Positions 1-64,000 of a stretch of 64,000 nucleotides of DNA are shown here, one piece after another. Made by a program: the position numbers and the translations under genes. Position 1 is the stretch's first letter, and each line of letters opens with the position of its first letter. Source of the stretch: Bacteroidota bacterium (GTDB lineage Bacteria > Bacteroidota > Bacteroidia > B-17B0 > Aurantibacillaceae); NCBI GenBank assembly GCA_021156365.1, contig JAJNDK010000003.1, forward strand, positions 124,001-188,000. The letters are read 5' to 3'. The notes beneath the pieces are model-generated. The model worked only from the letters and a program-made list of their open reading frames with translations, did no database searches and had not been told where the DNA came from.

Positions 1-2866
1 TTCCAAGTGCGTTGAATTGAAGTACGAGGATAAGCAACATTAAGCCAAAGGAGATCAGAAGTGCGCGTCCTAAGAATGCACCTGTTTCCGCCTGCTCTTC
101 TCCCTGACCGCCAAACTTCACTTTTACATCGCCTGTAGGTACAAAAGTTTTGGCTGCTTTCTCCACTTTAGCTGCTACTTCAATTGCGTTAAAGTCTGAT
201 TTTACATCCGAACCTAAAGTGATCACACGTTCATAATTCTTCCGGTTGATTCCACCATACGTATTGGTGTAATAGATATTACATACTGCCGAAATAGGAA
301 TGGAACGAAGTACACCGCCCATATTCATATCCCTGAAGGTGATCTTCAGGTTTTTGATGGTCTCGATATTGATACGCTGATCGTATTGGTAACGAAGCTG
401 AACAGGATACTCATCGTCCACATCCCTGAATTTGGTGGCTTCCGCTCCAAACACAGCTCCGCGGATCTCCATTGCCAGCTGGGCTGTAGAGATACCTTCC
501 CTGTTCGCACGTTCCCTGTCGATATCGAATACGATCTCCGGTTTGTGGTCTTCCAGGTCTTTTTTCAGATCGACCACACCCGGTATCTTCTTGTTCTCAA
601 GAAAACGTTCCAGGTTGTTGGCATTTTGGATCAATTCTTCCAGGTCGTCACCTGCCAGCTCAATGCTGATCGGCTTGCCTACCGGAGGACCTGATTGCTC
701 TTTGTTTACAGAGATCTCGGCGCCCGGAATATTCCAGGCCAGGTTCTGGAGTTTTTGTAAGTAAACGGACGTGTTTTCTCCATTACGCAAACCAAAGCGT
801 ACGAAGTTGATCGCGATCTTACCTCTGTTCGAATATTTATTCTGATCCTGGTCCTGCGGATCCGTCACACCCACAGTTACGTTGGTGATCACCGATTCCA
901 CAACCGGGTTATTTTTTCCGATCACGGCATCCACTTTTTTCTCCACATCACGCATTACGCTATTGGTGTAGGAAGGATCGGTACCTTCAGGAAGTTTTAC
1001 ATATACGAAGACGTTATTCGGATCTCCTTCCGGGAAGAATACCACTTTAGGGCTCCGGACTGCAAACAGTACAATAGAGAAAATAAATATGGCAATGGTG
1101 AGTATAATAGGTCTCCATGGCTTTACCAGGTTCCATGTCAGGAATTTTGTATAGCGACGCTGAAAAGAGGGCCAGGCTTTGGTTTGCCACCATGCGATCA
1201 CTTTATACAGCACGAGTCGGTGAAATACCATAAACAGCGCAAGGAATATAACGAGATTACCTACCATAATGCTTCCTCCGAGGTAGGCGAGAATCGCTCC
1301 GCAAAGGTACACGATAAGTAGTCTGCGACCTTTTTTAGAGATCTTACCGTATTCTTTTACCTCCTCGTGATGAGGCTTCATAAAATCTACTGCGAATACA
1401 GGATTGATGATATATGCTACCAAAAGAGAAGCCATCAGGGAAATGATCAATGTGATTGGAAGGAAGAACATGAATTTACCGATGATACCTCCCCAGAAGG
1501 CAAGTGGAATGAAAGGTGCCAGTGTAGTGAGCGTACCGGATAATACAGGCAGGAAGACTTCACCTGCTGCCATCTTCGCGGCTTCCTTAATAGGCCGCTT
1601 CCCGTTGTCGAAGATCCTGTGTGTATTCTCGATCACCACGATCGCGTCATCTACCACAATACCAAGGGCAAGGAGGAAGGCGAACAGAACGATCATGTTC
1701 ATACTGAAACCGATGGCGGGCATGAACATAAAGGCAATGAACATGGAAAGCGGTACGGATAAAGCTACGAACAATGCATTGGTAACTCCCATGTAGAACA
1801 TCAGAATGAATGTTACGAGGATGAAACCGATGATGATCGTATTGATCAGGTCATGCAGTGTAACTTCTGTTTTGTCTGACTGGTCGCCGGAAATGGTTAC
1901 TTCCAGTCCTTCGGGAAATTCGGTTTTTTTCATTTCAGCGATCGCATCCTTGATCTTTTCGGAAGCTTCGATCAGGTTCTCACCGGAGCGTTTGATAATG
2001 TTCAGGGTGATCACATTTTTTCCTTTACTGCTACTGAAACTTTCCTGTTCTTCGAAGGAGTCCTTTACTTCGGCAATATCTTTCAGATAGATCCTCGCAC
2101 CGCTTTGGGAATTGATCACAATGTTTTTGATCTCCTCCACGTTTTTGAATTCCTTTTTCACGTTCAGGGTACGTTTCATACCATCCATAGGTACCTGTCC
2201 GAGCGTCATGGAAATGTTTTCACTGCCAATAGCACCCTGAAGGTCACGCATCGTTAGTTGCGCGGCCTGCATTTTATACATGTCGAGGTTCACCTGGATC
2301 TCGCGTTTCAGATCTCCTACCATTTGCGCTTCGTTGATCTCTTTGAAACCTTCAATGCGCTCCTGCAGGTCTTCTGCATATTTTTTCAGCTTCTTCAGAT
2401 CGTATTGTCCGGCCACGTTGATATACATGATCGGGATCTCTGAAAAAGCGATCTCTTTTACAAAGGGCTCTGCGGTGAGTGTTTGCGGCATGTCTGTCCG
2501 TGCTTTATCCACCGCATCTTTTACGAGCAGTTTCGCCTTATCCGGATCGACACTGGTATTGAATTCCACTACCACTACCGATACATCCTGCAGGGAGGTA
2601 CTGGTCACTTTTTTGATACCCGAAACCGATTTCAGTTTTTTCTCGATAGGTTTCGTAATGGTGTTCTCAATATTGGTTGGAGAGTTCCCGCCGTTCACTG
2701 TTTGAATGAATATGGTTGGAACCGTAATATCCGGGAAGCTTTCTTTGGGCAGGCTATTGTAAGACATCACACCGACAATGCATATAATAATGGTGAGAAT
2801 GTATATACTCACCTTATTGTCGATGGCCCAACTCGAAGGTTTGAATTCTTTAAATTTATCTTTCAT
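1..2866 (-). CDS. Efflux RND transporter permease subunit (AcrB/CusA family), 3' end cut by window edge
   Basis: Inner-membrane proton-driven pump of a tripartite efflux system. Reading the minus strand from ATG at 2864-2866 gives about 955 residues with no stop before the window edge. TM1 lies near residues 18-38, followed by the porter domain (motifs PKESFPDITVP and NIENTITKPIE). The TM2-6 block contains VVDDAIVVIENT, whose two adjacent Asp residues are the proton-relay pair of AcrB-type pumps. A second porter half follows, and the visible sequence ends at the start of TM8 (LVLQFNAL). Between the two halves there is an extra hydrophobic pair near 'LLIVYLCGAILAYLGG'. The gene is last in a minus-strand operon after an adaptor and a TolC-like channel, 36 bp from the adaptor. 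The family is certain; the substrate cannot be read from sequence. Confidence 0.95.
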   Translation of the reverse strand, partial: MKDKFKEFKPSSWAIDNKVSIYILTIIICIVGVMSYNSLPKESFPDITVPTIFIQTVNGGNSPTNIENTITKPIEKKLKSVSGIKKVTSTSLQDVSVVVVEFNTSVDPDKAKLLVKDAVDKARTDMPQTLTAEPFVKEIAFSEIPIMYINVAGQYDLKKLKKYAEDLQERIEGFKEINEAQMVGDLKREIQVNLDMYKMQAAQLTMRDLQGAIGSENISMTLGQVPMDGMKRTLNVKKEFKNVEEIKNIVINSQSGARIYLKDIAEVKDSFEEQESFSSSKGKNVITLNIIKRSGENLIEASEKIKDAIAEMKKTEFPEGLEVTISGDQSDKTEVTLHDLINTIIIGFILVTFILMFYMGVTNALFVALSVPLSMFIAFMFMPAIGFSMNMIVLFAFLLALGIVVDDAIVVIENTHRIFDNGKRPIKEAAKMAAGEVFLPVLSGTLTTLAPFIPLAFWGGIIGKFMFFLPITLIISLMASLLVAYIINPVFAVDFMKPHHEEVKEYGKISKKGRRLLIVYLCGAILAYLGGSIMVGNLVIFLALFMVFHRLVLYKVIAWWQTKAWPSFQRRYTKFLTWNLVKPWRPIILTIAIFIFSIVLFAVRSPKVVFFPEGDPNNVFVYVKLPEGTDPSYTNSVMRDVEKKVDAVIGKNNPVVESVITNVTVGVTDPQDQDQNKYSNRGKIAINFVRFGLRNGENTSVYLQKLQNLAWNIPGAEISVNKEQSGPPVGKPISIELAGDDLEELIQNANNLERFLENKKIPGVVDLKKDLEDHKPEIVFDIDRERANREGISTAQLAMEIRGAVFGAEATKFRDVDDEYPVQLRYQYDQRINIETIKNLKITFRDMNMGGVLRSIPISAVCNIYYTNTYGGINRKNYERVITLGSDVKSDFNAIEVAAKVEKAAKTFVPTGDVKVKFGGQGEEQAETGAFLGRALLISFGLMLLILVLQFNALG

Positions 2867-2902
2867 AATATTATTTTTAAATGAGTACGTAGTGTACCTG
2901 AA

Positions 2903-4015
2903 TTATTTCTGCAGCGTAAGTACATCGCCTTCGTTGATGGTGTCGTATCCTTTCAGGATCAGCTGATCACCTTCTTTCAGACCTTCTTTTACTTCGATCA
3001 TCCCATTGTATTCTCTGCCTGTTTTGATCTTTTTCTTGGTGGCTTTGTTCGCTTCTGAAACGTAAACGAACTGGCTTCCGTCAATGTCGGTCTGGATCAA
3101 TTTCACCGGGATGGTGATAGCCTTCGCGGAAACATAGTCATTAATCTTCATATTGGTCACCATGTTCGGATGGTAGTCTTTTTTGTTATCCAGTAATACT
3201 TCTACGGTGAATGTACGTGTAAGGGAGCTGATGGCTCTTGCTGCAAAATTCACTTTCGCAGTAAGGGAATCTTTGCTGTCCGGGAAATAGATCTTTACAA
3301 TATCTCCTTTTTTCACTCTACCTGCATATGCTTCAGCCAGCTCTGCCTTCACTTTCAGGTTCGAGAAGTTGATAACACGGATGGCTGGAACTCCGGGAGC
3401 GATCGCCTGACCTACTTTGATGTCTACTGCATCCACTGTTCCGCTGATAGGAGAAATGATCTTGCTCATACGTAATTGTTCCTGCAGCATTCCCATTTTT
3501 TTCTCCATACTTTCCTTGTTGGTTTTTGCCTGCAGGAATTGTACTTCCGTACCGATCTTCTGGTCCCAAAGCGCTTTTTGTTTTTCATACAGTTGATTTA
3601 CAAGGTCCATATTGGTTTGCATATCGCTCATGCTTTGCTGAACAGCTCTTGTATCTGTTTCGGCCAACACTTGTCCTTTGCCAACTTCGTCGCCTACTTT
3701 CACATTGATCTTAGTGATAGTTCCCGGCATTTCGGTGGAGAGGCTTACGTTCTCGTCTGCATCGATTTTCCCTTGTACATCAATATAGGTAGAGAATTCC
3801 TTCGCTGCCACCGGCTGAATTTCCACCAGACTTTTCTTGATGGCAGAATCACCTGCTTCTTTATCGATATCGGCCTGTAGCTTTTCGATCTGTAAGGTCA
3901 GTTCATCCTGTTGTTTCAGGAGCTTTTCGAGTTCCGCTTTTTTGTCACCGGCAGGCTGCGAGCAGGAAGCCACAAGTAAAGCGACGATCAGTGTAAGAGA
4001 AATAAATGGTTTCAT
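2903..4015 (-). CDS. Efflux RND transporter periplasmic adaptor subunit (HlyD/AcrA family lipoprotein)
   Basis: Membrane fusion protein linking the RND pump to the outer-membrane channel. An open frame starts at 4063, but ATG at 4013-4015 begins a clean lipoprotein signal (MKPFISLTLIVALLVASC), so I start there; 4063 is the alternative. After the lipobox Cys comes a short coiled coil (about residues 25-50), then the barrel-sandwich/lipoyl half-motifs ('GTITKINVKVGDEVGKGQVLAE' region), a helical hairpin, the second lipoyl half ('SPISGTVDAVDIKVGQ') and the beta-barrel and membrane-proximal domains. The order TetR, TolC, adaptor, pump in one direction shows a complete tripartite set. Confidence 0.93.
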   Translation of the reverse strand: MKPFISLTLIVALLVASCSQPAGDKKAELEKLLKQQDELTLQIEKLQADIDKEAGDSAIKKSLVEIQPVAAKEFSTYIDVQGKIDADENVSLSTEMPGTITKINVKVGDEVGKGQVLAETDTRAVQQSMSDMQTNMDLVNQLYEKQKALWDQKIGTEVQFLQAKTNKESMEKKMGMLQEQLRMSKIISPISGTVDAVDIKVGQAIAPGVPAIRVINFSNLKVKAELAEAYAGRVKKGDIVKIYFPDSKDSLTAKVNFAARAISSLTRTFTVEVLLDNKKDYHPNMVTNMKINDYVSAKAITIPVKLIQTDIDGSQFVYVSEANKATKKKIKTGREYNGMIEVKEGLKEGDQLILKGYDTINEGDVLTLQK

Positions 4016-4077
4016 ACTATATGTTTTGATATTTGATTGTTTATTTGTTTTAAGATTTTTCATGTCCGCAGATTTAA

Positions 4078-5439
4078 TTATTTAATATTCCCCTGTGCTT
4101 TGTCCAGATCCGTTTTTGCAACAATAAGATCGTATACGGCGCTCAGATAATTGGTTTCCGTTTCTCTCAGCGACGTTTCGGCTGTAACCAGCTCCAGGTT
4201 GGTTCCTACACCTGCCTCGTATTTTTTCTTTGCCGTATCGAAGATGCTTCTCGCCAGTTCTCTGTTCTTTTGTTGAGTTAACATGCTTGCATACGCATTT
4301 TTATAGTTGATCGCTGCAGAGGTTGCCTCAAATTCGATCGCTATTTTCAGGTTGTTGATCGTATTGGACGTTTTCATCACATTGATCTTTGCCTGCTCCA
4401 CACGGTAGTATTTTTGTCCTCCGTTGAATATCGGAATGTTCAATGTGGCTCCCAGCACCCCGATCGGGAACCAGTCACCTTTTCTGCTTAGAAAATCGAA
4501 CTCGGTCCGTTGCGCCTGGTAAGTGAAAGAACCATAAGCAACAAGGGATGGAATGTAAGACATCCGATAACGCTTCAGCTCTAACTCATTCAGTTTCTTT
4601 TGTGATTCGAGCATGGAAAACTCCGGACGTGCAGAGTAATTTACTTTTATTTCCGAGGTCATTTCGAGATCCTGGAACTGGTCTGCGTTCAACTTATCCG
4701 TAAGTACGATTGGATCCTGCAGGTTATATCCCATCTGGAATTTCAGCATGGTCTCGCTTAATCCGATCAAACGTTCCGTTTTTTCTTTTTCGGTCAATAA
4801 ATTATTATAGGCAAGCTCTAAACGGTCAGCATCGATCTTTTCTACAAAACCTGCCAGGTTCATGGCTTTTGTATCTTCAAAGGTTTTTTTCAGACGATCG
4901 ATATTTGCATTGAGCGTGTTCACCCGTTCGCGGTTGATCAAAGCAGAATAGTATGCTTTGGTTACGCTGATCACGGTTTCCGTTTTTGTACGGGTAAGTG
5001 ATTTTTCGGAAAGCAGCTTTAATTCCTTGGATGCCTGCAGGCCCACGAGGTAATCACTGTTGAAGATGATCTGCGATGCGGAAATTCCTCCGGAAGCATT
5101 CCATTGTGTACCGAATTTCACGGGAAGAAAGGTTCCCGGAGCTCCTCCGAAGAATTCACCCGGGATCAGCTGAGTAGGAATAGCGAAATAGTCTTTCACA
5201 TCCACACTTCCACTGATCTGAGGTAAGCCAATGCCAATGTATTCTTTGTTCCTGTATTCTGCAGCTTTAATATCGAGCTCTGCATTCTGGTAGGAGGCAT
5301 TGTGTTTAGTTGCATAATCGATGGCAGCCTGCAGGGTAAACTCCGTACTGCCGCCGGTTTGCTGGGCAGCCGACAAGAAAGGGAGTAAGCCTGTTGCCAG
5401 TACCAGCATTGTTTTTAATTTAATCATTCGTTCTCTCAT
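4078..5439 (-). CDS. TolC family outer-membrane efflux protein
   Basis: Outer-membrane channel of the tripartite pump. The 453-residue product has a signal peptide (MIKLKTMLVLATGLLPFLSAAQ) and two repeats of the outer-membrane efflux domain, with long amphipathic helices and characteristic segments such as 'TLQAAIDYATKHNASYQNAELDIKAA' near the N-terminus and 'AGVGTNLELVTAETSLRETETNYLSAVYDLIVAKTDL' near the C-terminus (both given in part). ATG at 5437-5439 opens the frame, and a second ATG four codons later is equally possible. It lies 19 bp downstream of the TetR gene and 62 bp before the adaptor start, so the four genes are probably one transcript. Confidence 0.93.
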   Translation of the reverse strand: MRERMIKLKTMLVLATGLLPFLSAAQQTGGSTEFTLQAAIDYATKHNASYQNAELDIKAAEYRNKEYIGIGLPQISGSVDVKDYFAIPTQLIPGEFFGGAPGTFLPVKFGTQWNASGGISASQIIFNSDYLVGLQASKELKLLSEKSLTRTKTETVISVTKAYYSALINRERVNTLNANIDRLKKTFEDTKAMNLAGFVEKIDADRLELAYNNLLTEKEKTERLIGLSETMLKFQMGYNLQDPIVLTDKLNADQFQDLEMTSEIKVNYSARPEFSMLESQKKLNELELKRYRMSYIPSLVAYGSFTYQAQRTEFDFLSRKGDWFPIGVLGATLNIPIFNGGQKYYRVEQAKINVMKTSNTINNLKIAIEFEATSAAINYKNAYASMLTQQKNRELARSIFDTAKKKYEAGVGTNLELVTAETSLRETETNYLSAVYDLIVAKTDLDKAQGNIK

Positions 5440-5458
5440 ATAGCTTGGTTATTTTTTG

Positions 5459-6073
5459 TTATTCTTCTTCTTTGATATGTTTGTATTTGTTAATGAGTTT
5501 GTGCCCTTTCAGTGTGCATATGCCATAGAGGAAATGTTCGGCAAATGCTAATTGTACCTGCAGGATATTGAATTTATCCGGGGGGAACAAAACAGGGCTG
5601 AATGCCAGCTCTATCTCTTCCAGCCGCAGTCTCGATAGTATTTTAGTGTTGATATCTTCCCGCACGAATCCGTCTTTCATCCCTTTTTCAAGAGAGCTTT
5701 CCACCATTCGTTGTACAAAATTCTCCTTGAAGTCTTTGATGAGATTCCACGATTTCGGATAATATTTTTGCAATTCGTAAAAAAGCAGTGGATTCACTTT
5801 ACTGAAGATCTCGGTCATGTTCTGCATCATGTTGAAGACCTCTTCCACCACATTTGCGGCCTTATCGTATGATTCCTGGAAAGTACATTCGTCCTGTTTG
5901 ATGTGCTCCTGCATCAGCTTATGCACCATTTCGTCTTTGTCCTGGTAGCACTGGTAAATTGTTTTTTTACTCATGCCCAGGTGCTTTGCAATGTCGTCCA
6001 TTGTAACGGAACGGACCCCAAAGCGAAAAAAGAGCTCTTCGGCACCTCTTAATATTTTTTCTTCTGTTTCCAT
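5459..6073 (-). CDS. TetR/AcrR family transcriptional regulator, first gene of the efflux operon
   Basis: Likely local repressor of the downstream efflux genes. The frame is open back to 6172, but the conserved domain begins at METEEKILRGAEELF, so I use ATG at 6071-6073 (204 residues). The N-terminal helix-turn-helix (about residues 8-50) has the typical pattern 'VRSVTMDDIAKHLGMSKKTIYQCYQDKDEM'-like order: stabilising helix, HTH and the Tyr/Asp-Lys-Asp region. The rest is a helical ligand-binding domain. It leads the same-strand genes for TolC, adaptor and pump, so autoregulation of the whole operon is the simplest model. A candidate promoter is at 6097-6127. Ligand unknown. Confidence 0.92.
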   Translation of the reverse strand: METEEKILRGAEELFFRFGVRSVTMDDIAKHLGMSKKTIYQCYQDKDEMVHKLMQEHIKQDECTFQESYDKAANVVEEVFNMMQNMTEIFSKVNPLLFYELQKYYPKSWNLIKDFKENFVQRMVESSLEKGMKDGFVREDINTKILSRLRLEEIELAFSPVLFPPDKFNILQVQLAFAEHFLYGICTLKGHKLINKYKHIKEEE

Positions 6074-6096
6074 TTTGGCCTTGTCGTATTTGGGCA

Positions 6097-6127
6097 CAAA
6101 ACTATGGAAACTTTTTTCGTCCCGCAA
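6097..6127 (-). promoter_or_regulatory. Candidate promoter of the tetR-efflux operon
   Basis: On the minus strand TAGTTTTG (6097-6104) matches the Bacteroidota -7 consensus TAnnTTTG, with a TTG 20 bp upstream (6125-6127) as a -33 element. Transcription would begin about 18 bases before the ATG at 6073. Confidence 0.45.
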
Positions 6128-6225
6128 GTTTCCTGAAAGAAATAATTTCGGAAAAACGACAAAATTTAACAATCAAATGTTAATAACCGTGTTTTTATAG
6201 ACGAAGACCGTGGCCCGGCATTTCG

Positions 6226-6233
6226 TATTTTTG
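6226..6233 (+). promoter_or_regulatory. -7 promoter element close to the glucosaminidase start
   Basis: TATTTTTG fits TAnnTTTG and ends 7 bp before the ATG at 6241. With a transcription start about 5-7 bp downstream of the element, the mRNA would be leaderless or nearly so. Confidence 0.4.
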
Positions 6234-6240
6234 GTTTATT

Positions 6241-7185
6241 ATGTGGCTGGATCTCAGAAAAATAGCAATGACAGGACTGGCGGTCTGCACCTTAGCAGCC
6301 GGTCTGCATGCACAGCCTTCGGAAAAGAAACTCACACCGGGCGACTATATCACCCTTTATAAAGACGATGCTATTACGGAAATGCTGAGCCAGGGGATCC
6401 CGGCAAGCATTACCCTCGCCCAGGGCATGCTGGAAAGCGGCAACGGGAACAGCGCTCTGTCGGTATACGCCAATAACCATTTTGGGATCAAGTGCCACGT
6501 GGGCTGGACCGGGGAAACCTATATTATGGACGATGATGAGAAGAACGAATGTTTCCGGAAATACGAAAAAGTGCTGGATTCTTATAACGACCATTCACTT
6601 TTCCTGAAAGGCCGGCAACGGTATGCCTTTTTATTTGAGCTGCCATTGACGGATTACAAAGGTTGGGCAAAAGGATTGAAAGAAGCTGGCTATGCCACAC
6701 ATCCCAAATATGCAGAGCAACTGGTTGAGCTGATCGAAAAATATAAGCTCTACGAATATGACAAGGCGGAGACCCTGCCTGCTAGACCTGTAACCTCCGC
6801 CAGGCCCGAAACAAAAATGGAGCTGCGGCAGACATTACGTTTCAACCGAACGAAATTCATTATTGCAAAACCGGGCGATTCGTTTTATAAAATTGCTACA
6901 GAATTCGACCTGGAATTAGAGGATCTGCTTGCTTACAACGATCTTACAAAAAAGGATAAACTGCAGGCCGGAACCAAAATATATGTGGAACGGAAACGCC
7001 GCCGGGCACTTGAACCCTATCATGTGGTGACCAGAGGCGAGACCATGAAATCTATTTCTCAGCTGCACGGTATCCGCATTTACCATCTCTACAAAAAGAA
7101 CCGGATGAAAGCAGGCCAGGAACCGAAGACAGGCGACGTTTTATTCCTGAAGCATAAAAAGCCACTGGATCCCCAATCAAACTAA
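6241..7185 (+). CDS. Glucosaminidase domain protein with two LysM domains
   Basis: Secreted peptidoglycan hydrolase cutting after N-acetylglucosamine. The 314-residue product has a signal peptide (about 1-24, ending GLHAQ), a glucosaminidase (FlgJ/Auto-like) domain at about 33-175 with the catalytic Glu65 in GMLESGNGNS and the family block NHFGIKCH, and two LysM peptidoglycan-binding repeats (about 207-249 and 259-304; 'PGDSFYKIATEFDLELEDLL', 'TRGETMKSISQLHGI'). ATG is taken from the signal peptide. The next gene starts one base after its stop, so the two are co-transcribed. It probably acts in cell separation or wall turnover. Confidence 0.93.
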   Translation: MWLDLRKIAMTGLAVCTLAAGLHAQPSEKKLTPGDYITLYKDDAITEMLSQGIPASITLAQGMLESGNGNSALSVYANNHFGIKCHVGWTGETYIMDDDEKNECFRKYEKVLDSYNDHSLFLKGRQRYAFLFELPLTDYKGWAKGLKEAGYATHPKYAEQLVELIEKYKLYEYDKAETLPARPVTSARPETKMELRQTLRFNRTKFIIAKPGDSFYKIATEFDLELEDLLAYNDLTKKDKLQAGTKIYVERKRRRALEPYHVVTRGETMKSISQLHGIRIYHLYKKNRMKAGQEPKTGDVLFLKHKKPLDPQSN

Positions 7186-7186
7186 T

Positions 7187-7975
7187 GTGAGTAAACTACA
7201 TACACTCATAGACTATTTACGTTACCGGATCATTTCAAAAAACGCACATGGGATTCATTCACCTTTTGTATTTCATGTATACAATGAAGTAATCGTTGAA
7301 ACTGCTGACTTCTATGAATACAAAAAGCTGAATACGATCCGTCGTACATTAGAAAGCGACACTACAGAACTCAGCATCGAAGACTTCGGGGCAGGATCAA
7401 AAGTATTCAAAGGAAATAAGCGGAAGATTTCGGAGATCTGTCGTCATGGTATTTCCGCTGAGAAACAGGCACGGCTGCTGTTCAGGCTCGTAAATTATTT
7501 TGCCCCCCGGACAAGTGTAGAGTTAGGGACTTCTATCGGCCTCACCAGCATGTATCTTGCTTTGGCGGCAAAGAATTCACTGCTTTATACGATAGAAGGG
7601 AGTGCCGAGCTGGCGGCTTTTGCACAAAAACAATTCGATACATACGGCGTAGAGAACATCCGTTTACTGAAAGGGACTTTTGATGAGCAATTACCTGCAC
7701 TGCTGCAGCAAACCGATAAAGTTGATTTTGCTTATGTAGATGGGAATCATTCGAAGGAACCTACGCTTCGTTATTTTCATATGCTCTTAAAAAAATGCCA
7801 CAACGATTCGGTGCTGGTCTTTGATGATATCAATTGGAGCCAGGAAATGAAAGCGGCCTGGCAGGAAATAAAACAGCATCCGGATGTCAGGCTAACGATC
7901 GATCTGTATTTTACAGGAATTATCTTTTTCAGGAAAGAGCATAAGATGAAAGAACATTTTGTGTTGAGATTTTAA
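7187..7975 (+). CDS. Class I SAM-dependent methyltransferase
   Basis: The 262-residue product is predicted to bind S-adenosylmethionine. The motif I segment SVELGTSIGLTSMYLA is followed by the acidic 'YTIEGSAE' strand end, then 'VDFAYVDGNHSKEPT' and 'SVLVFDDINWSQEM', the arrangement of O-methyltransferase-3/class I enzymes with the DxN/DD metal-like positions. The start is GTG at 7187-7189, because the ATG overlapping the previous stop is followed at once by TGA. It is adjacent to the glucosaminidase gene. The substrate is not predictable; an N-terminal extension of about 95 residues before motif I may set it. Confidence 0.85.
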   Translation: MSKLHTLIDYLRYRIISKNAHGIHSPFVFHVYNEVIVETADFYEYKKLNTIRRTLESDTTELSIEDFGAGSKVFKGNKRKISEICRHGISAEKQARLLFRLVNYFAPRTSVELGTSIGLTSMYLALAAKNSLLYTIEGSAELAAFAQKQFDTYGVENIRLLKGTFDEQLPALLQQTDKVDFAYVDGNHSKEPTLRYFHMLLKKCHNDSVLVFDDINWSQEMKAAWQEIKQHPDVRLTIDLYFTGIIFFRKEHKMKEHFVLRF

Positions 7976-7998
7976 CATCTTCTGACGTATAAAGATTT

Positions 7999-8442
7999 CT
8001 ATTTCACATCACCTACCTTATACCAGGTTTGTGTCCGGCCAATAAGTGAAACACCGATGAAACCTCTTACCTGCAGCCATCCGCCTTTGTTGTAGGTGAT
8101 CTTACACAGGTAGGTCTTTCCGTTTTCAGGATCATAAATGGTTCCGTCTTCCCACTGGTCTTCATCAAAAACAAATCCTTTCAATAAATTCAATCCAAGG
8201 ATAGGATCTTTTTGCCGATTTTTATCCGGGTTGTTCTTATCGATCTTTGGTGTGCCGTCCTCATAGTTCGGGGTTTTCAGCCACACGATCTTTCCATTGT
8301 ATCTTTCACCCGATTTATAGATCTGCACTTTTGCTTTTCCACCATCGGTAAGCCAGGTGCCGATGATCATATTTTCAGTAATGGTTTGAGCTTTTACAGT
8401 AATGGTAGCAAAAGCGATCAGCAGGATAAATAAAGTTCTCAT
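7999..8442 (-). CDS. DUF2147 domain-containing secreted protein
   Basis: The 147-residue product starts at ATG 8440-8442, which begins a signal peptide (MRTLFILLIAFATITVKAQ); the frame is open to 8493 but the extra residues would spoil the signal. The mature part has the DUF2147 pattern: IIGTWLTDGGKAKVQIY, then 'GKIVWLKTP', 'DPILGLNLLKGF' and 'IYDPENGKTYLCKI'. The family is a small periplasmic/secreted lipocalin-like beta-barrel of unknown function, common in Bacteroidota. It is convergent with the methyltransferase gene. Confidence 0.9.
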   Translation of the reverse strand: MRTLFILLIAFATITVKAQTITENMIIGTWLTDGGKAKVQIYKSGERYNGKIVWLKTPNYEDGTPKIDKNNPDKNRQKDPILGLNLLKGFVFDEDQWEDGTIYDPENGKTYLCKITYNKGGWLQVRGFIGVSLIGRTQTWYKVGDVK

Positions 8443-8485
8443 GCTATTTTTTTTGGATAGGATAAATATACACGAAAACGGAAAA

Positions 8486-9370
8486 TTATACAATCCGTCC
8501 TTTCACACCATATTTCTTACAGAGCTCTTCGAATTTTTTCATAAAAGCCTGGTGATAAAATGCAGGCATGTAATCCGAGTGATCGAACCAGGTTTTGTAT
8601 TTCTCTAACAGCTGCGGGTAATGTTTTTCAATGGCCCGGTACATCAGCCATTTGCTGTCGCCGCGTTCATTGCCAAATAGCGTGAGGGTAGAAGGAAGCA
8701 CATACTGCACGCCGGTTTCACGAAAAAGAGCAAAGGTGTTATGCAGCTGTTCCTTCGTGTCGCTGATAAAAGGCAGCAATGGCATGAGGCTGATGCCGGT
8801 ACGGAAACCTTCTTTCAGAGAAGCTTTCATCGTATCGATACGATTGGCGATCTTAGTAGCGCCTGGCTCAAAAATATCCGCTACTTTTTGCTCAATGGTG
8901 GAAAACGAAAAAGTGACCAGTACTTTATCCTGCAAGCGACCTTCGAGATAAGATGGTGAACATGAATCCCGGTTGATCCGGTGGAGCAGATCAAAATCAC
9001 GTTGGATCATGTCCGAGCGTGTGAGCATGTGTACGGGAAAACGGTATTTGTGGATCAGCTCCAGCATGCCTCTTGTGAGCAGTGTGTCTTTTTCGAAATG
9101 CAGATAAGGATCGGTAGCCGATGCGAGTACAATAAAACCGTATTGTTTTTTCTTTGCACGCAGCGCCAGTTGTTTTTCCAGTACCTCGAGGGCATTGGTT
9201 TTGACCGAAACTTTGTCCTCCATGTTATTGCCATACTTGCTGCCCTGGGTATAACAGAATAAACAATTGAAGGAACAGGCACTGTATGGATTCAGCGTAT
9301 ACTCATCCAGGAACCAGGAGTCGTGGACTTTCTTTTTATTGAGTACGCTTTTTACGGTAATGTGCTTCAT
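8486..9370 (-). CDS. SPL family radical SAM protein
   Basis: Radical SAM enzyme of the spore-photoproduct-lyase-like (Rv2578c) family. With ATG at 9368-9370 the protein has 294 residues and the cluster-binding cysteines C32, C36 and C39 in ACSFNCLFCYT (CX3CX2C). Further family segments are 'LNPYSACSFNC', 'ASATDPYLHFEKD', 'LTRSDMIQRD' and 'EPGATKIANRIDTM'. Non-sporulating bacteria carry such homologues widely; DNA repair has been suggested for some members, but the reaction here is not known. A second ATG 6 codons upstream (9388) is possible. No operon partner is obvious. Confidence 0.88.
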   Translation of the reverse strand: MKHITVKSVLNKKKVHDSWFLDEYTLNPYSACSFNCLFCYTQGSKYGNNMEDKVSVKTNALEVLEKQLALRAKKKQYGFIVLASATDPYLHFEKDTLLTRGMLELIHKYRFPVHMLTRSDMIQRDFDLLHRINRDSCSPSYLEGRLQDKVLVTFSFSTIEQKVADIFEPGATKIANRIDTMKASLKEGFRTGISLMPLLPFISDTKEQLHNTFALFRETGVQYVLPSTLTLFGNERGDSKWLMYRAIEKHYPQLLEKYKTWFDHSDYMPAFYHQAFMKKFEELCKKYGVKGRIV

Positions 9371-9468
9371 TTCTTTTATTCGCCACAAAAGATAAAATTT
9401 ACTTTTTAAAAAATAGTTTATTGTTTAGTATGATGCGTCTTGATTCCCGGGTTTTACATCTTACTTCC

Positions 9469-10197
9469 TCATTGATATTTCCCCGCATATTTCCCGGTCC
9501 TTCCGAGCCCGATCCGGATCTTGGTTTTGAACCACTGTTTTACTTCCGGGTTTTCGTAAACGGCTGTTTTGTTTTTAACTATAGTCTCCGGGTGAAATTT
9601 TGCGATCGTTTTGGCGGCCCAGCCAATCCCTTTCTTTGTATGGAAGTCGGTGGTATTGGCAAGCGACAACAGTATACCGAACATAGTTTCCACATCTTTT
9701 TTCTTCAGCCCTTTTTTTACCGCATAATGTGTGGCCACACCCACTGAGCGCACGATCCATTTGTCTTCGTGTTTTGCATACCGGCGAAGAACAGGAAGAA
9801 CTTTTTCCGGGTACAGCAATAGTCCGTGTCCCATCACGCGTTCCCCGATAATATCGCAGACATACCATTTATCACCGGAGATGATATATTCTGTTGCCTT
9901 TTTTAGGGATGTGCTCAGGTTTTTCTCCGAACGCAGTTGTAGCATCTTTCCGGCTATGGTATTACCTCCGATGGTATGCAGGTCAATGACAGCATCACAA
10001 AAGTGTATCTGTTCCGAATAGGGAATTGTTTCAAAAACAAGCGTGGCAGCATGTTCCAGCAAAGGAAAACGGATCTTTTTGCTTAAGAGCTGCCGGTTAA
10101 ACGCTTCCACAAAAGCTGGGAGACCATGTTTCTCATATGCGCTGAAACAATTTGCAGTGGCTGCTTCTACCAAAGGTTTACGCGTAATGCTTTCCAT
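9469..10197 (-). CDS. DNA alkylation repair protein (AlkD-like HEAT-repeat glycosylase)
   Basis: The 242-residue all-helical protein resembles the DNA_alkylation (AlkC/AlkD) family: tandem HEAT-like helices with 'WYVCDIIGERVMG', 'KHEDKWIVRSVGVATHYAVKKG' and 'TDFHTKKGIGWAAKTIAKFHP'. AlkD-type enzymes excise bulky or cationic N3/N7-alkylpurines without base flipping. The Trp/Asp pattern 'DKWIVRSV' and 'KGIGWA' is where the family places its catalytic aromatic/Asp residues, but I cannot align them exactly. Its ATG overlaps the TAA of the upstream cytochrome gene by one base (TAATG), implying translational coupling to an unrelated envelope protein. Confidence 0.82.
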   Translation of the reverse strand: MESITRKPLVEAATANCFSAYEKHGLPAFVEAFNRQLLSKKIRFPLLEHAATLVFETIPYSEQIHFCDAVIDLHTIGGNTIAGKMLQLRSEKNLSTSLKKATEYIISGDKWYVCDIIGERVMGHGLLLYPEKVLPVLRRYAKHEDKWIVRSVGVATHYAVKKGLKKKDVETMFGILLSLANTTDFHTKKGIGWAAKTIAKFHPETIVKNKTAVYENPEVKQWFKTKIRIGLGRTGKYAGKYQ

Positions 10198-12173
10198 TAT
10201 TGCCGCAGCACTTTCAATGAAATGCGTTTGTCTTCCACATACAATGAAATGATGTACAAGCCCGGTGTTTCAGGCAGTCGAACGATCAGGCTGTTTTCGG
10301 ATTTTTCCGGACGTGCCGAGCGCAGTGTCTGACCCGCCATGTTGTGAACCTGCAGCAATTTTATTTTGTCCAGGTCTTTACCCCTGATATTTACCCAGCC
10401 ATCGCTTGTTACGGAAGGAGAAGCAACAAATGCATATTCTTTCTGATGCAGGATCTCCATACCGATAGCGAGGTTAACTAAACTGTCGGACCCGATCATC
10501 ACCGGTGTTTTATCTGCAGCATTGAACATGTTACGGAAGTCATCGATAGGTTGGCTGTTGTATGTGAACATTTCCTGCAACCACTCCGGCGACACCGACT
10601 GAAAATATACTTTTGCCACTACCTTAAACGTTGAAGAAAGTCCTGTAACGGCAATATGGTAATGTACGTAATCCTGTCCGCTACCGTCAGTACCTCCCGA
10701 ATATTTATTGAAATCCGGATCAGTTTCAGCAGCCCCCACAATTCTTACTGTGTCGTACAATGGAATGCTTGTTTGAAATCCTTCAGGTGGGATTCGGTTA
10801 TCTTTTAATGTAGTATCTGCACGTTCCAACACGGTGGTTTTATCTCCGTTCACATCTCCTATTATCATTTCATACACCTGTGTTTTGGTCTCATCACTGA
10901 TCACATCATAATGCGGCTGATGACTTGGCGGGGCGTTTTGCAATGCAAAGTCGGGAGTAAACAATCCCGATTTGAACAAGGTATCTCCTGCATTGCTCAC
11001 AGAGATCAGCTGAACGACTGCTCTCCTGCTTGGATAACCCGAGGGGAATTTATGCCCTGCTTTATTTGTAAGCCGCAGTTTTACAAAAGCAGTGTCGGTC
11101 GATAAACTATCAAGTGTAAGATCTATAGTCAGCGTTTGTTCCTGCAAAAGTTTTACATTGGCAACCACAGTGGAATCAAAATGCTTATCCGGCACCGTGA
11201 TACCTAAGGCTGCTTTATTGTTTTTGATCAGCCTCACCATAAATTCATTTCCACCCATGAATTTATGCCGGTTGAAAGGAGCGCGTGGAGGCAGGTTGAG
11301 GTATTGGTTGGCGATGATCACAGAGTCTTCCACCCGCGGCATGTGGCAGTTCTGGCAGGTAACATTGTCTCCGAATGCTGCGGAATTTTTCCATTCGTGG
11401 AATGTTGCCTGTTCAATAAAGCTTCTCCCGGTTGGATTGCCTGCAAGATCGGCACCATCCACAATAAGTGTATGGCAGGACGAGCATACGGCACCTTCGC
11501 TCATGTGTGCGCTGTAGGTGGGTGTCATTCCCACATATAATTGCATAGGACCTGCATTCGGATTTGTATAAGGGCCATAAACAACACGGTTTGTATCAAA
11601 AGGAATGTGTCCCGAGAACGTTTGCCCGAGTCCGTCGGGTCCTATGGTATGACATGCAAGACAGGAAACGCCGTTAAGACCTAATGAATCTGCAATAAGG
11701 TCATTAATGGTATAATACGTATTGCCATGAAATTTGGAAGTATAATGTCCCATCGGGGCGTGGCAGGATGTACATTTGTCCTGCAGCTGAAGGGAATGTC
11801 CGGGATTCACCAGGATCTCATGACTGACTTTTGCTCTCCAGAGCGGATCCGTTGCAGAGTTGGCCATCATGGTTGATTCCCAGTCATCGTATACATTCAC
11901 ACTCACACCGTTCGCATCAATATTGGCATAATGCAGGGTGTCGAATCCATGACAGGTTTTGCACTCCGAGGAATGAAGAAAATACTGGCCTGTATCGATA
12001 GGATTGCGGAGAACTTCGTCCTTCTGCATTACTTCTTTCAGGAATTCGCGTTCTTTTTCGGAATGGAATGTTTTTGTAGTGAATGCAGTACGAATGATCT
12101 GTTTATAAAACCCCCCGAACCCAACTACAAAAAGAAGCATCAGCCCCAGTATCAGTGTTTTTTTTGATTTCAT
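10197..12173 (-). CDS. Multiheme c-type cytochrome (five CXXCH) with T9SS type A sorting domain
   Basis: A 658-residue exported electron-transfer protein. An N-terminal hydrophobic segment (about residues 5-24) is followed by five heme-binding CXXCH motifs at 71-75, 134-138, 171-175, 230-234 and 273-277, resembling the cytochrome c554 fold region. A beta-rich middle follows ('RLTNKAGHKFPSGYPSRRAV', where 'GHKFPSGYPSRRAW' is typical of such proteins). The end is a T9SS type A tail ('VHNMAGQTLRSARPEKSENS', 'LPETPGLYIISLYVED'). It would be placed on the cell surface. The gene lies 29 bp after a SpoIIE phosphatase gene and shares a base with the AlkD gene. The terminal electron acceptor or substrate is unknown. 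Confidence 0.9.
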   Translation of the reverse strand: MKSKKTLILGLMLLFVVGFGGFYKQIIRTAFTTKTFHSEKEREFLKEVMQKDEVLRNPIDTGQYFLHSSECKTCHGFDTLHYANIDANGVSVNVYDDWESTMMANSATDPLWRAKVSHEILVNPGHSLQLQDKCTSCHAPMGHYTSKFHGNTYYTINDLIADSLGLNGVSCLACHTIGPDGLGQTFSGHIPFDTNRVVYGPYTNPNAGPMQLYVGMTPTYSAHMSEGAVCSSCHTLIVDGADLAGNPTGRSFIEQATFHEWKNSAAFGDNVTCQNCHMPRVEDSVIIANQYLNLPPRAPFNRHKFMGGNEFMVRLIKNNKAALGITVPDKHFDSTVVANVKLLQEQTLTIDLTLDSLSTDTAFVKLRLTNKAGHKFPSGYPSRRAVVQLISVSNAGDTLFKSGLFTPDFALQNAPPSHQPHYDVISDETKTQVYEMIIGDVNGDKTTVLERADTTLKDNRIPPEGFQTSIPLYDTVRIVGAAETDPDFNKYSGGTDGSGQDYVHYHIAVTGLSSTFKVVAKVYFQSVSPEWLQEMFTYNSQPIDDFRNMFNAADKTPVMIGSDSLVNLAIGMEILHQKEYAFVASPSVTSDGWVNIRGKDLDKIKLLQVHNMAGQTLRSARPEKSENSLIVRLPETPGLYIISLYVEDKRISLKVLRQ

Positions 12174-12202
12174 GTTTGCGTTCTTTAAATAGAAACTATT
12201 TC

Positions 12203-15200
12203 TTACACGCGCACGCCTATCACCAGAACGTCATCGATCTGTTCGTGCTCGCCTTTCCAGTTGTTGAAATGTTTGATCAGGATCTCGCGTTGTTCATCCA
12301 TCGGCTTTATGTAGATCTGGGCCAGCAATTTCTGCAGGTTACCCACCATCATTTTTTTGCCGCGGTCGCCCCCGAACTGATCGGCATACCCATCACTGAA
12401 AGTGTACAATACATCTCCGGGGTAAAGCTGTATTTCATGAGGCGTAAAAGGATGTTTTTGTTCCAGATCGATACCACCGATCGCGAATTTATCGGGTTTC
12501 ACGATCTCACATTCGCCTTCACAATCTTTACGGAATATCCACAAAGGACGATTGGCGCCCGCATATTCCAGCATCAGCGTTTCTTTGTTGATAGCGCACA
12601 GTGCAATGTCCATACCATCCCGACGTTCCTGCTCACCTTTGTTGTGATTGAGGGCGGTTTTCACTCCCGAATCCAGATGGTTGAGAATAGCTGCCGGCTG
12701 GAATACATTTTGCTCTGCCACGATCTCATTCAGCAAAGAGTTGCCGACGATACTCATGAAAGCTCCGGGAACACCATGACCTGTACAATCGCAGGAAGCA
12801 AAATAATTTTTTCCATCACGTTTTGCAAACCAGTAGAAGTCACCACTCACAATGTCTTTCGGCATGTATAACAGGAAAGAATCAGGGATATCTTTCGACA
12901 AAAGTGTTTTGGCAGGCAGAAGAGCCTGCTGAATATCTTTGGCGTATTTGATACTGTCGGTGATCTCGCTGTTCTTATGCTCGATGATCGCTTTTTGTTC
13001 GATCACTTCTTTGTTTACCAGTTCCACTTTTTCTTTCTCTTCGCGTAACTCGCGTGTACGCAGCTGTACTTCTTTTTCCAGCTTGAGCTTATCCTGGGTT
13101 AGTTTTTTTGTTTTGTATGAGTTATAGAAATATACCGATGCAATCACGATCACTACACAAAGCGAGTAGAACCACCAGGTACGGTACCACGGAGGTTCCA
13201 CGGTGAACTTGAAAGCAACAGGCACTTCATTCCAGATCCCGTCGTTATTCATCGCCTTCAGCAAAAAAGTATATTTGCCTGGCTGCAGAGAAGAATACGT
13301 TGCATCGTTCCTTGAAGACGGAGGCGACCAATTCTCATCTGCGCCTTCCAGTTTGAATGAATACAATACTTTGGATGGATTTGCTTCGCAGATCCCGATA
13401 AAATCAAAGGTTACGTGGTTCTTGCTATACGGAAGCACCATGTTGATCGGGAGCCGGCTTGTAGAGTCAACACCCTCCGAATATTCGGAAAGCTCTGCAT
13501 GTTCAAAGAAAAGGCGCAGGGAAGTGATGTGCGTAAGCGGTTCTTTGTAATTTATTTTATCGAAATGGGGATTGTATACAGTGACACCTTTGATCGTACC
13601 GAACCAAAGATTGCCTTCCTGATCGTGCATACCGGCATTCATATTGCACTCGAGTCCTTTTAATCCTTCTTCTTTTCCGTAATGTTTAATGTCGATCTTA
13701 CCGGAACTATTGTATTCGGTAAGGCTTAATTTATCGAGGCCATTGTTCGTTCCGATCCACAGGTTGTTCTTATCATCCATTTGCAGCAGGTACACCTGGT
13801 TGGAGGAAAGCCCCATGGTATCGTTGATATTCTTAAAAGCTTTTCCATCATACCGGTAGATACCGCTTTCGGAAGAGAACCAGTAATTGCCACCCGGATC
13901 CTGCAGGGTGCAGAAAACAGACTGATCGATGAATCCCTGTGCAGCTCCGAAAAGTGTGACTTTATTGTCCTGGTATTTTATGACACCCTTATTGCCCGAG
14001 AGCCAAAGAGCATGATTTTTATCTTCATAGATGGAGTATATCGGTGCATCTTCTTTTCCTGTTTTTGCCGAATTGACAAGCTCTACTGCATTGAAGCGGG
14101 ATCCGTCAAAAGCATACAATCCATTGTGTGTACCAGCCCAAACGATATTGTTCCTGTCGATGTAAAGCGAATAAACGCTGGTATCCATCAGTCCCTGTTT
14201 GATCGTGTAATTGTTAATGGAGCTTCCGTTGTAACAGGAGATCCCAGCCTGTGTTCCAAACCAGATATTGCCGTTCTTATCCTCGCGGACCACATGCACA
14301 TTTTTATCGATGATCTTCTGCGACTTATTGACAGAGGTAGTGCTGAACATTGTCATTGCATTATCCTTCAGACGAACTACTCCCTGATCGGACACTCCGA
14401 TCCAGATATTTTTTTTCGAATCCTCGAACACACAGTGAATGTATTCTCCGGGCAGTCCATTCGCCGGACTGTAATTGGTGAACATCTCACTCGTCAGTTT
14501 GGCCACTCCGAATCCATTGGTACCGAACCAGTAATTCCCTTCCCTGTCCTGGAGGGCACATAGAACCGATTTGCCTAATAAGCCTTTGGACTCATCAAAA
14601 TAGTTTACGATCTTATCATTGGCATATTTCACGATACCTTCCGTGCCCAGCCACATCACATTCTGGTTGTCGCGGATAATGGAAGTAAAACCATAATTAT
14701 GCTGGTTCTTGATGTTGATATTTGTTTTGGTATCGGCTGGCGAAATGATGTAACAACCTGCGATGGTCCCGATATATACATTGCCTTTGTGATCTTCATT
14801 AAAAGATCGAACGAAATTCTCTACGCCCAGTTTGCCATTCTCTGCGGAATAGGAAGTGAGCTTTTTTGTACCGGGATTGTATTTAACTGCTCCGTTTCGC
14901 ATGGTACCAAACCACATATTACCGGCAGCGTCTTCAAAAATGGTAAATACGGCTTTATCGGCCAGCATGGTATCGGTGGTAAACGGAACGATCTTCCCGT
15001 TTTCAAGGGTACATACGCCTTTTTGGGTACCGATCCATACTTTGTCCTTACGGTCGGTATATACGCTGAAAGTCGCATTGGAAGGCATTTTTTCCTTTTC
15101 CGTATAGTTCTTAAACGAAAAACCATTATAAACGCTCAGACCATCGTAAGTAGCAAGGAATACATCCCCTTTTTTGTTCTGAGTAATGGAAAATACATAA

Positions 15201-15442
15201 TTGCTGACCAGGCCGTTTTTAGTGGTATAGTTCATAAACTTCATTCCGTCATACACGGAAACCCCGCCACCATTGGTACCGAACCATAAATAGCCCTTGT
15301 TATCCTGGTAAAGGGCAAACACCTGCGATTGAGCCAGACCGTCCTCTACATTGAAGAATTTGAAATTATGAGTTTGGGCAAAAAAACGGGCTGAAACTGC
15401 CATCAACAGGAACAAGAGGAGTATGCGCTTTACTTTTTGCAT
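12203..15442 (-). CDS. Two-component-regulator-propeller / SpoIIE family PP2C phosphatase
   Basis: Transmembrane sensor phosphatase of 1079 residues. ATG at 15440-15442 begins a signal peptide (MQKVKRILLLFLLMAVSARF); the frame is open to 15568. The periplasmic part is a run of propeller repeats of the form 'YQDNKGYLWFGTNGGGVSVYDG' (repeated about 12 times, two seven-bladed propellers expected), then a Y_Y_Y domain ending VEPPWYRTWWFY, one TM helix near 783-805, a coiled coil, and a C-terminal SpoIIE/PP2C domain ('GDFYWFAKRDG', 'CDCTGHGVPGAFMS', 'RRDGMDIALC', 'FSDGYADQFGG', 'DDVLVIGV') with the metal-binding Asp residues present. It is expected to dephosphorylate an anti-sigma-factor antagonist in response to an external signal; no partner gene is adjacent. 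Confidence 0.95.
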   Translation of the reverse strand: MQKVKRILLLFLLMAVSARFFAQTHNFKFFNVEDGLAQSQVFALYQDNKGYLWFGTNGGGVSVYDGMKFMNYTTKNGLVSNYVFSITQNKKGDVFLATYDGLSVYNGFSFKNYTEKEKMPSNATFSVYTDRKDKVWIGTQKGVCTLENGKIVPFTTDTMLADKAVFTIFEDAAGNMWFGTMRNGAVKYNPGTKKLTSYSAENGKLGVENFVRSFNEDHKGNVYIGTIAGCYIISPADTKTNINIKNQHNYGFTSIIRDNQNVMWLGTEGIVKYANDKIVNYFDESKGLLGKSVLCALQDREGNYWFGTNGFGVAKLTSEMFTNYSPANGLPGEYIHCVFEDSKKNIWIGVSDQGVVRLKDNAMTMFSTTSVNKSQKIIDKNVHVVREDKNGNIWFGTQAGISCYNGSSINNYTIKQGLMDTSVYSLYIDRNNIVWAGTHNGLYAFDGSRFNAVELVNSAKTGKEDAPIYSIYEDKNHALWLSGNKGVIKYQDNKVTLFGAAQGFIDQSVFCTLQDPGGNYWFSSESGIYRYDGKAFKNINDTMGLSSNQVYLLQMDDKNNLWIGTNNGLDKLSLTEYNSSGKIDIKHYGKEEGLKGLECNMNAGMHDQEGNLWFGTIKGVTVYNPHFDKINYKEPLTHITSLRLFFEHAELSEYSEGVDSTSRLPINMVLPYSKNHVTFDFIGICEANPSKVLYSFKLEGADENWSPPSSRNDATYSSLQPGKYTFLLKAMNNDGIWNEVPVAFKFTVEPPWYRTWWFYSLCVVIVIASVYFYNSYKTKKLTQDKLKLEKEVQLRTRELREEKEKVELVNKEVIEQKAIIEHKNSEITDSIKYAKDIQQALLPAKTLLSKDIPDSFLLYMPKDIVSGDFYWFAKRDGKNYFASCDCTGHGVPGAFMSIVGNSLLNEIVAEQNVFQPAAILNHLDSGVKTALNHNKGEQERRDGMDIALCAINKETLMLEYAGANRPLWIFRKDCEGECEIVKPDKFAIGGIDLEQKHPFTPHEIQLYPGDVLYTFSDGYADQFGGDRGKKMMVGNLQKLLAQIYIKPMDEQREILIKHFNNWKGEHEQIDDVLVIGVRV

Positions 15443-15451
15443 CGAAGGGTT

Positions 15452-15459
15452 CAAATATA
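15452..15459 (-). promoter_or_regulatory. -7 promoter element next to the propeller/SpoIIE start
   Basis: The minus strand reads TATATTTG, 9 bp before the ATG at 15442, an almost leaderless arrangement. This supports the shorter start for this gene. Confidence 0.45.
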
Positions 15460-15532
15460 TAAAAAGAGAACGACAAAAAGAAAGTAATAAGACGAAAAAT
15501 GGCCTGCTTGCGGCGTATTGAAAAAAGTGGCT

Positions 15533-15540
15533 TATATTTG
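15533..15540 (+). promoter_or_regulatory. -7 promoter element of the scramblase-like gene
   Basis: TATATTTG lies 22 bp before the ATG at 15563, with a TTG 22 bp upstream (15508-15510) as a possible -33 element. It forms a divergent promoter pair with 15452-15459. Confidence 0.4.
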
Positions 15541-15562
15541 AAAAACAATTCATTACTGTTGT

Positions 15563-16150
15563 ATGCATCCGGTATTAAAACGAAACGATTACTTTGTGAA
15601 GGAACATGTGGGAATGTTCAAAGCCGCCAATAATTTTGACATTCTGGACCCAGCTACACAGCAGGTCATCCTTACCTGCCGCGAAGAGCAGCTGGGAATA
15701 ATCACTAAATTGTTCCGTTTTACGGATTATAAGCGCATGACGCCTTTCCACGTGGAGATCAAAACCCCGGCTGGGGAGAAGGTTGTTTCCGTGAAACGGG
15801 GAATCTCACTTTTCCTTTCCACAGTGCAGGTTATGGACGAACAGGACCGGATTATCGGCTATTTCAAGCAGAAATTCTTCACCATCGGCGGAAAATTCGA
15901 TGTGATGGATCCCAACAGCCAGGTGCTGTGTACCCTCAAAGGTAAGTGGACGAGCTGGGATTTCCGGTTCATGCAGGGCGAAAAGGAGCTGGCGCATGTA
16001 AGCAAAAAGTGGGCAGGTATCGGTAAAGAGCTGTTTACCAGTGCAGATAATTATATGCTTCAGATCAATGAAGAGGTGCACCCGGATAGCCCGGTTAGGC
16101 AACTGATCATGGCAGCGGTTATGTGTATCGATATGGTGCTGAAAGAATAA
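15563..16150 (+). CDS. LURP-one-related / phospholipid-scramblase-like protein
   Basis: The 195-residue cytosolic protein is predicted to form a tubby-like C-terminal beta-barrel with a central helix, the fold shared by LURP1, scramblases and bacterial YxjI-type proteins. Signature features are the N-terminal 'YFVKEHVGMFKAANNFDILDP', repeated strands of the form 'DVMDPNSQVLCTLKGKW', 'HVSKKWAGIGKELFTSADNYMLQI' and a hydrophobic C-terminal helix (QLIMAAVMCIDMVL). No signal peptide. The function in bacteria is unknown; association with membrane or lipid is an inference from the fold. It is monocistronic and divergent from the propeller/SpoIIE gene. Confidence 0.75.
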   Translation: MHPVLKRNDYFVKEHVGMFKAANNFDILDPATQQVILTCREEQLGIITKLFRFTDYKRMTPFHVEIKTPAGEKVVSVKRGISLFLSTVQVMDEQDRIIGYFKQKFFTIGGKFDVMDPNSQVLCTLKGKWTSWDFRFMQGEKELAHVSKKWAGIGKELFTSADNYMLQINEEVHPDSPVRQLIMAAVMCIDMVLKE

Positions 16151-16248
16151 AAACCGTTCCGGCTGATCTTTTCGGCATATATATTGTGAAAGTGGTTCCG
16201 GAAAAAGAAAATTTAAACTAATTTTATACGAACAATTCAATACAACAA

Positions 16249-16755
16249 ATGAAACGTACTATCTATCTCATCACCCTGCTACTGACAGCTTCCCTGTTTA
16301 CACAAACGCTTAGCGCCCAGGGTAAAGCCGCAGAGGCAAAAAAATATTTTGCAACAACCCTGAGCACCAAAGCAGTTATGGATCTGATAAAAACATCTTT
16401 GCCTACACGCGAAGAATGTGCCCTCGTATTCAGCGGAGAAAATGCAGATACCTATTACAAAATGGTGCAGGATGTGAGCGCCAAGCTGGCAACCGAGCAG
16501 GTGCACAACAATGAGAATTTCGTAGACAATACAATAGAATCGTTCACCACTGAAGATGTAATTGCAGGAAAAGGCAATTATGCAGGTGGAATGAAAAACA
16601 TTGAAAGCAGATTAAAGCCCAACGTGGTTTTTTACAAACTGGAGCTGCTGCGCGAAAAAGGTGCTACATCCGGTATGGCCTACAAATACTGGGTATTTGT
16701 AAACAACCGCTGGATTTACCTGCCTAAACCATGGTCGGCTTTTAAACAAGGCTAA
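16249..16755 (+). CDS. Secreted protein of unknown function
   Basis: A 168-residue product that I do not recognise. A signal peptide ends near LFTQTLSAQG (about residue 24). The mature part is mixed helix/strand with one Cys, and the C-terminus 'YKYWVFVNNRWIYLPKPWSAFKQG'-like segment (given in part) is aromatic and looks like a small alpha+beta domain of the kind seen in periplasmic SnoaL/DUF-type proteins, but this is only an impression. It stands alone, 98 bp after the scramblase-like gene, and is followed by an inverted repeat at 16792-16817. Confidence 0.7.
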   Translation: MKRTIYLITLLLTASLFTQTLSAQGKAAEAKKYFATTLSTKAVMDLIKTSLPTREECALVFSGENADTYYKMVQDVSAKLATEQVHNNENFVDNTIESFTTEDVIAGKGNYAGGMKNIESRLKPNVVFYKLELLREKGATSGMAYKYWVFVNNRWIYLPKPWSAFKQG

Positions 16756-16791
16756 AGCTATCTTATACTTTTGTATCTAATTGATCTGAGA

Positions 16792-16817
16792 TATCAGTCA
16801 TTGATTTTTGACTGATA
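16792..16817. repeat. Perfect 9-bp inverted repeat downstream of 16755
   Basis: TATCAGTCA and TGACTGATA flank an 8-base loop. No T-run follows, so it is a weak terminator at best. It could also be a regulator site for the gene starting at 16890, since it lies about 60 bp upstream of that promoter. Confidence 0.4.
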
Positions 16818-16877
16818 CGTAGCTGAAATTAGGATAAATTTAACGCTATTTTCATTTTCAGTAAAAATCAGAATAGC

Positions 16878-16885
16878 TATATTTG
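16878..16885 (+). promoter_or_regulatory. -7 promoter element 4 bp before a start codon
   Basis: TATATTTG is followed by only four bases and then the ATG at 16890. Any transcript from it would be leaderless. Confidence 0.5.
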
Positions 16886-16889
16886 CAGC

Positions 16890-17141
16890 ATGTATCGTTT
16901 AACGGGTCAATTGTCGTTGGTTTTTGGGATCCTTGCTGCCCTTAGTGTACTAAAAGTAGCTTTTTTAATAATTGGCCTGGTATTTTGCCTTTTAGGATTT
17001 GCCACTTCTATCATTAATATTTTCATTCAGACGAAATACCAGATGGAAAAGAAAGTGTTCACGAAAGCACACCTGGGCTTACTGTTATCTTCCATTCCCG
17101 TTATCTATATAATTATTATTGTAGTTATCTTCAAAAGTTAA
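16890..17141 (+). CDS. Small integral membrane protein of unknown function
   Basis: An 83-residue protein made of three hydrophobic segments: about 5-25, 27-47 (VAFLIIGLVFCLLGFATSII) and 60-81 (LLLSSIPVIYIIIIVVIF). It has the length and spacing of DUF4190-type small membrane proteins, but I cannot assign it firmly. It starts at the ATG just after the -7 element at 16878-16885, and its stop lies 2 bp before the UbiA gene, so it heads an operon with UbiA and SanA-like genes. Confidence 0.65.
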   Translation: MYRLTGQLSLVFGILAALSVLKVAFLIIGLVFCLLGFATSIINIFIQTKYQMEKKVFTKAHLGLLLSSIPVIYIIIIVVIFKS

Positions 17142-17143
17142 GC

Positions 17144-18007
17144 ATGTTTGTTGCTTTAAAGAATTACCTCTCTCTCATTAAATTCAGCCATACTGTTTTT
17201 GCGCTTCCCTTTGCCATGATCGGTTTTTTTCTTTCGGTCCGCGACGGTGCATTTGAATTCAAACCTTTAGTACTTGTTTATGTTGTATTGTGTATGATCT
17301 TTGCGCGCAGTGCTGCCATGGGTTTCAATCGCTATATTGATCGAAAGTTCGATGCAATGAATCCACGTACTAAAATGCGTGAAGTTCCAGCCGGCGTTAT
17401 TTCTGCCAATGCAGCCCTGTTTTTTGTGATCATTATGAGCCTTTTGTTCATGGCGACGACCTGGTTCATCAATCCGCTTTGTTTTTATTTATCTCCTGTG
17501 GCTTTACTGGTAGTGTTGGGATACAGTTACACCAAGCGTTTCACCGCATTGTGCCACCTTGTGTTAGGTGTAGGTCTGGGACTCGCACCTATTGGTTCGT
17601 ATCTCGCTGTTACCGGGCATTTTTCACTCCTTCCTTTGCTGTTCTCCTTCACTGTTTTTTTCTGGGTAAGTGGATTTGATATCATCTATGCACTGCAGGA
17701 CGAAGAGTTTGATGTTTCCCAAAACCTGAAATCCATTCCCGGTTATCTTGGGAAGAAAAGGGCGCTTCGACTAAGCGAACTGTTGCATCTGTTCAGTACT
17801 GCTTTTGTAGTGTGGGCTGGTATTTACGGACACTTTGGTTTTATCTACTGGATCGGCGTTGCTTTTTTTTGTGGCTTGCTGATCTACCAGCATTCCATTG
17901 TAAAACCCAATGACCTGAGCAGGGTGAACCTTGCTTTTGGCACTACCAATGGTATTGCGAGTGTGGTTTTTGCTTGTTTCACGCTTGCTGATATGTTCAT
18001 CAAATGA
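17144..18007 (+). CDS. UbiA-like prenyltransferase (4-hydroxybenzoate polyprenyltransferase / MqnP type)
   Basis: Integral membrane enzyme that joins a polyprenyl chain to an aromatic acid during quinone synthesis. The 287-residue product has about eight TM segments and both Asp-rich motifs: N62xxxD66xxxD70 (FNRYIDRKFD) and D179xxY182xxQ185DxxF-D190 (FDIIYALQDEEFD). The loop after motif 1 (NPRTKMREVPAG) is typical of the UbiA/MqnP branch rather than MenA. Its last codons overlap the next gene by 4 bp (ATGA). In a bacterium without ubiquinone this is probably the menaquinone (futalosine-route) prenyltransferase, but that depends on other mqn genes not in the window. Confidence 0.88.
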   Translation: MFVALKNYLSLIKFSHTVFALPFAMIGFFLSVRDGAFEFKPLVLVYVVLCMIFARSAAMGFNRYIDRKFDAMNPRTKMREVPAGVISANAALFFVIIMSLLFMATTWFINPLCFYLSPVALLVVLGYSYTKRFTALCHLVLGVGLGLAPIGSYLAVTGHFSLLPLLFSFTVFFWVSGFDIIYALQDEEFDVSQNLKSIPGYLGKKRALRLSELLHLFSTAFVVWAGIYGHFGFIYWIGVAFFCGLLIYQHSIVKPNDLSRVNLAFGTTNGIASVVFACFTLADMFIK

Positions 18008-18663
18008 TCCTGATCGCTATTCTCACCGGCAGAAGAACTATTAAGTTCGTATATGTTCCCCTATTCCTCTTGTTGCTTTTTGTATGGATATCCAATAAAT
18101 GGGTCGCAGGTTCTACCAGCGACAAATGTTATGGCAATGTGCAGGATATTCCTGAGAATAAAGTCGGTCTGGTATTAGGTACCAACAAAGCGGCCCGGGG
18201 TGGAAAGAATTTGTTCTTTCAATACCGGATCGATGCAGCTTTGGCACTTTTCAAAGCAGGAAAAATAAAACACATCATTGTGAGCGGCGATAATCATGTG
18301 GAAGAATACAACGAAGCGGAGGATATGCAGCAGGCATTGATAGCCGCAGGTGTTCCGGATACGTGTATAACGCTTGATTATGCCGGCTTCCGGACGCTCG
18401 ACTCCGTGGTACGCTGCGAAAAAGTATTCGGACAGAAAAAATTCACCATCATCAGTCAGCCTTTCCACAATGAGCGGGCGCTTTTTATTGCAAACGGAAA
18501 AGACCTGGAATGTGTTGCTTTCAATGCCAAGGATGTTCCTGCCAATTACTCGCTGAAAACCAAAGTGCGGGAATATTTTGCGCGTGCCAAATGTGTGCTC
18601 GATCTTTATGTCTTCCATACCTCACCTAAGTTCCTGGGCGAAGAAGTGAAGATCAATGCATAA
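18004..18663 (+). CDS. SanA/YdcF/ElyC family membrane protein (DUF218)
   Basis: A 219-residue envelope protein. An N-terminal TM segment (about 14-31) is followed by a DUF218 domain with 'VGLVLGTNKAARGG', 'YRIDAALALFKAGKIKHIIVSGDN', 'LDYAGFRTLDSVVRCEKVFG' and 'TIISQPFHNERALFIA', which closely follow SanA. SanA-type proteins affect envelope barrier function and vancomycin sensitivity, with an unknown biochemical role. The ATG overlaps the TGA of the UbiA gene by 4 bp, so the two are translationally coupled. A link to polyprenyl carriers is plausible but unproven. Confidence 0.9.
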   Translation: MILIAILTGRRTIKFVYVPLFLLLLFVWISNKWVAGSTSDKCYGNVQDIPENKVGLVLGTNKAARGGKNLFFQYRIDAALALFKAGKIKHIIVSGDNHVEEYNEAEDMQQALIAAGVPDTCITLDYAGFRTLDSVVRCEKVFGQKKFTIISQPFHNERALFIANGKDLECVAFNAKDVPANYSLKTKVREYFARAKCVLDLYVFHTSPKFLGEEVKINA

Positions 18664-18714
18664 TAATTTAGTTTTAGCTGCAGATTTAAAATTCAATCGT
18701 AGATAAATTCGGCC

Positions 18715-18744
18715 ATGGTGGCTGAGCGGAGTCGAAGCCACCAT
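18715..18744. repeat. Palindromic hairpin between convergent genes, resembling a widespread Bacteroidota repeat
   Basis: ATGGTGGCT and AGCCACCAT form a perfect 9-bp stem around a 12-base loop (GAGCGGAGTCGA). It lies exactly between the SanA-like gene and the stop of the HTH gene, so it can serve as a bidirectional terminator. The loop core GAGCGGAGTCGAAG is, from memory, common in intergenic hairpins of Bacteroidota genomes. Confidence 0.6.
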
Positions 18745-19748
18745 TACTGATTCTTTATTTTCTCCATCGAATTATCAATATGCCTTTGCATGTTCCGGAA
18801 GAACTGGAAACGCTGCTTTTCGGCACTTCCACTGATTAGCGAGGATTTTTTGATGAGATTTTTCATCCAGTGCTCGATCTCTTTGCAAAATACCTGGTTG
18901 GCAGTTGTCAGCGAGTTCATGGTATTAAAAGAAATGTAAGAGAAATTATTACTTCCCGCTTTCACATGGATACAATTGGTGCCTATCACCAGGTCGCTGT
19001 TGTATAAATGATAGCTTCCTCCCGGTTTGTTGCCCGTGTTTATTTTTTGTTCGCGCTCTGCGGCAGTATTCAGGTGTTCTGCTAATTTTTTTACATTTTC
19101 TAAAATATTCAATGCATCTTCTTTGGTGGCGAATGCACCCGACTCGTAGTAGAACTCAATTTGTTTTACTACCGTGAGGATCGTTTCATCCGTCCAGATC
19201 TCGATGGCAGGTATGGCCATGTATTCCGAATGGATCTCTTCGGCTATCTTCATCAGGGCCGGTGAAACAATGTCGAGCGCGAATTTTTTTCCCTGATACT
19301 GCGGGAGGTTCAGAACGGAGCGTTGCCAGTAGAACAATTTAAAAGCGGTCAGCTCTTTGTTGAAAAAAGAATGCATGATCGGCATTTCTTCCGCAGCATA
19401 GATTATTTTTTTATCATCGAAGGCATTGATGGACTTCAGCTGGTTGCAAAGCCCGCTGAGGTATTTTTCCAGGTTCTCTTCCGAATCGGTGAGTGTGGTA
19501 TAATTGCAGGTAACTGTATCAGATTTATGGGAGAAAACGGAATCGATGGAGATATAATACCTGCCGCAGATCTTGTAGATCTCTTCGAGGGTAAAATCCG
19601 TTTCGCAACGAAGCCGTCTGTACGCACTGTCGGTACTGATCCCTAACAGATCGGCCAGCGCATCTGCAATAGAGATCTCGGCCGGGATAAGTGCTTTCAG
19701 CGTTTTTACGAACTCTGCCTGGATAGAATCCTGCTTTTTTTGCTTCAT
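18744..19748 (-). CDS. Helix-turn-helix regulator with large unknown C-terminal domain
   Basis: A 334-residue protein starting at ATG 19746-19748 (an ATG nine codons upstream is possible). The N-terminal 70 residues look like an HTH: 'EISIADALADLLGISTDSAYRRLRCETDFTLEEI', that is, helix, turn, recognition helix with YRRLR and a further helix. The remaining 260 residues are helical and carry 'EEMPIMHSFFNKELTAFKLFYWQRSVL', matching a Bacteroidota-specific family of presumed transcription factors that I cannot name. An inverted repeat and a -7 element lie just upstream (19786-19836), suggesting autoregulation. It is divergent from a small secreted peptide gene and a lipoprotein gene, which may be its targets. 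Confidence 0.75.
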   Translation of the reverse strand: MKQKKQDSIQAEFVKTLKALIPAEISIADALADLLGISTDSAYRRLRCETDFTLEEIYKICGRYYISIDSVFSHKSDTVTCNYTTLTDSEENLEKYLSGLCNQLKSINAFDDKKIIYAAEEMPIMHSFFNKELTAFKLFYWQRSVLNLPQYQGKKFALDIVSPALMKIAEEIHSEYMAIPAIEIWTDETILTVVKQIEFYYESGAFATKEDALNILENVKKLAEHLNTAAEREQKINTGNKPGGSYHLYNSDLVIGTNCIHVKAGSNNFSYISFNTMNSLTTANQVFCKEIEHWMKNLIKKSSLISGSAEKQRFQFFRNMQRHIDNSMEKIKNQ

Positions 19749-19785
19749 TTTGTGTAGTAAATTTTGCTTATGCAAGATACTATTA

Positions 19786-19802
19786 TTTGCGAAATACGCA
19801 AA
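19786..19802. promoter_or_regulatory. Candidate operator: TTTGCG-N5-CGCAAA inverted repeat
   Basis: A perfect 6-bp dyad with a 5-bp spacer, 37 bp upstream of the HTH gene start and downstream of its likely promoter. A third half-site CGCAAA occurs at 19827-19832, exactly 30 bp from the second half-site (19797). Confidence 0.45.
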
Positions 19803-19828
19803 ATGTGTTTTTTAAAAGGTATAAATCG

Positions 19829-19836
19829 CAAAAGTA
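19829..19836 (-). promoter_or_regulatory. Candidate -7 element of the HTH regulator gene
   Basis: The minus strand reads TACTTTTG, matching TAnnTTTG. It overlaps the extra CGCAAA half-site. Transcripts would run through the dyad at 19786-19802 before reaching ATG 19748. Confidence 0.35.
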
Positions 19837-19935
19837 GGCTCTTATTTTTGTCTTTGAGCAGGTGGAATTGGCAAAAATCGAAAAAAGAGATCCTCCTGTA
19901 GTGGAAATCCGTTTCAATCCGGCTTCGGACTGCGA

Positions 19936-19943
19936 TAGTTTTG
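19936..19943 (+). promoter_or_regulatory. Candidate -7 element for the small secreted peptide gene
   Basis: TAGTTTTG matches TAnnTTTG and lies 56 bp before the ATG at 20000. No clear -33 TTTG is seen at the right distance; a TTTC lies about 20 bp upstream. Confidence 0.35.
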
Positions 19944-19999
19944 CTGTATCAAAATAAACAAAAAGTAAACGGATTAAAATAACCTTAAAAACAAATAAA

Positions 20000-20158
20000 A
20001 TGAAAACAGTAAAAAAAATAACAATAGCAGTTGCACTTATTGCAACCGGTATTTTGACGATCAGCCTGTCTAAAGCAAATGTAAAGGATATCAGCTCCTG
20101 TTTGAAAGACAGCACACATCAGGGATATCGCTCGATGGTATCGGATTATATATTTTAA
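20000..20158 (+). CDS. Small secreted peptide, 52 residues
   Basis: ATG at 20000 opens 52 codons ending in TAA. The first 25 residues form a good signal peptide (MKTVKKITIAVALIATGI, then LTISLSKA), leaving a mature peptide of about 27 residues with one Cys (KDISSCLKDSTHQGY core). There is a promoter-like element at 19936-19943, and the gene lies 43 bp before the lipoprotein gene at 20202. I do not recognise a family. The antisense frame across it has no such features. It may be a short or decayed exported protein; the signal peptide is the main support. Confidence 0.55.
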   Translation: MKTVKKITIAVALIATGILTISLSKANVKDISSCLKDSTHQGYRSMVSDYIF

Positions 20159-20201
20159 GATTTAATCAAGGAAGAAAAACATTTCGAAAACAGGAACAAT
20201 C

Positions 20202-20858
20202 ATGAAAAAAGCACTTTATATACTAATCACAGCATTGCTGCTATGCAGTTGTAAAAGTGGCTCGTTCATGAAACAGCGCTACACACACTTCTCTTCGGGT
20301 ATTAAACATGCAAGTGTTCAACCTACTGTGAAAAATAAAATCCGGGCAGAAAAGAGAGAAGAGGTAAAGGAGTTCTCATCTGACTCTGTGCGTTCGGAGA
20401 CTGTCCCGGTTGTCATTGCAAAAAACGCTGCTAAGAAAGAGGAGAACCAGATTCTCAAACTTGCAAATGCGAACAAAGAAGTGTTTCATCCGGGGATCCG
20501 GGACAGATCTATACACAAAGAGAAAGGTAAAATCATTGTCAGCAATAGAGTAACATATTCAAAACCGGATCACCCTTTTTTTTCCCGGCTCGGAGATTTT
20601 GGCCATGGAATAGCAATTTTCTTTATACTCTTCGGAGTCGTGGCGGTTTTGCTCATTCTTGCATATATGTTTCTGTATGTCAATCCGGTTTTACTTTATT
20701 CTACCCTTGCTGTTTTTGCTGTTGGTATTGGTCTTTATGTTATAGTAGATCATTTATCAGGCAAGAAGGGTTGGGATCCCAGGAAGTTTTTGGAAGCCCT
20801 GGAAATTCTCGGGGGTATTGCACTCGCTGTATTCCTTATTCTCGCCGAAACACTTTAA
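20202..20858 (+). CDS. Predicted lipoprotein with three C-terminal transmembrane segments
   Basis: A 218-residue product of unknown function. Residues 1-17 are a lipoprotein signal (ALYILITALLLCSC, lipidated Cys17). A charged, low-complexity middle (about 40-125) is rich in Lys/Glu/Ser. Three hydrophobic helices follow at about 135-157, 161-180 and 197-216, with KKGWDPRKF before the last. A lipidated N-terminus plus three membrane spans is unusual, because Lol-type sorting would conflict with polytopic insertion; inner-membrane retention is the simplest reading. It lies between the small peptide and the CsgG-like gene on the same strand. Confidence 0.7.
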   Translation: MKKALYILITALLLCSCKSGSFMKQRYTHFSSGIKHASVQPTVKNKIRAEKREEVKEFSSDSVRSETVPVVIAKNAAKKEENQILKLANANKEVFHPGIRDRSIHKEKGKIIVSNRVTYSKPDHPFFSRLGDFGHGIAIFFILFGVVAVLLILAYMFLYVNPVLLYSTLAVFAVGIGLYVIVDHLSGKKGWDPRKFLEALEILGGIALAVFLILAETL

Positions 20859-20895
20859 TCCCGCAAAAATTCACTCGTAATCAAAAACAAAAAAT

Positions 20896-22020
20896 ATGAA
20901 AAAAGTCAAAAATAGAATGATAGGCCTTTTCTTACTGGTCTCTATCGTAGTCAGCGCACAGACACCCCAAACCAAAGAATCGCTTACCGTATTGAACATC
21001 GATACCAAGGGTGTTAACATGGATCCTTCCACCATGGGAAACATGGTACGCATGGAACTGGAAAAACTAGACACCTTTGATGTGATGGATCGCTACGATG
21101 TGAGCTACATGGTAGAAAAGAACAAACTGAGCATCAATAACTGCTACGGGAAGATCTGCCTCGTGGAGATCGGCTCCATTATCAACAGCGATAAAATGTT
21201 CAGTGGAACGGTGGAACAATTCGGGAAATCCATCATCATTACTTTTCGTCTCATCGATGTAAAAAACAAAAGTATTATGAAAACCCATGTGCATGAATAC
21301 CTGAACATACCGGAGGAACTGCAAACAATGGTGAAGATCTCCATCAACGAGATGTTCGGGAAACCAAACAATAAACCGGTTGTTGATAAGCTTACCAAAC
21401 GGTATGAGTTCGACAACTCCACCAACAATCCGGATGTAGATCGTTTGAAACTGGACGGGCCACGCATGGGTTTTGTAACGTATACCGGGCCTTTGTACAA
21501 CAGGATCATGGAAAGTAAAAACTCCGGAGGTTTCGATGCCTTCCCGATGATGTTCCAGTTTGGCTACCAGTTCGAAAAACAATATCTGAATGAAGGTAAA
21601 GTGCAGGCTTTGTTCGAATTCCTTCCAATGATCACAGGTCTCGACCAGGGATATTTTATTCCGAGCCTTACGCTGATGCATGGGATCCGGAGCAACGTGA
21701 ATGGCTGGGAATTTGCCTTCGGTCCTTCATTCAGTCTTATTACAAAATCAAAAGGATATTATGATGCGGAAAATAAATGGCAGCTGGAATCCGCCTGGGC
21801 CAATGACTCGCTGAATACGAACATGGTCAACCCCTTTCCGATCGTGGAACGTATGGATAGCCGAGGCGATTTCAAATTGAACAGCTCTTTCGTATTCGCT
21901 TTCGGCCGCACCTTCAAATCAGGTCGCCTGAATATTCCGGTAAACGTATTTTTCAGTCCGGGCAAGGAAGGGTGGAGGGCAGGAGCATCATTCGGATTCA
22001 ACTCGAAGATCAGGAAATAA
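20896..22020 (+). CDS. CsgG/LpoB-like N-terminal domain fused to a predicted outer-membrane beta-barrel
   Basis: A 374-residue exported protein. A signal peptide (about 1-22, ending VVSAQ) is followed by a domain at about 27-150 with the pattern of CsgG/LpoB/DUF2380 assembly factors: 'TVLNIDTKGVN', 'MVRMELEKLDTFDVMDRYDV', 'CLVEIGSIINSDKMFSGTVEQFGKSIIITFRLIDVKNKSI' (given in part). From about 190 on the sequence alternates hydrophobic and polar residues with many aromatics ('FQFGYQFEKQYLNEGKVQAL', 'FAFGRTFKSGRLNIPVNVFF'), ending in an aromatic-rich strand, as in small outer-membrane barrels. The fold assignment of both halves is from pattern only. It follows the lipoprotein gene by 37 bp. Confidence 0.7.
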   Translation: MKKVKNRMIGLFLLVSIVVSAQTPQTKESLTVLNIDTKGVNMDPSTMGNMVRMELEKLDTFDVMDRYDVSYMVEKNKLSINNCYGKICLVEIGSIINSDKMFSGTVEQFGKSIIITFRLIDVKNKSIMKTHVHEYLNIPEELQTMVKISINEMFGKPNNKPVVDKLTKRYEFDNSTNNPDVDRLKLDGPRMGFVTYTGPLYNRIMESKNSGGFDAFPMMFQFGYQFEKQYLNEGKVQALFEFLPMITGLDQGYFIPSLTLMHGIRSNVNGWEFAFGPSFSLITKSKGYYDAENKWQLESAWANDSLNTNMVNPFPIVERMDSRGDFKLNSSFVFAFGRTFKSGRLNIPVNVFFSPGKEGWRAGASFGFNSKIRK

Positions 22021-22029
22021 AGACAATGT

Positions 22030-22072
22030 TGTTGGAAGGGCTGTGGCTGAGGGGCCGGCCTTTCCTTCAACA
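22030..22072. repeat. Hairpin in the 22021-22109 gap
   Basis: TGTTGGAAGG pairs with CCTTCAACA with one bulged G, around a GC-rich loop containing GGCCGGCC. An A-run, not a T-run, follows on the plus strand, so a terminator role for the upstream gene is doubtful. Confidence 0.3.
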
Positions 22073-22109
22073 GGGCCAAAAAAAATAATCAATCAAAAGA
22101 TACCAAACC

Positions 22110-22721
22110 ATGAGCTTCAAATATAAAATTCCCCAGCTCCTTATCTACTCGCGTCTGTTGCTGGCCTGGTCGATCTTTGTTATTGGGCTGACAGAGCCCG
22201 TTCAGGCTTCGACGGTGCTTATAGTACTATTGATAATTGGCTTGCTCACAGATATATTCGATGGCATTATTGCACGTTACCTTAATATTTCAACCACACA
22301 TCTCCGGCAACTGGATACAAGAGTCGATCGTGTTTTCTGGCTTTCTGCCTTGTTTGCACTTGTGATGATGCATCCCGTTTTCTTTGTCAGTCATGGAATA
22401 GGGATCGGTGTTTTGCTAGCACTTGAGCTGGCTGCCTGGGTCATAGGAAAAATAAAATTCCGGCAGGGTATCTCTTTTCATTCTATCCTTTCCAAGTTTT
22501 GGGCGATCAGCATACTGGTTACGATGATCGATGCTTTTTCGGATGGTGCTGCTTCCATCAGCTTTGCCATTACCTTCTGGTATGGACTGATCGCTCAACT
22601 GGATATTATACTGATCGCATTTATGCTCCCGGAATTCCAGTGCGACATTCCCAGCTCCTGGCATGCATTCCGGATCCGTCGTGGAAGAACGATCCGCCGA
22701 ATGAAATTGTTCAATGGGTAA
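22110..22721 (+). CDS. CDP-alcohol phosphatidyltransferase family protein
   Basis: A 203-residue polytopic membrane protein of the family that moves a phospho-substituent from a CDP-linked lipid to an alcohol. The catalytic signature DxxDGxxARx8Gx3Dx3D is present as DIFDGIIAR ... LRQLDTRVD, so all four Asp residues and the DG and AR pairs are kept, but the conserved Gly is Leu. About five TM segments surround it. The C-terminus is basic (RIRRGRTIRRMKLF). It is 30 bp upstream of a beta-barrel gene. The substrate alcohol cannot be inferred. The changed Gly suggests a divergent branch. Confidence 0.85.
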   Translation: MSFKYKIPQLLIYSRLLLAWSIFVIGLTEPVQASTVLIVLLIIGLLTDIFDGIIARYLNISTTHLRQLDTRVDRVFWLSALFALVMMHPVFFVSHGIGIGVLLALELAAWVIGKIKFRQGISFHSILSKFWAISILVTMIDAFSDGAASISFAITFWYGLIAQLDIILIAFMLPEFQCDIPSSWHAFRIRRGRTIRRMKLFNG

Positions 22722-22750
22722 TTTTTTGTATATTTAATAAGATGCTATCT

Positions 22751-23410
22751 ATGAAAAAAGTGCTTTGTATACTTTCTGTCCTTGCCGGTATTGCCTGTGT
22801 TGCGCAAGAGAATAGAACAAGACTTCAGGTGAAAGTGGGAGCAGGCCTGGCTAATTTCAGATCTGCTACTGCTACCACCGGAGGGTTTTTATATAGCTGG
22901 AACATTGGCTGGTCGGGTGAAGCTGAATATAAAAAGGGGAGGCGGGTGACTATTTCCGACGAGTTATTATTTAGTCAAAAAGGAGGATATAACAAAATCA
23001 GGGTTCCTGTGTATGATGTGTATGGTCAGCTGCTGGGTACCGGTGGAGAGGCATTTCCCGTTCGTTTAAATTATATTTCCTATTCGTTAGGGATCAAGGT
23101 AAAGGTTTCGGATCTCCTGTATTTCCGTTTGGCACCGCGTTGCGACTACTTAACCAAATCCGGAAGTTCTCCTCATACATATGAAGACAGGAGAGTTACA
23201 AGTGATTTTCAGCGTTGGACCGGAGGCATATCCTATTCTTTTGGCATTTTGAATTATAAAAAGAGATATGGTTTTTTTATTGAGTTGACAGGGCAAAACA
23301 ATTTTGTGCGTTCCGCAACAGCAAAAGCCGGCGGGCCAATGTATACGAATTACTATGGAATAAATATCGGCATGCATTTCGCGTCCGAAAAAAAGGACGG
23401 GAACGAATAA
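22751..23410 (+). CDS. Outer-membrane beta-barrel protein (PorT-like)
   Basis: A 219-residue product starting at ATG 22751 (MKKVLCILSVLAGIACVAQ signal peptide); the frame is open far upstream into the previous gene but no signal peptide would result. The mature part alternates aromatic/hydrophobic and polar residues in about eight strands: 'VKVGAGLANFRSAT', 'WSGEAEYKKGRRVTISDELLF', 'YISYSLGIKVKVSDLLYFRLAPR' and 'YYGINIGMHFASEKK'. This is the outer-membrane-protein-beta-barrel (PorT-like) pattern frequent in Bacteroidota. The function is unknown. Confidence 0.78.
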   Translation: MKKVLCILSVLAGIACVAQENRTRLQVKVGAGLANFRSATATTGGFLYSWNIGWSGEAEYKKGRRVTISDELLFSQKGGYNKIRVPVYDVYGQLLGTGGEAFPVRLNYISYSLGIKVKVSDLLYFRLAPRCDYLTKSGSSPHTYEDRRVTSDFQRWTGGISYSFGILNYKKRYGFFIELTGQNNFVRSATAKAGGPMYTNYYGINIGMHFASEKKDGNE

Positions 23411-23525
23411 ATTTTGTTACTTCTGTACACACCCTAAATCAAATAGTCCGTCGATTTTAACAGCCCAAAGGTTGCGATTTTAGCTGAAATGCTTTATCAT
23501 TGTTAAAACCAATTAATTTGTGCCC

Positions 23526-26500
23526 ATGAAACTATTTGTACGATTGGCCTTTTGCCTGCCGGTGTTATTTTCGGCAGCGTTGAATGCCCAGGATAATATT
23601 GCTAAATCCGGTGACCGGTTATGGACAAAAGTGGAAGAAACTTCCTTGAAAGATCTTCCGAAAGTGAGAAGAAATTCATTCCCGTCAGAAGCACAGTATT
23701 ACCAGCTTGATCTGCAACAGTTAAAAAATCAATTGCAGAATGCGCCGATCCGTGGACAATTCACCGGTCAATCCAACCTGATCATCAGTTTTCCTACTGC
23801 ATCGGGAATGCTTGAGAAATTCCGTGTAATGGAATCTCCGATCATGCACCCGGACCTTGAAGCAAAATTTCCCATGATCAAAACCTATGCAGCACAGGGT
23901 ATCGATGATCCGACTGCAACCATGCGCTTCAGTGTTACACAATTCGGTTTGCACACCATGACGCTTTCCGGGAAAACGAGCGCAAACTATATCGACCCGT
24001 ACACTACCGATCTGAACAATTATATTGTATACAATAAGGCATCGCTGGCCGGAACACCTCAGAGTTTTGAGTGTCTGACCGAAGAAGACGTGGATCTTCC
24101 TTCCCTGCGCAATGGACCTGCAGGCCAGGTCCTTGAAACAAACGACAGCAAACTGAGAAAATACAGGCTTGCACAATCCTGCAACGCAGAGTATGGAAAC
24201 ATCTTTGCAGGCGGAAGCAATCAGGTTGCAAATATTCAGGCACAAATGACCATCACAATGAACCGGGTGAATGGTGTATATGAGCGCGATCTGGCTATTA
24301 CCATGGAGTTCATAGCCAACAACAATTTATTGATCTATTATGGGAGCACCACTGCCGATCCATGGTCGAACGAGTGGAACACGAAAACAGCGCAGACAAT
24401 CGATGCAGCTATTGGTGTAAGCAATTACGATATTGGTCACAATTTTAATACAACGGGTGGCGGGAATGCAGGTTGTATTGCCTGCGTATGCCAGAGCGCC
24501 AGTCAGACGGGCACACATAAAGGCCGCGGATATACGGGCAGTTCGAATCCTACAGGCGATCCGTTTGATATCGATTATGTAGCGCATGAGATGGGACATC
24601 AGTACGGAGGATACCATGTAATGAATACCTGCAGCCGGAGTGGAAGCGGGCAAACAGAAGTGGAACCTGCCAGCGGAAGCTCGATCATGGGATATGCGGG
24701 AATTTGCACAAGCAATGTCCAGCCGAACAGTGACGATGATTTTAATTACGTGAATGTTCGCGATATTTCAGCGAACGTACAAACCGGTAACAGCACCTGC
24801 GCACAAATCACTACAATTGCCAATCAGCCTCCTACTGCCAGTGCAGGAGGGGATTATATCATTCCGAAAAGCACACCTTTTATACTCGAAGGGACCGCAT
24901 CGGATCCGAACGGTAATGCTTCTTTAACCTATAACTGGAGCCAGAATGATCCGGCACAATCTCCGGGAAATGCGGCACCGCAATCTACTTATGCTGTAGG
25001 ACCCTTGTACCGTTCTATCAGTCCAACTGTTTCTCCGAACAGATATATGCCGGCTATTGCAACCGTGATAGCAGGTAATTTATCCAATACCTGGGAAGTT
25101 ACACCTTCTGTGGCGCGTACGATGAATTTCTCTTTCATTGTGAGAGATAATGATGTACTGGGTGGGCAAACAGCCTCCGACCTGATGACGGTTACTGTGA
25201 ATGGAACAGCGGGACCTTTTGCTGTTACATCGCAGGGCACAGCAACTGCCTGGAATTCGGGTGCAACGGAAACGATCACCTGGAATGTGGCCGGAACGAC
25301 AGCTGCACCTGTTAGCGCTGCAAACGTAAACATTTATTTGTCTACCGATGGCGGATATACGTATCCGACAACGCTGGCTACCAATGTTCCGAACAACGGA
25401 TCGGCCACCATCACTGTTCCTGCTGTTACCACCACTACCGGAAGGGTAATGGTACGCGGAGCCGGAAATATCTTTTACGATATCAATAATGCAAACATTT
25501 CCATACAGGCATCAGAATTTGTAATGAACGTGGCTGCGGCTAACCAGATGATCTGTCCGCCGGCGAATGCAGATTACAATTTTACGTATAATACATTTTT
25601 AGGGTTTACGGATGTAACCACTTTCTCTGCTTCCGGAAACCCTGCAGGAACGAGTGTTTCTTTTAATCCAACTACTGCAGTTACGAACGGAACTCCGGTG
25701 CAAATGACCATATCCGGCTTAACGGGAGCAATGGCCGGAACGTATACGATGACCATTACAGGTACCTCCGCCAGTGTTACAAAAACAACAAATGTTGTAT
25801 TGAATATACTGAACCCGAATCCTGCTGTGGCCAGCCTGACTTCTCCGGCTAATGCGGCATCGGTGAACACACCTGCAGTATTAAGCTGGGGTGCGGTAAG
25901 CGGTGCAGGGATGATGTACGATGTGGATGTAGCTACCGATGCGGGTTTTACCAATGTTGTAGCTTCTACGATAGGAACAAGTGCAACGAGCTATACTACA
26001 CCGGCTCTTACGCCTGCTACTACTTTCTATTGGAGAGTGAAAGCATACAATAGCTGCGGATCAGCTGCTTTCTCTGCTACACGTAATTTTATTACAAGCA
26101 GCTGCTCTTCCGCACCGAGTGCTAATGTGCCCATTGCTATTACAGCTACCGGAACGCCAACCATTACTTCTACGCTGAGTGTCCCTATCACGGGTTCTCT
26201 TATTGATGTGAATGTGGTAGGACTGGAAGGTACACATACATATATCAGTGACCTTACGATCACTATAAAGAGTCCTTCTAATACAACAGTAACATTGTTT
26301 AGTAACGTATGTACTACTCAAAACAATTTTGATGTGAACTTTGATGATGCAGCAGCAAGCGCTACATTACCTTGTCCACCGATAGGCGGAGGCACGTATC
26401 AACCGGAAGTAGCATTAAGTGCTTTCAACGGACAGAACCCGAGCGGAACCTGGACACTGACCGTAATAGATGGCTTTAACGATGATGGCGGATCGCTGAC

Positions 26501-26807
26501 CGGCTGGGGACTGGAACTTTGTACGGCTACAAGTGTTGGTATCGTGAAATACAATGCTGTTTCAAATTTCTCGGTATTCCCGAATCCGACTAATGGAGTA
26601 TTGACTGTGAATACTTACAGCTTGGAAAATGATACGTATTCGTTGAAAGTAACGAACAACCTCGGACAGGTATTGAAACAGTTAGAAGTAAAAGATAACA
26701 AAGCCTACCAGGTAGATCTTTCAACTTACGAAGCAGGTATTTATTTTGTTAACCTTTCCGGAAAAAATAAGAACGAGACTACAAAAGTTGTCCTGACAAA
26801 GGAGTAA
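23526..26807 (+). CDS. Reprolysin-like zinc metalloprotease with P-domain and T9SS type A tail
   Basis: A 1093-residue secreted protease. ATG at 23526 starts a signal peptide (MKLFVRLAFCLPVLFSAALN); a GTG two codons upstream is less likely. A pro-region precedes the M12B-like catalytic domain with H354E-x2-H358-x5-H364 (HEMGHQYGGYH) and a Met-turn SIMGYAG. Repeats rich in Thr/Ala and fibronectin-like modules follow (about 440-840). A proprotein-convertase P-domain is at about 870-1010 ('LEGTHTYISDLTITIKSPS', 'NPSGTWTLTVIDGFNDDGG'). The C-terminus is a T9SS type A tail (FSVFPNPTNGVLTV ... AGIYFVNLSG). It would be secreted or surface-attached and degrade protein. It is monocistronic, with a strong terminator at 26832. 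Confidence 0.95.
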   Translation: MKLFVRLAFCLPVLFSAALNAQDNIAKSGDRLWTKVEETSLKDLPKVRRNSFPSEAQYYQLDLQQLKNQLQNAPIRGQFTGQSNLIISFPTASGMLEKFRVMESPIMHPDLEAKFPMIKTYAAQGIDDPTATMRFSVTQFGLHTMTLSGKTSANYIDPYTTDLNNYIVYNKASLAGTPQSFECLTEEDVDLPSLRNGPAGQVLETNDSKLRKYRLAQSCNAEYGNIFAGGSNQVANIQAQMTITMNRVNGVYERDLAITMEFIANNNLLIYYGSTTADPWSNEWNTKTAQTIDAAIGVSNYDIGHNFNTTGGGNAGCIACVCQSASQTGTHKGRGYTGSSNPTGDPFDIDYVAHEMGHQYGGYHVMNTCSRSGSGQTEVEPASGSSIMGYAGICTSNVQPNSDDDFNYVNVRDISANVQTGNSTCAQITTIANQPPTASAGGDYIIPKSTPFILEGTASDPNGNASLTYNWSQNDPAQSPGNAAPQSTYAVGPLYRSISPTVSPNRYMPAIATVIAGNLSNTWEVTPSVARTMNFSFIVRDNDVLGGQTASDLMTVTVNGTAGPFAVTSQGTATAWNSGATETITWNVAGTTAAPVSAANVNIYLSTDGGYTYPTTLATNVPNNGSATITVPAVTTTTGRVMVRGAGNIFYDINNANISIQASEFVMNVAAANQMICPPANADYNFTYNTFLGFTDVTTFSASGNPAGTSVSFNPTTAVTNGTPVQMTISGLTGAMAGTYTMTITGTSASVTKTTNVVLNILNPNPAVASLTSPANAASVNTPAVLSWGAVSGAGMMYDVDVATDAGFTNVVASTIGTSATSYTTPALTPATTFYWRVKAYNSCGSAAFSATRNFITSSCSSAPSANVPIAITATGTPTITSTLSVPITGSLIDVNVVGLEGTHTYISDLTITIKSPSNTTVTLFSNVCTTQNNFDVNFDDAAASATLPCPPIGGGTYQPEVALSAFNGQNPSGTWTLTVIDGFNDDGGSLTGWGLELCTATSVGIVKYNAVSNFSVFPNPTNGVLTVNTYSLENDTYSLKVTNNLGQVLKQLEVKDNKAYQVDLSTYEAGIYFVNLSGKNKNETTKVVLTKE

Positions 26808-26831
26808 AAAACTGAACTGAACTGAAAAGGA

Positions 26832-26866
26832 AACGCCCGTTCTAATTAAGAGCGGGCGTTCTTGTT
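26832..26866 (+). terminator. Rho-independent terminator after the metalloprotease gene
   Basis: A 12-bp stem (AACGCCCGTTCT with AGAGCGGGCGTT, one G-T pair) has a 5-base loop and a T-rich tail. It lies between convergent genes and may work in both directions. Confidence 0.8.
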
Positions 26867-26881
26867 TATTGAAAAAGGAGT

Positions 26882-27232
26882 TTAGTTCTCCGGATATCCA
26901 TTATCCACCCAACACTGGATCTTGTTCAGATCGTCCTGTGAGAGTTTTTTATTTTTCGGCATGATCTGGAGATCCAGTACATCGCGCTTAAAAAGTCCAT
27001 TCTGAATATACGGCTGAAGTCCCTGGTAAGTAGTGAAATTTCCATAAGGAGAGCCCGCAGGATGGCAGGTGGAAGCAGTGCAGTTATTGCTGATGATCGC
27101 TTTGATCCCCGAATTGAAGGTAAGGTTGGATCCATCACATTTTGGCTTGAGCTTTTTGTTCTTTTTGCAGGAAAGAGCAAGTGCAACGATCACGATCGCA
27201 AAACTTGTAAGGGTTATAATATTTCGTTTCAT
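26882..27232 (-). CDS. Small lipoprotein with cytochrome-like Cys-His motif
   Basis: A 116-residue product. ATG at 27230-27232 gives a lipoprotein signal (MKRNIITLTSFAIVIVALAL, then SC); the frame is open to 27322 but upstream residues carry no signal. The mature part contains 'KAIISNNCTASTCHPAG' (CX4CH rather than CX2CH), then 'LDLQIMPKNKKLSQDDLNKIQCWVDNGYPEN' in pattern, where a distal Met in MPKNKKLSQ is the usual second heme ligand. This is typical of small Bacteroidota c-type cytochrome-like lipoproteins. Heme binding through the longer spacing is not certain. It is downstream of, and read in the same direction as, the three-repeat protein gene, but a terminator separates them. Confidence 0.8.
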   Translation of the reverse strand: MKRNIITLTSFAIVIVALALSCKKNKKLKPKCDGSNLTFNSGIKAIISNNCTASTCHPAGSPYGNFTTYQGLQPYIQNGLFKRDVLDLQIMPKNKKLSQDDLNKIQCWVDNGYPEN

Positions 27233-27312
27233 AGAATGTACCTGCGATAAAGATAAAGGATAAGAACGCACAAAAACGAAAATTTTCATAATTCTGACCA
27301 TGGTACAAATAG

Positions 27313-27340
27313 AAAAGGCCACTTAAATAAGTGACCTTTT
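27313..27340 (-). terminator. Terminator of the three-repeat protein gene
   Basis: AAAAGGCCACTT pairs with AAGTGACCTTTT (one G-T pair) around a 4-base loop, flanked by T/A-rich ends on both strands. It is placed 20 bp after the stop at 27361 and is symmetrical enough to act in either direction. Confidence 0.7.
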
Positions 27341-27360
27341 GATACAATGGTATATATGGT

Positions 27361-27804
27361 TTATTTCACTGCATTACATTCTTTCTGCCATCCGTCGCGA
27401 CGGGCTTTCCATTCATCCGATACAGATTCCCAGCTCACATACGATTCAAATTCCAACAGTAATTTTGCTATGGCAGCATTTGTTTTAGCTGCTTTGCAGT
27501 CTTTGATCCATCCTTCTCTGCGGCTCACCCATTTCGGATTTACATTGCCCCATTTGGTATTGGATTCAAACTCTACCAGGCGTGTTGCAACGCAGGCTGC
27601 ATCTGAACATCCGTTGGTGGCAGAAAACCATGGAGTTCTCGCTTTTTTCCAGCTGTCAGCTACGGCGCTCCAGTTCACATTCGATTCGAACTCCATTAGC
27701 AGCTTTCCAACCGGGTTGGCTACTGGAGGAGTAATTCCGGAGGGTTTATTAGCCAGTCCAACAGATACAACAGCAATAAATAAGAGTACAAATAATTTTT
27801 TCAT
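27361..27804 (-). CDS. Secreted protein made of three 40-residue repeats
   Basis: A 147-residue product with a signal peptide (MKKLFVLLFIAVVSVGLA). The rest consists of three units in exact 40-residue register: EFE at 38-40, 78-80 and 118-120; Trp at 45/85/125, 52/92/132 and 59/99/139. The units share the pattern LLxEFESxxxWxxVxxxWxxRRxGWxxxC, with a Cys closing each unit (66, 103, 143); the first unit is a little longer. An extra Cys71 makes four. I do not recognise the family. Each unit looks helical. It stands alone with its own terminator. A structural or binding role outside the cell is possible, but nothing in the sequence shows it. Confidence 0.8.
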   Translation of the reverse strand: MKKLFVLLFIAVVSVGLANKPSGITPPVANPVGKLLMEFESNVNWSAVADSWKKARTPWFSATNGCSDAACVATRLVEFESNTKWGNVNPKWVSRREGWIKDCKAAKTNAAIAKLLLEFESYVSWESVSDEWKARRDGWQKECNAVK

Positions 27805-27914
27805 GTGCTTTGTTTTATAATTGATCTAATGTATACTAAAAATCATACCAAATTAACAGATTTTTGTAATTAAACCAATTTCAGGGGTGAAGACAAGGTA
27901 TCTTGTGGGTGAAT

Positions 27915-29288
27915 TTACCAGCCTTTTGTGTCGATGAGGTAGATGATGGAAGCAATCACACCTGCACTCAGTTCCAATTCCCGTTTATTTACTTTGTCAA
28001 AGGTATCATCGGCCGTGTGGTGGTAGTCAAAATACCGTTGCCCGTCCGGCTCAAATCCGATCAATGGAACGCCGATCTCCTGGAGGGATTCGATATCGGC
28101 GCCGTGTCCGCCTTTTTTTATGTATTGAACAAAATACGGATCCAGCAGGTTTTTCCAGCTTGATACTATTTTGAAAGCTCCCATCGTTGTATCTACGGCT
28201 ATACCTCTCGGATTGAATCCACCGGCATCGGTTTCCAGCGCGACAATGTGTTTCAGTTTATTCTTTTTGGTATCTTCGAAATAAGCCATACCGCCACGAC
28301 CGCCATTTTCTTCGTTCATGAAGGCAACTGCCCGTATTGTATGTTTGGGTTTAATCCCATTCTTTTTGAACATGGCCAGTACTTCTATGCTTTGTACCAC
28401 GCCTGTTCCATCATCATGCGCTCCCTGCCCCAGGTCCCAGGCATCAAGGTGCCCACCTGCCATAATGATCTCGTTGGGCTCTGTGCTGCCTTTTAGCTCT
28501 CCCACTACATTGAACGATGGTTCATCCGCCAGTATTTTGCAATTTAATTGGAGGGATAATTTCAGCTGGGGATTGGTCTTTAGTTGTGCAGTCAGTTTAT
28601 CGGCTCCTGCAAAACTGATAGCACAACAGGGTATTTTACTTTTCACGGAAGTATCATATCCCATCGATCCGGTATGCGGGAAATCGTTATTTATCGAGCT
28701 CATGCTTCGTACAATGCTGGCTACCGCTCCGTACCTGGCCGCACGACTGGGACCCATCCAGCGGTATTTTACGGCTTCTCCATAGGACTTCCCGGTGCTG
28801 ATATTGGCCGGATTGAAAAGCACATTGTAAAAAACGATCTTGCCTTTTATTTTATCTGTTCCCAATTTGTCCAGTTCGTCGAAACTCTTTACCTCTATCA
28901 CTTCGGCTGTCACCACTTTACCTTCTGTACCAACAGAGCCACCCAGTGCGCAAATGGCATATTCCAATTTCTTTTTTGTTTTTGGATCCGGCATATAACA
29001 AGCTTCTTTTGCGCCCCGAACCCAATGTGGTACCATGCAGGGCTGAAGGTATACGGTATCGGCGCCGGCTTCATACATGGCTTTTTTAGCCCACTCTACT
29101 GCCTTTGCTGCACCCGGCGAACCGCTCAAACGCGTTTCGATCTTTGTGGTAAGGAATTCAAGGTTGCTGTAGCATTTGCTCTGTGTCAGGTAATAATCGA
29201 AGATCTTTCTCAACTGCAGGCTGTCCTGGTTTTGTGCAGAAACACTGAGGCAGCCACAGATCAAAAGAGAGGCAAGTGATTTTTTCAT
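27915..29288 (-). CDS. M28 family metallopeptidase (carboxypeptidase Q-like)
   Basis: A 457-residue secreted aminopeptidase/carboxypeptidase. It has a signal peptide (MKKSLASLLICGCLSVSAQ), a PA-domain-like insertion at about 115-240 ('KIKGKIVFYNVLFNP'), and the co-catalytic zinc site: His in AGGHLDAWDLGQGA, Asp in HDDGTGV, Glu pair in FMNEENGGRG, Asp in LETDAGG and His in FDYHHTADDTFD. These follow the plasma glutamate carboxypeptidase/CPQ branch. It probably degrades dipeptides in the periplasm. It lies 34 bp downstream of the transglutaminase gene on the same strand. Confidence 0.92.
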   Translation of the reverse strand: MKKSLASLLICGCLSVSAQNQDSLQLRKIFDYYLTQSKCYSNLEFLTTKIETRLSGSPGAAKAVEWAKKAMYEAGADTVYLQPCMVPHWVRGAKEACYMPDPKTKKKLEYAICALGGSVGTEGKVVTAEVIEVKSFDELDKLGTDKIKGKIVFYNVLFNPANISTGKSYGEAVKYRWMGPSRAARYGAVASIVRSMSSINNDFPHTGSMGYDTSVKSKIPCCAISFAGADKLTAQLKTNPQLKLSLQLNCKILADEPSFNVVGELKGSTEPNEIIMAGGHLDAWDLGQGAHDDGTGVVQSIEVLAMFKKNGIKPKHTIRAVAFMNEENGGRGGMAYFEDTKKNKLKHIVALETDAGGFNPRGIAVDTTMGAFKIVSSWKNLLDPYFVQYIKKGGHGADIESLQEIGVPLIGFEPDGQRYFDYHHTADDTFDKVNKRELELSAGVIASIIYLIDTKGW

Positions 29289-29322
29289 ACAGGAGAGGTT
29301 TGGACGCTAAAATACTAATTTA

Positions 29323-31524
29323 TCAGTTGTTTTTCTGCTTTAGCGCTATCTTGTTTTTGCGCGCTTCTTCCTTCAGTGATTTCAGGTATTTTCGTTTGTA
29401 TTCCTTTACTTTTCGTTGCCGGTCGGTATTCACGCGCTTATTGTTATTTACGATCCCTTTTTCCTGGTACAATCTCCGCTCCAGCTCTTTGTTCACAAAG
29501 CGAAATCTTCTCCCTTCCTGCCAGTATTCTACCTGTAGCATATCTTTCAATACGTGCAGGTGGCTATGAAGCGCTGATAATCCTTTGCCGGCAAGAAAAG
29601 TAGTATAACGTTTGGAATAGAGCCAGCAGGCAATATCTATATTCTCGACGATCTGCTGATTTTTGAGGCTTTCAAGCAGAATAGGCGGCTCTGAATTGTT
29701 TTTTACCAGTTTCGAAAGCAGGTCGAATTTCGTTTTGTTCAGGGCACTCCGTTCCTTTACTTTATCGGAGAGCTCGGAAAAAAGAGCGATAATCTTTTCC
29801 GTAGTATTAAAAATGCCGGAGTCGAGCTGATGCACAAAAGAGACTTTATTTTTTTCGATTTGCTTTTTCAGGTCAACGATCTCTTTTTTGTAGTCATCTT
29901 TAAATGCATAGCGCTGTGATAGCTTTTGTTTAAAGGGTTCAAGGAAAAGATAATAGTCATCCAGCTTTTTCCATATACTGTCTTTAAAGATAGGTAGCTC
30001 ATCTTCCAGCTTGTTTTTCACATCAGCGATCCCTTTATTCAATGAATCAAGCGCCAGATCACAGGTTTCCATTTTCTCCCGAAGTTCTTTTTCCAGTTCG
30101 GGGTTGTTTTCCTTAGCGGTTTTCAGGTTCGTTTTGAGCTCGGATAGAAATTTAAGCTGGTAGGTATATTTGTTCAATGCAATATGGATGTTCTTTTCTA
30201 ACTTTCTCCAGTCATTTATTCTACTACTGGTCTTTTGGATCATCCGGTCCGAGTAGAGGCGGTGTCCTTTGTTATCATCAGCCAGCATTCTCAATTTTTT
30301 TGCGTTCTTTTTTTTCTGCAGGCTAAAATCAGTTCCGGAATATAGTCTCGACTTTTCCAGGCTGGTATTGCCTTTTTTGAGAAAAGTTAAAGTAGTATCG
30401 ACGAATTTTATTTTCGTCGCGGAGTCTGTTGCAAAATCAGCTTCAGCAAACCGGAGCGCAGCAATATTGAATTCACATTCGAAAGTCATGAAACGATTTT
30501 TTGGATTGGAAGCAAAACTTTTTTCGAGTAGATCTTCGTTTTTCTTCAAGGGTTCGTATCCAATGGTTTCATCACAGGCCGGACAAACGGTTCCCTGCAC
30601 ATTTTGGTCTTTATAAGTATTTTCGCTCAGGTAATAATAAGCGCTGTCGCTGCTGAAATCCCTGATCGTTTTTCCGGGTAGTAGTGTCCATACAGGATTA
30701 TCGGGATAGTGTGTGATAAAGAAAATCCTCGGATCGCATAGATAGAAGCTGGAATCCAGGGAATGGTTGTATCTAAGTGCATATTTCAAAGGAATGTGTA
30801 GTAATAAATTTAGTAACCATTTGTGTTTGTATTTGGTATAGGTGTACTCAAATTTCTTTGGGACCTTTTCAAAATATTCCGGAGGGCACTTCCCCGGGCA
30901 TTTAAATTTGTTTTTAAAAACGATTTTTTTTGTTTTTACCGGCCAGTTTTCGATCTTTTTTTTCAGCCATTTCCCGAAAGGCTTGAATTGTATATCCGTT
31001 TTTCCGGAAGCCCAGGTAACATCATAGAGATACCATTCTCCATCCAGTCGCACGGCATTCCAGGCATGGTTGTCGGCAAACAGCGAGTCATTCAGGTCGA
31101 AGGTCTCAGCCTTTGAATAGCCGTATACGGAATAGCTGCGTATATCTGCAATACTGCAAAGCGTGTCCATCAGATAGGCATAATCCAGGCATACCCCGTG
31201 TTTGTATTTCAGGATCCGCTCCAGCTTTGGCATCGGAGTTCCGCTGCTCGAATAATAGACACGGTAATCATAACGAATAGTGGTAGCTACCCAGGCAAAG
31301 ATGGCATCGAATTTTTCCTTGTCGCTGCTTTTATTCTTTGTAAGTGCTTCTACCAGCAAGGCCGGTTTCATACGGAATTTGGTAGCAGCCTGCACTTCTT
31401 TTGCATCGTACTCAATTTGCTGGTTCTGTGAAAAAAAGGATGTGCAGAAGAAAAGAAAAATAAAAAGCAGCACTGGCTGCAGAAAACAGGAGAAGTAGGC
31501 AGGATCTCTGCGGGCAGCGTTCAT
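29323..31524 (-). CDS. Transglutaminase-like protein with long helical C-terminal region
   Basis: A 733-residue exported protein. A hydrophobic signal (about 13-33) is followed by a transglutaminase-core domain (about 45-190) with an apparent catalytic triad: Cys in YKHGVCLDYAYLMD, His in DNHAWNAVRLDGEWYLYD and Asp in YDVTWASG. The middle has four Cys in CPGKC and CPACDE. From about 380 to 700 it is Lys/Glu-rich with heptad character, predicted to form long coiled coils. Such proteins in Bacteroidota are mostly uncharacterised; they may be cysteine proteases or crosslinking enzymes rather than true transglutaminases. It probably shares a transcript with the M28 peptidase. Confidence 0.85.
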   Translation of the reverse strand: MNAARRDPAYFSCFLQPVLLFIFLFFCTSFFSQNQQIEYDAKEVQAATKFRMKPALLVEALTKNKSSDKEKFDAIFAWVATTIRYDYRVYYSSSGTPMPKLERILKYKHGVCLDYAYLMDTLCSIADIRSYSVYGYSKAETFDLNDSLFADNHAWNAVRLDGEWYLYDVTWASGKTDIQFKPFGKWLKKKIENWPVKTKKIVFKNKFKCPGKCPPEYFEKVPKKFEYTYTKYKHKWLLNLLLHIPLKYALRYNHSLDSSFYLCDPRIFFITHYPDNPVWTLLPGKTIRDFSSDSAYYYLSENTYKDQNVQGTVCPACDETIGYEPLKKNEDLLEKSFASNPKNRFMTFECEFNIAALRFAEADFATDSATKIKFVDTTLTFLKKGNTSLEKSRLYSGTDFSLQKKKNAKKLRMLADDNKGHRLYSDRMIQKTSSRINDWRKLEKNIHIALNKYTYQLKFLSELKTNLKTAKENNPELEKELREKMETCDLALDSLNKGIADVKNKLEDELPIFKDSIWKKLDDYYLFLEPFKQKLSQRYAFKDDYKKEIVDLKKQIEKNKVSFVHQLDSGIFNTTEKIIALFSELSDKVKERSALNKTKFDLLSKLVKNNSEPPILLESLKNQQIVENIDIACWLYSKRYTTFLAGKGLSALHSHLHVLKDMLQVEYWQEGRRFRFVNKELERRLYQEKGIVNNNKRVNTDRQRKVKEYKRKYLKSLKEEARKNKIALKQKNN

Positions 31525-31667
31525 AAAGGTTTTAGGTTACAAGTGTAAACGCAAAACACATTCACAAATTGTATGTTGAATTTACGAAATATTTCCCGGA
31601 TATAAGCGAAGAATACCCGGAGCCAATGAGACTGCGGGGATTTAATAAAGTTTAATCTGTTTTCGGC

Positions 31668-32825
31668 TTACTCCAGCCAGCTTTTGTAATACTTGCCGTC
31701 ATCAATACCCATCGCATCTTTGGTGATCTGCAGTGGGCGGAATGTATCTACCATCACTGCCAGCTCTTCTGTTTTGGTTTGGCCAATGCTGCGTTCATAA
31801 GCTCCGGGAGCAGGGCCGTGTGGAACACCTTTCGGATGCAGTGTGATGTGTCCCTGTTTGATGTTATTGCGGCTCATGAAATCCCCGTCTACATAATACA
31901 GTACTTCATCACTGTCGATGTTGCTATGATTGTACGGAGCAGGAATGGACTTCGGATGATAATCATATAACCGCGGGCAGAAGGAACATACTACGAAGGA
32001 ATTGGTCTCAAATGTTTGGTGCACCGGAGGCGGCTGATGTACACGTCCTGTGATCGGTTCGAAATTATGAATGGAAAACGCCCATGGGAAATTATATCCG
32101 TCCCAGCCAACTACGTCAAATGGATGTGTGGCATACACAATGTCGTGCAGCATATCCTCTTTTTTTACTTTGATCAGGAAATCGCCTTTCTCATCATAGG
32201 TTTCCAGCTCCGTTGGCAATTTAAAATCCCGTTCGCAGAATGGTGAATGCTCCAGGTGCTGACCACTTGCATTTTTGTAACGCTTCGGTGTATAGATAGG
32301 ACTGAAGGACTCAAGGAAAAATAAACGGTTGTCTGTTGTTTCAAAATGCATCTGGTAGATCATACCGCGTGGAATGATCAGGTAATCGCCATATTCAAAA
32401 GGGATATTCCCCATGAATGTTTTCAGCACACCTTTTCCCCTGTGAACGAAGATCATTTCATCCGCATCTGCATTTTTATAAAAATAATTGGTTTGTGATT
32501 TTTTCGGAGCAGCGAGGCCCATATAAACATCCTTGTTCACCAGCATATATTTACGGCTTTCGAGAAAATCATCGGTCGGATCTACTTTAAATCCTTCTAA
32601 CAGCATAGGTTTGATATTCTTTCCTACGGCTATTTCCGGGGCCACATTCACCGATTGCAGGATCTCTTTTATTTGTGTAGGCCGGTGCACCTGGTAGAGC
32701 AGGGAAGAGAAGCCATGAAACCCTTCGGTACCGAAAAGCTGTTCGTAATAGATACCGCCGTTTGGTTTTTCAAACTGTGTATGTCTTTTCTGAGGGAATT
32801 TCCCAACTTTATGATAGATCGGCAT
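31668..32825 (-). CDS. hmgA: Homogentisate 1,2-dioxygenase
   Basis: Ring-cleaving iron(II) dioxygenase of tyrosine and phenylalanine breakdown, turning homogentisate into maleylacetoacetate. The 385-residue product has the family order: N-terminal cupin region, 'YYEQLFGTEGFHGFSSLLYQVHRP', 'VHRGKGVLKTFMG', and a C-terminal cupin with 'VVGWDGYNFPWAFSIHNFEPITGRVHQPPPVHQTF' (given in part). The iron-ligand segments are YNHSNIDSDEVLYY (His, Glu) and HPKGVPHGPAPGAYE (His). It stands alone here; other pathway genes are outside the window. The start ATG is 32823-32825. Confidence 0.95.
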   Translation of the reverse strand: MPIYHKVGKFPQKRHTQFEKPNGGIYYEQLFGTEGFHGFSSLLYQVHRPTQIKEILQSVNVAPEIAVGKNIKPMLLEGFKVDPTDDFLESRKYMLVNKDVYMGLAAPKKSQTNYFYKNADADEMIFVHRGKGVLKTFMGNIPFEYGDYLIIPRGMIYQMHFETTDNRLFFLESFSPIYTPKRYKNASGQHLEHSPFCERDFKLPTELETYDEKGDFLIKVKKEDMLHDIVYATHPFDVVGWDGYNFPWAFSIHNFEPITGRVHQPPPVHQTFETNSFVVCSFCPRLYDYHPKSIPAPYNHSNIDSDEVLYYVDGDFMSRNNIKQGHITLHPKGVPHGPAPGAYERSIGQTKTEELAVMVDTFRPLQITKDAMGIDDGKYYKSWLE

Positions 32826-32882
32826 AACGAAATGTGTTTATGATTGATGGTTTCCTGAGCGGATAAAAATACAATTATTCCT

Positions 32883-33938
32883 TTATTTTTTATTTTTTAT
32901 AATTTCTGCAAGATTTGGTCTCAGCCTGCTTTTGTATACCGACAAACATTCCGGACCATTCTTGATCCTTCCTTTTCTCAGTGTGCGCTGCTCTTCTATC
33001 GGTAAAGCGGCAATGCTTACACATTCCGGTGTGCAGCATCCGTTCATTGCTTTCTCACATTCCTCGCACTGAATAAAGAGCAGGTGACAATCATCATTCT
33101 TACAATTCACATGCCTGTCGCAGGCCTTACCGCATTGGTGACAGCTGGAAAGCACATCTGTAGTGATCCGTTCGCCTACACGCTCATCAAATACAAAATT
33201 CACTCCTTTGAACTTGCTTTCCAATCCCTGTTCTTTCACTTCCTGCGCATATTGAATGATTCCGCCCTGGAGGTGGTTTACATCTTTGAAACCCTTGTGT
33301 TTGAAATAAGCAGAGGCTTTTTCGCAGCGGATACCACCTGTGCAGTACATCAGGATCTTTTTATCCTCTTTGCCTTTCAGGTGATCGATGACCTGCGGAA
33401 GCTCTTCGCGGAAGGTGTCTGCGTCCGGGCAGAAAGCCTTTTCAAAACGTCCCACTTCGCTTTCGTAATGATTGCGCATATCCACAACGATCGTGTCCGG
33501 ATCAGCCAATGCTTCGTTAAACTCTTTGGCGTTCATATACTTTCCCGTATCGGAAGCATCAAAGGTGGGATCCTCAATTCCATCGGCTACAATGCGGTCG
33601 CGGACTTTCACCACCAGCTTGTAAAAAGATTTGCCATTCCCGTCCACTGCGATCTTGAAAGGAACATCTTTAAATGTATCGAAAGCATACAGTTGCTCTG
33701 TAAATGCATTCCAGTTATGTTCCGGAACATTCATCTGTGCATTGATGCCTTCTTCGGCAAGGTAGATACGTCCGAAACAATTGAGTGCGTCCCACATTTT
33801 GTAGAGTTCATCGCGGGTTTCGTTCGGATTGGGGAGTTTTACATAACGGTAGAAAGAAAGTGTAATACGGTTAAACGCCTCTTCCTTCAAACGTTGTTTC
33901 AACACATCTTTGTTGATGCGGTTAATTAATTGTGCCAT
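32883..33938 (-). CDS. trhO: tRNA uridine(34) hydroxylase / rhodanese-like protein
   Basis: Enzyme that hydroxylates U34 of certain tRNAs to 5-hydroxyuridine. The 351-residue length and domain order match TrhO (YceA): an N-terminal acylphosphatase-like domain (about 15-110), a rhodanese domain (about 130-235) with active-site loop CTGGIRCEKAS, and a C-terminal Cys-rich region with several CxxC pairs (CHQCGKACDRH, CEECEKAMNGCC) that probably binds zinc. ATG is at 33936-33938. It is monocistronic, 57 bp upstream of hmgA in the same direction but with no clear link. Confidence 0.93.
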   Translation of the reverse strand: MAQLINRINKDVLKQRLKEEAFNRITLSFYRYVKLPNPNETRDELYKMWDALNCFGRIYLAEEGINAQMNVPEHNWNAFTEQLYAFDTFKDVPFKIAVDGNGKSFYKLVVKVRDRIVADGIEDPTFDASDTGKYMNAKEFNEALADPDTIVVDMRNHYESEVGRFEKAFCPDADTFREELPQVIDHLKGKEDKKILMYCTGGIRCEKASAYFKHKGFKDVNHLQGGIIQYAQEVKEQGLESKFKGVNFVFDERVGERITTDVLSSCHQCGKACDRHVNCKNDDCHLLFIQCEECEKAMNGCCTPECVSIAALPIEEQRTLRKGRIKNGPECLSVYKSRLRPNLAEIIKNKK

Positions 33939-34020
33939 GTTTTAAACAGGTATAATTGCAGGTTATACTATTTATTTTATGATTTCCCGATACACATTAT
34001 TTGTTGATTTAAAAGCGTAA

Positions 34021-34048
34021 AATCAATAAATCGGCAAATCGATAAATC
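34021..34048. promoter_or_regulatory. Four AATC boxes at 8-bp spacing upstream of the SDR promoter
   Basis: AATC begins at 34021, 34029, 34037 and 34045. The run ends 12 bp before the -7 element at 34060, so it covers the -33 region. It could be a regulator site or simple AT-rich chance. Confidence 0.3.
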
Positions 34049-34059
34049 ATTTTTTTGAT

Positions 34060-34067
34060 TACGTTTG
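34060..34067 (+). promoter_or_regulatory. Candidate -7 element of the SDR gene
   Basis: TACGTTTG matches TAnnTTTG, 82 bp before the ATG at 34150, which would leave a leader of about 75 bases. Nothing else was found in the 33939-34149 gap. Confidence 0.35.
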
Positions 34068-34149
34068 CAAAGGTAGGGATTATTGTAGAATCCATTCTTT
34101 AATAAAAGCAAAGAATGACAATAATCATATAATTCTAAATGCTGGATAT

Positions 34150-35091
34150 ATGACGGATAAAGTCCTGGTAATAGGTGCAGGTGGTCAGATCGGGACCGAG
34201 CTGCTGGAAAAACTGAATGAACTTCATGGTTCGTCGAATGTAATAGCAGCCGATCTCAACAACTCACCTGCTTTTGCCAATAATGCCTTTGAAAAACTGG
34301 ATGTCCTGGATAAGGAAGGATTGTTCAATGTGGTGAAAAAGCACCAGATCAACCAGATCTATTTGCTGGCAGCGCTGCTGTCTGCCACCGCTGAAAAGAA
34401 CCCGCTTTTTGCATGGAAGCTGAATATGGACGGACTATTCAATGTGCTCGACCTGGCAAAGGAAAAGATAATTGATAAGGTATACTGGCCAAGCTCTATT
34501 GCCGTTTTTGGCCCTACCACTCCGAAAGAGAACACCCCGCAGTACACGGTGATGGAGCCCAGCACGGTATACGGGATCAGTAAACAGGCGGGCGAGCGCT
34601 GGTGCGAATATTATTTTAACAAATACAATGTCGATGTCCGCAGTATCCGGTATCCGGGTCTTATCGGCTGGAAATCTGCGCCCGGAGGTGGGACTACCGA
34701 CTATGCGGTTCATATTTTCCACGAGGCACTGAGCAAAGGCAGTTACGAATGTTTCCTGTCGGAACACACCCATTTGCCTATGATGTATATGCCGGATGCG
34801 ATCAAGGCAACGGTGGATATTATGCACGCACCCGCAGATCAGATTAAGATCCGCAGCAGCTATAATTTAGCAGGGATCAGCTTCGATCCGGCAGAAATAG
34901 CACAGGAGATAAAAAAGCATATTCCCGGTTTCACCATATCCTATAACATCGACTTTCGCCAGCAAATTGCCGACAGTTGGCCGAAAAGTATCGACGATTC
35001 AGAATCACAGCAGCACTGGGGCTGGAGGTCAGCCTATGACCTTTCTGCTATGACCGGGGATATGTTATTGAATCTGAGGAAAATAAAATAA
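34150..35091 (+). CDS. NAD-dependent epimerase/dehydratase, L-threonine 3-dehydrogenase-like
   Basis: A 313-residue short-chain dehydrogenase of the extended type. It has the nucleotide-binding motif VIGAGGQIGTELLEKL, 'YLLAALLSATAEKNP', active-site Ser/Tyr/Lys in WPSSIAVFG and STVYGISKQAGE, and the region 'VRSIRYPGLIGWKSAPGGGTTDYAVHIF' (given in part), which is characteristic of SDR-type threonine dehydrogenases. These oxidise threonine to 2-amino-3-ketobutyrate, which splits to glycine and acetyl-CoA. The partner ligase gene (kbl) is not adjacent. The assignment to threonine rests on similarity of the GGGTTDYA segment. Confidence 0.87.
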   Translation: MTDKVLVIGAGGQIGTELLEKLNELHGSSNVIAADLNNSPAFANNAFEKLDVLDKEGLFNVVKKHQINQIYLLAALLSATAEKNPLFAWKLNMDGLFNVLDLAKEKIIDKVYWPSSIAVFGPTTPKENTPQYTVMEPSTVYGISKQAGERWCEYYFNKYNVDVRSIRYPGLIGWKSAPGGGTTDYAVHIFHEALSKGSYECFLSEHTHLPMMYMPDAIKATVDIMHAPADQIKIRSSYNLAGISFDPAEIAQEIKKHIPGFTISYNIDFRQQIADSWPKSIDDSESQQHWGWRSAYDLSAMTGDMLLNLRKIK

Positions 35092-35155
35092 AAATCAGAG
35101 TGAAACATTTATCCGTACCACTACGTATAATGTGTAAAAAGCTATCCTTATCAAT

Positions 35156-35163
35156 TAAATTTG
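35156..35163 (+). promoter_or_regulatory. Candidate -7 element of the YwqK/MORN gene
   Basis: TAAATTTG matches TAnnTTTG, 65 bp before the ATG at 35229. Confidence 0.3.
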
Positions 35164-35228
35164 GAAGTTTAGCTAAAAAGTAGAATATTTAGAGTGTTAA
35201 AGGTCTAATTTAGCTTAAAATTTTGGTG

Positions 35229-36131
35229 ATGAAGAATATTTACTTAATTATGATTTTTGTGGTGGCGAGGTTTGGGTACGCTCAATCGCAGTCTTACGAG
35301 TTAGATCCGGTTAACAAAAAAGATACAATCAACTTAATTGATTTTAACGGCAAAAAACAGGGAAAGTGGATCGTATTCGGGAAATCAAAACCTAATACCT
35401 GCTACCAGGCATCGGCCAAGGTAGAAGAAGGTAAATATGCTGACAATAAAAAGGCAGGTATCTGGAAAGAATATTATTGCAACAGCAATATGAAGAATAA
35501 GATTACTTATTCCAATGGCCGCCCCGACGGATATGCGATCATGTACCACGAAAACGGAAAGATCTCCGAAGAAGGAATGTGGAAGATCAACAAATGGGTT
35601 GGTGACTACAAATTATATTACGATAACGGACAGGTTCAGCAGGAGTTCAAATTCAATTCCACCGGTAAACGCGAAGGCGCTCAGAAGTATTTCTATGAAA
35701 ACGGTCAGGTGATGATCGAAGGTACCTGGGCATCCGGTAAGGAAGCAGGGGTAATAAAAGAATACCACGAGAACGGAGATATCAAGGCCGAAAAAAGCTT
35801 TAACAATGGCGCCGTGGATGTAGCTTCCATCAAAACCTATGAGCCGAAAAAACCACTGGTAAAATCAGACGATCCGTCGATAGACAAGAGCAAGGTGGTA
35901 ACTGTTAAAAAAGAAGAGACCCTGCAGGATCCTAAAGCAAAAGGCCCTACCATTCTCAACGGATATTATGTACTTTATAACAAAAGCCGCCAGAAAACCA
36001 AAGACGGTACCTTTAAAGACAACCGTCTGATGGAAGGAAAAAATTATATCTACGACGAGAACGGAATTTTAAAACGCATAGAAGTTTATAAGAACGGCGC
36101 TTATGCCGGAGATGCGCAGATAGAAGATTAA
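35229..36131 (+). CDS. YwqK/MORN-repeat exported protein
   Basis: A 300-residue exported protein. The frame opens with TTG and GTG codons at 35223-35228, but ATG 35229 begins the signal peptide (MKNIYLIMIFVVARFGYAQ). The mature part has about seven repeats of the type 'YHENGKISEEGMWKINKWVGDYKLYYDNG', each with NG and Gly-Trp or Lys-Gly turns, the MORN-like pattern of the family named YwqK antitoxin in databases. That label does not imply a toxin-antitoxin role, and no toxin gene is nearby. It probably forms an elongated beta-hairpin stack. It is monocistronic, with a terminator at 36156. Confidence 0.85.
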   Translation: MKNIYLIMIFVVARFGYAQSQSYELDPVNKKDTINLIDFNGKKQGKWIVFGKSKPNTCYQASAKVEEGKYADNKKAGIWKEYYCNSNMKNKITYSNGRPDGYAIMYHENGKISEEGMWKINKWVGDYKLYYDNGQVQQEFKFNSTGKREGAQKYFYENGQVMIEGTWASGKEAGVIKEYHENGDIKAEKSFNNGAVDVASIKTYEPKKPLVKSDDPSIDKSKVVTVKKEETLQDPKAKGPTILNGYYVLYNKSRQKTKDGTFKDNRLMEGKNYIYDENGILKRIEVYKNGAYAGDAQIED

Positions 36132-36155
36132 AAAACTATTTAAGAAAAATTGGCG

Positions 36156-36190
36156 CCGCCCTTCCTCACACGAAGGGCGGTTTTCTTTTC
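36156..36190 (+). terminator. Rho-independent terminator after the YwqK/MORN gene
   Basis: CCGCCCTTC pairs with GAAGGGCGG around a 7-base loop, followed by TTTTCTTTTC. Confidence 0.85.
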
Positions 36191-36235
36191 TAATCTCCGC
36201 AAAAAACCGTTTCTTTGATTTGTATTTTTAAGTAT

Positions 36236-37768
36236 ATGGAACAGCAGCTTTTTATTTATAACACCCTTACCCGAAAAAAAGAATTATTTAAACCGCTTAA
36301 CGCCCCGCTTGTGGGAATGTATGTATGCGGCCCGACATTGTATAGCGACGTTCATATCGGTAATTGTCGCACTTTCACTTCATTCGATGTAATGTACAGG
36401 TACTTGTTGCACATTGGTTACAAAGTACGCTACGTGCGCAATATAACGGATGTAGGACATCTTGTGGATGAGGTGGCCGGCGAGGGAGAAGACCGTATTG
36501 CCCGGCAGGCACGTTTGAAGCAGCTCGAGCCTATGGAGATCGTTCAGCGTTATGCTTTTGGTTTCCGTGAAGTAATGGCGTTGCTGAACCTGCTTCCGCC
36601 AAGTATAGAACCGACAGCATCAGGTCACATACCTGAGCAGATCGAAATGACACAGAAGATCATTGACAAGGGCTTTGCATACGAAAAAGACGGCAACGTA
36701 TATTTTGATGTGGAGAAATTTGCGAAGAGTAATAATTATGGAATCCTTTCCGGCAGGAACCTGGATGATCAAATGAATAACACACGTGAGCTGGACGGGC
36801 AGGAAGAGAAAAAGGGCCGCCTGGATTTTGCCCTCTGGAAAAAGGCAAAACCGGAACATATCATGCGCTGGAATTCCCCCTGGGGAACAGGTTTCCCGGG
36901 ATGGCACATCGAGTGCTCTGCCATGAGCCAGAAATACCTCGGAGACACGTTTGATATACACGGTGGTGGTATGGACCTGATACCAACCCATCATACCAAC
37001 GAGATCGCGCAAAGTGTTGGCTGCTGTGATGCCGCACCGGTAAATTACTGGATCCACACGAATATGCTTACGCTGAACGGACAAAAAATGTCGCGTTCGC
37101 TGGGCAATGTTTTTTTGCCGGTAGAATTGTTCTCAGGGATGAAGCTGGCTGCGGATTCACCGAGCGCTACTCCTTCACAGGCTAAGCTGGATGGCAAACA
37201 TCCTTTATTTGAAAAAGCCTATGATCCTATGGTCGTGCGGTTTTTCATGATGCAAACACATTACTCCAGCACACTCGATTTCTCGAATGATGCATTGCAG
37301 GCTGCAGAAAAAGGATACAATCGTCTCGCAGAGAGCATGAAAAAAGTAAGCAGTCTGAGCCCTTCGGCCCAGTCTACTTCGGATATAAAGAAATTAAGAC
37401 AACAGTGCTACGAGGCAATGAACGATGATTTCAATACGCCTATTCTTTTGTCGAACCTGTTTGAAGCTGCACGGATCGTTAATTCCGTATACGATGGGAA
37501 GGAAACACTTACAGCTGCGGATATCGAAGCAGTGAAAAAATTGTTCAGTGATTTCGTGGTGGATGTGCTCGGATTAAAAGCTGAAGCAGAGAACAGCGGG
37601 AAACAAATGGAAGTATTGGACAAAGTTGTGCATATGGTGCTGGATATGCGTGCAGAAGCGAAGCAGAAAAAGGACTTTGCTGCTTCGGATGCGATTCGTG
37701 ATAAACTGATTGCTGCTGGAGTTGCTATCAAAGACACCAAAGAAGGCAGCACCTGGAATTTGCAATAA
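36236..37768 (+). CDS. cysS: Cysteine--tRNA ligase
   Basis: Charges tRNA-Cys with cysteine. ATG at 36236 gives 510 residues; a TTG-initiated frame 7 codons longer is less likely. Class I motifs: the HIGH equivalent HIGN at 40-43, KMSRS in GQKMSRSLGN, and zinc/cysteine-binding residues C31 (VCGPTLY) and the Cys and His of GWHIECSAMS and HHTNEIAQ. After KMSRS there is an insertion of about 30 residues (around 'ADSPSATPSQAKLDGKHPLF') compared with E. coli, common in Bacteroidota. The C-terminal helical DALR-like domain is complete. Confidence 0.97.
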   Translation: MEQQLFIYNTLTRKKELFKPLNAPLVGMYVCGPTLYSDVHIGNCRTFTSFDVMYRYLLHIGYKVRYVRNITDVGHLVDEVAGEGEDRIARQARLKQLEPMEIVQRYAFGFREVMALLNLLPPSIEPTASGHIPEQIEMTQKIIDKGFAYEKDGNVYFDVEKFAKSNNYGILSGRNLDDQMNNTRELDGQEEKKGRLDFALWKKAKPEHIMRWNSPWGTGFPGWHIECSAMSQKYLGDTFDIHGGGMDLIPTHHTNEIAQSVGCCDAAPVNYWIHTNMLTLNGQKMSRSLGNVFLPVELFSGMKLAADSPSATPSQAKLDGKHPLFEKAYDPMVVRFFMMQTHYSSTLDFSNDALQAAEKGYNRLAESMKKVSSLSPSAQSTSDIKKLRQQCYEAMNDDFNTPILLSNLFEAARIVNSVYDGKETLTAADIEAVKKLFSDFVVDVLGLKAEAENSGKQMEVLDKVVHMVLDMRAEAKQKKDFAASDAIRDKLIAAGVAIKDTKEGSTWNLQ

Positions 37769-37822
37769 TAAACAATCTGAAATCCCGGAAATCTATAATG
37801 CCTCCCGGATTTATACAAGAAT

Positions 37823-38854
37823 ATGAAAAACTCAATCGCATCAAAAATCATTATTGGCTTGCTGGCCGTTTCAGCAGGTGTGTGGGCCGTACAATCCTGT
37901 AGCGATCCCAAACCGGATCCGGACGGAACTACAACCGGTTCTACCACATCCATTCCTTCGAAAGCCCATGTTACACCTCCCGATTTTAATGCAGATAGCT
38001 CTTATGCTTATGTAAAAGTGCAGGCCGATATGGGACCGCGGGTTCCGGGCTCCAAAGCACATGCAGCCTGTGTGAAATGGATGAGTGAAACATTAAAAAA
38101 ATACGGTGCTGAAGTGGTGGTGCAGGATGGTGTGGTTACAACCTTCGATCAAAAGAAATGGAATGCAAGAAATGTGATCGCATCTTTCAACCCGGAAAAC
38201 AAATCAAGGATCTTCCTCGCTGCACATTTCGATTCACGGCCGTTTTGCGACAATGATACCGTTCCTTCCAATAAAAGCAAACTTTGCCCGGGAGTGAATG
38301 ACGGAGCGAGTGGGGTAGGAGTGCTGATGGAGATCGCCCGTAATATTGCGGCTAAAAACCCGAAAGTAGGTATTGATATAATCATGTTCGATCTGGAAGA
38401 TTACGGCCAGCCGGAAAACAGTGGTTTTCCCCCGATGGAAAACAGCTGGTGCCTCGGCTCGCAATACTGGAGCAAGAATATGCACAAACCGGGCTACTTT
38501 GCCAATTATGGAATTTTGCTGGATATGGTAGGTGGGAAAAATGCGACCTTCTATAAAGAAGGTACTTCTATTTTCTTTGCAGGAAACGTTGTGGAGAAAG
38601 TATGGAACACAGCTGCAAATCTTGGTTACGGCAATCTCTTCATCCAGGAGCCATATGGTGAATTTACCGACGATCATTTGTACATCAATCGGTTGACCAA
38701 TATCCCAACGATTGATATTATCAATTACGATAAGGAACGTTCAGCTTTCTTCTCGCATCACCATAAAACGGGCGATACGATGGACAATATCGATAAAACC
38801 ACATTGAAAGCCGTAGGACAAACGGTGATGGAAGTGATCTACAACGAGGAGTAA
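37823..38854 (+). CDS. M28 family peptidase, glutaminyl-cyclase-like lipoprotein
   Basis: A 343-residue lipoprotein (signal ending SAGVWAVQSC, Cys26) with a Thr/Ser/Pro-rich linker. The catalytic domain from about residue 55 has 'DMGPRVPGSKAHAACVKWM', the zinc-site segments AAHFDSRPFCDND (His/Asp), NDGASGVGVL (Asp), DLEDYGQPE (Glu) and HHHKTGDTMDNID (His), and 'LDMVGGKNATFYKEG', which resemble glutaminyl-peptide cyclotransferase-like members of M28. Such enzymes may cyclise N-terminal Gln of exported proteins, or be aminopeptidases; QPCT-like is my preferred call. It follows cysS by 54 bp. Confidence 0.88.
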   Translation: MKNSIASKIIIGLLAVSAGVWAVQSCSDPKPDPDGTTTGSTTSIPSKAHVTPPDFNADSSYAYVKVQADMGPRVPGSKAHAACVKWMSETLKKYGAEVVVQDGVVTTFDQKKWNARNVIASFNPENKSRIFLAAHFDSRPFCDNDTVPSNKSKLCPGVNDGASGVGVLMEIARNIAAKNPKVGIDIIMFDLEDYGQPENSGFPPMENSWCLGSQYWSKNMHKPGYFANYGILLDMVGGKNATFYKEGTSIFFAGNVVEKVWNTAANLGYGNLFIQEPYGEFTDDHLYINRLTNIPTIDIINYDKERSAFFSHHHKTGDTMDNIDKTTLKAVGQTVMEVIYNEE

Positions 38855-38929
38855 ACAGACGCTATGTTATTTTGTTGGTGATCGCGACCAACAAAGGCCC
38901 GGTTCTTTATTAGGGTGGGTAAAAATATT

Positions 38930-39086
38930 CAACCCCTTCGGGGTTGTAAAATCTCCGCATCTGATCTTTTTATTTATATTGAACCCTTTCAGGGTTCTTA
39001 CAAATTGATCATTTTCAGGTAACCCCAACGGGATTGAACATAAATAAAAATAATTGAATCCGATCGTATACAACCCTGAAGGGTTG
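38930..39086. repeat. Array of four short palindromes in the 38855-39119 gap
   Basis: Four hairpin units share the AACCC...GGGTT core: 38930-38946 (CAACCCC TTC GGGGTTG), 38981-38997 (GAACCCT TTC AGGGTTC), 39021-39035 (imperfect AACCCCAACGGGATT) and 39071-39086 (CAACCCTGAAGGGTTG). An AATATAAAT-like tail lies on one side of each unit, so orientation alternates. The rest of this 265-bp gap shows nothing else. It resembles REP-type repeats. Confidence 0.75.
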
Positions 39087-39119
39087 AATATAAATTCGTG
39101 GAACCCGATGTATCCGAAA

Positions 39120-40469
39120 TCAAATCAAGTTCCTTGCTTTTAATTCAAGGTATTTATTGATCGTATTTATCGAAAGATTTTCAGGTGCGGTGTAGATGCT
39201 CTGGATGCCATAGGCAGTAAGCTCTTTCGTGATCAGCTTTTTCTCCAGCTCGAATTTCTCAGCGATGGTTTTGAAGTAGATCTCCTGCGTGTTTTCAGCA
39301 TCTTTATGGATCAGTGTATGGAGTTCTGTGTTTTCAAAAAAGATAACGACCAGCAAATGATTTTTAGCAATATTACGCAGGTGTTTCAACTGCCTTTTCA
39401 GCCCGCTGAGTGTTTCAAAATTGGTAAATAACAGGAGCAGGCTGCGATGTGTGATATTGGTTTTGATATGCGCATACAGGTGTTCGTAACCGCTTTCCAG
39501 GAAATTCGTTTTTTGATTGTACAGCGTTTCCATGATCCGGTGCATCTGTGAGCCTCTGCGTTCTGCCGGAACGTAAGAATGTACTTTCTCCGAAAAGGTG
39601 ATCAGTCCCGGTTTGTCGCTTTTCAGGTAAGCAATGTTGGAGATCACAAGAGATGAATTGATCGCATAGTCCAGCAAAGCCAGTTGTTCGAAAGGCATTT
39701 TCATCGCCCTTCCCATATCGATGATGCTATAAACAGGTTGTGCCTTTTCATCCTGGTAGCGGTTCACCATCAGTTTTCCTCTCCTTGCCACCGCTTTCCA
39801 GTTAATGGTGCGGATATCGTCGCCGGGCGTATATTCTTTTATATGATCGAACTCTGTGGTATTCCCGATCCTCCGGATCTTTTTGATCCCGGTGTGGATC
39901 AGCCGGTTACTGATGGCCAGGAGCTCGTATTTTCGCATCTGGATAAAAGATGGGTAAACCGGTAGCATGGATCTTTCTCCTAACTTAAGTCGCCGTTCGA
40001 TAAGGCCGAGGGGACTGCGTGTAAAAGCATTGATATGCCCGAAATGATATTCCCCACGTTCGAAGGGCTTCAGCTGGTAGTTTACTTTTTTTGTTTCTCC
40101 GGCCGGAATCCGTACTTTTTTCTCAAAATTACGTACCTGGAACTGAATCGGGATCTCGTCAATAAGGATCACTTTTACCGGGAAAAGGTAGCTGTTCCGG
40201 ATATCGATGTGGACCTGGTTCTCATCTCCATTGCTCAGGCGGGCCGTAGTATGCCTGCTGCCTGTAAGGCCCTGTCGGTTGGCGAACAGGATCAGGAAAT
40301 CGACAGCAATAAGCCCGAGGATCACCAGCAGGAACAGGTTGCCCCCCCGGTAGAATGCATCATTGAAAAAACCCAGGAGATAAACGAAAACAAGCGCAAT
40401 TACAAGGATATAGGTCCTCCAGGTGAAAAACAGATCGGGAAACTTCAGCTTCATATCAGTAGAATTCAT
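39120..40469 (-). CDS. DUF58 domain-containing membrane protein
   Basis: A 449-residue protein from ATG 40467-40469 (alternatives at 40454 and 40514). Two N-terminal TM segments (about 20-40 and 46-65) are followed by a beta-rich domain. Then comes the DUF58 core with 'TTEFDHIKEYTPGDDIRTINWKAVARRGKLMVNRYQDEKAQPVYSIID' (given in part), where the PGDD..R.INWKA.AR signature is diagnostic, and a von Willebrand A-like C-terminal half. DUF58 proteins usually sit beside MoxR ATPases and vWA proteins; here no such neighbour is present, so the rest of the set may be elsewhere. The function is unknown, perhaps chaperone-linked complex assembly. Confidence 0.9.
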   Translation of the reverse strand: MNSTDMKLKFPDLFFTWRTYILVIALVFVYLLGFFNDAFYRGGNLFLLVILGLIAVDFLILFANRQGLTGSRHTTARLSNGDENQVHIDIRNSYLFPVKVILIDEIPIQFQVRNFEKKVRIPAGETKKVNYQLKPFERGEYHFGHINAFTRSPLGLIERRLKLGERSMLPVYPSFIQMRKYELLAISNRLIHTGIKKIRRIGNTTEFDHIKEYTPGDDIRTINWKAVARRGKLMVNRYQDEKAQPVYSIIDMGRAMKMPFEQLALLDYAINSSLVISNIAYLKSDKPGLITFSEKVHSYVPAERRGSQMHRIMETLYNQKTNFLESGYEHLYAHIKTNITHRSLLLLFTNFETLSGLKRQLKHLRNIAKNHLLVVIFFENTELHTLIHKDAENTQEIYFKTIAEKFELEKKLITKELTAYGIQSIYTAPENLSINTINKYLELKARNLI

Positions 40470-40689
40470 TGCAATTTGCAAAAAAAAATGCAGATTCGGG
40501 AGCTTCATCGCCAATTAAACGCGCTCAGTCTTAAAGGAATAGTGTAAAATCTAAATCCTCCTTTTTTTTTGAAAATTAATGGAACTTTAACGGTTATATA
40601 ACGTAGAACGAAAGGATGATTTAAAATTACCTTTTATTCAAGCAGTAGAAACATATTCCGGATCTGTTAAAATCGGGCAAATCAACTCT

Positions 40690-42393
40690 ATGAGTAAGGA
40701 TGCCTGGCGTTTAAGAAGATTTGATGTTCCCCGCGCCATTGAGCTGGCAAGGGAAGCCCTCCGGTATTCGAAAAACGGGAGGTATGAGCTGGGGGAAGGC
40801 TTTGCATTACGTACTTTAGGCGTCGCTCATTTTTTCCAGGAACAATACCGGAATGCATTGCCGGAGCTGGAAAAAGCCAAGATCATCTTCCTGAAACACC
40901 AGTATTACAAGGGGATCAGTTCCTGTTACCGGAATATAGGTAATATCTACACTCAAACTTCCAATTACGATAAAGCCCAGGCAAATTATGAACGGGCGAT
41001 CGATTATGCGAGGAAACTTGACGATGAGCTTTCGATAGCCTACTCTACAGTGAATCTGGGCCTGATCGAACATTTACGGGGGAATTACAAAGGAGCCATT
41101 TCTATTCTTACCGGATCGCTGGAAACAGTGAGAAAATTCGATGATAAAAATGCATTGACGGAGATCTATTTTAATCTCGGTAACAATTACCTGCAGGACG
41201 GCAACCTGGCACAGGCGGAAGATTTCCTGAATCAATCCCTGCATCTTTCGGAGGAACTGGAATATGTAAAAGGTGTTTCGCAGGCCTATACCATACTGGG
41301 AACGGTATATTACCGCAAAGGCAATGTCGATCAGGCATTGAAATATATGCACGAAGGCATTGCATCTGCACTTGAGCTCAATGAAAAACGTATTGCAAGT
41401 GATACCTACAAAACCTTAGCGGAAGTTTATAAATCGATAGGTAATTATCAGAAAGCTTTCGAATGTTACGAGCAGTATGATGAAATGCGTAAACGCCTGC
41501 AGATCCATGATCATAAATCATTAGTGGATTCGATGCACGGGGAGCTTGAAATTGAAAAGTATGCACGCGAGGTAGTAGAGAGCAAGAACAAACAGATCGA
41601 AGATGCCTACGAGCTGATCAAGCAGAAGAATAAGGACATCACCGATAGTATTAGGTACGCAAGGCATATTCAGCAATCCCTGCTGCCATCCGATAATTTT
41701 ATTTCCGAAAGCCTTTCGCAGCATATGATCTTTTACCAGCCCCGCGAGATCGTGAGTGGGGATTTTTACTGGTTCAATCAAAAGAACGGTTTGGCGTATT
41801 TTGCAACGGTGGACTGTACGGGCCACGGGGTTCCGGGTGCATTTATATCCATCGTAAGCTGTAATTGTCTGTACCAGGCTTTCCGAGAAAGTGATTTTAC
41901 GGAAGCAGGAAAAATGCTTGATCGTGTGCATGAGCTGTTCAATATGATGATCCGCCAGACCTACGAGGAATCGGCAGTAAAGGATGGAATGGATATTTCA
42001 CTTTGTATAGTCGATCCTAAAAAAGGCACGATCAATTTCGCCGGAGCCAATCACGACCTGCATATAGTAAGAGATGGAGAAATGATGGAGATCAGGGGAG
42101 ATAAGAATGCGATCGGTATTTTTATCGGCGACGAGATCCGTAATTTCACTTCCAACCATGTACAGATGTTGCCGAACGACTGTGTGTACATGTTCACCGA
42201 TGGGTACGCCGACCAGTTCGGTGGAAAATCCGGCGAGAAAAAATATTTCCGTAAACGCCTGAAAAAATTCCTGACCTCTATCGCTCACGAAGAAATGGAA
42301 TACCAGCAGCAATCACTCAAAAGAGATTTTAATACCTGGAAAGCGGATAACGAGCAGATCGACGATGTGCTGGTGATCGGGGTTAAATTTTAG
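40690..42393 (+). CDS. Cytosolic TPR-SpoIIE family PP2C phosphatase
   Basis: A 567-residue soluble phosphatase. Residues 1-260 contain about six TPR units ('ISSCYRNIGNIYTQTSNYDKAQANYERAIDYARKL', 'AYTILGTVYYRKGNVDQALKYMHEGI'; given in part). A coiled coil lies at about 265-325, then the SpoIIE domain with 'SGDFYWFNQKNG', 'VDCTGHGVPGAFIS', 'KDGMDISLC', 'TDGYADQFGG' and 'DDVLVIGVKF' with metal-binding Asp residues. There is no signal peptide or TM. The frame is open upstream to 40591 without any ATG, GTG or TTG, and TPR-like similarity seems to begin just before the ATG at 40690, so the true start could be non-standard. It is likely to act on an anti-sigma antagonist. Confidence 0.92.
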   Translation: MSKDAWRLRRFDVPRAIELAREALRYSKNGRYELGEGFALRTLGVAHFFQEQYRNALPELEKAKIIFLKHQYYKGISSCYRNIGNIYTQTSNYDKAQANYERAIDYARKLDDELSIAYSTVNLGLIEHLRGNYKGAISILTGSLETVRKFDDKNALTEIYFNLGNNYLQDGNLAQAEDFLNQSLHLSEELEYVKGVSQAYTILGTVYYRKGNVDQALKYMHEGIASALELNEKRIASDTYKTLAEVYKSIGNYQKAFECYEQYDEMRKRLQIHDHKSLVDSMHGELEIEKYAREVVESKNKQIEDAYELIKQKNKDITDSIRYARHIQQSLLPSDNFISESLSQHMIFYQPREIVSGDFYWFNQKNGLAYFATVDCTGHGVPGAFISIVSCNCLYQAFRESDFTEAGKMLDRVHELFNMMIRQTYEESAVKDGMDISLCIVDPKKGTINFAGANHDLHIVRDGEMMEIRGDKNAIGIFIGDEIRNFTSNHVQMLPNDCVYMFTDGYADQFGGKSGEKKYFRKRLKKFLTSIAHEEMEYQQQSLKRDFNTWKADNEQIDDVLVIGVKF

Positions 42394-42470
42394 AAGTATA
42401 GAATTTTTTGATTTGTTGATTGAAACGACAACGAAGTAATTCTATTCTGAAATTCTACAAATAAAAAACT

Positions 42471-44594
42471 CTAAAATTTCAACCTTACCTGTAATTTCAA
42501 CTCCGTCTTACTTGATTTATTGATCTGTGTAGGGCTTCCTTCGTTCTGGATAGTTTTGTTGGAATAAAACGTTTGCGCAACCCGCGCCCATACTTCAATA
42601 TGTTTGTTGATCGTGTAATCTACCATCAGGTATGCACGTGAGCCTTTGTCGTAGAGGGCAGGAATGGAGAAGGAGTAGAGCACATCGTTCTCATATGTAT
42701 ACACCCTGCTGTTGTAACTGTCGGTTTCGAATAATCCATAACGAGCCGTGATCTCTATCGGGGAGCCGATCTTGCGGAACACAATATCCTGGAACATGAT
42801 CGAGCCGGTTTCCCTTGGTGCATTTTGTTTGTCGTATACCACCACTTCCACACGTGAGCGCAGTTTTAAGTAAGGCAATAGCTGGAAGCTTACATTGTAA
42901 CGAAAATTCTCCTGGTTAAGGTTCACCGGTGTGTCGAACAAATATTCCGAACCGGCATCCTGTTCCTTGCTGCGCTTGCGATAGCGGAAATACATATCGG
43001 TCTTTTTGTTCGGTGTCCAGTTCAGCTGGCCCATAAAATCATTGCCTACAGTAGGACGGCTGGCTTTGTAATTGAGCCAGGGGAATTTGTACTGATCGAA
43101 AAAAGCAGTGAAGGTGAAATTCTTTGGCAATTTTGCTTCGCATCCTACATATAATCCATTTTCATTTTGCGGAAGCGTGTTCTCCGAAATAGCAAGCGCC
43201 ACCAGGTTCTGGTATTTCTTATCGAAATTGCGATACGAGGTAACAAAGGTGAATTTAGGATCGAGTGCCATAATAGCGCCCACTACCATCGCTTTGCCTC
43301 CATTGGCAGAGAAAGCGCCTTCACCGAAGAAATTGATATTCCGGAATACATACGAGAAGTCCAGTCCTGCATTCGTGTTGTTGGTTCCCCTGAAATCATA
43401 TGCGTTATAGAGCTGATCATTTACATTCAAAGGCTTGCTGAGTACAAAATGCTGCCCGGTGATACCGATACTTAATTTATTTGTTTTGTACGATACATTC
43501 CCTCCGAAAATGGTTTCGCGGATCGCATCTTTATCTTTAATCTCTCCGATCGTACGATGTGTACCCGTCATGATAATACTCGAAACCTCTTCTGCATCCA
43601 GTGCCCCGCTTATTGCAGTGTCAGCCAGCTGAACATTTGCGTCGATCATTTTGGAAGAAAAGAAAACACTGGTCTCTATTTTCCCTAACTTAATAGTTGT
43701 TGCAGCTCCACGCATAAAACGATTCTCATCTACCGAGCTGTAGGGCCGGAAGCCTGTTGCATTCCGTTTCATGTTGGCCACCGAAATGGATTTACCGAAA
43801 CCAAAACCCCTCCACATCACGAGCCCCTGCCCGAAACAAGCCTGGTAATCGCCTATGGCAAGGGTTTTAACGGAACGGATGTTGCGCAGAAAAAAATGAA
43901 AGGAATAATAATCGAAGCCTGTTTTTTTATTCAGTGAATCTATTTTCCGGAAAGGTTCACCCGCATCTTTCTCTGCAATAAATCCTACCGAAACATTGTT
44001 GCTATAACGGAAACGGAGGCGTGTGAAAATGCGGTCGGCCGATCCTAAATAATATTTGGAAGGGCTTGCTTTTAACAGGGAATCGGTGTACGGAGTATAG
44101 GCTGCCTGCTTTTCCAGCACCCGCTGAAAACGGGTAGTGGATTCGGTGCTTCCGTTCTTAAGCATTTCTTTGAACGTGAAATGAGAAGAATTAAAATTGT
44201 CGCTCACTTTCACATAAGGCAGGATCTTTTTAATGGTAATAAGGTCGAAGCCCTTGATTCCCTGCAATTCGTAGATACTGATGAGCTTTCCGTTCTTTGC
44301 AATGTGTGAAAGCAGGTTTTTTACCTGGATCTCCGTAAGAAGCCCCAGATCCATCAGCTCGTCTTTGTCGGTATTGTTGAGGTTGATCGGATGTGCCTGG
44401 TATTGTTTCAGGTTTTCGATAAGAGAAGTGTAATCGGCATTTTCATCCTGGTTCTGTTCGGACAGGAGCTCGATGTTCTGGTTCTGATCATTGTCTGCAT
44501 CATCATTTGGAACATTCACAGGTACCTGTGCAAAAGCTGTTTGCAGTATACAAAGAAACACAAGGAATGATATGTTCCGGAATCCTTGTTTCAT
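42471..44594 (-). CDS. Helix-hairpin-helix protein with predicted outer-membrane beta-barrel
   Basis: A 707-residue exported protein. It has a signal peptide (to about 22), an Asn/Asp/Gln-rich linker (about 27-55), and a ComEA-type double helix-hairpin-helix domain at about 68-128 ('INLNNTDKDELMDLG', 'ISIYELQGIKGFDLITIKKIL'). About 560 residues follow with strongly alternating aromatic/polar strands ending in 'KSSKTELKLQVRLKF', where the terminal Phe is typical of outer-membrane barrels. HhH domains of this kind usually bind duplex DNA. Only 3 bp separate it from the upstream PorV/PorQ-like gene. The barrel assignment is a pattern call; a role in DNA binding or uptake is inference. Confidence 0.8.
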   Translation of the reverse strand: MKQGFRNISFLVFLCILQTAFAQVPVNVPNDDADNDQNQNIELLSEQNQDENADYTSLIENLKQYQAHPINLNNTDKDELMDLGLLTEIQVKNLLSHIAKNGKLISIYELQGIKGFDLITIKKILPYVKVSDNFNSSHFTFKEMLKNGSTESTTRFQRVLEKQAAYTPYTDSLLKASPSKYYLGSADRIFTRLRFRYSNNVSVGFIAEKDAGEPFRKIDSLNKKTGFDYYSFHFFLRNIRSVKTLAIGDYQACFGQGLVMWRGFGFGKSISVANMKRNATGFRPYSSVDENRFMRGAATTIKLGKIETSVFFSSKMIDANVQLADTAISGALDAEEVSSIIMTGTHRTIGEIKDKDAIRETIFGGNVSYKTNKLSIGITGQHFVLSKPLNVNDQLYNAYDFRGTNNTNAGLDFSYVFRNINFFGEGAFSANGGKAMVVGAIMALDPKFTFVTSYRNFDKKYQNLVALAISENTLPQNENGLYVGCEAKLPKNFTFTAFFDQYKFPWLNYKASRPTVGNDFMGQLNWTPNKKTDMYFRYRKRSKEQDAGSEYLFDTPVNLNQENFRYNVSFQLLPYLKLRSRVEVVVYDKQNAPRETGSIMFQDIVFRKIGSPIEITARYGLFETDSYNSRVYTYENDVLYSFSIPALYDKGSRAYLMVDYTINKHIEVWARVAQTFYSNKTIQNEGSPTQINKSSKTELKLQVRLKF

Positions 44595-44597
44595 AGC

Positions 44598-45434
44598 TTA
44601 GCCCTTTTCTTTTTCTTCTTTTATTTTTCCGAACACATAACTTAGACCAACCTGTGGCGAGAAGCCAAGGATGTTATGATACGATGAGCTGAGATCGAAG
44701 CGGAGCCCTTCGAGATTCACACCGATCCCGAAAGCAGCCTGGGTAGGGTAGCTGTTCACACCTGCGCGGATGTAAAATTCTTTTGCAGGTGCATATTCGA
44801 TACCCCCTTTGAAATTGATATTGGTATAGGTGCTTTTTTCGGCTTCCGCTATCACCAGTAATTGTTTTGAGAATTTATACTGCACACCGAATTTCAGTTG
44901 GGAAGGGATCTTTTCATTGTTGTAATTGGTGATCTGCGCACGATTAGGATTGTAGATATGTGCGGCAACGGTTACCTGCTTTGACAGTTTTCCCTGCAAT
45001 CCTAACTCTACGGAGAAGGCATGTGCTTTGCCATAAATATCACCGATAGAATAGGAAAGATAATTGAGCCCTACACCTGCAGAAAAACTCTCACCTAACT
45101 TCATACCATATCCGAGCCCGGCTTTACTTTGGCGGAACATGGAATAACCGAAGCTGGTGTAGGTAAGTCCGAATGTTCCGCGTTTGATTGGCAGGGCGCC
45201 TGTAAGTGAACTATAGCCCAGTTGTTTTAACAGGAAACGATTTTCATAGTATGCACCTGCACTTATATTTTTTAGAAAACCCAGTCCTGCCTGGTTGTTT
45301 TGAGCGCTGTATACATCATCCAGTGTTACGGAAGCTCCGCCCAATGCAGCAGCTCTGGCTCCCACCGTAAAATTCTGCGCACCAAGGAAAAGTGCGGAAA
45401 AAGAAAAAAATGCAATGAGTAGTGTTCTGTTCAT
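44598..45434 (-). CDS. PorV/PorQ family outer-membrane protein
   Basis: A 278-residue beta-barrel protein from ATG 45432-45434 (an ATG three codons upstream is possible). It has a signal peptide (MNRTLLIAFFSFSALFLGAQ), then the family opening 'VGARAAALGGASVTLDDVYSAQNNQAGLG'-like segment (given in part), which is diagnostic for PorV/PorQ/FadL-like T9SS proteins. Barrel strands follow and a Lys/Glu-rich end. PorV carries T9SS cargo to the attachment machinery and PorQ acts in cargo anchoring; a specific role for this homologue is unknown. It heads the two-gene operon with the HhH-barrel gene, with a -7 element at 45441-45448. Confidence 0.85.
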   Translation of the reverse strand: MNRTLLIAFFSFSALFLGAQNFTVGARAAALGGASVTLDDVYSAQNNQAGLGFLKNISAGAYYENRFLLKQLGYSSLTGALPIKRGTFGLTYTSFGYSMFRQSKAGLGYGMKLGESFSAGVGLNYLSYSIGDIYGKAHAFSVELGLQGKLSKQVTVAAHIYNPNRAQITNYNNEKIPSQLKFGVQYKFSKQLLVIAEAEKSTYTNINFKGGIEYAPAKEFYIRAGVNSYPTQAAFGIGVNLEGLRFDLSSSYHNILGFSPQVGLSYVFGKIKEEKEKG

Positions 45435-45440
45435 GCCTAC

Positions 45441-45448
45441 CAAATATA
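45441..45448 (-). promoter_or_regulatory. -7 promoter element next to the PorV/PorQ-like start
   Basis: The minus strand reads TATATTTG, 6 bp before the ATG at 45434. This near-leaderless arrangement favours ATG 45434 over 45443, which would lie inside the element. Confidence 0.5.
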
Positions 45449-45508
45449 GGAAATATTTCGAAAAAGAGAAGATACGTATCTTTAATATTCTGTTATACTT
45501 TTAATTTG

Positions 45509-45516
45509 TAAATTTG
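45509..45516 (+). promoter_or_regulatory. Candidate -7 element of the ferritin/COQ7-like gene
   Basis: TAAATTTG matches TAnnTTTG, 20 bp before the TTG start at 45537. Confidence 0.35.
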
Positions 45517-45536
45517 AGAACTGATAGCCACGAGCT

Positions 45537-46121
45537 TTGCAAAAACCAAGTTTACAACACCCTGAACTGATCGACCTGATGAAGATGGCGTACTCCGCTG
45601 AGAAAGCGGCGGCATTTGCCTACCAGGGGCACGCCGGCTCGGTAAAGGACAAAGAAGCGAAGATCCGCATCAAACAAATTGAGGATGATGAGTGGGAGCA
45701 CCGGCGGGAAGTGCTGGAAATGATGAAACAATATAATGTTCCTGTTTCCCGGTGGTATGAATTCCGTTTTTATATAGTAGGAAAAATGATCTCGATGGGC
45801 TGCTATGTGATCGGTTGGTTTATGCCCTATTATTTTGCTGGCAGACTGGAAAGCGGAAATGTATGCGAGTACTTCCGGATGAAACAATTCTTTAATTCGC
45901 TCGGGATCCATGAGCATGATCAACTGCTCTACAATATGGGCATTAAGGAGAAAGAACACGAGGTGTATTTCCTCGAACAGATCAAATCAAAAAAGCTACT
46001 CCCGTTTTTCGAAAAGCTTTTTAACTGGGGCAATAAACACAGTTTCAATAATATCGACCTTGATAAAAAATACCCGGTGGAAGAATCGGATATTTATTGC
46101 AAAACGGATATAAAGAAATAG
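45537..46121 (+). CDS. Ferritin-like/COQ7-type diiron protein, probably starting at TTG
   Basis: A 194-residue protein with the E...ExxH...E...ExxH diiron pattern: E22 in MAYSAEKAAAFAYQ, E52xxH55 in DDEWEHRRE, E104 or E111, and E138xxH141 in GIKEKEHEV. A hydrophobic hairpin (about 78-100) resembles the membrane-facing helices of COQ7/demethoxyubiquinone hydroxylases. The frame is closed by TAG at 45525-45527, and the only start covering the first helix is TTG 45537. ATG 45579 would leave the first Glu at residue 8. In a bacterium probably using menaquinone, its substrate is open. Confidence 0.78.
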   Translation: MQKPSLQHPELIDLMKMAYSAEKAAAFAYQGHAGSVKDKEAKIRIKQIEDDEWEHRREVLEMMKQYNVPVSRWYEFRFYIVGKMISMGCYVIGWFMPYYFAGRLESGNVCEYFRMKQFFNSLGIHEHDQLLYNMGIKEKEHEVYFLEQIKSKKLLPFFEKLFNWGNKHSFNNIDLDKKYPVEESDIYCKTDIKK

Positions 46122-46138
46122 TCATAATTTAGCAGACC

Positions 46139-46251
46139 AGACACAGATTTCACTGATGCCGGATTGTCGGCCGGTTAAAATTTATGCAGATGGTCCCCTG
46201 GAAATTACAGCCTGTTTTATACAAATATATATCTGCGTAATCCGCGTCTGC
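46139..46251. repeat. Fold-back element with 20-bp imperfect inverted arms
   Basis: The left arm 46139-46158 (CAGACACAGATTTCACTGAT) is complementary at 14 of 20 positions to the right arm 46232-46251 (ATCTGCGTAATCCGCGTCTG), with 73 bp between. It occupies most of the 46122-46285 gap between convergent genes. The arms look like the 'ATCTGCGTAATCTGCG' dispersed repeat that I recall from many environmental genomes. Confidence 0.55.
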
Positions 46252-46285
46252 ATTTATATTTACAGTTGGGGGAATAATTCATATA

Positions 46286-46813
46286 CTACTTTTCCTGTTT
46301 CAAAAGATCTTTCACTACCCTGTTGTACCTGCTCTTCAATGCAGGATCGGTAGCATGCTTTGCGAGGTCGCTTACTATTAATTTCAATTCGCTTTGCAGT
46401 TCCGGATGTTTCAATGAAATGGTATACAGAACGGTTACTGCAAATGCTTTTATGGCAATGGCCTCATTCATGGATAATACGAATTTCATGCAGATATCGA
46501 AGAGCTTACCCTGTGATCTTTCCGGGATCTCTGTGAATTGGAAGATCCGCAGTGTATTGCGTTTAACTGCATCGTGCAGATTTTCTTTGTATAGGTTGTC
46601 TGTCAGCTTTGCAACATATGGTTTTATCAGGTGCGGATATTTATCGGCGCATTCACTCAACACCATTCCGGAACGTTGTGTGACAATGTCCTCATTGGCA
46701 AGGAATAATTTCATCAGCTCTTTGAAACGATCTTTGTCATCCCCAATGTACCTGGCAATACGAAGTGAGTTCCTTTTGGAATGTTCTTCCCGCAGCGCTT
46801 CCCGAAGATCCAT
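46286..46813 (-). CDS. HEAT-like helical protein of unknown function
   Basis: A 175-residue all-helical cytosolic protein. Its helices recur in pairs of about 35 residues ('LREALREEHSKRNSLRIARYIGDD', 'VTQRSGMVLSECADKYPHLIKPYV', 'AVKRNTLRIFQFTEIPERSQG', 'EAIAIKAFAVTVLYTISLKHPEL'; given in part), the layout of a HEAT/armadillo solenoid. It lacks the residues of AlkD glycosylases, so it is probably a binding scaffold. Its start lies 2 bp after the mvaB stop, making it third in the pyrD-mvaB operon. I do not know a function. Confidence 0.72.
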   Translation of the reverse strand: MDLREALREEHSKRNSLRIARYIGDDKDRFKELMKLFLANEDIVTQRSGMVLSECADKYPHLIKPYVAKLTDNLYKENLHDAVKRNTLRIFQFTEIPERSQGKLFDICMKFVLSMNEAIAIKAFAVTVLYTISLKHPELQSELKLIVSDLAKHATDPALKSRYNRVVKDLLKQEK

Positions 46814-46815
46814 GC

Positions 46816-47673
46816 TTAGTGATAATGGTTAAAGATCTCCCAGCTTTTTTCATAACAATGCAATAAAGCATCGTTATTCAGTCCGAGGTCTTTGGAAACG
46901 GAATTAAAATACGAAACGATATCTTCTGTGGCAATGTTGCCTGTAAGATCATCTTTTGCCATCGGACATCCGCCAAAACCATGAATAGCCGAATCGAATC
47001 GAAGGCATCCGCTTTCTGCAGTGGCCTGTATCTTTTCGCGGCTTTTTTCTTTGATCGAATGCAAATGTGCACCGAACTCCACATCTTTAAATGCAGGGAT
47101 CAGGTGCTTAAATAAATAGGTGATGTTTTCCGGATCCGAAACACCGATGGTATCCGCCAGCGCAATAATGCGGATCCCCATCGAATGAAGTCTCTCTGTC
47201 CACTTTAGAACGATCTCGCTGTTCCACTCATCGTTGTATGGATTTCCGAAAGCCATGGAAATATAGACAACCAGTTCTTTTTTATTTTGTACGCAGAGGT
47301 TCTGTATCTCTTCCACACGCACCAGCGATTCGGCAATACTGGAATTGGTATTGCGCTGCTGGAAGGTTTCGGAAATGGAAAAAGGAAATCCTAAATATTT
47401 TATTTCATCATAGGCGACCGCATCCTGCGCACCACGCTGATTGGCAATGATGGCAAGCAGTTTCGATTTTGTGGAGGACAGGTCAAGCTTTTTCAGCACT
47501 TCTGCTGTATCCTGCAGCTGCGGAATGGCTTTCGGGGAAACAAAGCTCCCGAAATCGATGGTGTCAAAACCGACTTTCAGGATGGAGTTGATATAGTCTG
47601 CCTTCAGTTGCGTCGGGATCATCTGTTTGATGCCTTGCATGGCATCGCGCGGACATTCAATTAATTTGATCAT
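46816..47673 (-). CDS. mvaB: Hydroxymethylglutaryl-CoA lyase
   Basis: Cleaves HMG-CoA to acetyl-CoA and acetoacetate at the end of leucine breakdown. The 285-residue TIM-barrel has '[10 protein letters not shown]' (catalytic Arg/Asp region), '[19 protein letters not shown]' matching the family 'GLxxIExTSFVSPKxVPQ' signature, '[10 protein letters not shown]', 'GAHLHS' with metal His residues, and the active-site Cys loop GFGGCPMA. Its ATG overlaps the pyrD stop by 4 bp. The methylcrotonyl-CoA carboxylase-like beta subunit at 49340-50968 fits the same pathway. Confidence 0.93.
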
Positions 47674-48710
47674 AACTTTTCCTCCAGTATTTTTTTATTG
47701 ATTTGTTTGATTAGTCCGGGGCCTTCGTAAATAAAACCGGTGTACAATTGCACCAGGCTGGCTCCGGCTTTTAGTTTTTCAATAGCATCTTCGGCACTGT
47801 GTATTCCGCCAACTCCTATGATAGGGAAAGCCGCATTGGATTTGGCGTGCAGGTATCGGATCACTTCCGTACTTCTTTTGGCAAGCGGTTTTCCGCTCAG
47901 GCCACCCATTCCAATGGATTCCACTTTTGCTTTATCACTTATCAAAGGTTCGCGGGCAATGGTGGTATTGGTAGCGATCACACCTGCGATCTTTGTCTCC
48001 GCTACTATTTCAATAATGTCGTCGAGCTGTTCGTTCGTAAGATCCGGGGCAATTTTCAGGAAAACAGGTTTGGGCTTGTCTTTCTGATCATTTAATTGCA
48101 TCACGGTGTTCAGCAGTTTTTTCAAAGGTTCTTTGTCCTGAAGTGCCCGGAGATTGGGTGTATTGGGTGAGCTCACGTTCACTACAAAATAATCCACCTG
48201 ATCGAAGAGTGCATTGAAGCAGATCACATAGTCGTTGTCGGCCTCTTCGTTAGGAGTTAGCTTGTTTTTGCCAATATTACCACCAATGATCAGGCCGGGG
48301 GTCTTTTTCTTTTTCAGGCGTTCTGCGGCTTCCAGTACCCCGTGATTGTTGAAGCCCATCCGGTTGATGATGGCTTCATCGGGTGGCAGGCGGAAAAGAC
48401 GCGGTTTATCGTTTCCGGGCTGGCCTTTGGGAGTGAGGGTGCCTATTTCGATGGAGCCAAAGCCCAGGGCAGCCAGCTCATCAAACAGTTTTGCATCTTT
48501 GTCCAGCCCTGCTGCCAGGCCCACAGGGTTCGGAAATACGAGCCCGGCTACGGTCCGCTGCAGTTTTGGATCTTTTATGGTAAAGCTTCGTGATACCAGT
48601 CGGCGGATAAAACCGCTACGGAGGAAGAATTTAAGGCAATCAAAGGTGAAATAGTGAACTTTTTCGGGATCGAAGAGAAAAAATACCGGCTTTAACAGGA
48701 ATTTGTACAT
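47670..48710 (-). CDS. pyrD: Quinone-dependent dihydroorotate dehydrogenase
   Basis: FMN enzyme of pyrimidine synthesis (class 2, membrane-associated), oxidising dihydroorotate with quinone. The 346-residue product has an N-terminal helical membrane-docking region ([20 protein letters not shown]), '[35 protein letters not shown]' (given in part), the class 2 catalytic Ser in [12 protein letters not shown], and phosphate-binding '[30 protein letters not shown]' (given in part). ATG at 48708-48710 lies 8 bp after a -7 element. It is first gene of the operon with mvaB and the HEAT-like gene. Confidence 0.96.
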
Positions 48711-48718
48711 AATGCCTG

Positions 48719-48726
48719 CAAATATA
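48719..48726 (-). promoter_or_regulatory. -7 promoter element next to the pyrD start
   Basis: The minus strand reads TATATTTG, 8 bp before the pyrD ATG; a leader of only a few bases is implied. Confidence 0.5.
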
Positions 48727-48855
48727 CGGCTATTTTCAGACTTTGATTTGGACAGGGTTTCACCAATAGCCCAACATTTTTGATCTGTAAATCAATTAGT
48801 TATAAATTTTAAGTGAAAATTTATATTTTTTTTTATGTTGGGATCAAAAATCCTC

Positions 48856-48863
48856 TACATTTG
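48856..48863 (+). promoter_or_regulatory. Candidate -7 element of the Ala-rich lipoprotein gene
   Basis: TACATTTG matches TAnnTTTG, 28 bp before the ATG at 48892. A 5'UTR of about 22 A-rich bases (AAAAAACCTGAAAACAAA) follows, as in strongly translated Bacteroidota genes. It excludes the upstream ATG at 48835. Confidence 0.5.
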
Positions 48864-48891
48864 CACAAAATTCAAAAAACCTGAAAACAAA

Positions 48892-49158
48892 ATGAAAAAA
48901 GTATTATCTGTTATCGCAATCGCTGCAGTATCTGCAGTATTCGTAGCTTGCGGACCAAGCAAAGAAGATTTGGAAGCTGCTGCTAAAAAAACTGCTGATT
49001 CAATCGCTATGGCTGATTCAATCGCTAACGCTCAGGCTGCTGCTGATTTAGCTGCTCAACAAGCTGCTGCTGATTCTGCTGCTAAAGTTCAAGCTGCTGC
49101 TGACTCTGCACGTGTTGCTGATTCTTTGGCTAACGCTAAACCAGGCAAGAAAAAGTAA
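48892..49158 (+). CDS. Small Ala/Asp/Ser-rich helical lipoprotein
   Basis: An 88-residue lipoprotein: signal MKKVLSVIAIAAVSAVFVA with lipidated Cys20. The mature 69 residues are Ala-rich with recurring ADSIA/AADSA units (ADSIAMADSIANAQ, AAADLAAQQAAADSAAKV), predicted to be one continuous helix, ending PGKKK. Size, lipid anchor, helix and terminal lysines recall Braun's lipoprotein (Lpp), but no sequence homology is claimed. Strong promoter and terminator flank it, and codon use is uniform (GCT-rich), suggesting high expression. The function is unknown. Confidence 0.82.
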   Translation: MKKVLSVIAIAAVSAVFVACGPSKEDLEAAAKKTADSIAMADSIANAQAAADLAAQQAAADSAAKVQAAADSARVADSLANAKPGKKK

Positions 49159-49188
49159 TCTAACCCAAAAGGTTAAAGCTTTAAAAAA

Positions 49189-49217
49189 AGGTTGCTCCCA
49201 AAGGGCGACCTTTTTTG
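49189..49217 (+). terminator. Terminator of the Ala-rich lipoprotein gene
   Basis: AGGTTGCTC pairs with GGGCGACCT (two G-T pairs) around a short loop, followed by six T residues. Confidence 0.75.
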
Positions 49218-49297
49218 TTATTATACCCTGCCAAACTTTCAGGGCGAATAGTTCCAAACTTTCGAAAAGTTTGATGTGTATCTTCCAACTCATTATT

Positions 49298-49305
49298 TAT
49301 ATTTG
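49298..49305 (+). promoter_or_regulatory. Candidate -7 element of the carboxylase gene
   Basis: TATATTTG lies 34 bp before the ATG at 49340. A TTTG at 49270-49273 is 24 bp upstream, longer than the usual spacing. Confidence 0.4.
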
Positions 49306-49339
49306 GGATCGCTAAAATTAACCACTACAGCTACTATTT

Positions 49340-50968
49340 ATGGACATAGAATTTAACAAGAACGATGATATCATGCGTTTGCTGATCTCTCAGCTGGAGC
49401 AGAAACTGGCCAAAGTATATCTCGGTGGCGGAAAAGCCCGCATTGAAAAGCTGCATGAGCAAGGCAAAATGAGTGCCCGCGAACGCATTGATTACCTGCT
49501 GGATAAAGATGCTAAACGTATCGAAATAGGCGCTTTTGCAGGAGATGAGATGTATGCCGAACATGGCGGCTGTCCGGGTGGCGGAGTAGTGGTGGTTATC
49601 GGCTATATCAAAGGAAAACAATGCATTGTGGTAGCTAATGATGCTACCGTAAAAGCAGGTGCCTGGTTTCCGATCACCGGAAAAAAGAACCTGCGTGCGC
49701 AGGAGATCTCCATCGAAAATAAATTACCGATCATTTACCTGGTGGACAGTGCAGGCGTTTACCTGCCTTTGCAGGACGAGATCTTCCCGGATAAGGAACA
49801 TTTCGGGCGTATCTTTCGTAACAATGCAGTAATGAGCTCTATGGGCATTCTGCAGATCGCAGCCATTATGGGCAGCTGTGTAGCTGGTGGGGCCTATCTG
49901 CCGATCATGAGCGATGAGGCAATGATTGTGGATAAAACGGGCAGTATCTTCCTTGCCGGCTCGTATCTCGTGAAAGCGGCGATCGGCGAGACTATCGATA
50001 ATGAAACACTTGGCGGTGCAACAACACAGTGTGAGATCTCAGGTGTAACAGATAATAAATGCAAAGACGATAAAGAGTGCCTCGATAAGATCCGTGGGAT
50101 CATGGACAAGATCGGCGATTATGATAAAGCGGGTTTTGACCGGATCGAAGCTGCTAAACCAAAAAAAGAACAGAAAGATATTTACGGTATCATACCGGAT
50201 ACGAGAGACAAACAATACGATATGTTCGAAGTGATCCATCGCCTGGTGGACAATTCGGAGTTTGATGAGTACAAAGAGCTGTACGGAAAAAGCATCATTT
50301 GCGGTCTTGCCCGTATTGATGGCTGGGCCGTTGGAATTGTTGCCAATCAGCGCAAAGTAGTGAAAAGCAAAAAAGGGGAAATGCAGTTTGGTGGTGTGAT
50401 ATATAGTGACAGTGCCGATAAAGCCGCGCGTTTTATCATGAATTGCAACCAGCGAAAAATTCCCCTCGTATTTCTGCAGGATGCTACCGGTTTTATGGTG
50501 GGCTCTCGTAGTGAGCATGGAGGTATTATTAAAGACGGCGCCAAGCTGGTAAATGCCATGAGTAATTCAGTTGTTCCTAAATTCACGATCATCGTCGGGA
50601 ATTCATACGGAGCAGCTAATTATGCGATGTGTGGAAAAGCGTACGATCCGCGTTTGATCTATTCCTGGCCTACAGGACAGATCGCAGTAATGGGCGGTGC
50701 GCAGGCAGCGAAAGTATTGGTGCAAATTGAAGTGGCCAGTCTGAAAGCAAAAGGCGAAGAGATCACTCCGGAGAAAGAAGCGGAATTATTCAACAGGATC
50801 AAAGACCGTTACGACAAACAAACCAGCCCGTATTACGCAGCTGCCCGTTTGTGGACAGATGGTATCATCGATCCATTGGAAACACGCAAAGTGATCAGCA
50901 TGGGAATTGAGATGGCGAACCATTCACCTATTACAAAACGGTATAATGTGGGAGTGATCCAGACGTAG
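49340..50968 (+). CDS. Acyl-CoA carboxylase carboxyltransferase (beta) subunit, methylcrotonyl-CoA type
   Basis: Transfers carboxyl from biotin to an acyl-CoA. The 542-residue product has both crotonase-fold carboxyltransferase halves. The N-half has 'KMSARERIDYLLD', 'GGVVVVIGYIKGKQCIVVANDATVKAGA' (given in part), 'LVDSAGVYLPLQDE' and 'MGSCVAGGAYLPIMSDE'. The C-half has 'FLQDATGFMVGSRSEHGGIIKDGAK' (given in part), 'GNSYGAANYAMCGKAYDPRLIYSWPTG' (given in part) and 'MGGAQAAKVL'. The AGAYLP motif and FMVG segment favour methylcrotonyl-CoA over propionyl-CoA carboxylase. The biotin-carrying alpha subunit is not in the window. With mvaB 2 kb away, leucine catabolism is the likely role. Confidence 0.9.
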   Translation: MDIEFNKNDDIMRLLISQLEQKLAKVYLGGGKARIEKLHEQGKMSARERIDYLLDKDAKRIEIGAFAGDEMYAEHGGCPGGGVVVVIGYIKGKQCIVVANDATVKAGAWFPITGKKNLRAQEISIENKLPIIYLVDSAGVYLPLQDEIFPDKEHFGRIFRNNAVMSSMGILQIAAIMGSCVAGGAYLPIMSDEAMIVDKTGSIFLAGSYLVKAAIGETIDNETLGGATTQCEISGVTDNKCKDDKECLDKIRGIMDKIGDYDKAGFDRIEAAKPKKEQKDIYGIIPDTRDKQYDMFEVIHRLVDNSEFDEYKELYGKSIICGLARIDGWAVGIVANQRKVVKSKKGEMQFGGVIYSDSADKAARFIMNCNQRKIPLVFLQDATGFMVGSRSEHGGIIKDGAKLVNAMSNSVVPKFTIIVGNSYGAANYAMCGKAYDPRLIYSWPTGQIAVMGGAQAAKVLVQIEVASLKAKGEEITPEKEAELFNRIKDRYDKQTSPYYAAARLWTDGIIDPLETRKVISMGIEMANHSPITKRYNVGVIQT

Positions 50969-51021
50969 GACTGATTTGAAAATGTATTAATCTGAAGATT
51001 TGAAAATGAATACATACTACT

Positions 51022-51294
51022 ACAAATGCTGCCGGTGGTATTGTTAAATCTGTTAATGGTATTGCAAGTGCTGCCGATGGTGTAGCGAGTGCTGCCGGTG
51101 GTATTGTTAAATCTGTTAATGGTGTTACGGGTGCTACCGATGGTGTTATAAGTGCTACCGATGGTATTGTTAAATCTGTTAATGGTGTTACGGGTGCTAT
51201 CGGTGGTATTGTTAAATCTGTTACTGGTATTGCAAGTGCTAACGATGGTGTAGCGAGTGCTATCAATGGTGTAGCGAGTGCCATCAAAAGTATT
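51022..51294. repeat. Tandem repeat: 13 units of 21 bp
   Basis: The 334-bp gap between the carboxylase and SpoIIE genes is filled by 13 diverged 21-bp units. In one plus-strand frame each unit reads as seven residues, such as VKSVNGI, ASAADGV, TGATDGV or ASAINGV; two unit types alternate irregularly. That frame is open from 51010 to TAA at 51304-51306, but has no ATG, GTG or TTG, and TGA closes it at 51007-51009. ATG 51006 lies in another frame that ends after 13 codons. It could be a decayed or frameshifted repeat-protein gene, or a non-coding minisatellite. No other gene is seen in the gap. Confidence 0.85.
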
Positions 51295-51302
51295 GGCCGA
51301 AA

Positions 51303-53438
51303 TTAATTTATTTGTATCCCTACTACGCACACATCATCGATCTGTTCCAGTTCGCCTTTCCAATCTGAAAATGTTTTATAGAGCAATTCCCGCTGCTGCA
51401 CAAGAGACAAGGTAGAATTATCTGTCAGTAACTGATAAAGCTGTTTGTACTTAAATTTTTTTCCTTTAGGTCCGCCGAACTGATCGGCATATCCGTCGGT
51501 GAACGTGTAAACAAGATCATCCTTTTGTAGAGAGAAGGAATGCGTAGAGAAAGGAACGGAATCCTTGTCATGCTTGCCTACAGGCATTTTATCCGCTTTC
51601 AGCTCTATGATCTCCTTGCCCCTGCAGATCCATACCGGGTTGTGCGCCGCGGCATATTCTATTGTGTTTGTTTTGAAATCATACACGACGATGTTGCAAT
51701 CCATCCCGTCTTTTCCTCCTTCCATACTGCCATCTTCCGACAGCGCTTCGATCACACGCATCCTTACCAGGTCCAGGATCTTGCCGGGATCTGTGAGCAA
51801 ACGCTCGTTGATGGCTTCGTTCAGGAAGGAAATATTCAATAAGCTCATGAATGCCCCCGGAACTCCATGCCCTGTGCAATCGGCTGTTACAAAGGTAAAG
51901 CGGCCGTCGCTTAATTTCGATGCCCAGTAAAAATCACCACTTACGATCGCTTTAGGGTTGAAGAAAATAAAATAGCTGCCAAGATTTTGTTTCAGCAGGG
52001 TGTCAGTGGCAAGCAGCGCTCGTTGTATCCGGTTTGCGTAATTGATGCTGTCGATGATCTCTTTTTGTTTTTCTTCCAGCAGGGCTTTTTGCTTTTGTGT
52101 TTCCTTTTGCTGGTTATCAATGATGATGTTTTGTTTTTTTATGAGCCGGAAACGCGTAAAAATGAAATAAGAAAACACAAGTAGAATGAACAGACCGATC
52201 ACAAGGGCATAACGAACCGTTTTTTCCATACGAAGTCTGGAAGTGGCCGCATCCACTTTGGCCTCGCTGATCTTTTTTTGTTCGTGGAAACGGATGCTGT
52301 CGGCTGCAGCCTTTTTATCGTATTCAAATTGAAGGTTCAGCTTTATAAGATCTTTGCTGACATTCATTTTTCGGAGCGAATCTTCCGTCGCGTATTTGAT
52401 AACGGTTGCTTTCATCGCATTTTCGTAATCGCCCGTAGATCCATATGCTTCCATCAGGATCTCGTAACAGTAGGCTTTGTTGCCAAGGTCTTCCGGTAGC
52501 AGCCGGAGCGACTGCAGAGCCTGGCTGATCCCCGTTTTATACTGGCCTTTTTTAATGGAGCAAAAAGCAAGATTGGCCAGGGCATTGGCAGCTTCTCCTT
52601 TCAGGTTGATGTCGGTTGCGATCTTCAGACTTTTATTGAGGTATACAATGGCCGAATCATATTGTTTAAGCTCCGTAAAATACGATCCGTAATTGACATA
52701 AGCCTCCGAAAGATTATAAAGATTCCCGCCTTCGATATTGGTAAGAATTCCTTTCCTGTAGTACCAGGCAGCGCTGTCGTATTCTTTTTTCACTTTGAAG
52801 ATGATGCCCATTCCGTTGTAGCCCACTCCCAATGCATTGTTGTTTCCCGAAGCCCGTGCATTGTGTATACATTTACGCATCGCTTCCAGCGCTTTTCCGG
52901 ACTCACCCATGTCTTTATAAATAAGACCGATATTGTAATAATTATTCGAAACCGAATAGGTGTCACCTGCCTTCTCCAGGAACCGGATGCATTGAAGGTT
53001 ATAATCCAGCGCTTTCGTTTGATCTCCAAGGTCCTGGTATACAACCCCAATATTACCCAATGCAATGCCGATATCCTTTGTTCGATCCAGTTGCCGGGCG
53101 AGCGTGAGACTTTTCTGGTGGTAAAATAAAGCCTGCTTAAAATCCGTAATATTGGTATAGCAGATCGCCAGTCGCCGGTATGTAACCGTAAGTTTCGACA
53201 GCAATTTGTTCTTTTCGCCGATCCGGACCGCAATGTGGCCGTATTTAATACCGGAGTCAGGAACCGAGTTGGAATACAGCGGCCAGATCAGCGCATTGAG
53301 TGCATCCAGCTTTGTGCTATCGGGAGCATTGCTGAAGTATATGTGCCGTAGCGAGTCGATCTTTTTTTGTTGAGAAGAAGCGAGGAGAGGCAGGAAGACC
53401 AATAGAAGAGAAAAAAAATGTGGTTTGAAAATACGCAT
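51303..53438 (-). CDS. Membrane TPR-SpoIIE family PP2C phosphatase
   Basis: A 711-residue sensor phosphatase. It has a signal peptide (SLLLVFLPLLASSQ, about 8-23), periplasmic TPR units at about 60-380 ('ALGNIGVVYQDLGDQTKALDYNLQCIRFLE', 'NYYNIGLIYKDMGESGKALEAM'; given in part), one TM at about 413-433 (ALVIGLFILLVFSYFIF), a coiled coil, and a C-terminal SpoIIE domain ('SGDFYWASKLSDG', 'ADCTGHGVPGAFMS', 'KDGMDCNIV', 'TDGYADQFGG', 'DDVCVVGIQ') with catalytic Asp residues present. ATG 53436-53438 is 8 bp from a -7 element. It is the third phosphatase of this type in the window. Its stop codon touches the 21-bp repeat frame. Confidence 0.93.
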   Translation of the reverse strand: MRIFKPHFFSLLLVFLPLLASSQQKKIDSLRHIYFSNAPDSTKLDALNALIWPLYSNSVPDSGIKYGHIAVRIGEKNKLLSKLTVTYRRLAICYTNITDFKQALFYHQKSLTLARQLDRTKDIGIALGNIGVVYQDLGDQTKALDYNLQCIRFLEKAGDTYSVSNNYYNIGLIYKDMGESGKALEAMRKCIHNARASGNNNALGVGYNGMGIIFKVKKEYDSAAWYYRKGILTNIEGGNLYNLSEAYVNYGSYFTELKQYDSAIVYLNKSLKIATDINLKGEAANALANLAFCSIKKGQYKTGISQALQSLRLLPEDLGNKAYCYEILMEAYGSTGDYENAMKATVIKYATEDSLRKMNVSKDLIKLNLQFEYDKKAAADSIRFHEQKKISEAKVDAATSRLRMEKTVRYALVIGLFILLVFSYFIFTRFRLIKKQNIIIDNQQKETQKQKALLEEKQKEIIDSINYANRIQRALLATDTLLKQNLGSYFIFFNPKAIVSGDFYWASKLSDGRFTFVTADCTGHGVPGAFMSLLNISFLNEAINERLLTDPGKILDLVRMRVIEALSEDGSMEGGKDGMDCNIVVYDFKTNTIEYAAAHNPVWICRGKEIIELKADKMPVGKHDKDSVPFSTHSFSLQKDDLVYTFTDGYADQFGGPKGKKFKYKQLYQLLTDNSTLSLVQQRELLYKTFSDWKGELEQIDDVCVVGIQIN

Positions 53439-53446
53439 GCCTCCTG

Positions 53447-53454
53447 CAAATATA
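53447..53454 (-). promoter_or_regulatory. -7 promoter element next to the TPR-SpoIIE start
   Basis: The minus strand reads TATATTTG, 8 bp before the ATG at 53438. An AGGAGG lies within those 8 bp but directly against the ATG, too close to act as a Shine-Dalgarno sequence. Confidence 0.5.
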
Positions 53455-53589
53455 GCTTTTTAGCGAACACAGTCAGCATTCATTTAGTTTAAGTGATTAA
53501 GTATAGAACGAAGACACACGGACCCTGTAGTAAAATGAAAGATCTATCCGAGCATATAATCGTAAGGAAAAAAATAAATAGACTGAGCC

Positions 53590-54888
53590 TCAATCCATCT
53601 TCACCACTTTACCTGCCTGGATCTTTTTACCATGTTCTGTTATTTCGTAAAACAATATTCCTGCGCGGAAGTCACTGATGTCAACGCTATTGTTCTCAGT
53701 GATAGGATAGGATCCAAGTTTCCTTCCCAGCGCATCGGTAAAGGAAACAATAAGGTCTGATCGGCCATTTGTTTTAAAATTTAGATTGTTTGTTGCGGGA
53801 TTCGGAAAAAGGGCGATGGCATCTTCCGGCTTTGTTGTATTCGTTAAGCCGATCGGATTGCAGCCTGCCGGAGAAGTGATAAGCGTGGAGCGGGTAGTAG
53901 TCAGGAAGCCCAGTATACGTGCTTTCTGTCCTTCGGTGAACATCGTCATGCAGGCATCATACGAATAATCCATATAGTTTTCGATCATATCCGGAGGATC
54001 TACTCCTGCATTGGTCCAATAAGGTGATTCGTTGCTGCAGGAATTTTTCACCAGGCATGTTTGCTGCGATGCGGTATCTGCATTCGGGGTATCGTCTACA
54101 TAATCGGTGGAGTCACAAAGAGTTGAGGATCCCTGCCCGTCGCCCCATATATGGCGCATTCCCAGCCAGTGTCCTACCTCGTGCACCGCTGTCTTGCCCA
54201 GGTTGCTGGAAGTGCCGTTGCTTTGCAGACCGACAAAATTATACTGGAGCACAACTCCGTCCAGCAATGGATTGGAGCCTGGAAAAGTAGCATAGCCCAA
54301 CACAAAAGGGATCCCAAAAAGACTCATGTCGCAGACCCAAATGTTCAGGTACTGATCGTTGGGCCATGGATCCTGCCCATTGGTAGCAGAGGATTTTACC
54401 TTATCCATGTTGAACAATATATCGAAGGACGCATTGGAAGGAGCCGATTTACGTGTGATACCTTGTGTCGGGTTTCCGCTGGGATCAAGCTGTGCAAGGC
54501 AGAATTCGATCTGCACATCGGCGGCAATGCTGTCAAAGATCGGGCGTGTCTGGCCGAAGTTGGCATTGGTTCTGCGGTAACATTCGTTCAGTATTTCGAT
54601 CTGCCGGAAGATGTTGGAGTCTGCAATGTTTTGTGTGGCATTTTTATACACCACATGAAACACCACTGGTATAGTAGCCACCAGCCCGCCACCATTGGTT
54701 TTGAGGGTATGCCTGTTTGCAGCAATCCATTCCTGAACGGCTGATTCATACTCTTTTTTTGTTTGCTGATACTTTTTGTCCATGGCCATGTAGTGTGCAT
54801 TGGCTTCGTCCGTATAGCACTTATGCTTTTGTGCAAAACACGCTGCACTGAGTACACAAAGTAAAAGACTGAGTATGGATTTTTTCAT
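53590..54888 (-). CDS. M43 family zinc metalloprotease (cytophagalysin type) with T9SS type A tail
   Basis: A 432-residue secreted protease. It has a signal peptide (MKKSILSLLLCVLSAACFAQ), a propeptide to about 70, and a catalytic domain with 'VVFHVVYKN', the extended zinc motif H236-E237-x2-H240-x2-G-x2-H246 (HEVGHWLGMRHIWGD) and the Met-turn ENYMDYSYDACMTMFTEGQ (M306), both diagnostic of pappalysin/cytophagalysin. The C-terminus is a T9SS type A domain ('ALFPNPATNNLNF', 'ISDFRAGILFYEI'). It is monocistronic and divergent from the GldN-like gene. It probably degrades extracellular protein. Confidence 0.95.
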   Translation of the reverse strand: MKKSILSLLLCVLSAACFAQKHKCYTDEANAHYMAMDKKYQQTKKEYESAVQEWIAANRHTLKTNGGGLVATIPVVFHVVYKNATQNIADSNIFRQIEILNECYRRTNANFGQTRPIFDSIAADVQIEFCLAQLDPSGNPTQGITRKSAPSNASFDILFNMDKVKSSATNGQDPWPNDQYLNIWVCDMSLFGIPFVLGYATFPGSNPLLDGVVLQYNFVGLQSNGTSSNLGKTAVHEVGHWLGMRHIWGDGQGSSTLCDSTDYVDDTPNADTASQQTCLVKNSCSNESPYWTNAGVDPPDMIENYMDYSYDACMTMFTEGQKARILGFLTTTRSTLITSPAGCNPIGLTNTTKPEDAIALFPNPATNNLNFKTNGRSDLIVSFTDALGRKLGSYPITENNSVDISDFRAGILFYEITEHGKKIQAGKVVKMD

Positions 54889-54967
54889 GTGATTAAATTT
54901 CGCCCAAAGTATCGTTTTCGGACACCAAAAAAAAGCTGCATTTTTTCGAAAAATCAGATATTAAAGC

Positions 54968-54975
54968 TATATTTG
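54968..54975 (+). promoter_or_regulatory. -7 promoter element 6 bp before a GTG start
   Basis: TATATTTG followed by ATAGCA and GTG 54982. It supports the GTG start and implies a leaderless mRNA. Confidence 0.45.
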
Positions 54976-54981
54976 ATAGCA

Positions 54982-55845
54982 GTGAAAACACTACTTCTCA
55001 CATCCCTGCTGGGCACGTCCCTGTTCATGCATGCTCAATTGATCTGCCCGTATACGGATGTATTCGGGAAGATAGCTTATGGGAAGATGCAGGAGGATAA
55101 ATTCTACCGGAAGAACTATGTAAAACCTGTACCTCACGACAGCCTTCCCGAACAGGAAATTGTAGTGGCAAAGCAGCTGATCAAATCCATCGACCTGACG
55201 GATAAAACAAACAAAGCGCTTTTCAGTAATTATGATCCGAAGAACGGAATGGTGCCTTTTTTTGAGGTGCTCAAATTCGGGGTGGTAAAGAACAAGATCC
55301 GGACCTTTAAGGATAATAAATTCCAGCAACCGAAAATAGTGTACTATACCTGCGATCAGTTCATTAAACGTATTGTGGTTGCCGACTCGATAGACGAGGT
55401 AAGTATAGATGCAGACGGAGTGGAAACAAACCGCAGGATATTCAGAGCGGATACCATCAAGTATTCCGCTATAAAATCACTCAGCATAGATGAGGTGTGG
55501 TATTTCAATAAAAAATATGCACGGCTCGAAAAGCGGATCATTGGTATCGGGCCGGTGTGGCATAATCCCAAAACGAATAAAGACGAAAATCTGTTCTGGA
55601 TCTATTATGAAGAAGCGCGCGACCTCTTCGCCTCCTTTGCCAATAACTGCAATGCCACGGGCAATATGTGGAAGACCTATGACCAGATCTTCATGCTCCG
55701 TTTTTTCAATTGTTATATTCTGAAAGAGTACAACCTGTATGACCGGAACAAGCTGGACAATGGAAAAGCGCTCGATGACCTGCTGGAAAGTGAGCGCGCA
55801 AAAGAAAAAATAGTGAACGGCGAAGACGGTATGTGGACGCATTGA
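54982..55845 (+). CDS. GldN/PorN-like protein (type IX secretion/gliding family)
   Basis: A 287-residue exported protein. The frame is open from 54889, but GTG 54982 begins a proper signal peptide (VKTLLLTSLLGTSLFMHAQ) just after a -7 element, so I start there. The C-terminal half follows GldN: 'SIDEVWYFNKKYARLEKRIIGIGP', 'ENLFWIYYEEARDLFASF' and 'TYDQIFMLRFFNCYILKEYNLYDRNKL' (given in part). GldN/PorN forms the periplasmic ring with GldK in the T9SS. The usual gldKLMN neighbours are absent here, so this is an orphan paralogue. Confidence 0.83.
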   Translation: MKTLLLTSLLGTSLFMHAQLICPYTDVFGKIAYGKMQEDKFYRKNYVKPVPHDSLPEQEIVVAKQLIKSIDLTDKTNKALFSNYDPKNGMVPFFEVLKFGVVKNKIRTFKDNKFQQPKIVYYTCDQFIKRIVVADSIDEVSIDADGVETNRRIFRADTIKYSAIKSLSIDEVWYFNKKYARLEKRIIGIGPVWHNPKTNKDENLFWIYYEEARDLFASFANNCNATGNMWKTYDQIFMLRFFNCYILKEYNLYDRNKLDNGKALDDLLESERAKEKIVNGEDGMWTH

Positions 55846-55853
55846 TATTGAGC

Positions 55854-55890
55854 CTCGATATTAAGCCTCTTTTTTAAGGCATTGATCGAG
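55854..55890 (+). terminator. Two-tier hairpin after the GldN-like gene
   Basis: CTCGAT pairs with ATCGAG (outer stem) and GCCT with AGGC (inner stem), with the T-run in the inner loop. It begins 9 bp after the stop; efficiency as a terminator is uncertain. Confidence 0.35.
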
Positions 55891-56014
55891 CAGGGGAAAG
55901 GTCTTGTATAAATTAGGGTCAAACGGGCACTAAAAGGCTTTTAACATACGTTAATAACTCAGGAAATCAGATAAAAGGATAGATTGTATATTTACCCCAT
56001 CAAATTTTTCAACC

Positions 56015-56803
56015 ATGATTATGACATACGAAAACGTGCTGACAGAAATAGAGAACGGAATCTTAACTATTACTGTTAACCGCCCTGATAAATTAAATTC
56101 GCTCAACAATAAAACGATCGAAGAACTGCACGAAGCATTGCTGGAAGCGGAGAATGAAAAAGACATCAAAGCCATTATTATAACCGGAGCAGGTACCAAA
56201 GCATTTGTTGCCGGAGCCGACATCGCGGAATTTGCTGATTTCAACGTTACACAGGGAAGGCAATTAAGCGCTACCGGTCATTTCAAAATTTTCAATTTCA
56301 TTGAGAATTATTCCAAACCGGTGATCGCGGCCATCAATGGCTTTGCTTTGGGTGGCGGACTGGAGCTGGCAATGGCCTGTCATATCCGTGTGGCAAGCGA
56401 TAATGCAAAAATGGGCTTACCGGAAGTTTCCCTGGGAGTTATTCCCGGATACGGCGGAACTCAGCGTTTGGCGCAACTTGTAGGAAAAGGAAAAGCATTC
56501 GAAATGATCGTTACAGCCGATATGATCAATGCGGAAGAGGCATTTCGTTTGGGACTTGCCAATTACGTGACCAAACAGGAAGATCTGTTATCAAAATGTA
56601 AAGAAATCGGTTCTAAAATTGCCCTTCGTTCGAGCGTAGCTATAAAAACAGCGATCAAAGTGATCAATGCAGGATACAATAAGCAGGAGAATGGATACGA
56701 GGTAGAGATCGAAGAGTTCGGGAAAATGTTCGGTACACAGGACTTTAAGGAAGGGGTAAATGCATTCCTTGAAAAAAGAAAAGCCAACTTTCCCGGAAAC
56801 TAA
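56015..56803 (+). CDS. Enoyl-CoA hydratase/isomerase family protein
   Basis: Crotonase-fold enzyme of 262 residues, expected to hydrate enoyl-CoA in fatty-acid or amino-acid breakdown. Oxyanion-hole segments are 'AFVAGADIAEFA' and 'AAINGFALGGGLELAMACHIRVAS' (given in part). The two hydratase Glu residues are in GGGLELAMACH and MGLPEVSLGVIPGYGGTQRL. The C-terminal trimerisation helices end 'GVNAFLEKRKANFPGN', typical of short-chain (FadB1/Crt-like) hydratases. ATG 56015 is used; a second ATG two codons later is possible. It stands alone, with a terminator at 56809. Confidence 0.93.
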   Translation: MIMTYENVLTEIENGILTITVNRPDKLNSLNNKTIEELHEALLEAENEKDIKAIIITGAGTKAFVAGADIAEFADFNVTQGRQLSATGHFKIFNFIENYSKPVIAAINGFALGGGLELAMACHIRVASDNAKMGLPEVSLGVIPGYGGTQRLAQLVGKGKAFEMIVTADMINAEEAFRLGLANYVTKQEDLLSKCKEIGSKIALRSSVAIKTAIKVINAGYNKQENGYEVEIEEFGKMFGTQDFKEGVNAFLEKRKANFPGN

Positions 56804-56808
56804 TACGA

Positions 56809-56847
56809 AAGGCCATCTGTTCCGGTACTCCGGATGAGGCTTTTTTT
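56809..56847 (+). terminator. Terminator after the crotonase gene
   Basis: An imperfect stem with CCGG-tact-CCGG core and outer AGGC/GAGGCT pairing is followed by seven T residues. Confidence 0.6.
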
Positions 56848-56863
56848 ATTTGAAAAAAGGGTA

Positions 56864-56871
56864 TATATTTG
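56864..56871 (+). promoter_or_regulatory. Candidate -7 element of the Ser/Thr-rich lipoprotein gene
   Basis: TATATTTG lies 23 bp before the ATG at 56895 and rules out the upstream in-frame start at 56850. Confidence 0.45.
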
Positions 56872-56894
56872 ACTACCTAAAAATTAAACCTGAA

Positions 56895-57566
56895 ATGAAA
56901 AAGAAATTATTTGTATTGAGTGCTTTTGTAGCATTTTTGTCACTTGTCTTCATCGCTTGTAAAAAAGAAGAAGACGGTTTACAGGTAGGTTATTCTACCG
57001 AAAATGGTACCGGCAACAATCCTGATAATACCACTGCAGGTTCTACTTCGTCTTCCACGTTTGGCTCAACTACATCTACTTCTTTGGGCAGTACTTCCAG
57101 TACCAGCTCCACATCTTCCACCAGCGGATCCACAACATCCTCTACCAGTGGAAGCACAACTTCAACGACTTCAACAACAAGCGGAACTACCACCGGCAGT
57201 ACACCCGGAACCGGCAATTTCAGCCTTAGCGGTACTCCATACACCTGCACATCTGTTACAGGTGGAATAAATGGTGGTCTTTGGAAAGCGATCGGACGTA
57301 CTGCAGCAGGAGACAGCTGTGCTGTTTCTTTTAGTGCAATTCCGGCAGCAGGCTCATACACTGCTACTTTCGGCACTCCTTCTTCTACCCAGTGTGTAGT
57401 ATACGTTAAAGTTGCAGGTCCCCCCGCCAATTCATATAATGTGGTTAGCGGAGGCGGAAGCATTGTGGTAACGAACATGGGAGGAAGCTCACGCAAAGTA
57501 GTTGTGACCAACTCTCCATTAATTGGCTCCAGCTTATTACTGAACGCAACTTTAACAACGCCGTAA
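56895..57566 (+). CDS. Lipoprotein with long Ser/Thr/Gly linker
   Basis: A 223-residue lipoprotein from ATG 56895 (signal MKKKLFVLSAFVAFLSLVF, then IAC; lipidated Cys22). Residues about 35-110 are almost only Ser, Thr and Gly (units like GSTTSSTSGS), a flexible stalk and possible O-glycosylation target. The C-terminal 110 residues are beta-rich with three Cys ('GTPYTCTSVTGG', 'AGDSCAVSFSAIPAAGSY', 'STQCVVYVKVAG'), suggesting a small immunoglobulin-like domain. The family is not recognised. Flanked by its own promoter and terminator, it is probably an abundant surface protein. Confidence 0.8.
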   Translation: MKKKLFVLSAFVAFLSLVFIACKKEEDGLQVGYSTENGTGNNPDNTTAGSTSSSTFGSTTSTSLGSTSSTSSTSSTSGSTTSSTSGSTTSTTSTTSGTTTGSTPGTGNFSLSGTPYTCTSVTGGINGGLWKAIGRTAAGDSCAVSFSAIPAAGSYTATFGTPSSTQCVVYVKVAGPPANSYNVVSGGGSIVVTNMGGSSRKVVVTNSPLIGSSLLLNATLTTP

Positions 57567-57590
57567 TACTTTAAACATATTTTTTAAAGG

Positions 57591-57625
57591 TAAGGGTTAC
57601 AGAAATGTTCACCCTTATTTTTTTT
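57591..57625 (+). terminator. Rho-independent terminator after the Ser/Thr-rich lipoprotein gene
   Basis: TAAGGGT pairs with ACCCTTA around a 13-base loop, followed by eight T residues. Confidence 0.75.
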
Positions 57626-57645
57626 GATAATGCGATAGTTCAGAT

Positions 57646-58806
57646 TCAGGCGAGCACCTTTTTTACCCGGAAGTCTTTTTCATCGAACAGTACCAGTCCG
57701 GGTTTTTTTCCTTTTTCAAGGCTTCCGAATTGATCTTCTATCTGTAGGAATTGTGCACCATTCCAGGTGGCCCAGGTAAGTAATTGTTCCGTGGTCAGCG
57801 AAGGGAAATTGGCTTGCAATACCTGTAATTCACCTGCAACGGATAATGCATGATTGCTGGCAAGACTGTCGGTGCCGATCGTGATCCTGCAATTTTTTTT
57901 CAGCATGGCTGTTACATCCGGCAGTTTGTTTTCGATATACAGATTTGCATTCGGACACAGGCACCACCAGATAGTTGGTTTTGCATTGCCGGCATAAGCA
58001 AGATCTTCTGTGGAGCTGAACGTATTATGTACAAGCAATACGGAATGACTTTCTTCGAGTGATGGCAGATAGCTCTTTAGTGATGATTTGCCTGTTGCTT
58101 CAAAATAATCGATCGATATATTCAGGTGTTTGTAGAGCTCAAGGTATTCTCCCGATTTGTTTTCAAACAGCGAGTTTTCCTCCCGGCTTTCCTGGTTATG
58201 TATACTCAAGGGTAAACGGTATTTTTTTGACCAGGCAGCTGTTTTTTGCATGACCTCGCCGGAAGTGCTGTAAGGTGCATGTGGTACAATGGAAGCGGGC
58301 AGGCGGAAAGCGGCAGCTTCCTCTAACAGTCCGGCACCTGCCTGAAGTATTTTATCTGCATTGGCCGGGTTGAGTCCGATCAGCTCAATGAATGTATGAT
58401 AATGGATAGCGCTTTTTGCCTTTACCCCGAAACTATACGATACATTGCTGATATCGCCCACCGCCACAATACCATTCGCCTGCATTTCTTTATCGGCCTT
58501 TTCCATGGCCTCCTGCATGTGTTCTATGGAATATTTCCCTCTTTCTCCCATCACTTCTTTGGCGAAGTGTATCAGGCCTCTTTTCTGCGATAGTTTGCCC
58601 AATAAATGAGAAAGCTCCAGGTGACAGTGCGTATTGATAAATCCGGGGCAAATACTTCCGGAATATTTTTCAATGGCTGTTTCTTCGATTCCTTCGGTTG
58701 TGAGAAGAATATCGAGAATAGTCCCTTTCCCGTCTGTCACTACAAGCCCGTTTTTTACGGGAGATGTATGTACGGGATAAATGATATCCGCCTGTATAAA
58801 GCGCAT
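57646..58806 (-). CDS. Amidohydrolase family protein (aminodeoxyfutalosine deaminase-like)
   Basis: A 386-residue metal-dependent hydrolase of the cytosine-deaminase/TrzN class. Metal ligands are H60xH62 (GFINTHCHLELSHL), His in PHAPYS, His in SIHNQESREE and Asp in TIGTDSLASNH. The beta-sandwich flanks are short. The opening 'GFINTHCHLELSHL' and 'EENSLF' region resemble aminodeoxyfutalosine deaminases of the futalosine menaquinone pathway as I remember them, but other deaminases share these features. It is monocistronic and convergent with the lipoprotein gene. Confidence 0.83.
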   Translation of the reverse strand: MRFIQADIIYPVHTSPVKNGLVVTDGKGTILDILLTTEGIEETAIEKYSGSICPGFINTHCHLELSHLLGKLSQKRGLIHFAKEVMGERGKYSIEHMQEAMEKADKEMQANGIVAVGDISNVSYSFGVKAKSAIHYHTFIELIGLNPANADKILQAGAGLLEEAAAFRLPASIVPHAPYSTSGEVMQKTAAWSKKYRLPLSIHNQESREENSLFENKSGEYLELYKHLNISIDYFEATGKSSLKSYLPSLEESHSVLLVHNTFSSTEDLAYAGNAKPTIWWCLCPNANLYIENKLPDVTAMLKKNCRITIGTDSLASNHALSVAGELQVLQANFPSLTTEQLLTWATWNGAQFLQIEDQFGSLEKGKKPGLVLFDEKDFRVKKVLA

Positions 58807-58838
58807 GTACGGTAAAGGTTAGTGTTTCAAAACTATAT

Positions 58839-58846
58839 CAAATGTA
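58839..58846 (-). promoter_or_regulatory. Candidate -7 element of the amidohydrolase gene
   Basis: The minus strand reads TACATTTG, 32 bp before the ATG at 58806. A second match, TAGTTTTG, lies at 58828-58835, nearer the gene. Confidence 0.35.
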
Positions 58847-59002
58847 CTAAAAAGCAGGCTATTTACCTGCGCATTCATCGAAAAGACGGGCAATTATTTG
58901 GATTCGGCGTGGCTCTGATAAGTAGAATTTGTTAATAAACCATGCCTTTTTTTACCTTAAAAAACCGTATTTTCGCCCTTCATTTTATTAGCAAACAAGC
59001 GC

Positions 59003-61234
59003 ATGGCACAAACAAAAGACGAAGCTCTGACTACGGTAGAAATTGCCAAAAAGTTAGGCTTGATACCGGAAGAATTCGAAAAGATCAAATCCATACTCGG
59101 CCGCACCCCTAATTTCACGGAATTATCAGTTTATTCCGTTATGTGGAGCGAGCACTGTTCGTATAAAAACTCTATTACCTGGCTCAAAACCCTTCCGAAG
59201 GAAGGTCCACATATGCTCGCCAAAGCAGGGGAAGAGAATGCAGGTTTGGTGGATATTGGCGACGGGCTTGCCTGCGCCTTCAAAATAGAATCACATAACC
59301 ATCCAAGCGCAATCGAACCCTACCAGGGCGCTGCTACGGGTGTTGGCGGTATCAACCGCGATATTTTCACCATGGGAGCCCGCCCGATCGCACAATTGAA
59401 TTCACTTCGTTTCGGTGATATCCATTCGGCAAAAACACAGTGGATCATGCGCGGCGTTGTAAAAGGCATTGGTGATTATGGCAATGCTTTCGGTATTCCA
59501 ACAGTTGGCGGAGAAGTTTTCTTCGATGAGAGCTTCAATGTAAATCCATTGGTGAATGCTATGAGCGTGGGGATCGTGAAGATAGGAGAGACCGTAAGCG
59601 CTACCTCGCATGGTGTCGGGAATCCGGTGTTTATTGTTGGCTCTGCTACAGGTAAAGATGGTATCCACGGAGCTACTTTTGCCAGCGCCGATATTACAGA
59701 GGATTCCGCGAAAGATCTGCCTGCCGTGCAGGTGGGAGATCCGTTCCAGGAAAAATTATTATTAGAGGCAACCCTTGAAGTTATTAAAACCGGTGCTGTA
59801 ATTGGTATGCAGGACATGGGCGCAGCAGGCATTACCTGTTCTACTTCCGAGATGAGTGCAAAAGGTGAGCACGGTATGGATGTATGGCTCGATAAAGTAC
59901 CTACACGCCAGGCGAATATGCAGCCTTTTGAGATCCTGTTGTCCGAATCGCAGGAACGCATGCTGATCGTTGTGAAAAAAGGCAGAGAAGCAGATGTGCT
60001 GAAAGTATTTGATAAATGGGATCTGAACTGCGAAGAGATCGGTGTAGTAACAAAAGGGAACCGCATCCGTTATTTTATGAACGGAGAAGTAGTGGGCGAT
60101 GTTCCGGCAGATACATTAGTATTGGGCGGTGGCGCTCCGGTTTACGAACGTGAGTACAAAGAACCTGCTTATTATGCCGAATCGAAAAAATTCAAAATAG
60201 AAGATATAACCGAACCGGAAGATTACAAGGCAGTGATGTCATTCCTGGTCGCACATCCGAATATTGCTTCCAAACGCTGGGTATACAACCAGTATGACAG
60301 CATGGTGGGTACCATTAATATGAGCACCAACAATCCGAGCGATGCATCGATTGTGAACATCAAAGGAAGTAAAAAAGCCCTTGCGATGTCTGTTGATTGC
60401 AACAGCCGTTATGTAAACGCGGATCCGGAAGTAGGTTGTGCCATTGCAGTTTCCGAAGCGGCGCGTAACATCGTGTGCAGCGGAGGCGAGGCAAGCGCCG
60501 TAACCAATTGTCTGAATTTCGGGAATCCATACAATCCGGAAGTATACTGGCAATTCGTCAGCGCTATCAAAGGAATGAGCGCCGCCTGCCTGAAATTTGA
60601 AACACCTGTTACCGGAGGTAATGTCAGTTTTTATAACCAGTCTTCTTACGAAGGACCTGTGTTCCCGACGCCAACTATCGGTATGATCGGTATTGTAAAA
60701 GACAAAGCGCTGCAAACGAGCCTTAACTTCAAAAGCGAAGGAGATGTGATCTACCTGATCGGGGAGAACAAAAACGACATCGGCAGCTCTGAGTATTTAT
60801 ATTCTTTTTGCAAAGTGAAGAATTCACCGGCACCGCATTTTGATCTGGATGAAGAGTACGAAGTGCACCAGGCAGTAAAAAAAGTGATCGCTTCGGGCTT
60901 CGTCGAGTCCGCTCATGATTGCTCAGACGGTGGATTGTTTGTAACCCTTGTGGAATCAGGGATGAAAAACGGCCTGGGTTTTGATATCTCGACCGACAAG
61001 AATATCCGCAAGGATGCTTTCCTGTTTGGGGAAGCACAAAGCAGGGTAGTGGTGACCGTGAAAAAAGATGATGAAATAAAACTCGTTGGTTTGCTGAAGG
61101 AAGCAGATGCGAAATTTTCCAAACTTGGCTTCGTAAAGGGCAAAGAAGTGAAGATCGATGAGGAAGTATGCGGTTCTATCCAGGAATTTAAAAAATTGTA
61201 CGAAACGTCTATTGAGACTATTTTGAATAATTAA
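59003..61234 (+). CDS. purL: Phosphoribosylformylglycinamidine synthase subunit PurL
   Basis: ATP-dependent FGAM synthase of purine synthesis, turning FGAR plus ammonia into FGAM. The 743-residue length is the small (Bacillus-type) PurL, which needs separate PurQ and PurS, neither in the window. Signatures: '[13 protein letters not shown]', '[23 protein letters not shown]' (given in part), '[19 protein letters not shown]', '[20 protein letters not shown]' and '[19 protein letters not shown]'. Two AIRS-like halves are complete. Nearest downstream gene is a TPR protein 12 bp away. Confidence 0.97.
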
Positions 61235-61246
61235 AAAGCTGAACGC

Positions 61247-61960
61247 ATGAAAGTGGTTGGTATGGCAATGGCCCTTATGTTTGTGTCTCTGGTTGGCAGA
61301 GCACAGGTGAACGTGCATGAATACATTATCTCTGCCCAGAAAAGCGATTCCATGCACAATTACAATGATGCACTGAGGGAGCTGGACAAGGCGATCGAAT
61401 TGTCGAAGCATACAAATGATACAGCGATCGTGCTACATGGGAAAGTAAGCCTGGAGAACAATGATATAAAGACCGCAGGCAGAGATGTGGACGAAGCGAT
61501 CCGGCACAATGTGAAAAATGCACAGGCCTATTTTCTTCGTGCGATGATAAAAGCAAAAACAGAGAATTACGAAGGCGCCATCGCTGATTTTTCCAAAGTT
61601 ATAAAATACGACTCCATCAATGCAAAAGCATTTTACAACCGTGGGCTCGCACATGCATACCTGGACGAAATAAAACAGGCTGTTGCGGATTTCAGCACTG
61701 CGATCCGGCTTGATCCCAACTATGCACATGCCTGGTTCAATCGGGGCTACTGGCGCGATCTGATGGGCGAAACAGAAGGAGCTCTCTCCGATCTACTGAC
61801 AGCAAAAAAACTGGATCCTTCCAATAAGGAAATTTACCTGGAGCTGGCAGTTGTTTACGCCCGCAATAAAAAAATGAAAGAAGCCTGCAAAGAGCTGGAT
61901 AATGCAGTAGAAGCAGGCCACCAGATCTCTGAAGAACTTAAAAACGAATTTTGTAAGTGA
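61247..61960 (+). CDS. Exported tetratricopeptide repeat protein
   Basis: A 237-residue protein with a signal peptide (MKVVGMAMALMFVSLVGRAQ) and about five TPR units, the clearest being 'YEGAIADFSKVIKYDSINAKAFYNRGLAHAYLDEIKQAVADFSTAIRLDPNYAHAWFNRGYWRDLMG' in pattern (residues about 103-172; only the order is meant). The periplasmic location suggests a scaffold role. It starts 12 bp after purL, and its TGA overlaps the GTG start of the next gene (GTGA), which couples it to the SprB/CHU_C protein. Confidence 0.88.
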   Translation: MKVVGMAMALMFVSLVGRAQVNVHEYIISAQKSDSMHNYNDALRELDKAIELSKHTNDTAIVLHGKVSLENNDIKTAGRDVDEAIRHNVKNAQAYFLRAMIKAKTENYEGAIADFSKVIKYDSINAKAFYNRGLAHAYLDEIKQAVADFSTAIRLDPNYAHAWFNRGYWRDLMGETEGALSDLLTAKKLDPSNKEIYLELAVVYARNKKMKEACKELDNAVEAGHQISEELKNEFCK

Positions 61961-62517
61961 GAAAATACTCCGGCATACTTGTATTCAGCTGTGCTCTGTT
62001 GTTTGCTGTATCAGCGACTGCACAATCTGCTTTCACGGTTTCGGTTACCACTACCAAATACAGTTGTGTGAACGGCACAGCAAAAGTTTCGGTGAGCGGG
62101 GGACAAACACCTTATTTTTATAACTGGAGCCATGGCGCACAGGGAGAAACGGTTACAGGTCTCACACCTGGTTCCTACAATGTTTCCATTGTGGATGGCA
62201 ACGGAAAGGATACATTGGTCACCGTTACTATAGAAGAAGAAAAGTGCAAGGTGTATATCGCCAATTCTTTCTCTCCGAACAACGATGACATCAGCGATAC
62301 CTGGTCCACAACACACATCGAAAAATATCCTGATTTTGTTTTGCAGGTATATAATCGCTGGGGACAGATCGTACATACACAAAAAGGCGAATACAAAGCC
62401 TGGGATGGAAAGCACCTCGGTGTGGATGTACCGGTGGGAACCTATTATTATGTTTTCTATTACAAGGAAGGCGACGATAGCGATATTGAAAAAGGCAGCG
62501 TGACCATCATGCGATAA
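61957..62517 (+). CDS. SprB-repeat protein with T9SS type B (CHU_C/gliding motility-associated) C-terminal domain
   Basis: A 186-residue exported protein starting at GTG 61957 (overlapping the previous stop). After the signal peptide (VFSCALLFAVSATAQ) comes one SprB-type repeat (about 28-93; 'GGQTPYFYNWSHGAQGETVTGL', 'PGSYNVSIVDGNG'; given in part). The rest is a type B sorting domain ('IANSFSPNNDDISDTW', 'QVYNRWGQIVHTQ', 'VPVGTYYYVFYYKEGD'). SprB is the large gliding adhesin; this is a minimal form with a single repeat. It is expected to be secreted through the T9SS and anchored or released. Confidence 0.9.
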   Translation: MRKYSGILVFSCALLFAVSATAQSAFTVSVTTTKYSCVNGTAKVSVSGGQTPYFYNWSHGAQGETVTGLTPGSYNVSIVDGNGKDTLVTVTIEEEKCKVYIANSFSPNNDDISDTWSTTHIEKYPDFVLQVYNRWGQIVHTQKGEYKAWDGKHLGVDVPVGTYYYVFYYKEGDDSDIEKGSVTIMR

Positions 62518-62599
62518 TTCACATTAAAAAACTGTATTTCAGTCGCTTATGTTTTGTGGAATTACCTCTTTCTCTACATCTTAGATCTAAACGCCACAC

Positions 62600-63592
62600 A
62601 TGAGAAATCCGACCGTATTACTTGCATCTATTATCCTTCTTATTCCTTTTACCGGAAGATCTGTTTCTGATAACCGCGGAGGTAAAAAAGAACAAGGGAT
62701 TGTGCCTGCCTATGTTATTAAAGGAGCCACAACAGATAAAAGCCTGAAGAAAAATGAAGCGCTTTTCGTTTTCACGTTTTTTGAAACGGGAAATAGAAGA
62801 GTTACCGGGGAGATCACTTTTTCCTGTGATGGTGAAAGCAGAAAAGCAAAGCCGGATGCCAACGGGGTATACAAACTAAAAGTAAAACCGGGCAAACACA
62901 TCTTCCAGTTCTTTTACACCAATCGTTTCGAAGAAATTTATATGGATTCCATCAAAATACCCGCTGCAAAACGAATGGCGGTCGACATAAACTTCCAGGC
63001 AGCCAGCATGGAAGTAATAGCTGACAAACCTGTTATCTATCTGTATCCCGAAAAAACAAAGGAAGTAAGTGTAAAGCTAAAGCCCAAAGATGATTTCACT
63101 TTCACCTATCCTGCTTATAAAGATGGATGGAATTGCGTAGCCTCGCCAGATGGCACACTTTCCTTCGGTGAAAAAAAATACGGATATCTGTTTTGGGAAG
63201 CCGGAATACAGATAAGCAAAGATGCCTTCGGCCTGAATGAAGGATATGTGGTTGGCAAGGATAAGCTGGTAGTCTTCCTCGAAGACAAGCTGTATGCGAT
63301 GGGATTAAATGCAAAGGAGGTACAGGATTTTATCACCTATTGGTATCCGCGAATGAGCGTGAATCAAAATAATTACATCCATTTTATGTTCAACGAAACC
63401 TGGAACGAGTACGCAGCTATGGATGTAAACCCGAAACCGGATAATATGTTCAGGGTATTTATGATCTGGTCCAAAGCAGCAGATGGAGATCATTCCATGT
63501 TGCAGCCACAGAAGATCCCGACATTGAATCGTTCCGGCTTTACTTTGGTAGAATGGGGCGGAACAGAGTTCAGTAACGACCAGCTTAAATAA
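62600..63592 (+). CDS. Exported protein with Cna-B/carboxypeptidase-regulatory-like N-domain and unknown C-domain
   Basis: A 330-residue exported protein that I do not recognise as a named family. It has a signal peptide (1-20), a beta-sandwich-like N-terminal domain at about 38-135 ('NEALFVFTFFETGNRRVTGEITFSCDG', 'GVYKLKVKPGKHIFQFFY'; given in part), then a domain opening KPVIYLYPEKTKEVSVKL, with 'FTYPAYKDGWNCVASPDGTL' and 'YGYLFWEAGIQ'. This KPVIYLYP/PDGTL/YLFWE pattern occurs in other bacterial proteins, but I know no function. The next gene (63611) is a paralogue over the N-terminal domain, 18 bp downstream, so this is a tandem duplication. Confidence 0.78.
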   Translation: MRNPTVLLASIILLIPFTGRSVSDNRGGKKEQGIVPAYVIKGATTDKSLKKNEALFVFTFFETGNRRVTGEITFSCDGESRKAKPDANGVYKLKVKPGKHIFQFFYTNRFEEIYMDSIKIPAAKRMAVDINFQAASMEVIADKPVIYLYPEKTKEVSVKLKPKDDFTFTYPAYKDGWNCVASPDGTLSFGEKKYGYLFWEAGIQISKDAFGLNEGYVVGKDKLVVFLEDKLYAMGLNAKEVQDFITYWYPRMSVNQNNYIHFMFNETWNEYAAMDVNPKPDNMFRVFMIWSKAADGDHSMLQPQKIPTLNRSGFTLVEWGGTEFSNDQLK

Positions 63593-63610
63593 AACACAAA
63601 CAGCATAGTT

Positions 63611-64000
63611 ATGAAACCAAAAATACATCACTTACTTTTAGCGCTCCTTGTGTTGCCGCTAACATTTTTTGCCAAAGAATCCCTACCCGATTATTATGTC
63701 GGGAAGGCAAATATCGACAAGACACTGAAAGCAGGAGAAGCGGTGTATGTATTTACATTTACGGATTATGGCAGCCCGATGAATAATAAGGCAGTAACGC
63801 TTGCATACAACGGGGTGGAGAAAAAAATAACCACCAATGCATCCGGCAGTTATTCTCTGAAACTAAAGCCGGGAAAATACAAATTCCAGTTCTATGTAAA
63901 AGAGTATTACGAGATCACTACCGATTCCATTCCGGTGAAGTCCGGATTTAAATTGCCGGTTGAGGTCAATTTTATGTCGTCCACGCATCCGGTGATGGTT
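63611..64000 (+). CDS. Paralogue of the preceding exported protein, cut by right window edge
   Basis: ATG 63611 opens a frame of 130 codons running off the window. It has a signal peptide (MKPKIHHLLLALLVLPLTFF, then A) and a beta-sandwich domain ('NIDKTLKAGEAVYVFTFTDYG', 'SYSLKLKPGKYKFQFYVKEYYEITTDSI'; given in part) that aligns with residues about 38-135 of the product of 62600-63592: both have the order LK.(G/N)EA.(Y/F)VFTF, Y.LK(L/V)KPGK..FQF(Y/F) and a terminal PV(E/D).NF. Whether the KPVIYLYP domain follows cannot be seen. Confidence 0.8.
   Translation, partial: MKPKIHHLLLALLVLPLTFFAKESLPDYYVGKANIDKTLKAGEAVYVFTFTDYGSPMNNKAVTLAYNGVEKKITTNASGSYSLKLKPGKYKFQFYVKEYYEITTDSIPVKSGFKLPVEVNFMSSTHPVMV

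Follow-up and report, generated by a model that had tools for sequence, protein, structure and literature searches.

What is the function of a gene pair that joins a helix-hairpin-helix (HhH) fold to a predicted outer-membrane barrel and sets it beside a relative of PorV? Such a pair lies on the minus strand of the window, by which we mean the whole stretch of 64,000 nucleotides analysed here, and a sequence-only reading of it had proposed a DNA-uptake or extracellular-DNA-binding device with its own partner related to the type IX secretion system (T9SS). The two genes, called P1 and P2 below, and their features are:

42471..44594, minus strand: P1, a 707-aa predicted outer-membrane protein with a signal-like start, an acidic linker, a double HhH and a large predicted barrel, whose end is the protein's C-terminus, reading ...LQVRLKF.
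44211..44396, minus strand: ComEA-type double HhH of P1, residues 67–128, in which the hairpins LLT and GFD replace GhG.
42474..44024, minus strand: barrel region of P1, residues 191–707, with widely conserved motifs.
44598..45434, minus strand: P2, 278 aa from its own ATG, a short PorV-like predicted outer-membrane protein and the first gene of the two-gene operon.
45441..45448, minus strand: TATATTTG, a possible but weak Bacteroidota-type −7 promoter element ahead of P2.

Both open reading frames were found at these positions, the P2 stop and the P1 ATG being separated by three bases (AGC), in agreement with the description of a 707-residue product encoded directly after a PorV/PorQ-like gene. 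The promoter that the two genes had been proposed to share fared less well, as the five sigma-70-type sites are no excess over the shuffle mean of 6.3. A single TAnnTTTG element, the Bacteroidota −7 consensus, precedes the P2 ATG by 14 nt. One gene on each side of the pair, at 40690–42393 and at 51303–53438, encodes TPR-like repeats and, after them, a C-terminal segment; the two segments are similar and by eye resemble a PP2C/SpoIIE-type phosphatase. Overlapping minus-strand frames of short degenerate repeats (ALATP/LTDLTIPP type) occupy 50833–51330, next to where the second of these TPR genes ends, and a divergent gene at 45537–46121 shows a weak COQ7 match (E 4.5e-4, under the cut-off).

The ComEA-type double HhH, placed at residues 68–128 by the sequence-only reading, was recovered by HHH_3 (PF12836), which matches P1 at residues 67–128 with E 1.8e-5 and 25.1 bits, under the cut-off of 27. 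All 41 aligned P1 family members scanned match the same model at E ≤10 (best 8.3e-19), which rules out a mis-call or a chance match, and the ComEA model TIGR01259 matches 39 of them at E ≤1. Against this model P1 alone scores 19.3 bits and does not reach the curated cut-off of 152.35. We accept the predicted fold on this family evidence, not from P1 alone. Its assumed affinity for duplex DNA is another matter. The DNA-contacting signature of HhH domains is the GhG hairpin, and P1 carries LLT and GFD at the positions where ComEA has GhG; both glycines of the first hairpin are present in none of 82 aligned P1 family members (81 distinct), some of which retain one, and both glycines of the second in 12, so that DNA binding by the P1 HhH cannot be assumed. 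The loss is not universal, since the first hairpin of a remoter P1 relative, L131, reads PGIG (by eye). Net charge was dropped as an indicator of DNA binding because it fails to separate the P1 HhH from ComEA, two ComEA chains carrying −1 and −2 over the same stretch.

The source genome holds a second HhH gene, at G000:C9, encoding a separate three-HhH protein with the same HHH_3-type HhH as P1. By inspection this protein also has no complete GhG, which makes the degenerate hairpins of P1 weak counter-evidence to a DNA role. By domain make-up it probably corresponds to RA0C_RS02645, a Riemerella anatipestifer HhH protein that is essential for transformation according to the parts of the source drawn on here (PMC8459023); hairpin degeneracy therefore does not exclude a role with DNA. 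The same correspondence rules out P1 itself as the R. anatipestifer HhH protein.

An AlphaFold2 model of P1, built from a four-row alignment, contains 24 strands, of which 23 lie past residue 190; its mean pLDDT is 50.5 and its pTM 0.46. The large barrel that had been predicted was therefore recovered, at low confidence. The structures that the model matches are barrels of a generic kind (TonB receptors, porins, LptD, FadL, usher, VDAC and others), in a comparison that does not thereby exclude unlisted families. An outer-membrane barrel in the C-terminal region of P1 is thus supported, not proven, by modelling. The region carries the conserved motifs EKDxGE, GDYxxxFGQGL, GxHRT, TDxYDSRxYxYEND and GSGLxxIxGN; in the 41 family members scanned it is not convincingly covered by any Pfam or NCBIfam family, SprA_N has no Pfam match in P1 at E 1, and among the open-licence PubMed Central papers listed there was none on the barrel family or on the P1–P2 pair. 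A barrel with an even number of strands should have its two ends on the periplasmic side, and we expect the HhH of P1, which precedes the predicted barrel, to lie in the periplasm and not on the surface side that the sequence-only reading had allowed.

P2 matches the PorV family model (PorV_fam, NF033709) with E 4e-20 and 72.6 bits, under the cut-off of 90, and 37 of 43 P2 members match it at E ≤1e-3. The earlier assignment to the PorV/PorQ family survives as kinship: P2 is related to PorV/PorQ and falls outside the family as curated. Its structure model has a pLDDT of 26.5. In four genomes (G091, G165, G097 and G092; loci L165–L168), P2 is about 400 aa long and carries an HhH of its own at the C-terminus, after the barrel, with P1 located elsewhere in the genome. 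These fusions tie P2 to the HhH function, and their HhH, too, would be periplasmic by the same topology rule.

The P1–P2 pair is deeply conserved across Bacteroidota and is no local oddity. Profile A1 of P1 matches 278 of 392 sampled Bacteroidota genomes at E 1e-5, mostly with one match each, a rough figure that is likelier low than high, A1 having missed divergent P1s. Within the window's order, tblastn found P1 in 26 of 87 genomes, and each locus of the order that extends far enough has P2 upstream, on the same strand. Among 60 P1 loci hand-picked for phylum-wide spread, the same arrangement occurs in 43, in 38 of which P2 overlaps P1 or lies at most 48 bases from it (start codons chosen by rule); P2 was found elsewhere in the genome for 5 of the 17 remaining loci (G091, G123, G150, G266 and G357). 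We also surveyed 80 genomes, of which profile A1 had matched P1 in 47 and given no match in the other 33; in many of the 80, 32 P2 candidates were scored. Among the matches listed, P2 reached at least 85 bits in 39 of the 47 A1-positive and 5 of the 33 A1-negative genomes; a broader profile, A5, detected P1 in all five of the latter, adjoining P2 in four, so that P1 accompanies P2 in 44 of the 44 surveyed genomes (of 80) in which P2 was listed at this score. Rechecking all 33 A1-negative genomes with A5 gave 13 barrel-region matches, three of them weak (32–42 bits), and in G104 and G159 a diverged HhH gene (575 and 677 aa) sits beside a P2-like gene (82 and 42 bits). After this correction 18 of the 80 genomes are without P1, including G201, which holds a P1 remnant, and a P2 of at least 85 bits is listed for none of the 18. 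The two genes thus occur together across the phylum and the P1 model, at low confidence, is a barrel, so that neither of the outcomes named as refuting the sequence-only reading arose. In viral contigs, no P1–P2 relative was confirmed with the patterns used.

An independent line of evidence comes from R. anatipestifer, in which RA0C_RS04915, a CPR-domain barrel, and RA0C_RS04920, a DUF5689 protein, are described as essential for transformation and predicted to form one operon in the parts of the source used here (PMC8459023). DUF5689 has no match in the source genome. In the 32 class genomes of the survey, it reached at least 120 bits in 14 of the 16 genomes without P1 and in 4 of the 16 with P1, and in 17 of 18 loci (L186–L203) it is adjoined by a TonB-type barrel, B1. 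On domains and gene order, we take B1–DUF5689 for the likely counterpart of the R. anatipestifer pair. In 13 of these 18 loci B1–DUF5689 is accompanied, mostly divergently, by a gene from one nuclease cluster, which may belong to the module and of which two genes were identified as Exo_endo_phos_3 (PF19580); the available parts of the R. anatipestifer paper do not mention it (PMC8459023). Neither this nuclease (EEP) nor B1 nor DUF5689 was found near P1 in the 60 P1 loci, in L034 or in the window. Between the barrels of B1 and P1, hhalign detected no similarity (probability 0.3%).

Across the 392 genomes of the phylum, scores of the B1 profile are bimodal, with more than 550 bits in 65 genomes, all in the window's class, and within this class B1 alternates with P1. 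In the window's order (87 genomes), 24 genomes have P1 only, 58 have B1 only, 2 have both and 3 have neither, P1 absence being called by tblastn with one query (A5 was run on G003 and G012 of those genomes). The three genomes with neither are 78, 60 and 56% complete, and several of the 58 B1 genes are split or partial, that of G040 being a 234-bit fragment at a contig edge. In the class (68 genomes with handles up to G359, for which the P1 and B1 listings are both complete), 23 have P1 only, 35 have B1 only, 6 have both and 4 have neither, most P1 absences here being those of profile A1 by itself. These four are 99–100% complete, and two of them, G185 and G220, have the three-HhH protein. Fisher's test gives 5e-16 for the order and 6e-9 for the class, with kinship ignored. 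A genus-level expectation, set down before the order-wide result had been seen, proved right for 8 of 10 genera and for five of the seven newly sampled; it was wrong for genera g2 and g5, each of which holds one genome with both P1 and B1.

Kinship was addressed with a tree of SprA, made by a quick method from 30 genomes of the class and two outgroups, 32 in all, on which P1 and B1 change six times each. Six independent pairs of genomes differ in P1. In nearly all of 200 random pairings, B1 differs in the opposite direction in three to four of the six and never in the same direction (p 0.125); with kinship corrected for, the direction fits the alternation, and the result is not significant and has little power. 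In G201, an intact B1 is found together with a broken C-terminal remnant of P1 in two frames (L236:4265–4902), and G119, the sister of G201 on this tree, carries P1 and lacks B1, a pattern as expected after replacement of P1 by B1.

We give an even chance to the reading that P1–P2 is an alternative outer-membrane route for DNA import. We infer from these observations that the two proteins form a complex with DNA as its substrate, and we infer its topology and mechanism likewise. P1 and P2 would form an outer-membrane complex passing double-stranded DNA across the membrane, with the large barrel of P1 as the conduit and the PorV-like barrel of P2 as an accessory that stabilises or gates it. The periplasmic HhH of P1 would receive the DNA or dock periplasmic DNA-handling proteins, and the DNA would be handed to downstream machinery, namely the three-HhH protein in the window's class and, by analogy with R. 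anatipestifer, ComEC, ComF and DprA. In other lineages, B1 and the DUF5689 protein would do the same job.

The alternation of P1 with B1, taken together with the essentiality of RA0C_RS04915–RA0C_RS04920, lends the DNA-uptake part of the sequence-only reading independent support, although the DNA-binding signature of the HhH is mostly absent. The P1 remnant beside B1 in G201, the ComEA-type character of the HhH and the P2-HhH fusions likewise favour import of DNA. The same reading is weakened by the genomes in which P1 and B1 coexist (6 of 68 in the class, 2 of 87 in the order), by the four complete class genomes with neither, by the degenerate hairpins, by the tree test and by the dissimilarity of the two barrels, and also by the three-HhH protein, which each of the 32 class genomes surveyed has, whether P1 is there or not. 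RA0C_RS04915, or B1, may also act in transformation indirectly. In the parts of PMC8383284 used here, R. anatipestifer TonB mutants show reduced transformation, although the effect of tonBB is ascribed by the authors to iron.

Among the alternatives, the one that survives best holds that P1 is a general outer-membrane factor that transports a lipid, glycan or nutrient or takes part in its biogenesis, that its HhH serves only to dock proteins, and that the alternation reflects a coincidence of descent or a shared substrate other than DNA. The degenerate hairpins fit this explanation, as do the weak matches of some P1 family members to PsbU and GspK, HhH relatives with non-DNA roles, the lack of significance on the tree and the commonness of P1, usually with a single match per genome. 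We consider it rather unlikely, given that P1 and B1 alternate almost without exception within one family and that P1 is decaying in the B1 genome G201.

A second alternative, that P1 and P2 act in the T9SS, draws on the position of P2 in the neighbourhood of PorV/PorQ and on the genes upstream. In 26 of the 62 loci that were compared (the 60 loci, L034 and the window), the divergent upstream genes fall into one cluster, and the one member identified is PorD (DUF4835, NF052317; L088:11683–12609, divergent from P2), which leaves room for a link between P2 and the T9SS. Among the matches listed, moreover, sprA accompanies P2 (at least 85 bits) in 44 of 44 surveyed genomes, and P2 is found in none of the four of the 80 that are without sprA (76 have it). 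Against this, P1 is present in all four genomes lacking sprA, which rules out a part in the T9SS as its sole role and argues against the T9SS-specific device of the sequence-only reading, sprA is present in all 18 genomes without P1, and the alternation with a transformation module would be left unexplained. A role in the T9SS therefore seems distinctly unlikely to us. That P1 binds extracellular DNA at the surface, for adhesion or nutrient capture and with no import, is very improbable: the ComEA-type fold of this predicted outer-membrane protein would suit it, but the HhH is expected to be periplasmic and its hairpins are degenerate.

Import of DNA through P1–P2 would matter because the corresponding step is missing from current accounts. 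In Porphyromonas gingivalis, the outer-membrane step of DNA uptake is described as unclear, with no T2SS or T4SS identified, a pilus-like structure not involved, and a ComEA-domain protein and ComEC essential (PMC11532111, 2024, in the parts used here). P1–P2 is a concrete and widely conserved candidate for the missing outer-membrane DNA entrance in Bacteroidota, and its alternation with B1 shows which genomes suit testing. If true, the DNA-import reading gives a function to a barrel family, detected in 278 of 392 genomes, for which no Pfam or NCBIfam model was found. More broadly, we suggest, with a little less than an even chance of being right, that Bacteroidota possess two unrelated and interchangeable outer-membrane DNA gates working without a type IV pilus, an ancient P1–P2 and a TonB-type B1–DUF5689 that has repeatedly replaced it; the P2-HhH fusions would then be cases in which the partner, too, gained a periplasmic DNA-receiving domain.

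Several known systems resemble parts of this pair. Annotated relatives of P1 and P2 occur in Parabacteroides distasonis (WP_121956131.1 and WP_121956132.1), with P2 directly upstream as in the window; P1 is annotated there as 'helix-hairpin-helix domain-containing protein' and P2, which scores 170 bits against profile A6, as 'hypothetical protein', so that a function is assigned to neither. ComEA and the three-HhH protein of Bacteroidota share the HHH_3-type double HhH with P1, to which P1 adds a barrel of more than 500 residues and non-canonical hairpins. SprA, which associates with PorV, likewise combines a large barrel with a PorV-family partner, whereas P1 has no SprA_N match (Pfam, E 1) and is present in genomes without SprA, and P2, at 278 aa, compares with 402 aa for the solved PorV chain. 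The R. anatipestifer module RA0C_RS04915–RA0C_RS04920 differs in its partner, which is a DUF5689 protein and not PorV-like, in having no HhH, and in the barrel of its counterpart B1, which is unlike that of P1; like P1–P2, it is a two-gene outer-membrane module, and this counterpart, B1–DUF5689, is the one that alternates with P1.
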